A stretch of DNA of 32,220 bases, taken from positions 1 to 32,220 of the forward strand of contig CAMOIV010000007.1 of NCBI GenBank assembly GCA_946616305.1. Reading direction: 5' to 3'. Within the stretch, counting starts at the first letter, position 1; each line of letters opens with the position of its first letter. The notes beneath the pieces are model-generated. The model ran no database searches, was not told the DNA's origin, and was given only the letters and a program-made list of their open reading frames with translations. Positions 1 through 32,220 of the stretch are shown one piece after another. The translations under genes were made by a program, and so were the position numbers. This DNA comes from an uncultured Lachnospiraceae bacterium. Its GTDB lineage: Bacteria; Bacillota; Clostridia; Lachnospirales; Lachnospiraceae.

Positions 1-484
1 GCAGTCGGGCTTTGAGCTTTTTTGAGGAACCCTGAGGTATCCCTATGAACAGCTCACCGTGCTTCGAATAAGTAACCCTGGACCCCTCCCTCTGGGCATC
101 CATACCCTGAGCTACGGTATATACCGCCAGATCCCTGCCGAATCTTTCCTCTATGATCCTCTCACTGGAGATACCGTTCATCATGGAAACGAATATGGTA
201 TCCTCTCCCACTATGGGAGCTATCATCTCAAGAGTATCCTTAAGGGCCGGATATTTAAGGCCAACAAGGATCATGTCCGCCAGCCCTGCCTTGTCATGAA
301 AACTCTCTACAGTCTCCATGGGATAAGATACTTCCCTGCCGTTGATCAGGTATCTGTCATCCTTATGGCGCCTCACCCTGTCCTCATCCATAACGAATGA
401 AGCATACCCTTTGAAATTCTCTACTATCTCTCCGCCGAAAAGAAGACCAAGAGCCCCCATTCCGACGATCGCTATATTCTTCAT
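1..484 (-). CDS. panE: 2-dehydropantoate 2-reductase (ketopantoate reductase), C-terminus beyond window edge
   Basis: Minus-strand translation from ATG at 484: MKNIAIVGMGALGLLFGGEIVENFKGYASFVMDEDRVRRHKDDRYLINGREV...; N-terminal Rossmann GxGxxG-type motif typical of ApbA/PanE; SD ggagaagg upstream. Not in the supplied ORF track because it is open at the edge. Confidence 0.85.
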   Translation of the reverse strand, partial: MKNIAIVGMGALGLLFGGEIVENFKGYASFVMDEDRVRRHKDDRYLINGREVSYPMETVESFHDKAGLADMILVGLKYPALKDTLEMIAPIVGEDTIFVSMMNGISSERIIEERFGRDLAVYTVAQGMDAQREGSRVTYSKHGELFIGIPQGSSKKLKARL

Positions 485-503
485 AACCTTCTCCGTTTAT
501 GGA

Positions 504-593
504 TCATATGATCCGCACACCATGATCAATGAAAGCACTTTTCATGTCACCGGTATATACGATATCCGGATCCCGTTTCACACCTTGCAGCAT
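504..593 (-). CDS. Possible 29-aa leader/small ORF upstream of panE
   Basis: Minus strand ATG at 593, stop TGA at 504: MLQGVKRDPDIVYTGDMKSAFIDHGVRII; preceded by a purine-rich SD-like gaagggaagg. Confidence 0.3.
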   Translation of the reverse strand: MLQGVKRDPDIVYTGDMKSAFIDHGVRII

Positions 594-626
594 AAAGCAC
601 CTTCCCTTCGTTGCAATGCGTAGAAA

Positions 627-655
627 AGTATACATGAAAACCCAGTGCATGGCAA
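627..655 (-). promoter_or_regulatory. Predicted SigA-type promoter for panE
   Basis: Minus strand TTGCCA - 17 bp - TATACT (-35 at 650-655, -10 at 627-632). Confidence 0.55.
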
Positions 656-683
656 TCATCAAAGAACCCCCAAAAGCCCCTTT

Positions 684-2489
684 TCAGTATAGGGTGGGCG
701 GGTCGTCGGCTATGAGTATTACTTCGCCGCTTGTATAGATGCGTTTCACATTGTGATAAGTATCCAGTATGTCTTCCGTAACGTCTTCTTTTTTGAATAC
801 ATACATGGTGTCCCGATCGGGATTGCCGCTCTTAAGCTTTTTTTCACTCTCACGTATCTGATCCGTAAGCTTTTCCATATCGTCTCTTGAAAAATGGAAA
901 TTGCTCACTGTCATACCGTTTCTTAAGGCAAACATGGTATAGCCTATCATCTGGTCCCTGACCTCATCGCCGTAGAATTCCCCGAAGGTATAAGGATGCA
1001 TGAACTGCACATGCTCTATATCATCTGTCCCGGTCTCGTCCCACAGATCATAAACCTCATAGTATGCCGTTATCTTATCCCTGTATCCGGAGGAGATGCT
1101 CTCGATCTTTTCGCTGAACTCAAACACCTGAAGCACGCAGCCCAGGATCAGGAGGTAGGCAAATATCTTCTTTGTATAGCATCTTGCAAAATACAGAGAC
1201 ATCAAGATGGTGGCATACATTACGGGCCACAGGAACCTGCCGGATGCCCTGAAGATACTCCACGCATCATATATGACACCGGGGAGAGGTATCTCAAACA
1301 GCACATGGGAATTAAAGGTGACCTTGGGTGATAGCGCTATAACCCATAGTATGACCTCTCCCGTAAGGATGGCGATGATATAGTTCTTATGCTTTGCAAA
1401 AAGGCTCTTTCGCTGAATAAAAACATACGCAGCGGAGGGTATCAGCATTATGACGGCCATTATCCCGATGTAGGAAAGGCCCTCATACTGACAGTCGATG
1501 AGCGGAAACTCCTTTATTATCCTGGAATAATCGATGGGATTGAAGAGAGAATTGAGATTGGCGCTGTATGCACCCAGTCCGTCCGACTCTCCCGTGATGT
1601 TGCCGTAGAATCCTCCGAAAAGTGCAAATACGGCTGTAGTCGATGCAAGGTAAAATACAAGATAAGACAGGAAGGTCGGTAAAGAGCCTATAACGGCCCT
1701 AAGATAAGAAACACCGCCACTCTCTTTCGAAGCTCCTGCCATTGTGGCGTCTGTCGCATCCAGCATTTCAAGCAGGGCAAAGCAAAGGAGCATAACCGAT
1801 ACCATGGCATATATGGTGATATGTGTCAAAACACAGAGCACTCCCAGGCCACACCATAAAATGATGCGATGCCGCCTCTTCCTTATATCCTCTCTGTACA
1901 TGAACAGCATGATCCCCAGCAATATCAGATAATGCGATGCCAGTGCCGTATGATAATACATCCTCTGCCACAGAGGCGCACAGAAAAGAAAGGGTATGGT
2001 GGCAAGTATGCACTGGTCCTCGCTTACAAGAACCTTTCTCAGTAGCAGCTTTGATATGCCCCCCTGCATCATGAAACAGAAAAGCCCATACAGGCCGAAA
2101 AACTGGAAGGTTTCGGGAAGTATGGGTGATAAAATTTTAAATATAAAGCTGAATAAAGGTATGGAATCCGTGTATATCACGGAGGCAAGATAGGGATAAA
2201 AGCTGTTGTCGCAAAGCCCTATGGGGAAATGCCAGCCTGATGCGCGGTAGAGCTTCCATCCCACATAATGCTGCGAAAGATCATACCAGCCCTTTAAAAG
2301 CCAGTCTTCATAAGTAACATTCAATACACCGGGTCCGTAAAGGAGCAGGAATACAACCGCTCCCATGGCCGCTCCGATCAAGAAAGACAGATACCATTTG
2401 ATATGTCTGCCGTTTACGGCCGCGTTTACGGCCGCGTTTACGGTCCCGTTCACGTTCACGTTCCCGTCCCCGGCATCCTTCTCAGTCAT
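684..2489 (-). CDS. Polytopic membrane protein, DUF6311-like (GT-C-like architecture)
   Basis: ~600 aa, many TM segments, motif YEDWLLKGWYDLSQHYVGWKLYR..; ATG at 2489 (track uses TTG at 2492), overlapping the upstream stop. Confidence 0.65.
   Translation of the reverse strand: MTEKDAGDGNVNVNGTVNAAVNAAVNGRHIKWYLSFLIGAAMGAVVFLLLYGPGVLNVTYEDWLLKGWYDLSQHYVGWKLYRASGWHFPIGLCDNSFYPYLASVIYTDSIPLFSFIFKILSPILPETFQFFGLYGLFCFMMQGGISKLLLRKVLVSEDQCILATIPFLFCAPLWQRMYYHTALASHYLILLGIMLFMYREDIRKRRHRIILWCGLGVLCVLTHITIYAMVSVMLLCFALLEMLDATDATMAGASKESGGVSYLRAVIGSLPTFLSYLVFYLASTTAVFALFGGFYGNITGESDGLGAYSANLNSLFNPIDYSRIIKEFPLIDCQYEGLSYIGIMAVIMLIPSAAYVFIQRKSLFAKHKNYIIAILTGEVILWVIALSPKVTFNSHVLFEIPLPGVIYDAWSIFRASGRFLWPVMYATILMSLYFARCYTKKIFAYLLILGCVLQVFEFSEKIESISSGYRDKITAYYEVYDLWDETGTDDIEHVQFMHPYTFGEFYGDEVRDQMIGYTMFALRNGMTVSNFHFSRDDMEKLTDQIRESEKKLKSGNPDRDTMYVFKKEDVTEDILDTYHNVKRIYTSGEVILIADDPPTLY
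2411..2470. repeat. Degenerate 12-bp tandem repeat encoding an NxVNAAVN-type N-terminus
   Basis: + strand cgtttacggccg / cgtttacggccg / cgtttacggtcc / cgttcacgttca / cgttcccgtccc. Confidence 0.8.
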
Positions 2490-3942
2490 CAAACTCGCAG
2501 ATATAGGCTACTCTGCCCTTGTAATCAGGTGCTGCCGCCAGTATGTCGGAAGGAGCATCATTGTACACGAAGCCCTTTGAGCCCTTATGGTAGAAGAAAT
2601 TCACAACCATCTCATCCATGTAATCGCCTGATGCAGTCTCGGAATAGAATGTGGGTTCGCCGTAGAGCCAATGCTTGGATCTGTATGTGGAGAGGCCCTT
2701 TGTGGTAAAAGTGCCGTCATCGTTACACCAGCCGTACATATATATCCCGTCAACTCTTCCGGCACCTACCCAGAAGATCTTCTTTTCCAGTCCTTCCTTT
2801 TCTATACGGTCGCAGATATCCTTATATTCTTCCTCTGTCTCTATCCTGGCAAGGTATCCGCCCTTCTTCCTGCAGGCTTCATAAGCCTCATCCCAGGTAA
2901 CATCATCCACGATAAACTCGTATCTGTGACCCTTTGTAACCTTTCTGTCCGAGGGCTCATATTCTCTTATGCACTTCTTCACGGCCGAAGCCCTTCCGAA
3001 GATCTCGGGAACCCTTTCCGCCTTGTCAAGATCGATGCAGCCCTCCAGCATTTTGTCATAGTCATTCCTGGTCACTGCCTTGTCATTCCAGAAATAATCA
3101 TATATGGGATCCCCGTTCTTATCATATTCCACATGACTGTTGTCATAGGCGCCGTAAGTACCTTCCTCTACGACCCTGAAGTTGGTATTGGTCAGCTCAT
3201 ACAGCACGTCATCATACTCGTCGCTGTGTCCCGAGGAATATAAAAACCTGTTGCCCTCCGGTATATAAGAGTACCCTCCGGAAGCAAGGAATTCCTCCTG
3301 GATCCTGCCTCTCTTCCATGTAACGAGCTTCGCCCCTGCAGCTGAATACTGTCCGTTTATATACAGCTCCGGTATGCCGTCATCGTCGATGTTGAGCAGG
3401 TGTACCTCCTTGACATATTCCTCGCCAAGAGCATCAAGATAGTCCATATAATCCCACTTCCACTCAGGGAGACCGTTGATGAGCTCCTCCGATCCTTCCT
3501 TACCGGACTTGTCCTTATCCTCGTCACCATCAGCATTTTTACCGAAAACCAGCTTTTTATCAGACTTGGAGTCACCCTCTAAGGAGCCGTCATCCGAATC
3601 CTCACCCACATCGGAAGAGCCCTCAGCATCATCTTTGCCATCTCCGGCTTCTGTTTCGGATCCATCCAAAGCCTCTGCCTCGGATCCCTCCATATCATCC
3701 GATGACTCTTTGTCACCATCGCCATCGGCGTCATCGTCGCTCTCTTTAGTCCCGTCATCAGCGTCATCGTCGCTCTCTTTAGTCCCGTCATCAGCAGCAT
3801 CGGCACTATTGCTTTCCGCACTGCCGGCGCTGCCTTTTCCGGGCATGGAGCAGCCGGTCACTATGCTCATGGAAAAAGCAACTGACAGTAAGACCCCTGC
3901 TATCCTTATCATGTATCGCCTAATAGACATTTCTATCCCCAC
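2482..3942 (-). CDS. Lipoprotein with acidic low-complexity linker and C-terminal C-type-lectin-like domain
   Basis: Signal peptide with lipobox VTGC; DDADDGTKESDDD repeats; C-terminus RYEFIVDDVTWDEAYEACRKKGGYLARIETEEEY...W.GA...YICEFDD resembles CTLD. Confidence 0.75.
   Translation of the reverse strand: MGIEMSIRRYMIRIAGVLLSVAFSMSIVTGCSMPGKGSAGSAESNSADAADDGTKESDDDADDGTKESDDDADGDGDKESSDDMEGSEAEALDGSETEAGDGKDDAEGSSDVGEDSDDGSLEGDSKSDKKLVFGKNADGDEDKDKSGKEGSEELINGLPEWKWDYMDYLDALGEEYVKEVHLLNIDDDGIPELYINGQYSAAGAKLVTWKRGRIQEEFLASGGYSYIPEGNRFLYSSGHSDEYDDVLYELTNTNFRVVEEGTYGAYDNSHVEYDKNGDPIYDYFWNDKAVTRNDYDKMLEGCIDLDKAERVPEIFGRASAVKKCIREYEPSDRKVTKGHRYEFIVDDVTWDEAYEACRKKGGYLARIETEEEYKDICDRIEKEGLEKKIFWVGAGRVDGIYMYGWCNDDGTFTTKGLSTYRSKHWLYGEPTFYSETASGDYMDEMVVNFFYHKGSKGFVYNDAPSDILAAAPDYKGRVAYICEFDD
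3728..3793. repeat. Perfect 33-bp direct repeat (2 copies) within the lipoprotein gene
   Basis: gcgtcatcgtcgctctctttagtcccgtcatca at 3728-3760 and 3761-3793. Confidence 0.9.
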
Positions 3943-3974
3943 TCCTTATACGCAGTAGATATGTGATGCCTGCA

Positions 3975-4802
3975 TCATTTCAGCTCGTACTCAAGTTTGA
4001 CCGTGATCGATGCAGTCTTCATCCTTGAGGTGGTGTCAAAGGCACCGTCATATGTATATCCGCTGGTTCCGGAATTTGCTGCCGTTATCTGGAACACACC
4101 GAGATTCGAGTTCACCAGCTTACCACAGGAAGCCCCGGACCCCTTTGCTATGATATCTATGCGATCCTTAGCATTATCCGTGGCCTTCTCTATAAGATCC
4201 AGCTTCACATCATCAAGGGTAGTACAATAATACTCCGGTGAATAGGAAGAGAACTGGATGCCTGACTCAAGCAGATCGGTAATGTCCCTTGACACCTTCT
4301 CCACCTTGTCTATGTCCTCGGATGTGACGGTGATCTGCTGCGACAGATCATAGCCGTCAGCAACAGAGTATTTATAATTACCTTCATCGTCGTAGACATC
4401 CCTGCTCCTGGGGATCACAGAGATGGAGCTGAGCTCATACTCCGAAGAATCGATGTCATTATCCTCCAGGTATTCCTTAACCGTGTCCGCATCTCTCTTT
4501 ATCTGTCTGAAGGCCGCGGATGTAGTATCATCATGGGTCTCAAAGGATCCTCTCCATACTATCTTATCCGATTCGAATTCCTGGCTTGCAGATCCCGTGG
4601 CTGATATGGTATGACTCTGGGCTGACCTGAACCTTGACAGTCCAAAGGCCAGCAGGGCTGCGGCACCTATGATGGAGATACCTATGATAAGGGCCGTAAG
4701 CCAGCTCTTATCGGATCTTTTGTCGCTCCTTTTCTTTCCCTCAGCACCATTCTGACCTGCGCTGTTCTCGTTTAAGTTAGCCGTAGTCTTATTCTCTTCC
4801 AT
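3975..4802 (-). CDS. SIMPL (DUF541) domain protein with N-terminal TM anchor
   Basis: 275 aa; ISATGSASQEFESDKIVWRGSFET...; C-terminus TTSRMKTASITVKLEYELK typical of SIMPL family. Confidence 0.8.
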   Translation of the reverse strand: MEENKTTANLNENSAGQNGAEGKKRSDKRSDKSWLTALIIGISIIGAAALLAFGLSRFRSAQSHTISATGSASQEFESDKIVWRGSFETHDDTTSAAFRQIKRDADTVKEYLEDNDIDSSEYELSSISVIPRSRDVYDDEGNYKYSVADGYDLSQQITVTSEDIDKVEKVSRDITDLLESGIQFSSYSPEYYCTTLDDVKLDLIEKATDNAKDRIDIIAKGSGASCGKLVNSNLGVFQITAANSGTSGYTYDGAFDTTSRMKTASITVKLEYELK

Positions 4803-4857
4803 GAACGCCTCCCATATTGTCTTATCATCATCCGATCATCCCGGACCCATCAGCATT

Positions 4858-7515
4858 TTACTTCTTTATCTGCTTTGAAAGAACTTCCTTGGCTTTTTCC
4901 ACCGCAGCATTTATACCGGAAGGATCCTTGCCGCCGGCCTGCGCCATGTTGGGTCTTCCGCCTCCGCCGCCGCCGACGCACTTGGCCACCTCTTTGATAA
5001 GGTTTCCGGCATGGACACCCTTCGCTATGGCACCCTCCGTTGCGGAGATGACCACATTGACCTTGCCCGAAACCTCTGAGAGCAATACAACCACTCCCTC
5101 TCCGATCTTGGCCTTAAGGGAATCGGAAAGATCCCTCAGGTCATTCATCTCCACGTCCTTGGGAGTCGCTGCAAGGAACTTCACACCGTCTATCTCCGTT
5201 ACATTTTCACAGACATCCTTTACGGCTTCTCTTGCCGCCGCGTTTTTCATTTCCTTGATGGTTGCCGTCAGATCCTTCACAAGCTTGAACATGGATCCGA
5301 TCTCGCCCGCCACATTATCCGGTGTGGCCTTTGCGATCCTGACCACCTCGTTAAACCTGTTTTCTATGTCCTTGTAATACTCTATTACATTGTCTCCGGT
5401 AAGAGCCGTGATCCTTCTGATACCGGATGCCACAGATGCCTCCGATATTATCTTGAACTGTCTGATATCGGCAGTATTCTTCACATGGGTACCTCCGCAG
5501 AGCTCCACGGACCAGTCTCCCATATTTACCACCCTGACCTCGCTGCCGTACTTCTCTCCGAAAAGAGCCATGGCACCGGTCTTTTTTGCTTCCTCCAGGG
5601 ACATGATATCCGTTCTTACCTCAAGCTCTCCCGCTATCTTCTCATTGACGATGTTTTCTACTCTTTGTATCTCATCCTCAGTCATAGCCTGTGAATAACT
5701 GAAATCAAACCTGGTTCTCTCGCTGTCCTGATAAGATCCCTGCTGTTCAACGGTATCTCCCAGAACCTCCTGAAGAGCCTTCTGAAGGAGATGTGTCGCG
5801 GAATGGTTCCTGCAGGTGGCCTTACGGGTCCTTGCATCGACCTCCAGAGATACCTCGTCGGAAACCTTAAGGCTTCCGGATACCACCTTGCCCACATGTC
5901 CTGTGCGCTCTCCCGGAAGTATTATAGTGTCTAATACTTCGAACACTGCATTATCGGTGCGTACAACTCCGATATCACCCTTCTGTCCGCCCTTGGTGCC
6001 ATAGAAGGGAGTCTCCTTTGTGATGATGGTTCCTTCCTCGCCTTCTTTAAGCTCATCCTTAAGGGACTTATCATCTGCCATGGCTGATATACTGCTTTTT
6101 GCCTTCAGAGTATCGTAGCCTACAAAGACAGTTGTGATCTCATCCGAAAGCTCCTCAAAAAGGGCCGTGTCAGCGGTAAGCTTCTGTGAAAAGCTCTGAT
6201 TCTCCCTTGCCTTCTGCTTCTGCTCCTCCATGGCCTTTTTGAATCCATCCTCGTCCACGGTGAGTCCTCTCTCTGCCGCCATCTCTATGGTAAGCTCAAG
6301 AGGGAATCCGAAGGTATCATACATATAGAATGCGGACTGTCCGTCAAAGACCTTCTTATCGGAACCACGGTCACTGTCAAGGAGCTTTTCCATCTCCTTC
6401 ATGCCGTTCTCCAGAGTCTCCTCGAACCTTACTATCTCATTCTTAAGCTCCCTTAAGACGAATTCACGGTTTTCCTTAAGATTGGGATAACTGTTCACAT
6501 ATATCTCATCGATATAGATTGTTGCTATCTTAAGCAGATCCTCCCTGCCAAGTCCAAGGATCCTTCCGTGTCTTACGGCCCTTCTTATAAGCCTTCTGAG
6601 CACATAGCCGGCTCCTGCATTTGAGGGAGTGAGCTTTGCAGGATCTCCTATGAGCATTACGGACGTGCGCATATGATCGGCAAGTATCCTCATGGATCTT
6701 GTCTTATCCTCATCCTCATCATATCCGCATCCGGAGGCCTCGCCTATATACTTGATGACCGGTACAAAAAGGTCCGTCCTGTATACGTCCTTGGTGCCGT
6801 TTAAGAAAGCAAGGATACGCTCAAGTCCCCATCCGGTATCCACATTCTTCTGTTTAAGAGGGGTAAGTGTGCCGTCCTGATGCTTCTCATACTGCATGAA
6901 AACATCATTGCCAAGCTCCGTATACTTGCCGCAGCTGCATCCGGGCCGGCAGTCGCTTCCGCAATCATCCACATCGGCTATATAGAACATCTCGCTGTCA
7001 GGACCGCAGGGACCGTATTCCAGCCCCCACCAGTTGTCCGACGCGGGAAGATAGTATATATTCTCCTTTTTAAAGCCCGACTCTATACGGTACTGTGCAC
7101 CCTCCTCATCTCTGGGGGCATTATCGTCGCCTGCAAAAACCGTGGCTGCAAGATGATCCGCATCAAATCCCAGAACCTGTGTCAGAAGCTCAAAGCTCCA
7201 CTGACATCTCTCTTTCTTGAAGTAATCTCCGAGACTCCAGCTGCCCATCATCTCAAAGAAGGTCACATGGCTTTTGTCTCCCACTGAATCGATATCATTT
7301 GTCCGAACGCAGCCCTGTACGTTACAGAGCCTCTTTCCCAGGGGATGCTTCTTCCCCAGAAGATATGGCATAAGAGGCTGCATGCCTGCCACATTGAAAA
7401 GAACTCCCGTGGAACCGTCGGATACAAGGGAAACCGCTCCCACGTCCTCGTGGCCTCTCTCCTTATAGAATTCCTTCCATGCCTTTCTTAATCCGTCTGA
7501 TGTAAACTGTTTCAT
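4858..7515 (-). CDS. alaS: Alanyl-tRNA synthetase
   Basis: 885 aa; FFEMMGSWSLGDYFK, HSATHLLQKALQ, CGGTHV, GGGGGGRPNMAQAGG motifs. Confidence 0.98.
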   Translation of the reverse strand: MKQFTSDGLRKAWKEFYKERGHEDVGAVSLVSDGSTGVLFNVAGMQPLMPYLLGKKHPLGKRLCNVQGCVRTNDIDSVGDKSHVTFFEMMGSWSLGDYFKKERCQWSFELLTQVLGFDADHLAATVFAGDDNAPRDEEGAQYRIESGFKKENIYYLPASDNWWGLEYGPCGPDSEMFYIADVDDCGSDCRPGCSCGKYTELGNDVFMQYEKHQDGTLTPLKQKNVDTGWGLERILAFLNGTKDVYRTDLFVPVIKYIGEASGCGYDEDEDKTRSMRILADHMRTSVMLIGDPAKLTPSNAGAGYVLRRLIRRAVRHGRILGLGREDLLKIATIYIDEIYVNSYPNLKENREFVLRELKNEIVRFEETLENGMKEMEKLLDSDRGSDKKVFDGQSAFYMYDTFGFPLELTIEMAAERGLTVDEDGFKKAMEEQKQKARENQSFSQKLTADTALFEELSDEITTVFVGYDTLKAKSSISAMADDKSLKDELKEGEEGTIITKETPFYGTKGGQKGDIGVVRTDNAVFEVLDTIILPGERTGHVGKVVSGSLKVSDEVSLEVDARTRKATCRNHSATHLLQKALQEVLGDTVEQQGSYQDSERTRFDFSYSQAMTEDEIQRVENIVNEKIAGELEVRTDIMSLEEAKKTGAMALFGEKYGSEVRVVNMGDWSVELCGGTHVKNTADIRQFKIISEASVASGIRRITALTGDNVIEYYKDIENRFNEVVRIAKATPDNVAGEIGSMFKLVKDLTATIKEMKNAAAREAVKDVCENVTEIDGVKFLAATPKDVEMNDLRDLSDSLKAKIGEGVVVLLSEVSGKVNVVISATEGAIAKGVHAGNLIKEVAKCVGGGGGGRPNMAQAGGKDPSGINAAVEKAKEVLSKQIKK

Positions 7516-7539
7516 TTATCAACCGCTCCCATAATGATC

Positions 7540-8928
7540 TTAAAGATCGAATTTTCCGCTAAAGTAATCCAGAAGACCCTCCACAGGTACTCTCTCCTGC
7601 TCCATGGTATCCCTGTCCCTTATGGTGACGGCATTGTCATTCTCCGAATCGAAATCGTAGGTCACACAATAAGGAGTTCCTATCTCATCCTGTCTCCTGT
7701 ATCTCTTGCCGATGGCTCCCCTGTCATCATATTCGCAGTTATAATGCTTTGAAAGGATCTCGTAGATCCTATCCGCACCCTCTGCAAGCTTTTTCGAAAG
7801 AGGCAGAACACCTATCTTGACAGGTGCCAGAGCCGGATGGAAATGCATCACGGTCCTTACATCTCCCCCCTCAAGGGTCTCCTCATCATATGCTTCGCAA
7901 AGGATGGCGAGCACCACTCTGTCAGCACCCAATGAGGGCTCTATGACATAGGGGATGTACTTCTCGTTTGTGGAATCATCAAAATATGACATATCCTCAC
8001 CGGATACCTTCTGATGCTGTGACAGGTCGTAATCCGTCCTGTCCGCTATGCCCCACAGCTCACCCCAGCCGAAGGGGAATAAATACTCAAGGTCCGTCGT
8101 GGCATTTGAGTAGAAGGCGAGCTCCTCGGGATCATGATCCCTGGTCCTTATATGATCTTCGGCCATCCCCAGATCATGCAGGAAATCTATGCAATACTTT
8201 TTCCAATAGGCAAACCACTCCAGATCCGTTCCGGGCTTGCAGAAGAACTCCAGCTCCATCTGCTCGAACTCCCTTGTCCTGAAGGTAAAGTTGCCGGGGG
8301 TTATCTCGTTTCTGAAGGATTTTCCTATCTGTCCTATGCCGAAGGGAACCTTCTTTCTGGAGGTTCTCTGTACGTTCTTGAAATTAACGAAGATGCCCTG
8401 TGCTGTCTCCGGTCTCAGATATACCGTATTCTTGGCATCCTCCGTAACACCCTGGAAGGTCTTGAACATCAGATTGAACTGTCTGATATCCGTAAAATTG
8501 TGCTTTCCGCAGGAAGGACAGGGTATGGACTTCTCCTTGATGAAATCCATCATCTGTTCATTACTCCAGCCGTCAACGGAAGAATCCAGTGTAACGCCGT
8601 TCTCCTTTGCCCAGTCCTCGATGATGTTGTCCGCACGGAATCTCTCATGACACTCCCTGCAGTCGATGAGGGGATCGGAGAAATTACCGATATGACCCGA
8701 TGCCACATAAGTCTGTGTATTCATGAGGATGGCACAGTCCACGCCCACGTTGTATTTATTGGCGGTGACGAACCTGGTCCACCACGCCTTCTTCATATTG
8801 TTCTTGAGCTCCACGCCGAGATTGCCGTAATCCCACGTATTGGCCAAGCCGCCGTATATCTCGGATCCGGGATATATGAATCCCCGGCCCTTGCACAGAT
8901 TTACGATCTTCTCCATTGAATCTACCAT
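7540..8928 (-). CDS. glyS: Glycyl-tRNA synthetase (homodimeric class II type)
   Basis: 462 aa; [58 protein letters not shown]. Confidence 0.97.
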
Positions 8929-8961
8929 GTTAAAACTCCCTTCCTTATCCTTGTTTAAGGA

Positions 8962-9594
8962 TCAATATATGAGAAATGCTATATCACCCTCCCTCACACT
9001 GCAGTGTGCAAGCTTGGGATCATCTTCGTCTACTGCCATCGCTCCGTCAGTATAGAGTATCTTTTTGGGGCATCTGATATCTGTCTTATCCGATACGATA
9101 ACGGCATATTTGCCTCCGCAGTCAAGAGCTCTGGAATCAAATCTTACGCCCCTTGATAACAGATTCTCTATGGTGTCGGAGTAAAAGACCTGATCGTTAA
9201 ATGTGGCCATATCCTCATCGGAATCATATATGAGCTTAAGGGTTGCCATACCCCCTTCCACATCCAGTCCTTCCGACTTTACATGACCGTTGGATGCAGC
9301 TATCTTTTCCTCTACATCAGTCTTCAGTGATGCTGCATCATAGAAGCCCGGATTAAACTCCTCGATAATGGTCTGCCTTATCTCTCCGCCCTTGGATACC
9401 ACGATGGTGGTGGTGGATACATCATCATCAAAGCCGGACGACAGAACACTGTATACCTTATAGGCTCCAAAGCCTATGGCCGTGATAAGCAACAGGATGA
9501 GCAGCGCAAAAATGAAGCGTGCAAAAAGCACCCTTGCTTTTTTCTTCTTTTTCTTCTTTTTTCTGTGGACGTTACTGTCTGATACCCTGGGCAT
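8962..9594 (-). CDS. Conserved hypothetical protein with polylysine N-terminus and one TM helix
   Basis: 210 aa ORF between glyS and recO; MPRVSDSNVHRKKKKKKKKARVLFARFIFALLILLLITAIGFGAYKVY. Confidence 0.75.
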   Translation of the reverse strand: MPRVSDSNVHRKKKKKKKKARVLFARFIFALLILLLITAIGFGAYKVYSVLSSGFDDDVSTTTIVVSKGGEIRQTIIEEFNPGFYDAASLKTDVEEKIAASNGHVKSEGLDVEGGMATLKLIYDSDEDMATFNDQVFYSDTIENLLSRGVRFDSRALDCGGKYAVIVSDKTDIRCPKKILYTDGAMAVDEDDPKLAHCSVREGDIAFLIY

Positions 9595-9643
9595 CTTACT
9601 CCCTCAAAACCCTCTGATCTTTTATGTTTCACCGATTACACGG

Positions 9644-10300
9644 CTAAATATTATATCCCATCTCTTCCATCACTTCAAGGGATCTGAATCTCCCCTGCAT
9701 GTACCGTCTGCGGTACTCATCGGCACACCTTATTATCTCCTCTCTGATATCATCTCTGACCTTAAAGGAATAAAGCTCTCTGATCCCGGACTTTTCAATA
9801 TGCTCCATGGCACTTCTTGCGCCGTCCGATACCGTACCCTCTCTGACTCCGGGATATACGCCGTTCTCCATCACCATCCTGAGTTCAAATACGGCTCTTA
9901 CAAGCCTGTTTTCGATACTGTCGGTATTAAGTGCCTGAAAGGATCTGTACAAAAGCATAAGGACGTTCCTTGCGTCCATATTCTCCCTGGTGGAGTAATC
10001 GGCCAGATCCGAAAAATAAGATGCATAACACATCTTCTCCATATCCATCCTCAGATCCTCAAAATGATTGGAGATCTCGGCATCCGACAGATTATAGGCC
10101 TCCTTTCCCGGAAAAAGCGAAAACTCTCCGTAGGAGAAGGGTTCGCACGCCCCCATGAATCTGGAGTTCTGCCTTCTTACTCCCCTGGCAAAGACCGTTA
10201 CCTTGCCTGCGTCCAGGGTGAGCATGATAAGTCTCCTGTCGTATTCCGAATAATCAAAGCTCTTCAGGACCATGCCCGAAGTGCGCAACAGATCGTTCAC
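9644..10300 (-). CDS. recO: DNA repair protein RecO
   Basis: 218 aa; GTG start directly after era stop; TSGMVLKSFDYSEYDRRLIMLTLDAGKVTVFARGVRR typical RecO OB fold. Confidence 0.9.
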   Translation of the reverse strand: MNDLLRTSGMVLKSFDYSEYDRRLIMLTLDAGKVTVFARGVRRQNSRFMGACEPFSYGEFSLFPGKEAYNLSDAEISNHFEDLRMDMEKMCYASYFSDLADYSTRENMDARNVLMLLYRSFQALNTDSIENRLVRAVFELRMVMENGVYPGVREGTVSDGARSAMEHIEKSGIRELYSFKVRDDIREEIIRCADEYRRRYMQGRFRSLEVMEEMGYNI

Positions 10301-11233
10301 CTATCTACTATCCCCTTCAACATAGCCCAGACTCTTCAGTATGCCTGTGTTCTGCCTCCAGTCCTTCCTTACCTTCACGAAGAGCTTAAGGTTTACATGA
10401 GTTTGCAAAAGCTCCTCTATATCCTTCCGGCTCTCGGTACCTATGCGTTTGAGCATGGCGCCGCCCTTACCTATTATGATCCCCTTATGGGAATCCCTCT
10501 CACAGATTATGGCAGCCTCTATGTCTACAAGACCGTTGTCCCTTTCCTTAAAGGACTCAGTGATCACTGCTATGCCGTGGGGAACCTCATCCCTGAGATT
10601 CCTTAGTGCCTTCTCTCTCACGATCTCGCATACGATCTCTCTCTCCGGCTCGTCGGTGAGAGTATCCTCGTCGTATAGCATAGGGCCTTCCGGCAGATGT
10701 GAGATGATGACATCCGTAAGCTTTTCTATCCCTGTACCCTTAAGGGCCGATACCGGAACACACTCGGCGATATCAAGCGCCTCCCTGTATGTCTTCTCCG
10801 CCTTTGCTATATGCTCTTCGTCCGTTTTATCCGCCTTGTTTATCACAAGTATAACGGGCTTTTTCGAGGAAACGATCCTTTCTATCATCTCCCGCTCACC
10901 CTTGCCTATAAAGGTCTCGGGCTCCACCACGAAGAGGATGAGATCCACGTCCTCAACGGATCTGAAGGAGACTCTGTCCATGTAATCGGAAAGCTTGTTA
11001 TGCGAAAGATGTATCCCGGGAGTATCCAGGAACACGATCTGTCCATGATCGTTGGTATATACCGTCTTAAGCCTGCGTCTGGTGGTCTGCGGCTTGTTGG
11101 ACGTTATGGCTATCTTCATCCCTATGAGATGGTTCATAAGGGTGGATTTGCCTACATTTGTCCTGCCGACTATGGCCGCAAAGCCTGATCTGAAAACCCT
11201 GTCGGTCTCTCCCATATCCACTTCCCTGCTCAA
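10301..11233 (-). CDS. era: GTPase Era
   Basis: GRTNVGKSTLMNHLIGMKIAITSNKPQTTRRR, DTPGIH, NKADK, C-terminal KH domain GKGGAMLKRIGTESRKDIE. Confidence 0.98.
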   Translation of the reverse strand: MSREVDMGETDRVFRSGFAAIVGRTNVGKSTLMNHLIGMKIAITSNKPQTTRRRLKTVYTNDHGQIVFLDTPGIHLSHNKLSDYMDRVSFRSVEDVDLILFVVEPETFIGKGEREMIERIVSSKKPVILVINKADKTDEEHIAKAEKTYREALDIAECVPVSALKGTGIEKLTDVIISHLPEGPMLYDEDTLTDEPEREIVCEIVREKALRNLRDEVPHGIAVITESFKERDNGLVDIEAAIICERDSHKGIIIGKGGAMLKRIGTESRKDIEELLQTHVNLKLFVKVRKDWRQNTGILKSLGYVEGDSR

Positions 11234-14163
11234 AACAGGTTGTCTACCTTTCTGAACACATCCTTGTTTGCATCGATCTTGGCCTCGGAGCCCACTACGG
11301 CTATGGTGTCCTCTTCCACAACTGCGTCAAGGTATGCCGCAAGCTCCCTTATCTTATTCACATTGCAGCCAAGCACCTCGTCTCTCTCCCTCTGTACATC
11401 CTCAAAGCTTACGCCGTTCATATATGCCTGAAGGCTTCTGACACCTTCGGCCTTGGGCGTAAGGGGCGTATCAAGGTCGGATATGGCTCCGATTATGAAC
11501 TTGGTCATGTCACGGTCCGAAACATTGAACTTCCTGATGTAATCGGCTGCCTCCTCAAATACTCTTACCGTATTTTTAAGGTGGGGATCCCTGTATGTGG
11601 TCATAAGGGCAAATCCGCTCTTTGTAAAGAGTGATCCGCAGCCATAGGCACCTCCAAGGACCCTAATGTTATTCCACAGATAATCATATCCCAGTATGAC
11701 CCTTAAGACCTTGAGCTCTCCCCTGTACTTAAGACCTTTTGCCATATAATTGCCGGTCTTTGATACGTACTGGACCTGGGATGCGCATCTGAAGCCCTCG
11801 TTCTTCTTCTCATGGACAAAACTGAAGTCCGTCATCCCGGAAGCCCTGCCCGACAGCTTGCGCTTCAGCTGCTTTATGCATGGTATCAGGATATCTGCCA
11901 TCTCTCTGGAGCCTGTGATATCCACCATGAGATTATCCTTATGCAGCAACAGCCCAAGGGTTTCGTCAAGGCACTTGCTGATGGTGGACGCCTTTGCCTC
12001 GTAGTTTTTCTCCAGATCTTCTATGAACCTGTAGAAATCCACTCCTCCCAGCTTGCCCATGTAATAATGCAGATCCGAGATATAGGAAAGGGCTCTGTCG
12101 GATGCGGTCTGATTACCGGCTGCCACAAGTGACGCCTGAAGTCTGGACTTGATGGTCCTGATTATCTCCCTCATCCTCTTCTCGTCTGACATATCAGTCC
12201 TGAAGAGAACCTCATCCATAAGTTCCATGAAATCAGAGATATTGTCCGCGAAGACCCTGGTACGTATCTCAAATTCCATGTCAAAATCATTCTGCTTCTT
12301 AAGGTCAGGGTATGCTGCAGGCAGGATGGATATGCCTCCTGTCTTCAGATTGATGTCCGAGTTAAGATCCTCATAGCTCCTGTCCTTTGTGTTGATATTG
12401 GCAAGTACTGCTCTTAAAAGTCCCAGATAAGGCACAAGCCTCTCGGGAACAGCCTGAGCTGAGAACATGAGTCCTATATATGCTATGCCGTTGGTCTCTA
12501 TATCGTGGTGTATAAGCTTCGTCCCGGAAACATCCAGAACCTCGTTCTTAAAGGGATGAGCCTCCTTATCGATATCCGAGATTTCCAAAAGAGGTATGGT
12601 AAGCAGCTGCTCCTTTGTGGAGGGCTCCATCTGATACTCCTTCAGGAGCCTTGTATCTTCTACTATGGCTTCTATCTCATCCTTACTGAGGGAGGCCTTA
12701 TACTTCTTAAGCTTTGCGGCAACAGCCTTTTCCTTCTTGGCAGTGAGCCCTTTCTCGGGTTTTAAGACAACCACAGAGGAATGAGGATTGTCGATGAGGA
12801 ACTTCTCGATCAGTTCCTCAAAGTATCTGCTGCCGGATTCCACTTCCTTTTTGAGGAAAGCATAGGTACTGTTCTGCTCTATATGCATAAAGGGATCCGT
12901 GTCCTTGTAAAGCCACGAATCCAGAGCCTGAAGCCCGTACATGAGTCCCTTGGGATAGGGGCCGAAATCAGCCTCCCTGTACCTGAACTCATAACTGTTT
13001 ATACCTGCAAGCAGAGTCTTTTTATTAAGTCCCTCTCTGGCAAGCTTCATCAGGGTCTTTCTTATGACCATAAGGAATCTATCCTTGTCGGAGGGATCGG
13101 CATATTTGGATATCACAGAGAAATAGGGCTGCAATATGCCGTTCTCATAGCTGCTCTCGATATCCTGTCCTATCTTTGCATCAAGAAGTGCCTGCTTCAG
13201 GGGAGCCCCGGGACTCTCCAGCAGAGCATACTGAAGTATCGAAAAGGCAACATAGAGTCTGGGCTCTAAGCTGTCCTTTATCACACAGTTGTATGAGAGA
13301 TAGGTATTATGAAGAGTGCTCTCATCGTCAGACAGGGCATAGGTCTTCTCAAAATCCACCGTCTTTGTAAAGGGATCCTGTCTCTCTATGGCCGAGTTCA
13401 CCTTGGCGGCCTTATAGCCTGAAAGGTATTCCCTGTCAAGCCACATGAGCCTCTCCGCCATATCACAGTTTCCGTAGATATAGATATATGAATTGGAGGG
13501 ATGATAATACTTCTTATGAAGCTCTATGAAGGCCTCATAGGTAAGATTGGGTATCTCCTCGGGATCTCCTCCGGATTCAAGTGCATAAGCCGTATCGGGA
13601 TACAGTGATGCCAGTATGTACCGCTCCAGAACATCGTCCGGCGAGGAATAAGCACCCTTCATCTCGTTATAAACTATACCGTTGTATTTCAGTTCTCCTC
13701 CGGCACCCTCCAGCTCGTAATGCCATCCCTCCTGCTGAAAGATCTTTTTATTGTCATAGATGGCAGGATGGAGCACCGCGTCCATATATACATCCGAAAG
13801 GTTTGCAAAATCCTTGTCATTGGTGCTGGCCACGGGGAAGATGGTCTTATCCGGATATGTCATGGCATTAAGGAAGGTGTTAAGCGATCCCTTGGCAAGC
13901 TCGATAAAGGGATCCTTAGCCTTGTATTTCCTGGAACCGCATAATACCGTATGCTCCAGGATATGAGGCGTTCCCGTGCTGTCTACAGGAGGCGTGCGGA
14001 AACCCACATAGAAAACCTTGTTCTTATCGTCGTTGGATATGACGAATACCCTTGCTCCGCTCTTGATATGCTGCAGCAGGTATCCCCTGGATTTAAGGTC
14101 AGGCATATCCTTTTTCTTAACGATCTTATACTGTTTTAGATCCTCTATACGCTTATTGCCCAT
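11230..14163 (-). CDS. M16C (presequence protease-like/insulinase) zinc metallopeptidase
   Basis: 977 aa; inverted zinc motif HILEH in DSTGTPHILEHTVLCGSRKYKAKDPF; NAMTYPDKTIFPVAS. Confidence 0.95.
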   Translation of the reverse strand: MGNKRIEDLKQYKIVKKKDMPDLKSRGYLLQHIKSGARVFVISNDDKNKVFYVGFRTPPVDSTGTPHILEHTVLCGSRKYKAKDPFIELAKGSLNTFLNAMTYPDKTIFPVASTNDKDFANLSDVYMDAVLHPAIYDNKKIFQQEGWHYELEGAGGELKYNGIVYNEMKGAYSSPDDVLERYILASLYPDTAYALESGGDPEEIPNLTYEAFIELHKKYYHPSNSYIYIYGNCDMAERLMWLDREYLSGYKAAKVNSAIERQDPFTKTVDFEKTYALSDDESTLHNTYLSYNCVIKDSLEPRLYVAFSILQYALLESPGAPLKQALLDAKIGQDIESSYENGILQPYFSVISKYADPSDKDRFLMVIRKTLMKLAREGLNKKTLLAGINSYEFRYREADFGPYPKGLMYGLQALDSWLYKDTDPFMHIEQNSTYAFLKKEVESGSRYFEELIEKFLIDNPHSSVVVLKPEKGLTAKKEKAVAAKLKKYKASLSKDEIEAIVEDTRLLKEYQMEPSTKEQLLTIPLLEISDIDKEAHPFKNEVLDVSGTKLIHHDIETNGIAYIGLMFSAQAVPERLVPYLGLLRAVLANINTKDRSYEDLNSDINLKTGGISILPAAYPDLKKQNDFDMEFEIRTRVFADNISDFMELMDEVLFRTDMSDEKRMREIIRTIKSRLQASLVAAGNQTASDRALSYISDLHYYMGKLGGVDFYRFIEDLEKNYEAKASTISKCLDETLGLLLHKDNLMVDITGSREMADILIPCIKQLKRKLSGRASGMTDFSFVHEKKNEGFRCASQVQYVSKTGNYMAKGLKYRGELKVLRVILGYDYLWNNIRVLGGAYGCGSLFTKSGFALMTTYRDPHLKNTVRVFEEAADYIRKFNVSDRDMTKFIIGAISDLDTPLTPKAEGVRSLQAYMNGVSFEDVQRERDEVLGCNVNKIRELAAYLDAVVEEDTIAVVGSEAKIDANKDVFRKVDNLF

Positions 14164-14221
14164 TATCCCTCCGATCTGTTTTCTTCGATCTGTTTTTGTC
14201 TTAGCCGTTATATCTGCCTTA

Positions 14222-14962
14222 TTACGGTATCAGACCTTCTATCTTATTGCCGGTAAGCCTCATGGCCTCCCTGATCTCATCCTCGCTTATACCGGAAGCC
14301 TCGGAAAGCTCCCTGACGGTCACGCTCCTCATTTCCTCCTCAGACATCTCTCTGGCCTTATCATTGATCTCATTAATACGCCTTAAGGTATCATCGGCAC
14401 TCTCTCTTGCCCTTGTGTCCTCGTATATGGCCTTATCCATGGCATCCATTATGAGCCCTCCGATAAAGCCGTCAACATCCTCCGCTCCTTCAAGGACGCT
14501 AAGACCGCTTATGGCTGTCATAAGGGCTATATTCCCTTCTCCTATGAGATCCTCCGCAGGTACGGCCTGATACATGTACAGTCTTGCTATATCCACCACA
14601 TTCTTCAGATAGTGGTCCATCAGGATCCGTCTGGCTTCCTCGCTGTCATCAAAGACCGCTTCGCGCTTTGCTCTGTCGATCTCTTCCTCGCTGTACCCAG
14701 GAAGTGCTTCAAGCTCCTCAAGATACAGCTTCAGATACTTTCCGTCCTCTTCACCGAATTCCGGCCATTCATCCTTACCGTCCCAGACACCGAATCTGAT
14801 GTTGATGCCCGACAGATAATTCCTGGTAAGCTCATCCTCTCTTTCATTCATGAGGATAGGATCAAAAAAGCCTCTGTAGGCTTCTTCGGTGATGTAATTA
14901 TGATGCTCATGCGCGTGTCTTATGACCTTATCAAGAGTCTCCCTGTAGCGCGCTTCCTCCAT
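14222..14962 (-). CDS. Sigma-70-like protein with recognisable regions 1.2/2 and 3, lacking region 4
   Basis: YLKLYLEELEALPGYSEEEIDRAKREA...ARRILMDHYLKNVVDIARLYMYQAVPAEDLIGEGNIALMTAI resembles sigma 1.2-2.1/2.2; C-terminus TVRELSEASGISEDEIREAMRLT resembles region 3. Confidence 0.75.
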   Translation of the reverse strand: MEEARYRETLDKVIRHAHEHHNYITEEAYRGFFDPILMNEREDELTRNYLSGINIRFGVWDGKDEWPEFGEEDGKYLKLYLEELEALPGYSEEEIDRAKREAVFDDSEEARRILMDHYLKNVVDIARLYMYQAVPAEDLIGEGNIALMTAISGLSVLEGAEDVDGFIGGLIMDAMDKAIYEDTRARESADDTLRRINEINDKAREMSEEEMRSVTVRELSEASGISEDEIREAMRLTGNKIEGLIP

Positions 14963-15006
14963 GTTCCTCCTCTTTACGGCACAGCCTCAAAGCTTCCGTC
15001 CCCGGC

Positions 15007-15981
15007 TTATTTGTCAAACTTTACATGTGCATGACTGAAAAGATGATCCTGGCAGTATTCGTAATTCCCGGCACACTTGCTGCAGAACCTGAACTCCAGA
15101 TTGTCTCCGTCAAGCTCCGTCCTTCCGCATATGGCACACCTGTGCTTGGTTATATTCCCCGGATCCTTCACAGCCTCTTTGTATCTGTCGGCAAATCTCC
15201 TGTGATCCGTATTGCCTGTGGAATAAGAACTGTTGTCCCCGCCATTGGCTTTATTCTCCTTCTTTGCGCCAAAGACAGCTCCAAAGGGATTGCTCTTTGC
15301 CTTCCGGCCTTCAAATGCGTTCCTGTAAGCCCTTTTTCTCGCTCTTTCGGAAGGGCTTATGGATCTGTAATTTCTGGTGGTAAAGAAGAAGATCACAAAA
15401 TTCAGTAACGACACTATGATAGCCACTCTCTCAGCCCAGCTTGATACCAGAGCCTGATATGCCAGGAAGACAAGATCCACTATAGCCAGATACTTGATCT
15501 TTAACGGAATGATGAAATACAGCAGTATCTGCATATCCGGGTAACAGGCGGCAAAGGCCAGAAAGATGGACATGTTGATGTAATAGGTGGTGAACATCCC
15601 GTCTATGCTGTAATGGAAGGCGAAGAGCACAAAGGCCCCCACAACCATGAAAACAAGACCCGAAAAGATATAGAGATTGTATTTAAAATCTCCCCAGGTC
15701 TGTTCCAGCGCCGTTCCTATCTGATAATAGAACAGGAGCATGATTATAGTGAATATGCTGGGTGCCGACGGCGGCATGAATATCCAGGTAAAAAGCCTCC
15801 ATATCTGTCCCTGCAGGATCTTTTCGGGGCTCAGATAAATATAGTTGATTATGGGAATACCGGCTAATGAAAGATAATATATGATATAGCCCACGATATA
15901 CGTGAGTATCATATATTTCGTAAGCTGGGGTACTGCATACCTGCCTACCTTTCTTTCAAGAGCACTCAAAAACTTATTCAT
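15007..15981 (-). CDS. Rhomboid-like polytopic membrane protein with C-terminal cytosolic zinc-ribbon-like tail
   Basis: 324 aa; WRLFTWIF, ~6 TM segments, HRCAICGRTELDGDNLEFRFCSKCAGNYEYC (CxxC...CxxC). Confidence 0.7.
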   Translation of the reverse strand: MNKFLSALERKVGRYAVPQLTKYMILTYIVGYIIYYLSLAGIPIINYIYLSPEKILQGQIWRLFTWIFMPPSAPSIFTIIMLLFYYQIGTALEQTWGDFKYNLYIFSGLVFMVVGAFVLFAFHYSIDGMFTTYYINMSIFLAFAACYPDMQILLYFIIPLKIKYLAIVDLVFLAYQALVSSWAERVAIIVSLLNFVIFFFTTRNYRSISPSERARKRAYRNAFEGRKAKSNPFGAVFGAKKENKANGGDNSSYSTGNTDHRRFADRYKEAVKDPGNITKHRCAICGRTELDGDNLEFRFCSKCAGNYEYCQDHLFSHAHVKFDK

Positions 15982-16002
15982 CGGTGAAGCATCCTCCGTG
16001 TC

Positions 16003-17142
16003 TTACCACTCTACAAGATCGGGATGCTCCGTGGACCATCCCTTTTCGGGAATGCATGACAGATATGATATCTCATCCTCTGTAAGGGAGAAATCAAATA
16101 TCTCCATGTTTGCCTTCATCCTGGCCATCGTGGAAGCCTTGGGTATCACCGGGATCCCTCTCTGTACCAGATACCTGAGGAGTACCTTCGCAGCACTGAC
16201 CTCATGGGCATTTGCGATCTTTATAACCCTTTCATCATCAAGCATCACTGCTCTGCCGAGAGGACTCCATGCCTGAGGCAGGATCTTCTCAGACTTAAGA
16301 TACTCAAGGGTATACTCCTGCATATAGCCCACATGGAGCTCCAGCTGATCGAGCATGGGTCTGATGCTTGCGCTTTCAAGAAGAGGTCTTATGTGATGAG
16401 GAAGGAAATTGGACAGACCTATTGCTCTGATCCTTCCTTCCTTATACAGCTCCTCCATGACCTTCCATGATGCTGCAAGCTTTTCCTTCCATTCCTCATC
16501 AGACTGGCTCACCTTAGGCCAGTGGATCAGGAACATATCAAGATGGTCGGTGCCAAGGTCCTTGCAGGAGGCTTCAAAGGATTCTCTTATCTTCTCTTCG
16601 CCCAGCATGGTAGGCCATACCTTGCTTGCTATAAAGATATCGTCTCTGGGTATACCGCTCTCCTCGATGGCTTCCCCTATCTCTTTCTCGTTCTGATAAA
16701 ACCTTGCTGTATCCAGATACCTGTAGCCTGCCTCCAGGGCATCCAGTATCACCTGCCTGCCTCCATTTTCGGTAGCCAGATATGTACCGAAGCCTACTGT
16801 GGGGATACATACCCCGTTTTTCAGGGTAAATACCGTATCGGGAGTAAGCTCTCCCTGGTGCATATTACTCCTGTATGCCCGTCTTTCGGCTCTCTCCTTG
16901 GCGTTGCTCTTTATGGTCTCGGATACGATCTTTCCGCCGTCCTTAACACCTCCGGCTGCTATCTTGGCTCCCTTTGCCACGCCGCTGGCCGCTGTTTTCG
17001 CACCCTTCTTCACGCTTCCGGCAAGCTTCCCCATGTTATCGCTTTCCTTGAAGTCGCGTATAGCCTCCCCGGCATTTCTGCCTATCTCTCCTACCTTTTC
17101 TATGGCGTCGTCTATAACCTGTGTAAATCCGTTATCACTCAT
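16003..17142 (-). CDS. Aldo/keto reductase with ~95-residue N-terminal amphipathic extension
   Basis: GFGTYLATENGGRQVILDALEAGYRYLDTARFYQNEKEIGEAI... IHWP, GLSNF, QAWSPLGR, IPVIPKAS motifs; strong SD aaggagg. Confidence 0.95.
   Translation of the reverse strand: MSDNGFTQVIDDAIEKVGEIGRNAGEAIRDFKESDNMGKLAGSVKKGAKTAASGVAKGAKIAAGGVKDGGKIVSETIKSNAKERAERRAYRSNMHQGELTPDTVFTLKNGVCIPTVGFGTYLATENGGRQVILDALEAGYRYLDTARFYQNEKEIGEAIEESGIPRDDIFIASKVWPTMLGEEKIRESFEASCKDLGTDHLDMFLIHWPKVSQSDEEWKEKLAASWKVMEELYKEGRIRAIGLSNFLPHHIRPLLESASIRPMLDQLELHVGYMQEYTLEYLKSEKILPQAWSPLGRAVMLDDERVIKIANAHEVSAAKVLLRYLVQRGIPVIPKASTMARMKANMEIFDFSLTEDEISYLSCIPEKGWSTEHPDLVEW
16897..17028 (-). repeat. 11-residue-periodic repeats at the N-terminus of the aldo/keto reductase
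   Basis: KLAGSVKKGA / KTAASGVAKGA / KIAAGGVKDGG / KIVSETIKSNA / K. Confidence 0.65.
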
Positions 17143-17228
17143 GAAACCTGCCTCCTTTTTTATAATATGCTCCTGTCGACTGATATTATGATCCGAACGA
17201 TAAAAGCTGCGTTTTGATCATATACGGA

Positions 17229-17753
17229 TCATCCGTTCATCATCCTGTTGTACAGCTTATGTATCCCGCAGTTCCAGCAGAGTATCATCCCCAGTATACC
17301 TCCTAAAGCCGCCTGAGCTATCTCATAGGGCAGCTTTATCATGGCATATTCAAAGGTGCTGTAAACGTAGATCTTGCCAAGGGTATACAGCACCACCATT
17401 ATCAGGCCTCCTGCAGCAACTCCTATGCCTGATGCCAGGTGCGGCCTCTCCTTCAATGTCCTGTGGGATATGAGAGAGATCACCACAGCCTGCATACCGT
17501 GAGCTGCAAGGGACACGAACATGGGCAGCGGATAGAATATCATATCTCCGAGGAAGGAGCCTACTCCTCCCACCACAAAGGCCTCTAAAGGATCCAGAAG
17601 GATCGCTGCAAGGCATATCACCACATCACACAGGTACAGATGTCCGCCGGGTACCGGTATCCCAAAGGAGCTTAAGGCTATGTTCATGGCCATAAAGACT
17701 CCTGCCGTCGTAAGCTTTATCGTCGTATTGCGCCGATCATTTTTGATATCCAT
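17229..17753 (-). CDS. ECF transporter S component-like membrane protein
   Basis: 174 aa, ~5-6 TM; MNIALSSFGIPVPGGHLYLCDVVICLAAILLDPLEAFVVGGVGSFLGDM typical of ECF-S proteins. Confidence 0.8.
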   Translation of the reverse strand: MDIKNDRRNTTIKLTTAGVFMAMNIALSSFGIPVPGGHLYLCDVVICLAAILLDPLEAFVVGGVGSFLGDMIFYPLPMFVSLAAHGMQAVVISLISHRTLKERPHLASGIGVAAGGLIMVVLYTLGKIYVYSTFEYAMIKLPYEIAQAALGGILGMILCWNCGIHKLYNRMMNG

Positions 17754-17788
17754 AATACAAACTCCTCTGTCGGCCCGTTATAAACTCC

Positions 17789-19918
17789 TTATTCTTTCCC
17801 TGATCCCTCGGGTCCGAAGTAGCAAAGTCCCAGCATGGTGATATCGTCAAACTGCGGAGCGGTTCCCACGAATTCGTCTACGCTTACCTTGACATTATGA
17901 AGTATCTTCTTAGGCTCGGCACCGGGTTCCTTATTCAGAGCCTTCAGCATCCTGTCCGTACCGTACAGCTCTTCATTGGCATTTGTAGCCTCCGGGACAC
18001 CGTCGGTATATACGTAGAGGGAATCTCCGGGATGGATCTCAAAGGTATGCTCCCTGAAGGGAAGACCCTCCATGGTGGCAACAGCGGGAGAATGCTTGTA
18101 TACCACAAGCTCATACTCTCCTCCTGCCCTGCGGATCACGGGATGCTCATGTCCCGCATTTGCAGCGATACCCTTACCTGTCTTAAGGTTGATTATAGCC
18201 AGCCATACCGTAACAAAAAGTCCTGCTTCGTTTCCTTCGCAAAGCTGATCGTTCACGTTGGACAGTATCTCGGCAGGTGAGAAATCCGAGCTTGCCTGAG
18301 TATGGTTCTTTATAAGTGTCTTTGCTATCACCATGAACAGTGCCGCCGGCACACCCTTTCCAGACACATCGGCCATGACAAGGGCCAGATGATCCTCATC
18401 CGCAAGGAAGAAGTCGTAGAAGTCTCCTCCCACCTCCTTTGCGGGATTCATGGTGGCATATATATCGAATTCCTTGCGATCCGGGAAGGCCGGGAAAACT
18501 CTGGGCAGCATGTCTGCCTGTATCTGGGTTGCCACGGAGAGCTCGGCTCCGATACGCTCCTTCTCTGCCGTAACCTCCTCTATGTTCCTCACATATGCCT
18601 TAAGGTCATCCTGCATGTCGTTGAATCTGAGAGCCAGCTGTCCTACCTCATCATTTGATTCAACGGGTATCTTCTGATTGAAGTTACCTTTTCCTATCGC
18701 CTGAACGTTCTTGGAGAGCTTCTGTATAGGACGTGTGATGGTGCCCGATACAGCGAAGGATATCATGATGACTATGATACCTATGATGGCGAAATAGATC
18801 ATGAACAGCCTGTATATACCGAAGAGCTTCTCCTGCATTCCCTGCTGGGAGATCTCTGTAAGCTCGTCACTCTCCGTCTTTGCCTTCTCGGCAGGAGCCG
18901 TAACCTCGGCGGTCTCTATGCTTGCACAGAATATCCATCCCGTCTCGGGCATCCTTGCGAAAGCCACATAGCAGTTGTCACCGTCATATGTGGTCTCCAC
19001 GATACCTGAATCCTGGGATGCCAGAGCATTTATAAGCTTTGAATCCAGGAAATGATCCGCAAGATCCGGATCGAAGTCCTCGTCGCTCATATCCTGATGA
19101 GCTATGAAATTCTGATCGGCATCAAGCACGAAGCACGATCCGGTCTCACCTATCTTAAGACTCATGATCTCGTCTATGATGCTGGTAAGGAGCATGTCGG
19201 ATGCCACAACTCCCGCAAGCTTTCCGTTCTTATCCCTGTAGCTCATGGCTGCCGTGATGCAGGTCCTGCCGTAGGAATCCAGGTATGTAGGCAGCCAGAC
19301 CAGTGTATCGGGATTCTCCATAGCCGCTATATACCAGTCTCTGGTTCTGGGATCGTAATCCTCATTGTATTTATTGGATCTGGAGTATCTGTATGAGATA
19401 CCGCTCTCGGTACCGATATAGATGTTATGCAGATTCTCATTATTCTCAAGGAAGGGGGCAAATGAATACTCACAGTTTGAGAGTATATTGACCTCATTCA
19501 TGACAGCTTCCGTCTCCCTGACGCCCTTTACCAGGAAATATTTCTGGCATGCCACATCCATCTCGGTCTCATCGGGCTTGGGGATGGGTTTACCCACAAA
19601 ATTATCACTGTTTTCATACAGGCTCTGCGTAAACTGTGTTGACTCCGTAACAACCCTGTTCATGGAGTAGAACTCGGCATTGGCAGCCTGCGCCTGTTTT
19701 ATGACCAGTCTTTCCAGATAGTCCTCCGCCTGCGACAGGAGGGAATCCTTGGCCACGGCCGATGCATTGACTCCCAGTGTGATGTTTGTCTGCTGGAACT
19801 CATCCACCATGGAATTCATGAAATAATAGGATGCTCCGAATACCACCAGAAGCGACCCCAGCGCCATGATTATGATAACCAGGAGAATCTTGATACTGAT
19901 CTTCATGTTCTTAAACAT
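17789..19918 (-). CDS. dCache-HAMP-SpoIIE/PP2C-type sensory serine phosphatase
   Basis: Two TM segments, YDPRTRDWYIAA dCache motif, TRPIQKLSKNVQAIGKGNFNQKIPV HAMP, ELSVATQIQADMLPR...VGGDFYDFF...MADVSGKGVPAALFM RsbU/SpoIIE phosphatase. Confidence 0.95.
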   Translation of the reverse strand: MFKNMKISIKILLVIIIMALGSLLVVFGASYYFMNSMVDEFQQTNITLGVNASAVAKDSLLSQAEDYLERLVIKQAQAANAEFYSMNRVVTESTQFTQSLYENSDNFVGKPIPKPDETEMDVACQKYFLVKGVRETEAVMNEVNILSNCEYSFAPFLENNENLHNIYIGTESGISYRYSRSNKYNEDYDPRTRDWYIAAMENPDTLVWLPTYLDSYGRTCITAAMSYRDKNGKLAGVVASDMLLTSIIDEIMSLKIGETGSCFVLDADQNFIAHQDMSDEDFDPDLADHFLDSKLINALASQDSGIVETTYDGDNCYVAFARMPETGWIFCASIETAEVTAPAEKAKTESDELTEISQQGMQEKLFGIYRLFMIYFAIIGIIVIMISFAVSGTITRPIQKLSKNVQAIGKGNFNQKIPVESNDEVGQLALRFNDMQDDLKAYVRNIEEVTAEKERIGAELSVATQIQADMLPRVFPAFPDRKEFDIYATMNPAKEVGGDFYDFFLADEDHLALVMADVSGKGVPAALFMVIAKTLIKNHTQASSDFSPAEILSNVNDQLCEGNEAGLFVTVWLAIINLKTGKGIAANAGHEHPVIRRAGGEYELVVYKHSPAVATMEGLPFREHTFEIHPGDSLYVYTDGVPEATNANEELYGTDRMLKALNKEPGAEPKKILHNVKVSVDEFVGTAPQFDDITMLGLCYFGPEGSGKE

Positions 19919-20864
19919 ATGCTACTCCTTTGTCAATGCTGTCTGTGCTTCGCGCAGATCTAAGTATGCTTTCAACCATATCGGAATAATCTATTCCCGC
20001 CAGGATCGCAGCCTTGGGTATCAGGCTCTTCTCCTTCAGTCCGGGCACTGCGTTGATCTCCAGAACATAGGGCAGACCGTCATCATCCGACACCATGAGG
20101 TCAACTCTGGCAAGCCCTCTGGCGTTGGTGACCATGCACACCCTCCTTGATATGTCCAGGATCTCATCATTGCACTCATCGGAAAGATCGCTGAACTTCA
20201 CCTCAAAATTACCTGTATTGAAGGTTATGAGCTTATTGCCCTTATCGTATTCATGATCCAGGTCTATGCCCTCCACTACCGGCAGAGCCTCAAACCTTCC
20301 GTCCTTTTCGTAAAATCCCACTGTAAAGAACCTGCCCTTTATATACCTCTCAAGAAAGATGGTATCATCGGACTCAAAGGCATCCATTATCCGCGGAATA
20401 TCAGCTTCGCTCTTTATAAGTGACATGCCGAAGCCTCTCCCTCTTGTAGGAGATTTGGCGACGAAGGGATAGCCGAATGCGGCATAGTCGTAATTCCCTT
20501 CGTCAAACTGCCGCCTTGTAAGGATCTCCCATTCGGGAGTTCTGATACCGCACCTGTCAAACAGCAGCTTGCAGAGTATCTTGTCATTTATCAGACAGGC
20601 CGAACGCATGTCGCTGCCGGTATAGGCTATGCCTTCATGCTCCAGCATGGCCTGAAAGGTTCCGTCTCCGTATCCCTTGCCCTGTACGCAAAGAAATACC
20701 ACATCGCAGCCTTTTTGCTTAAGCACGGATATTATATCCTTCTCGAACTCGATAAGCTCAACGGAGTACCCCCGGTTCTCAAGAGCTCTTGCTGCATCCC
20801 TCGCATTCAATATGGAAGCGGGACTCTCCTCCGGAGTGCCTCCGTAAACAACACCAACCTTCAT
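19911..20864 (-). CDS. D-alanine--D-alanine ligase-like ATP-grasp protein (divergent)
   Basis: MKVGVVYGGTPEE..., VLEINAVPGLKEKSLIPKAA; 8-bp overlap with phosphatase gene; 1 nt from the MFS stop. Confidence 0.85.
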   Translation of the reverse strand: MKVGVVYGGTPEESPASILNARDAARALENRGYSVELIEFEKDIISVLKQKGCDVVFLCVQGKGYGDGTFQAMLEHEGIAYTGSDMRSACLINDKILCKLLFDRCGIRTPEWEILTRRQFDEGNYDYAAFGYPFVAKSPTRGRGFGMSLIKSEADIPRIMDAFESDDTIFLERYIKGRFFTVGFYEKDGRFEALPVVEGIDLDHEYDKGNKLITFNTGNFEVKFSDLSDECNDEILDISRRVCMVTNARGLARVDLMVSDDDGLPYVLEINAVPGLKEKSLIPKAAILAGIDYSDMVESILRSARSTDSIDKGVAYV

Positions 20865-20865
20865 A

Positions 20866-22815
20866 TCAGTATAACTCCTTTCGTTTCACAGATCCGCCTA
20901 TGACAATGCTTGATGCCATAAATACCACCGCCATTATCGCAAAGGCTATGGCAAGAGCTCTTATGCCTGCCTGATAGCCAAGTATTATGACAGAGGCAAA
21001 TACAAACGGTCCGGTCATTTCCAGGATCTTCTTGACAAATGAAAGCACCGATAATGATTTGGAATCTCCCAGTTTCTTTATGGCAGGCAGTGACAGGAAG
21101 TAGTTGTTCTGTACTCCGAATCCTACACTGTCTGCGGTACCGAGTAATGCAGCCCCCAGGAAGGGAAGCAGCAGTCCTGCGCCAAGTCCCGGCAGGAAGA
21201 GACTGACTGAGATCAGTATGTTATATACAAAATTCAGGTTTTTCAATGCCTTGCCCTTGAATCTGGCAATAAGTACGGACAGGAAAGGTCCCGCATATAC
21301 TATAACGATACCGTAGAGCAGCTGAGCTCTACCCACATCGGTGACACTCCTTCCGATATCCTCAAAATACAGGGGCAGATAATAATTCTTGTATGATGCG
21401 GCTATGCTTGCCGGAGCTATCATGAGAAGTACGAATAGGACTGCCAGTACAGCCTGACCAACATTCATCCTGACCTGATCCGGATCATCCTTCTTTTCAG
21501 GCTTGGGCTCTGTACGAGGCATTATCGCATTCTCCATGCTTATGATGAATAAGGACGTGAGCACGGTCATCACGGCAGAGATCATGAATACAGTCTTATA
21601 TCCGAAAATGTCGGCAAGAATAGCTCCCAGAGAGGATCCGCAGTTCATACCGGCATAAAGTCCCGCATTGAGAAGGGCAAAGCCCAGCAGTCTCTCTCTG
21701 TCATCCTTTGTAAACAGCGAAAGATTCCTCAAGGTCATCCAGCAGAAGCCGTATCCGAGACCGACTATTGCCCTTGCAAGGATGAACATCACCAGATTGA
21801 CGGAAACAGCGGAAGCAAAGGTACCTGCCGCCACAAGCAGCAGTCCGGCTATGAAGGGCAGCTTCCATCCCTTCTTCTCAAGCAGCAGGGTCGTCAGGAA
21901 TATGGCTGCACAGGTAAGCAGCGTCTCTGCCGACTGGGGAAGTCCCGCAGCCGCAGCATCCGACATCCCCGGGAAGGGATTCATAAGTGATTTTGCCATG
22001 GTAGGGATAAAGGCTCCCGAAAGCCTTGATGAAAAATAGAATATAAAGGCTATCTGACGGATATAGTACAATGACGTCAGCATCTTATCGTTCGTTTCCA
22101 CTCTGTTATCGATATATGCGCTGCTCACCGCAACCTGAACCAGCCGTCTCGATATCACCCTGATCATCATCAGAACCATCTCAACGGAAAAGAACATGGA
22201 TGTTACAAGGACCGTCAGCAGGTTCAGTATTATGGCACGCAGCTGATCGTTCACAAATGATTTGTCAACGACAAAACGTATCTCCTTATCCTGCCTGAAC
22301 ACGTATGAATATACCGTATCCTCCATCTTCTGTCCTACCTTCGACTCATCCGATGAGTAGAGAACAGTGCCATCGGCATCGACTACGGATATCTCGGCTA
22401 TACCGTCAACCTGCAGCTCGGACAGTTTGTCATTAAGGTGCTCCTCATCGCACTGTTCGGCTATGGATATGTCTCTTCTTATGTTGGAATAGGTTTGATA
22501 GTTGAGTGTCTGATTCCTTACGGAAATGATCTCAAAGAAGAACGAGACCTGTATGATGATGAGCAGCGTAAGAAGCATGGCGTTTATATTGGCACTCTCC
22601 AGTTCCCCGTAGATGTTGAAAACAGGGCCCTTTGCATAGAAAGCAGCCAGAGCTATGCATGCTATGACAGTCAGTATGATAAGAACATTAAAGGGAACCG
22701 CCGTGTATTCCTTGGGCTCGTTTATGTTCAGTATTATGAGAAAAGCGGCAACCAGTACTATGGTCAGTACCGAACCGATAAAGAGATAAAGCCTTGTTTT
22801 TTTTGCACTATTCAC
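20866..22815 (-). CDS. MFS transporter with N-terminal extracytoplasmic sensor-like (Cache-like) region
   Basis: 649 aa; GTG start; N-terminal TMs, then a soluble segment ...EISVVDADGTVLYSSDESKVGQKMEDTVYSYVF..., then 12-TM MFS core. Confidence 0.8.
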   Translation of the reverse strand: MNSAKKTRLYLFIGSVLTIVLVAAFLIILNINEPKEYTAVPFNVLIILTVIACIALAAFYAKGPVFNIYGELESANINAMLLTLLIIIQVSFFFEIISVRNQTLNYQTYSNIRRDISIAEQCDEEHLNDKLSELQVDGIAEISVVDADGTVLYSSDESKVGQKMEDTVYSYVFRQDKEIRFVVDKSFVNDQLRAIILNLLTVLVTSMFFSVEMVLMMIRVISRRLVQVAVSSAYIDNRVETNDKMLTSLYYIRQIAFIFYFSSRLSGAFIPTMAKSLMNPFPGMSDAAAAGLPQSAETLLTCAAIFLTTLLLEKKGWKLPFIAGLLLVAAGTFASAVSVNLVMFILARAIVGLGYGFCWMTLRNLSLFTKDDRERLLGFALLNAGLYAGMNCGSSLGAILADIFGYKTVFMISAVMTVLTSLFIISMENAIMPRTEPKPEKKDDPDQVRMNVGQAVLAVLFVLLMIAPASIAASYKNYYLPLYFEDIGRSVTDVGRAQLLYGIVIVYAGPFLSVLIARFKGKALKNLNFVYNILISVSLFLPGLGAGLLLPFLGAALLGTADSVGFGVQNNYFLSLPAIKKLGDSKSLSVLSFVKKILEMTGPFVFASVIILGYQAGIRALAIAFAIMAVVFMASSIVIGGSVKRKELY

Positions 22816-22928
22816 CTTTTATACTTCCCATTCCTTATAAAGTATTATGACCTGTCTGTCGGATGGTCCGATCCGCATGTACCACGTATGGGCACACTCG
22901 TAGTTATTTTATAACAGTCATAAAAGGA

Positions 22929-22957
22929 AGTATACCAAATCTGAGGGTTTCAAACAA
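22929..22957 (-). promoter_or_regulatory. Predicted promoter of the MFS/Ddl-like/PP2C operon
   Basis: Minus strand TTGTTT - 17 bp - TATACT (-35 at 22952-22957, -10 at 22929-22934); -35 lies in the direct repeats. Confidence 0.4.
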
Positions 22958-22993
22958 GGTTTTAGACAAGGTTTCAGACAAGGTTTCAGGCCT
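22946..22993. repeat. Four 12-bp direct repeats (consensus GGTTTCAGACAA / TTGTCTGAAACC)
   Basis: + strand ggtttcaaacaa ggttttagacaa ggtttcagacaa ggtttcaggcct, exactly 12-bp spacing. Confidence 0.9.
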
Positions 22994-23003
22994 GCAGATA
23001 TAC

Positions 23004-23573
23004 TTAAAAACTCTCTATCCGAAAGACCGATGCCTTTGTTGCGTGAGCAGCCTCAAGCCCTACTTTGGAGTCTTCAAATATGACCGTATGATCCTCATCC
23101 ACGCCGAAATCCCTCATGGCAAGATAAAAGATCTCAGGATCGGGCTTAAAATGACTCACGTCCTCCTGGGCATATATCCTTTCTATATGATCATACAGTC
23201 CGAAATGCTTAAGAATGGCCTCAACATTGACCCTTGTGGCAGTTGTGGCCACTACCATGTGGTAGGTATCGTGACAGGAAAAGATAAAATCCTTAAGAGT
23301 CTGATTGACCTGTCCCATATCAAAGCACTTAAGATACATCTCCAGCTTCCTGTCATGTACTTTTTTAACGAGAGCCTGGTCGCCGCCTAAGACCTCCGGC
23401 AGAAAATCCCTGTAGTTCTTCCCGAAGCAGTGGTCTCTGTAGAATTCAAGGGTGAACTCAAGCCCAACCTCCTCCATGGCGATCCTGTATGACTCGTAAT
23501 TGATCATCAGGGTATCTATAAGGGTCCCGTCAAGATCAAATATCGCAAGTCTGTCCTTCATCTTATGGCTCAT
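23004..23573 (-). CDS. HAD-superfamily phosphatase (beta-phosphoglucomutase-like)
   Basis: FDLDGTLIDT, VATTAT, HFKPDPEIFYLAM, VIFEDSKVGLEAA; ATGA overlap with upstream gene. Confidence 0.93.
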   Translation of the reverse strand: MSHKMKDRLAIFDLDGTLIDTLMINYESYRIAMEEVGLEFTLEFYRDHCFGKNYRDFLPEVLGGDQALVKKVHDRKLEMYLKCFDMGQVNQTLKDFIFSCHDTYHMVVATTATRVNVEAILKHFGLYDHIERIYAQEDVSHFKPDPEIFYLAMRDFGVDEDHTVIFEDSKVGLEAAHATKASVFRIESF

Positions 23574-26500
23574 CCCTTCTCATCCGCGGAAATCCCCTCG
23601 ACGCCTTCCGATCTGCCGGCATCCTTGCCGGAATCCTTATCGTTGTCTACGGTTTTCCCGCTGTTATCTCCGGCATCCTTATCCTTGTCCTTGCCGGAAT
23701 CCTTATCGTTATCTACGGCTTTCCCATTGCTGTTTTCGGCATCCTGGCCGGCTTCTTTATCAACATCCCTGCCGTTTTCTCCGTTTTTATTGCTGCTATC
23801 ATCGGCATCCTTACCGGTACCCTTGCCGCTATCGGATGAAGGCTCCTCCGTATCCGGTCTGTTGATAGTCACTTCCGTAATGACCGTCTTGCCCTCAAGC
23901 TTTGCATTAAGCTTCTTTTCGGTCTCGATAAACTCCTCCGGGGTACCGAAGGATTCATATTCGTCAACATCAAATACCTTGATGGACAGCCCCTTCTTTA
24001 TGAGGACATTATATATGCCGCTCATGTAGAATTCATCATAGGGACAGTTCTTTATGTATTCCTTCGCTGCCTCAAGGAATTCTGCAGCATTTGAGAATCC
24101 GTAAGCGCCGGCGATGGCATGATCGCTTATCACCTTCTTCTCTGCTGTTTCCTTCGCATATCCGTTATCATCCGTCTTGACATAGCTGTACTTATCAAGA
24201 TCGGACTTGAATGTCAGCAATGTGCCGTCTGCACCGAAAGCTCCCGTATTATAGTAATCATACATTTTCTCGGATGTGAACAGGAGGTCACAGTCCATGA
24301 ATATGACGGGATTATCATTCTTTATGGTCTTAGCACCCTCCATGGCTGTAAGCAGAGCTCCCGGAAGCACCTTATCAAGCTGCACGATCTTTGCTGCCGG
24401 ATAGTATTCACGTATCCTCTTATCTATCTCATATTTTTCAACATGCTCTTTCAGCACGACAAAGACCATCCTGCCCACCTTTACATGGCCCAGAAGGGAA
24501 TCCACGGCCCATACGAAGAAGGGCTCTCCCGCCATCTTTATGAGCGGCTTGGGCATATCGTATCCGTCCTTTAAGAATCTGGTACCTGCTCCTGCCATGG
24601 GGAATACGATATTTATCCTTGCATTCTCCTTTTCCTTCTCTTTTAACCTCTTCTCCTCTTCGACGACCTTCTGTTCAAGCTTGTTCTTTCTCTTCTCGGA
24701 TCTGGCGGTTATCTTTGCTCTCGTTCTGTCAAGCAGCAGATAGAAGGTAGGCAGCAGGATTAGCGTCAGCAGAGTCGATGCACTCAGTCCGCCTACGAGC
24801 ACGCCTGCCATACCCTGCATCGCCATGGCATCCTTGGACCATCCAAGCGATACCGGTATCATGGCCATGACCGTAGTCATGGTCGTCATCAATATGGGAC
24901 GCAGTCTTCCGGATCCCGCATCCACCAATGCCTCTACGGTATCCATTCCTTTCTTCTGGTTCTGTATGGCCATGTCTATCAATATGATACCGTTATTGAC
25001 CACTATACCCGAGAGCATCAGTATACCCATGAGGGAGACCATCGAGATCTTGATGTTCATTATAAGAAGGAAAAGGATGGCTCCTATACCTGAAAACGGG
25101 ATACACAGCATTATGAGGATCGCATCGGCGATGGACTCAAACTGTACAGCCATGACAAAGAACACCAGGAATATGGCGATGAATATGGCCATTCCCAGGG
25201 CGGAGAACTCCTCTTCCATCATCTTGGACACAGTATCATCCAGGAAGCCCACATCCGGATCCATCTCCATATCGTCTATCTTTTCGTGGAGCTTCTCGGC
25301 TACCTCATCCCTGGTGGCGGCCGTCATTGTCGCCTTGACAAAATCCACATACAGACCGTCCTGCCTGTATACAGCCTGAGGCGCCGACACGAACTTAACA
25401 CTTCCGACTTCACTCAGCGGGACGGAAACACCCTTCGAGTTTGTAAAAGTCATAGAGGCAACGTCGCTGACATCCTTGAAATAATCCTCGGGGTATCTGA
25501 CGTTCACCTCATACTTCTTATTGTCTATGGTCACCTCACAGGCCTTCTTACCTGACATATTCGCATATACAAGACCTGCAAGCTGCTGCGGAGAGAAGCC
25601 TCTGGCAGTGGCCAGCACGGGATCGATCTCCACCATGGCCTTGGTTCCCGTTTCATTGTAATTGGAATTTGCATACAGAACCCCGTCGGTATCCTCCATG
25701 ATCTCTATGATCTTGTTGGAGGTTTCTTTGAGCTTGTCCAGATCTGCACTGGTGATATCAAATTCCTCGGTACTCACTGCAGACATGGATCCCATTCCCA
25801 TGGTGGATCCCGTCGATACATTGATCTCGCATATGTTGGAAAACCCTTTCAGTTTTTCATTCCACTCATCAACCAGCTGCTGAGTGGTATATGAAGAGTC
25901 CTCCTTTTTATAGGCACTGATCGTGGCAAGGGAATCCGATCTATCCTCTATCGTGGAGAAGCTCTTGACATCATCGTACCCTTTTACAAACTCTTCTACC
26001 TGTCTGACGGTACCGTCCATTGCTTCAAGAGAAAGATTGGGTCTGAATGTTATGGAGATATTGGCTATGCCTTCATCAGTTCCGCTGAAAAGCTCAGTCT
26101 TAAGGAAGGTTGCCAGATAACCGGTGAATACAAGCAGAGCGATGGCCACTACAAATACTGTTTTCTTCCATTTCAGCGCGAAACGGAGTACTTTCCTGTA
26201 AACCTTGGATAATTTCTTGAGTATCCTGTTAGTGATGATCTCACGCTTCTCTACGGGTTTATATATGGAAAAGCATAACGGTATCAAGGTAATGGCGGAT
26301 ATCAGGGATGACAGCAAGGCAAAGATGATGGTGGAGCCCAAAGGCTTAAACATCTGACCTGACAACCCCTTCATGACGGCAAGAGGAAGATAAACGACCA
26401 TAGTGGTAAGAGTCGAGCCTATTACCGCATTTATGACTATAGTGGTACCCTCGTATGCCGCCTCTTTAAAAGACAGTCCCGCCTGGTGCCGCCTGAAACA

Positions 26501-27721
26501 CATCTCTATCACAACGACGGCATTATCCGTCATCATTCCTATGGCGATGATCAGGGCTGCCATGGTGATGATATCCAGGGCAAATCCTGCCATATGCATA
26601 CATATGACAGTCGCCATAATGGATACGGGCATGGTACTGCCCACTATCAGGGATCCCTTCAGGTCTCCGAAAAAGATGAATATGATGAACATGGCAAGGA
26701 AGATAGCCTCCACCATGGTCTTTCCGACGCCCTTCAGTGTACTTATGATGGTATCGGCCATATCCTCGACGACTACGATATTAAGCTCCGGATACTTTTC
26801 CCTAAGCTTCTCCAATACCGGTTTCAACTGTCTTGACAGAGTAACCGAGGATGCAGACTGCTTTCTCTTGATACCTATGCTGACATTGCTCTCGCCCATG
26901 TACCTGGACATGGATGTTTTATCTGATACTGCATACTGTACCGTGGCGATATCATTCAGATGGATCGTCTGACCTTTGGATGTCGAGATGGGAACCTGCT
27001 CCAGTTTGGGAAGCGTATCGTATTTCACCTCCGAAGCAAGCTGCAGTACCTGATCGCCGTAATCGGCGGTTCCGGCGGGCATTGAGAAGTTTGCAGCTGC
27101 AATCGCATTTGCTATAGCCGTAAGATCCAGACCGTACTGATAAAGGTATTCGGGCATTACCTGTATCCTGATATATTTTTCATCTCCTCCGGAGACATTG
27201 GTCTGGGCAAGTGTACTGACCTTCTTAAGTTCCGGTATCACGTATTGATTGACCTCTGCCAGCACGTCCACGTTCTCACTGTTGCCGGTGACAGACAAGG
27301 TCACATCATCGATGGCTGAAGTATCTATCTCAAGTACCGTAGGCTCCTTTATATCGGTGGGCAGCTGCGGTCTTATCCCGTCAACAGCCTCCCTCACGTC
27401 ATTATATGCGTCATGCATATCCTTGCCGTACTCGTACTGGAGTATGACATAGCTCATGCCCTCATAGGACTCGCACATGACCGCTTTGATCCCCGAGATG
27501 GACTCTACCGCGCTGCTGATCTTGTCACTCACAAGCTCATCAACTTCCTCCGGAGTCGCTCCGGGATATATGGTATAGACAGCCATGATGGGGATCGACA
27601 TATCAGGCATCATCTTGAGTGTGATGCTTGACATGGATGTTATAAAGAATACCACCAATGCGATGATGGTCACTATGACTGTTACAGGTCTGTTAAGGAT
27701 CTCCCTTACAAGTCCCTTCAT
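23570..27721 (-). CDS. RND (HAE1-type) efflux permease fused at C-terminus to a nucleotidyltransferase domain and a charged repetitive tail
   Basis: 1383 aa continuous ORF; RND core (VTVIVTIIALVVFFITSMSSITLKMMPDMSIPIM...SGIVVNNGIILIDMAIQ) then EEEKRLKEKEKENARINIVFPMAGAGTRFLKDGYDMPKPLIKMAGEPFFVWAVDSLLG (NTP transferase signature). Confidence 0.93.
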   Translation of the reverse strand: MKGLVREILNRPVTVIVTIIALVVFFITSMSSITLKMMPDMSIPIMAVYTIYPGATPEEVDELVSDKISSAVESISGIKAVMCESYEGMSYVILQYEYGKDMHDAYNDVREAVDGIRPQLPTDIKEPTVLEIDTSAIDDVTLSVTGNSENVDVLAEVNQYVIPELKKVSTLAQTNVSGGDEKYIRIQVMPEYLYQYGLDLTAIANAIAAANFSMPAGTADYGDQVLQLASEVKYDTLPKLEQVPISTSKGQTIHLNDIATVQYAVSDKTSMSRYMGESNVSIGIKRKQSASSVTLSRQLKPVLEKLREKYPELNIVVVEDMADTIISTLKGVGKTMVEAIFLAMFIIFIFFGDLKGSLIVGSTMPVSIMATVICMHMAGFALDIITMAALIIAIGMMTDNAVVVIEMCFRRHQAGLSFKEAAYEGTTIVINAVIGSTLTTMVVYLPLAVMKGLSGQMFKPLGSTIIFALLSSLISAITLIPLCFSIYKPVEKREIITNRILKKLSKVYRKVLRFALKWKKTVFVVAIALLVFTGYLATFLKTELFSGTDEGIANISITFRPNLSLEAMDGTVRQVEEFVKGYDDVKSFSTIEDRSDSLATISAYKKEDSSYTTQQLVDEWNEKLKGFSNICEINVSTGSTMGMGSMSAVSTEEFDITSADLDKLKETSNKIIEIMEDTDGVLYANSNYNETGTKAMVEIDPVLATARGFSPQQLAGLVYANMSGKKACEVTIDNKKYEVNVRYPEDYFKDVSDVASMTFTNSKGVSVPLSEVGSVKFVSAPQAVYRQDGLYVDFVKATMTAATRDEVAEKLHEKIDDMEMDPDVGFLDDTVSKMMEEEFSALGMAIFIAIFLVFFVMAVQFESIADAILIMLCIPFSGIGAILFLLIMNIKISMVSLMGILMLSGIVVNNGIILIDMAIQNQKKGMDTVEALVDAGSGRLRPILMTTMTTVMAMIPVSLGWSKDAMAMQGMAGVLVGGLSASTLLTLILLPTFYLLLDRTRAKITARSEKRKNKLEQKVVEEEKRLKEKEKENARINIVFPMAGAGTRFLKDGYDMPKPLIKMAGEPFFVWAVDSLLGHVKVGRMVFVVLKEHVEKYEIDKRIREYYPAAKIVQLDKVLPGALLTAMEGAKTIKNDNPVIFMDCDLLFTSEKMYDYYNTGAFGADGTLLTFKSDLDKYSYVKTDDNGYAKETAEKKVISDHAIAGAYGFSNAAEFLEAAKEYIKNCPYDEFYMSGIYNVLIKKGLSIKVFDVDEYESFGTPEEFIETEKKLNAKLEGKTVITEVTINRPDTEEPSSDSGKGTGKDADDSSNKNGENGRDVDKEAGQDAENSNGKAVDNDKDSGKDKDKDAGDNSGKTVDNDKDSGKDAGRSEGVEGISADEKG
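23625..23747. repeat. Imperfect 66-bp-period direct repeat encoding a Lys/Asp/Gly-rich tail
   Basis: ttgccggaatccttatcgttgtctacggttttcccgctgttatctccggcatcctt (23625-23680) vs ttgccggaatccttatcgttatctacggctttcccattgctgttttcggcatcctgg (23691-23747). Confidence 0.8.
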
Positions 27722-29442
27722 TTAATCTCCTTCATTTCGTTCTTCTTCTCAGGCTTTATCTTCATCCCGTCCTTCAGGCTGCTGGCCCAGCTTAAGATGA
27801 CCTCGTCACTGTTGGTAAGTCCCGATACGATCTCGATATTGTCGCTGTCGGATATTCCGGCTTCGACATCCGTACGCTTTGCAACACCATTGTCATTGAC
27901 ATATACATATGCCTGATCCAAGTCGTAATATACGGCATCGATAGGCACCGTCATTGCATTTAAAGCAGATCTGGTAGCAGTCGATATGGAAACCGAAGAA
28001 CCTGCTATAAGATCCGATGCATCCGAAAGCACAGTGGCCTCTACCTTGAAAAGCCCCGTATTGGGATCTATGGTATCACCGACGGTAAGAAGCTTTGCCT
28101 TATAGTCTTTGCCGTTCTTGTTTACCAAAGCCTCTGCCCCGGGATAGAGGTTTGCTGCTGTCTGCTCTGCCACATAGAATACTATCTTGCATGGCGCATC
28201 ACTCTGGATGGTATACGCTGTTGACTGCTGACTGGCCATATTATGGAGCGATACATTGATAGCCGTGATGGTCCCGCTGACAGGAGCATTCACGACGGTA
28301 TGATCCAGCTGCAGCTTTGCCTGATCAAGTCCGGCCTGAGCGGTTTTTACAGCCGATGCGGCAGTTGTTACGCTGGATTCCGCACCTACGGCCTGTGCGT
28401 ATGCTCCGTACAGAGTCGTCGGCACGGTGTATGTGTTGTAATTATCTCTCTTCATCTCGGCGAGTCCGTAGGAACTCTGTGTCGCATAATACTGAGCTTC
28501 GGCAGAATCCGCCGTGTATTCGGCGCCCTTTTTCTTTGCATCAAGGGTTCCCAGGGCACCTTCCTGAGTAGCTATGCTGGTATTAATGGTATCAAGGTCG
28601 TCCTTTGCCGAATCAACAGCCAATCTAAAGGACTCCTCCGCGGACTCTCCAACATATCCGTGATCGGAAAGCCATGCCTGCTTCTGCGCCTCATCAGTGA
28701 TGCTGTTGAATTGCGCAAGTTCACTCTGCATCTCATCGTTCTTTGCGATGGCTCCCTCTCTCTGCGATCTCAGGGAATCAAGTGAAGCCTGAGTATTATT
28801 GATATCCTTTTGAAGCTCGGAAACATTGAGATTTGCTGATTTTAATGAGTCGTTGGCAGATCTTTTCTGCGCATATGCCAGATCCACGGCATTGTTCATT
28901 GCCGCTGCATTGTAGGGGATCTCTCCAACCGTCTGAGTTGCCTGAGCCTTTGTCGCATTTGCGGTTGCAGACTGTGCGTTAAGGGATGCCTTTGCGCTGG
29001 TGACCGAAGCCTCAGCCTGATTGACGGCTATCTGGAGTGCCGTATCATCTATCCTGAATAACAGATCGCCCTCATTTACATGATCACCGACCTCGAAATT
29101 CTTCTCAACGACCTCTCCTGCCACCATGGGAACAACCTGTACCTCACTCTCGGCCGTTACCGTTCCGGAGAAATTCGAACTTACGGAGATATCCTTGACA
29201 AAGGGTGTCGACACCTCAACGGGTATTATCTCCTCAGCACTGTTTTTGCTTGTACTCTCTTCGGCGTTATTCCCGCTGATGAATCTTCCTTTTATCTCAT
29301 CTATCTGCGTGCATCCGTTGAGAAAAAGGGAGGTGATGCATACGATCATCCCCGCCGTTTTCAAAAACCCACTATGACGTCTTCTCACAATGATGTCCTC
29401 TCGCGCTGTATACTTCTTGTTAGTTGGACTGTTACTGATCAC
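27718..29442 (-). CDS. Membrane fusion protein (HlyD/AcrA-type adaptor), lipoprotein
   Basis: Lipobox LFLNGC; biotinyl-lipoyl-like VVEKNFEVGDHVNEGDLLFRIDD, coiled coil, LDHTVVNAPVSGTITAI. GTG at 29388 is a plausible alternative start. Confidence 0.92.
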   Translation of the reverse strand: MISNSPTNKKYTAREDIIVRRRHSGFLKTAGMIVCITSLFLNGCTQIDEIKGRFISGNNAEESTSKNSAEEIIPVEVSTPFVKDISVSSNFSGTVTAESEVQVVPMVAGEVVEKNFEVGDHVNEGDLLFRIDDTALQIAVNQAEASVTSAKASLNAQSATANATKAQATQTVGEIPYNAAAMNNAVDLAYAQKRSANDSLKSANLNVSELQKDINNTQASLDSLRSQREGAIAKNDEMQSELAQFNSITDEAQKQAWLSDHGYVGESAEESFRLAVDSAKDDLDTINTSIATQEGALGTLDAKKKGAEYTADSAEAQYYATQSSYGLAEMKRDNYNTYTVPTTLYGAYAQAVGAESSVTTAASAVKTAQAGLDQAKLQLDHTVVNAPVSGTITAINVSLHNMASQQSTAYTIQSDAPCKIVFYVAEQTAANLYPGAEALVNKNGKDYKAKLLTVGDTIDPNTGLFKVEATVLSDASDLIAGSSVSISTATRSALNAMTVPIDAVYYDLDQAYVYVNDNGVAKRTDVEAGISDSDNIEIVSGLTNSDEVILSWASSLKDGMKIKPEKKNEMKEIK

Positions 29443-29443
29443 A

Positions 29444-29457
29444 GGGAAACACTTCCC
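29444..29457. promoter_or_regulatory. Short inverted repeat downstream of predicted TSS (possible operator or hairpin)
   Basis: gggaa acac ttccc. Confidence 0.35.
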
Positions 29458-29479
29458 CGTTTACATAAACAACATATGG

Positions 29480-29507
29480 ATTATATCAGAGATATGGCAT
29501 TTGTCAA
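29480..29507 (-). promoter_or_regulatory. Consensus SigA-type promoter for the MFP-RND-NTase-HAD operon
   Basis: Minus strand TTGACA - 16 bp - TATAAT; the -35 overlaps the stop codon of the upstream gene. Confidence 0.75.
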
Positions 29508-31381
29508 TTAACGAGACTGTCGGCACATAAAAGCATTCCGGCAAAAAAGATGACCGCCCTGTCCTGATCCTGCTCTATCTTATACGGCATCAGACGAAGC
29601 CAGTTTATGATCTCATGTGAATAAATGCTTTTCACCTCATCCTCTGTATATCTCTCCCTTATATGAGCATCAAAAGCCTTGTGCAGTTCCCTGTATGCAT
29701 CTGACATACCGGATATGAAGGAGATCTCGTTTCCCGAAACCCTGCACCTTTCGGTACGCATGAGGAATTCATAGCCTCCGTGTATGGACTGCAGTATCTT
29801 AGCTATATCGATAAACTTGGAATCCAGGATATTGCCTGTATTGGGATCGATCAGATAATATCCCTTTTCGCTGACGTAGGGAGGCACTGTTATGATGTTC
29901 TCCACCGTCACATCCCCGTGTATCCTCGATATCTTATCATCTGCAAATATCCGAAGCAGCCTGTCCTTATCCATTAACTTAAGGAGATGCTTCATACCGG
30001 CCACCCTCCTGCCGTTGATCACAAGCTCGTCATATCTTGCCAGTTCATTGATCTCATGACAGGCCCAAAGCTTCTCTATATTGGCTGCAACCTTTTCGTC
30101 TATGTATCTTTCGATCACTGCCCTTTCCGGCTTTCTTGTATCGAGAACGTAGAGATTCTCCTCAAGATCCGACAATACTCTCTTAAGTATCTCCAGGGAC
30201 TGCTCCACGGGATTGGTATGGATGTATTCGAAAAAGCCCGTAGCACCCGTCACTGACGGCATGTCATAAAGGCTCATGTTGTCTTCCCTGCGCATGAATA
30301 TGATCTCCGGCAGAGGCAGCACTTCCCTGTTTGCTCTGATCCAGTCCATCTGATCCTTCAGCTTTTCAGCTCCCGCTCCTATGACATATTTGCGAAATAC
30401 CGTCTGGCCGTTCCTGATAGCAAGAAGTGTTGTCGCATCAGAGCCTGCAGAATGATCGCTTATTATCTGTATGTCGCTGTTAGCCTCCAGATATCCTCTG
30501 ACATAAGCGCTTCTGTCCCCTTCGAAATAGTTTTCGAGAAAAGCTCTCCTGTCCGACTCGTGAAGCTGAGGCAGCAGCATCAATGTCTGCTCCGGCTTAT
30601 CCTTCAGGCTCTCTCTGCTTCCCGCAACGCCGTATACCATAAGGATCAGAGATGAGAGCACATGATACATGGTGATCCATAATGTACCCTTTGCTATGGT
30701 TCCGGTATCCATGGAGGAGCTTGAGAACAGCAGGGAGAATATACTCATGAGCGAGGTCTCTACTCCGTTCATGGTAAGGGTCAGAGACAAAAGATAATAG
30801 GATGCTATGTAGAGTCCCCACATAAGCATGGTCATGAAGGCGAGCCTGCTCTTCTTTATCTTGACTGCTATATCCCTGAAGGCCGTGATTATGGACCAGA
30901 AGAAGAACATGAGCTTCAGCTCTATCCTCTCGTTGAATATGCCGGTAAAAAGACGGATGCCCTTCTTCACTCCCCTCTTCATAAGAGTCACACAGGCAAT
31001 GGCCAGGATCGCCGCCGCGGAAAGTATGATATAGAATATGGCAGATTCCCTGACATCCGTATTGGATGCGGGATTCGACAGATACAGGATGAGATATATC
31101 ATCCCTACTACTATGATATCAAGTATCCTGTCCACTACAACCGTGGCGAAAGCAAAAGAAAAGCCGTTCTTCATCTTCCGCCCAAGGATGAAGGATCGCA
31201 AAAGATCGCCCAGTCTGAAGGGCAGTATGAGGTTAACGAGATAAGAAGCTGCAAGTCCCTTGGCAAACTCGGGAAGCTCAACCTCCTCGTATATGTCAGA
31301 GAACTGCTTCTGCCTCATTGATTTCACAACATGTCCCGCTACTATGAGTCCTATGGACAGGATAAACAATGCGTAGATCAT
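29504..31381 (-). CDS. LPG_synthase_TM/UPF0104 flippase-like membrane domain fused to an APH-like kinase/phosphotransferase domain
   Basis: N-terminus ...AASYLVNLILPFRLGDLLRSFILGRKMKNG...VVDRILDIIVVG; C-terminus ISRIHGDVTVENIITVPP...YYLIDPNTGN (HGDxxxxN and IDP motifs). Confidence 0.85.
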   Translation of the reverse strand: MIYALFILSIGLIVAGHVVKSMRQKQFSDIYEEVELPEFAKGLAASYLVNLILPFRLGDLLRSFILGRKMKNGFSFAFATVVVDRILDIIVVGMIYLILYLSNPASNTDVRESAIFYIILSAAAILAIACVTLMKRGVKKGIRLFTGIFNERIELKLMFFFWSIITAFRDIAVKIKKSRLAFMTMLMWGLYIASYYLLSLTLTMNGVETSLMSIFSLLFSSSSMDTGTIAKGTLWITMYHVLSSLILMVYGVAGSRESLKDKPEQTLMLLPQLHESDRRAFLENYFEGDRSAYVRGYLEANSDIQIISDHSAGSDATTLLAIRNGQTVFRKYVIGAGAEKLKDQMDWIRANREVLPLPEIIFMRREDNMSLYDMPSVTGATGFFEYIHTNPVEQSLEILKRVLSDLEENLYVLDTRKPERAVIERYIDEKVAANIEKLWACHEINELARYDELVINGRRVAGMKHLLKLMDKDRLLRIFADDKISRIHGDVTVENIITVPPYVSEKGYYLIDPNTGNILDSKFIDIAKILQSIHGGYEFLMRTERCRVSGNEISFISGMSDAYRELHKAFDAHIRERYTEDEVKSIYSHEIINWLRLMPYKIEQDQDRAVIFFAGMLLCADSLVN

Positions 31382-31696
31382 TCAGTCCGATACCTCAGAA
31401 AAATCATCATCCTCTATCCTATCATTTATCTCACGCAATTCAAACTCCTCTTCGCTCCGGTCAAGAGTCCTCAGCATATTGAGAAGCTTTGATGCATATT
31501 CCCGGCCCTCCATCACATCGGCATGCTCTATGGTGATGCTTACGGGATACATCTCGCCAAGCATATCATGCAGGGCATCAAGATTGGATCCGTAATAGTC
31601 CGCAAGTCCTAAAACCTCTTTAATATATGCATGTGCCTGCTCCCTGCCTTGCATCTTTCTTCCGTCAAGGGTAAATGACCTTATATTATCCCTCAT
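31382..31696 (-). CDS. Barstar-family ribonuclease inhibitor
   Basis: 104 aa; FTLDGRKMQGREQAHAYIKEVLGLADYYGSNLDALHDMLGE...PVSITIEHADV matches barstar fold motif. Confidence 0.92.
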   Translation of the reverse strand: MRDNIRSFTLDGRKMQGREQAHAYIKEVLGLADYYGSNLDALHDMLGEMYPVSITIEHADVMEGREYASKLLNMLRTLDRSEEEFELREINDRIEDDDFSEVSD

Positions 31697-32220
31697 TTTG
31701 CAACCACCTCGTCCTCACCGTTTACCGTGTATTCGGTAAAGGTATCATAATGATCCTCAGTATAAAAATACAGTCCGTCGTCGGAATAAACAAGCCTTTT
31801 CGGTCCCCGGCTTCCCTTGCCGTCCGTGTCGATATCGCATTCGAAATACTTCCGGCCCTTCTTATCCGGCAGAGTTCCTTCATAATTACTGAACCTGTCT
31901 CCGCCGATGGCTGCACCTTCTATATACTTCTGTACACTGCCGCCCTCCCAGCCTAAGGCTCTGGCGGCTTTCTTCGTCACATAATTGTCCGGGAGCTCAC
32001 CGTAGGTCTCAAGGTAGAGGATCACATGATCGAGGTCATAATAAAACTCCCCTTCCCTTACATAGTCTGAGGTATCGAACCCGATTTCGTCTGCGGCGTC
32101 GGTCTTGACCTCTTCTCCGGCGTCGGTCTTGACTTCGTCTGCAGCATCGATCCCGGCTTCGTCTGCGGCGTCGGCCTTGACTTCGTCTGCAGCATCGATC
32201 CCGACTTCGTCTGCGGCGTC
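31693..32220 (-). CDS. Barnase-family ribonuclease with acidic repetitive N-terminal spacer; N-terminus beyond window edge
   Basis: Frame open to 32220: (DAADEVGI DAADEVKA DAADEAGI DAADEVKT DAGEEVKT DAADEIGF) then YYDLDHVILYLETYGELPDNYVTKKAARALGWEGG...RKYFECDIDT...KRLVYSDDGLYFYTEDHYDTFTEY. Confidence 0.93.
   Translation of the reverse strand, partial: DAADEVGIDAADEVKADAADEAGIDAADEVKTDAGEEVKTDAADEIGFDTSDYVREGEFYYDLDHVILYLETYGELPDNYVTKKAARALGWEGGSVQKYIEGAAIGGDRFSNYEGTLPDKKGRKYFECDIDTDGKGSRGPKRLVYSDDGLYFYTEDHYDTFTEYTVNGEDEVVAK
32077..32220. repeat. 24-bp tandem repeats (6 copies visible, continuing off-window)
   Basis: 8-aa unit DAADEVxx x6 in the barnase reading frame. Confidence 0.9.

Follow-up and report, generated by a model that had tools for sequence, protein, structure and literature searches.

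In the GDP-heptose pathway, HddA-GmhB-HddC, a kinase, a HAD phosphatase and a nucleotidyltransferase (NTase) act together. The phosphocholine pathway has the kinase LicA and the nucleotidyltransferase LicC (PMC6697681), and NTases of this broad fold are often fused to enzymes of their own pathway, as in PntC-AEPT and Ppm-NTase (PMC6697681). Among transporters, the RND exporter MmpL7, which acts in PDIM export in Mycobacterium tuberculosis, binds the biosynthetic enzyme PpsE, and coupling of synthesis to export has been proposed for this pair (PMC1238737). SwrC/YerP are Gram-positive MFP-RND pumps of the NFE type (named in PMC8277102).

Our search of the open-access literature found no published RND-NTase fusion. 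Here we describe such a fusion in an uncultured Lachnospiraceae bacterium. To our knowledge, the cargo of most Gram-positive RND pumps is unknown, and a covalently attached biosynthetic enzyme, with an adjoining kinase, HAD and flippase, is a direct and testable clue to the cargo of this one.

A permease and a nucleotidyltransferase in one reading frame

The window, by which we mean the whole stretch of 32,220 nucleotides that was analyzed, carries the fusion locus, with genes in the order LK, MFP, RND-NTase and HAD, where LK denotes a flippase-like transmembrane domain fused to a predicted kinase domain (Table 1). The fusion gene overlaps both the MFP gene and the HAD gene by 4 nt (ATGA at the HAD end).

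Table 1. Positions of the features of the fusion locus in the window
Feature	Position	Strand	Evidence
LK: flippase-like TM domain (LPG_synthase_TM) joined to a putative kinase domain, APH/LicA-like	29504..31381	-	PF03706, 53.9 bits; HGD..N and IDPNTGN motifs
Sigma-70 consensus promoter, 12/12, TG preceding the -10 hexamer	29480..29507	-	pattern scan
RND adaptor (membrane fusion protein, MFP), predicted lipoprotein, LNGC lipobox	27718..29442	-	TIGR01730, 194 bits, cut-off 94.9
RND permease-nucleotidyltransferase fusion gene	23570..27721	-	1383 aa, single open frame; fusion also present in 10 further genomes
RND permease domain (ACR_tran), residues 8-997	24731..27700	-	PF00873, 614.8 bits, E=3e-184
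Linker after TM12, residues 998-1034	24620..24730	-	predicted helix continuous with TM12; zero indels in 11 species
Nucleotidyltransferase (NTase) domain, residues 1035-1273	23903..24619	-	PDB 4evw by sequence and fold; invariant residues
Charged low-complexity tail, residues 1274-1383 and stop	23570..23902	-	unconserved among orthologues
HAD hydrolase, beta-phosphoglucomutase-like	23004..23573	-	PF13419, 93.8 bits; TIGR02009 under cut-off

The fusion frame contains no internal stop and encodes, from N to C terminus, a complete ACR_tran permease, a charged helical linker, the NTase and a low-complexity tail. The sequence-only reading had described a permease and an NTase in one uninterrupted frame of this length, and the frame is indeed open and matched in 10 further genomes; its placing of the NTase at about 23887-24616 was correct to within a few codons. 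In the alignment of all 11 fused species, the stretch from TM12 to the NTase is of equal length and shows no insertion or deletion. TM12 and the linker are predicted to form one helix leading to the NTase (pLDDT 69), in models that were built from 5-6 sequences and reached a pLDDT of 69 for the fusion/NTase and 61 for the kinase. The cytosolic location proposed earlier for the NTase is supported by its position straight after TM12. Identity of the tail among orthologues was 13-30% where more than 50 sites could be aligned, and 43% in one pair over 14 sites.

The source genome is a fragmented MAG, 84.5% complete, as would suit a fused frame produced by a frameshift, misassembly or read-through artefact. 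However, the same fusion, with an identical junction and an identical linker length, is present in 11 genomes, and an artefact at the linker is therefore excluded; we attach practically no weight to this explanation. Likewise, the concern that the fusion might have no homologue and its linker a frameshift or assembly error was not borne out: fused homologues exist, with open frames in 10 genomes. Production of a separate NTase from an internal start was also rejected, because the window's linker contains no in-frame ATG or GTG upstream of the signature Met (TTA/TTG-type codons give no Met either) and the alignment of fused relatives shows no conserved Met in the linker.

The permease covers profile positions 5-1020 of the 1021 in ACR_tran (cut-off 28 bits). 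It had been described as a full HAE1-type permease. The full-length assignment holds, but the HAE1 type fits only loosely: the scores for the HAE1 model TIGR00915 (343.8 bits against a cut-off of 940.35) and for NF033617 (577.7 bits against 1250) fall below threshold. Of the residues of the AcrB proton relay, Asp-Asp in TM4 and Lys in TM10, only part is retained. Whether fused or not, the orthologues have TDN in TM4 (VDN in some) and VVNNG in TM10, so that every pump orthologue compared lacks the TM10 Lys and the second Asp of TM4. This absence suggests that energy coupling of the pump may differ in detail.

The NTase domain matched the Pfam models PF12804 (NTP_transf_3; 20.0 bits) and PF01128 (IspD; 21.5 bits) below the cut-off of 27, and its region also gave a weak match to the Arch_glmU model. 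PDB entry 4evw was a clear match by sequence (E=1.4e-17) and the best match of the predicted fold (pLDDT 69; E=2e-12), followed by HddC (5xhw; 3e-11) and RmlA (4e-10). The signature PMAGAGTRF..PKPL is intact, with PMAGAGTRF at 24601-24575, as are the EK pair and the Asp of the metal site. Across the alignment of the NTase family, the window included, the positions G-x-G-x-R-F, PK, Asp and EK do not vary. These residues bear out the claim that the domain is complete, catalytic residues missing on alignment having been the proposed grounds for doubting it. By its signature residues and predicted fold, the domain is a GT-A-like, sugar-type nucleotidyltransferase, and it would yield an NDP-activated (CDP-, UDP-, dTDP- or GDP-) product. 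The likeness to capsule-type, BcbE-like nucleotidyltransferases proposed in the sequence-only reading is a possibility; among the papers listed, none dealt with BcbE itself. A 581-aa protein of another Lachnospiraceae genus (L156:3429-5174) consists of two tandem NTase domains, which are two separate genes in L076.

Distribution and single origin of the fusion

We searched 48 genomes of the genus and counted the fusion as present when the NTase lay within an open frame longer than 1100 aa. The fusion was found in 11 of the 48, the window's genome included, and the 10 further open frames span 1119-1379 aa; some carriers are Lachnospiraceae MAGs obtained from the rumen or from related samples. 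Outside the genus, samples of 396 genomes from the family, 388 from the class and 398 from the phylum, sets that share some members, yielded no fusion. The fused proteins form a single clade in both the RND tree (support 100/100), where the nearest outside row is the unfused G020, and the NTase tree (support 100/99). This clade comprises 13 genomes, two of them, G015 and G038, with an RND truncated at a contig end. The orthologues share about 60-80% protein identity, and none is split in the 11 fused species sampled. In comparisons of fused orthologues whose synonymous changes were not saturated, the NTase gave a dN/dS of 0.08-0.17 and the RND domain one of 0.07-0.13, indicating purifying selection on both. 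In three fused species at least 93% complete (G002, G013 and G044), the fused copy is the sole NTase of its family found. These data indicate that the fusion arose once and has been retained by natural selection in one lineage of gut/rumen Lachnospiraceae, a history that points to a physical tie between precursor activation and the pump.

The pump itself is older than the fusion and common to the genus, being present in 45 of the 48 genomes and encoded as an MFP-RND gene pair wherever its surroundings were read. Outside the fused clade its C terminus is a charged tail of variable length that carries no NTase. Because the pump is so widespread and also occurs with no NTase attached, what it originally carried may have had nothing to do with the product of the NTase.

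The NTase signature is intact in 10 of the 11 fused proteins. In the exception, from G035 (locus L049), GAGTRF and the EK pair are gone from the fused NTase, and the RND and linker are still conserved; the domain can thus persist without NTase activity. Neither LK nor HAD was found in G035, a genome 79% complete whose contig begins inside the RND, and the pattern fits decay of the whole pathway. This species and the unfused sister species provide a natural experiment.

The nearest unfused NTases adjoin a flippase-like protein and a kinase, encoded by two genes in L050, L051, L053 and L071 and by a single LK gene in L052 and L057. The two-NTase/cupin/HAD loci of other genera (L111-L114) were rejected as relatives because they belong to other NTase clades in the tree. 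At a further group of loci, spread over many of the other genomes in the genus (L054-L056, L058-L068 and L073-L075), an NTase of the same family adjoins a conserved radical SAM/SPASM protein, not a kinase, and purine-synthesis-like genes are often present as well.

Partner genes of the nucleotidyltransferase

The promoter lies at the LK/MFP border, upstream of MFP, RND-NTase and HAD. The putative kinase domain of LK carries HGD..N and IDP motifs like those of APH-like kinases. Its best fold match was LicA (4r7b; E=4.8e-3, from a low-confidence model with pLDDT 61); one family member matched Pfam APH at E=0.1, and a PDB sequence search for the kinase substrate gave no real match. Of the 13 genomes of the fused clade, 11 carry LK and 10 carry HAD, as against 3 and 2, respectively, of the 35 other genomes in the genus. 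One of the three LK genomes outside the clade is G019, where LK adjoins MFP, and the two HAD genomes outside it, G028 and G033, both hold the unfused module. These genus counts are phylogenetically non-independent; independent evidence comes from the operons of other genera. In L107, L108 and L109, the NTase, LK and HAD adjoin without a pump, and in L107 an epimerase-like (NDP-sugar) gene and a GT2 adjoin them as well. At L152, a locus from a different clostridial order, each of the overlaps joining NTase, LK and HAD is 1 nt long, and a GT2-like gene lies upstream. The link to an envelope metabolite or glycan suggested earlier is thus supported by neighbourhood and phyletic profile, NTase, LK and HAD occurring together in other genera that lack the pump at these loci.

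In seven genomes of the fused clade (G002, G008, G013, G015, G029, G038 and G044) the HAD homologue lies away from the fusion and is 42-48% identical; the window, G006 and G039 are the exceptions to this pattern. These homologues, some of them next to rhamnulose-aldolase-like genes, might represent another HAD. A link to the rhamnose pathway (RhaD and RhaA beside HAD homologues in several genomes) is possible, but these HADs, at 42-48% identity, may be unrelated. A GT-C-like gene of 541 aa that neighbours HAD in other fused species was discarded as a specific partner; being present in 46 of the 48 genomes, it is uninformative.

Two further gene groups in the window may be recorded. A barnase-like ribonuclease and barstar pair (31382-32025, minus strand) lies directly upstream of LK, the barstar stop abutting the next ATG. 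At 17789-22815 (minus strand), three tightly packed or overlapping genes form an unusual trio: an MFS transporter extended at its N terminus by about 250 aa, a D-Ala-D-Ala ligase-like ATP-grasp protein and a dCache-HAMP-SpoIIE phosphatase.

Proposed function and relation to described systems

From gene content, the likeliest origin of the locus is the merging of a conserved three-part module (kinase with flippase-like transmembrane domain, HAD and NTase) with an MFP-RND exporter. The combination of a putative APH/LicA-like kinase, a HAD and an HddC-like NTase suggests a route from kinase through phosphatase or mutase to nucleotidyl activation, and the LPG_synthase_TM part hints that a lipid-linked product is flipped. 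On balance, we favour a selectively kept, once-evolved fusion whose NTase would make an NDP-activated precursor destined for a glycan or a lipid headgroup of the envelope and would act with the flippase and MFP-RND export. The LicA-like kinase would phosphorylate a compound X, and the HAD would trim or isomerise the phosphate of X, as GmhB does between HddA and HddC. The NTase would then activate X-phosphate to its NDP form, a separate transferase would load X onto a lipid carrier, and the LPG_synthase_TM domain would flip lipid-linked X. RND pumps of this type usually collect their substrates within the membrane or on its outer face rather than taking NDP-sugars from the cytosol, and we know of no route by which an RND pump directly exports a cytosolic NDP-sugar. 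The MFP-RND pump might remove the product, or a by-product, from the outer leaflet of the membrane, with the rigid helix holding the NTase at its cytosolic face; synthesis and export of the module's product may in this way be coordinated. A more specific picture, which we offer tentatively and regard as doubtful, is a Gram-positive synthesis-export machine, a trimeric RND pump bearing three NTases on rigid helices, in which the precursor is made beside the flippase and the lipid-linked product is passed to the pump.

The age of the pump and its presence across the genus also suit an alternative explanation, in which the NTase of the module is active and the RND serves only as a membrane anchor and to equalise expression, transport and activation being unrelated. 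Relatives of the module that are not fused manage with no pump close by, and because the flippase-kinase already resides in the membrane, it would be enough to anchor the NTase in its vicinity. Against this, LK, MFP and RND-NTase adjoin in fused species, and a constant linker length exceeds the need of a loose anchor; we consider the anchor possible, though not probable. Loss of a stop codon between operon neighbours might also have produced a near-neutral fusion of no functional benefit. Overlapping neighbour genes ease such events, and the charged tail of unfused RNDs could have served as a ready linker, but this is unlikely, given that the gene has stayed whole in every one of the 11 fused species sampled, whose proteins are about 60-80% identical. 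Slightly less credible still is a regulatory or structural role, with the NTase responding to a nucleotide or phosphorylated ligand so as to control gating or assembly of the pump. The in-frame domain retained in L049 after loss of the catalytic signature speaks for such a role; however, the other 10 signatures are intact, and the failure to find LK or HAD in G035 (79% complete) fits loss of the pathway rather than a switch to regulation.

The favoured reading, an activating NTase working with flippase and exporter, finds partial counterparts in several described systems. HddA-GmhB-HddC offers the same set of kinase, HAD and NTase, and HddC (5xhw) is the second-best fold match of the window's NTase, but its kinase is of the GHMP rather than the APH type, and the window's HAD is HAD_2/PGMB-like. 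The lic pathway (LicA-LicB-LicC) resembles the locus in having a transmembrane partner and an NTase for surface decoration, together with a kinase whose fold the window's putative kinase may share; it has no counterpart of the pump fusion, LicC is absent among the NTase fold matches listed, and the window shows no evidence of choline. PntC-AEPT and Ppm-NTase differ in being soluble enzymes of phosphonate pathways with no transporter. Pumps of the SwrC/YerP type are likewise ACR_tran pumps of Gram-positive bacteria, the window's pump having a predicted lipoprotein adaptor, but they carry no enzyme domain. MmpL7-PpsE, like the window, brings together an RND exporter and a cytosolic biosynthetic enzyme; unlike it, the association is non-covalent, the enzyme is a polyketide synthase, the pump is of the MmpL (HAE2) type and no nucleotidyltransferase is involved. 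The fusion described here would be a covalent version of the coupling proposed for MmpL7.

Follow-up and report, generated by a model that had tools for sequence, protein, structure and literature searches.

The locus analysed here raises the question of why an RND efflux permease should carry a nucleotidyltransferase (NTase) at its C terminus and be encoded together with a HAD phosphatase and a kinase that is itself joined to a flippase-like domain. The window (the whole 32,220-nucleotide stretch of DNA that was analysed) is the whole of one contig from an uncultured Lachnospiraceae bacterium, the parent assembly of which comprises 2.0 Mb and is 84.5% complete. Among its named relatives are the cultured isolate AC3007 and Lachnospiraceae that have not been cultured, most of them from the rumen. 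An earlier note, made from the sequence alone, had correctly guessed the family Lachnospiraceae and had read the locus as a membrane-bound system that activates, flips and exports an envelope unit. The four ORFs and the domains on which that reading was built were all present. They lie on the minus strand and encode, in transcription order, a flippase-kinase (625 aa; 29504 to 31381), an RND adaptor of the membrane fusion protein (MFP) type (574 aa; 27718 to 29442), the RND-NTase fusion (1383 aa; 23570 to 27721) and the HAD phosphatase (189 aa; 23004 to 23573). The last junctions had been described as 4-bp ATGA overlaps, and both were found on the minus strand, between adaptor and permease (27718 to 27721) and between fusion and HAD (23570 to 23573). 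At the former junction, the relatives L060 to L067 also have a 4-bp overlap.

Domain content of the locus

The N-terminal part of the flippase-kinase (residues 1 to 256; 30614 to 31381, minus strand) was assigned to the flippase-like membrane domain LPG_synthase_TM by a Pfam match over residues 6 to 215 (PF03706; E value of 2.5e-14 and score of 53.9 bits at a cut-off of 33.4) and by a helical model; its score against TIGR00374 was below the cut-off (23.2 against 43.2 bits). The kinase half (residues ~290 to 625; 29504 to 30513, minus strand) gave no Pfam match, and none of the curated kinase family models reached its cut-off with this domain. PDB profile searches with the whole protein and with the kinase domain alone retrieved no related chain; thus, the assignment as an APH-fold small-molecule kinase rests on the predicted fold and the motifs. 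The predicted fold matched that of glucosamine kinase (6hwl) with a Z score of 19.6 over 300 residues (rmsd of 4.8), and the motifs K331, H488-G-D490, N495 and D512 were invariant in 15 of 15 aligned sequences, so that the fold, the HGDxxxxN motif and the catalytic Asp of this family are all in place. Since Pfam does not detect this kinase, annotation can easily overlook the module. An identity with MprF was rejected, because Pfam gives no C-terminal aminoacyl-phosphatidylglycerol synthase domain, and an APH-fold kinase stands there instead.

The adaptor was recognized by TIGR01730 (194 bits against a cut-off of 94.9) and has a lipobox-like LNGC motif, the Cys of which is visible by eye in the orthologues too. 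The permease of the HAE type (residues 1 to 1010; 24692 to 27721, minus strand) is a full-length member of its superfamily, matching ACR_tran (PF00873) over residues 8 to 997 with 614.8 bits at a cut-off of 28. It is followed on the same strand by a charged, coiled-coil-like linker (24620 to 24691), which in sequence comparison resembles the cytosolic tail of unfused orthologues, by the NTase domain (residues 1035 to 1276; 23894 to 24619) and by a charged low-complexity tail (23570 to 23893). Most relatives have similar tails of varying length.

An AlphaFold2 model of the NTase, built with an alignment of relatives, reached a pLDDT of 92.9. The structure that it matched best was 4evw from Vibrio cholerae, which bears the name nucleoside-diphosphate-sugar pyrophosphorylase (Z score of 27.4, 226 residues, rmsd of 2.0, 29% identity), with GalU, GlmU and RmlA next in the ranking. 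The sequence-profile search also retrieved 4evw (E value of 3.6e-24). Together with the motifs GxGT/SR...PKP and DCD, the RmlA/GalU-like fold identifies the domain as a sugar-phosphate NTase, although no curated NTase family model reached its cut-off. Further proteins with NTase domains were observed: a frame with two NTase domains of the window kind (L120:3429-5174), which like G416:C18 belongs to frames of 581 to 600 aa, and, in another genus of the family, a 502-aa protein that combines an NTP_transferase and an APH domain and adjoins a LicD gene (L097:8345-9853).

The last gene product is a HAD phosphatase of the beta-PGM/YqaB-like type (PF13419; E value of 1.8e-26) with the motifs DLDGT, KPDP and EDS retained. 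It scored above the cut-off of TIGR01509, which places it in subfamily IA, and below that of the equivalog bPGM model (69.2 against 189.4 bits). Copies with 66 to 69% identity were found in G237 and G204. The gene lies directly behind the fusion in the window and possibly in G237, and most sister species have it elsewhere. The HAD tree was poorly resolved, so that orthology of the window type to the HADs of the kinase/NTase/HAD trio could not be separated from orthology to the copies beside a rhamnose operon. A second HAD type (L103, L101, L106 and L108) was observed between the genes of a polytopic membrane protein and an Aldolase_II, beside a rhamnose-catabolism operon; the same Aldolase_II, 90 to 93% identical, lies downstream of the trio in L042.

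These profiles bear on two known pathways. In a Lic1-type (LicA/LicC) phosphoalcohol decoration, a small alcohol or amine would be the substrate of the kinase, and its CDP derivative would be the product of the NTase. Choline kinases do belong to the APH fold, and LicA (4r78) matched the predicted kinase fold with a Z score of 16.2. However, the NTase profile favours sugar-1-phosphate NTases, with LicC (1jyk) far down the list at an E value of 0.088, no LicD was identified among the scanned part of the trio neighbours, and the HAD and the sugar-epimerase or phosphoglucomutase (PGM) neighbours point to sugars; we regard such a decoration as decidedly unlikely. The earlier note had compared the enzymes to AmgK/MurU/MupP, which are drawn from the same three superfamilies. 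Taken as an identity, this comparison was rejected by the family cut-offs for MurU and MupP and by the PDB profile ranks: the NTase scored 14.9 bits against the MurU model NF045761 (cut-off of 250), the MurU structure 4y7t ranked far down the list (E value of 0.78), and the HAD scored 23.9 bits against the MupP model NF009696 (cut-off of 359). MurNAc recycling of this kind is highly improbable.

The surroundings of the locus were inspected as well. Directly upstream of the flippase-kinase gene (31382 to 32220), the window encodes a barstar together with an RNase of the barnase type, which has DAADEV-like repeats and a frame that is open at the contig end. Possibly, the two represent a polymorphic toxin-immunity pair; in relatives, their position is held by PNPase. 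Downstream of the HAD follow an MFS protein of 649 aa that has a Cache-like sensor at its N terminus (20866 to 22815) and a Cache-HAMP-SpoIIE phosphatase (17789 to 19918), flanking a D-Ala-D-Ala-ligase-like gene in one same-strand run. Most of the clade with the fusion (L060 to L067) has a GGDEF protein gene downstream of the RND-NTase gene.

Distribution and origin of the RND-NTase fusion

The query protein had a match in 46 of the 48 genus genomes. Within the genus, the fused frame of 1383 aa is found again at 59 to 73% identity, also on a contig of isolate AC3007. In about a dozen genomes, the RND frame continues into the NTase, or else it is truncated by the end of the contig and its neighbours fit the arrangement. 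The whole order of flippase-kinase, adaptor and fusion was found in six genomes besides the window (G079, G205, G206, G211, G227 and G242), and further genomes show parts of it at contig ends. In the fused clade, contigs of G204, G213, G217, G232, G236 and G237 break off at MFP, RND or HAD. The remaining genomes mostly have adaptor and permease alone and a separate NTase. Conservation of the neighbourhood in relatives had been named in the earlier note as a test of its finding, and with recurrence of this gene order in about a dozen species the finding survives. An assembly artefact or chimeric ORF was ruled out by the occurrence of the fusion in MAGs that are independent of each other and in an isolate. 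Beyond the genus, no RND-NTase fusion was present among the NTase matches in 397 genomes of the family and 391 genomes of the class, and the long RND frames that were found in other searching lacked the NTase part.

In the phylogenetic trees, the fused RNDs formed one clade with 100/100 support. The fused NTases likewise formed one clade, which included a second NTase of G237. This genome has the RND-NTase frame on one contig, and the second NTase, followed by HAD and GGDEF genes, on another contig, which begins with this NTase. This copy may be a truncated fusion. The sister group of the fused NTases consists of NTases that adjoin flippase and kinase genes, and the NTases that adjoin radical SAM genes form a separate group. 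Judged from these sequence trees, the fusion is of single origin.

The insertion site is suggested by a shared neighbour. PNPase lies upstream of separate flippase, kinase and NTase genes in G223 and G214 and upstream of the complete fused order in others (e.g., G079, G205, G206 and G227). On the simplest reading, adaptor and permease genes would have been inserted at the PNPase site between kinase and NTase, and the frames would have been joined via the already existing charged tail of the pump. The flippase and kinase genes of G223 and G214 are of a distant type, different from the flippase-kinase of the window; therefore, that pair must in addition have been replaced. The pump was added to the enzyme module later, since most of the genus has an unfused orthologue of it, and three near-complete genomes without the NTase and the associated family 2 glycosyltransferase (GT2) have kept the pump.

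The single origin, the resemblance of the linker to an existing cytosolic tail of the pump and the independent occurrence of pump and NTase elsewhere in the genus would also fit a chance event, in which the NTase frame ran into the RND frame and was kept only since separation costs NTase expression, with neither a shared function nor a benefit from tethering. However, no clear reversal to separate genes was seen inside the fused clade (with the second NTase of G237 at a contig edge), and the kinase-flippase stays at the same locus. We consider pure chance possible but rather unlikely.

Enzyme operons without a pump and the wall-polysaccharide locus

The earlier note had treated kinase, NTase and HAD as one toolkit. 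This was corroborated outside the genus, where three further genera of the family and one other family have the enzymes in a tight, pump-free operon beside a GT2. Operons of the order NTase, flippase-kinase, HAD, with overlapping or abutting genes, were found in G315, G271 and G508, each with a related GT2 upstream (46 to 52% identical among themselves); in G315, a Wzx-type polysaccharide transporter lies nearby. In G322, NTase, kinase and HAD genes are located downstream of an epimerase gene, again with no pump. The fusion of kinase and flippase-like domain is not special to the locus, because it occurs in three distant operons as well. Inside the genus, G231 and G226 have the flippase-kinase, NTase and HAD and no pump. 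Among the 48 genomes of the genus, 11 have both the flippase-kinase and a close HAD, 3 only the flippase-kinase and 1 only the HAD (Fisher P value of 1.8e-7, with relatedness ignored). Taken together, the NTase/flippase-kinase/HAD operon beside a GT2 is a recurrent module, apparently uncharacterised, that would activate units for clostridial surface glycans. Evidence against this reading comes from the stand-alone NTases of most genus members, which adjoin a radical SAM gene and not the kinase. The arrangement of stand-alone NTase followed by a radical SAM/SPASM gene was seen in L044 to L058.

The GT2 links the module to the wall-polysaccharide locus. An orthologue of the GT2 of the distant operons (51 to 58% identical) is present in 40 of the 48 genomes of the genus, the one of the window's own genome being on G000:C20. 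The locus around it is conserved and also contains a Bac_transf, which is the initiating sugar transferase, several GT2s, a GT87 and PGM, and in some genomes LytR-CpsA-Psr. The GT2 itself is weakly similar to undecaprenyl-phosphate Ara4FN transferase (E value of 1e-4). In at least five species (G200, G201, G218, G230 and G244), the GT2 gene is directly followed by genes of the LPG_synthase_TM and APH types, in most cases with short overlaps. No such genes follow the GT2 in the fused clade or in G223 and G214, where flippase and kinase genes are found with the NTase elsewhere. Since pump-free operons lie beside a GT2, and flippase and kinase genes follow the GT2 in the wall locus, the module most likely activates a sugar-like unit. 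The presence of the NTase follows that of the GT2 (P value of 1.6e-4, with relatedness ignored): of the near-complete genomes of the genus, 17 have both, 3 have neither and 2 have the GT2 only. Two observations count against the link. The flippase and kinase of the wall locus are no more than remote relatives of the flippase-kinase (best APH profile E value of ~1e-10), and G203 has the GT2 but lacks an NTase of the window kind.

The role of the pump was judged from the same genomes. The near-complete genomes G222, G225 and G228 keep the RND pump without NTase and GT2, which argues for a pump that is separate from the pathway. This is at odds with an activate-flip-export machine, in which the RND pump would export the product of the fused NTase and the kinase, either a glycolipid or an NDP-activated compound. 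Such a machine would explain why gene order and in-frame fusion have been kept in about a dozen species at 59 to 73% identity and why most genomes of the fused clade are without a close unfused second copy of the pump. However, the enzyme operon occurs without a pump in the other genera, the other family and two members of the genus, and fused permease and unfused orthologues share the same motifs (TDNAVVV and VVNNGI). We consider export by the pump unlikely. The more elaborate version is quite unlikely; here, an RND pump that carries its own NDP-sugar-type synthase would work with a kinase-flippase as one membrane machine, so that the making, flipping and extruding of an envelope unit would be coupled physically. 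Export by the pump and chance fusion partly overlap with the reading that we prefer, because the role of the pump is the sole point of difference. Of the three steps proposed in the earlier note, activation is therefore supported and flipping is plausible, but export by the pump is unsupported and unlikely, given that the enzyme operon exists without a pump and that most of the genus, including genomes with neither NTase nor GT2, has the orthologous pump in unfused form.

Proposed pathway and comparison with known systems

We favour, with a probability of roughly 60%, a model in which kinase-flippase, NTase and HAD activate a sugar-like (or polyol) unit for a surface or wall glycan and the pump keeps its efflux role. 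The kinase would phosphorylate a sugar-like building block, and the NTase would convert the resulting phosphate ester into an NDP-activated donor. The HAD would remove a phosphate before the kinase step or control the pool. The GT2, encoded elsewhere in the genome, would load the activated unit, perhaps onto polyprenyl phosphate; the LPG_synthase_TM domain would flip the lipid-linked unit in an MprF-like manner, and membrane glycosyltransferases would use it outside. In one clade, a generic MFP-RND efflux operon would have come to lie between the kinase-flippase and NTase genes, followed by fusion of the RND and NTase frames. The fusion would tether the NTase at the membrane and place it under the expression of the pump, which most likely retains an efflux role of its own. 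A point against this is that the fusion was kept in about a dozen species, which may mean that the pump takes part in the pathway. The domains, the pump-free operons, the single origin of the fusion and its linkage to the wall-polysaccharide locus were observed, and substrates, direction of flipping and benefit of the fusion are what we infer. The model implies that a drug-type pump would be physically linked to the synthesis of a cell-wall glycan precursor in Gram-positive rumen bacteria, and the cultured isolate AC3007 makes the system testable.

In a limited literature search, which constitutes weak evidence, no pertinent report of an RND fused to a nucleotidyltransferase or of Lic-like loci was found, nor was a flippase-kinase/NTase/HAD operon found described. 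Each part belongs to a known superfamily. The logic of kinase, NTase and phosphatase is known from AmgK/MurU/MupP muropeptide recycling (PMC5371407). The same APH kinase, NTase and HAD superfamilies are used there, but the window proteins are far below the family cut-offs, and the annotated loci contain no muropeptide genes. MprF, which acts as a scramblase (PMC11980842), likewise combines an LPG_synthase_TM membrane domain with a C-terminal enzyme domain; this is a lipid aminoacyltransferase in MprF and an APH-fold kinase in the window protein. HAE-type RND efflux pumps with a lipoprotein adaptor share the permease and adaptor domains, the operon order and the conserved transmembrane motifs; unlike them, the window permease carries a C-terminal NTase, which among the genomes searched is confined to one clade of one genus. 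Sugar-1-phosphate NTases of the RmlA/GalU/GlmU fold, with 4evw as the nearest solved structure, have the fold of the whole domain in common with the window NTase, which differs in scoring below all curated family cut-offs and in being fused to an RND pump. Three-component membrane glycosylation employs a GtrA flippase, a GtrB-type GT2 and a GT-C. In the loci described here, a GT2 is likewise accompanied by a small protein that resembles a flippase and by a polytopic membrane protein of the GT87 or GT-C-like type; however, LPG_synthase_TM takes the place of GtrA, and kinase, NTase and HAD are added, with roles that we infer.
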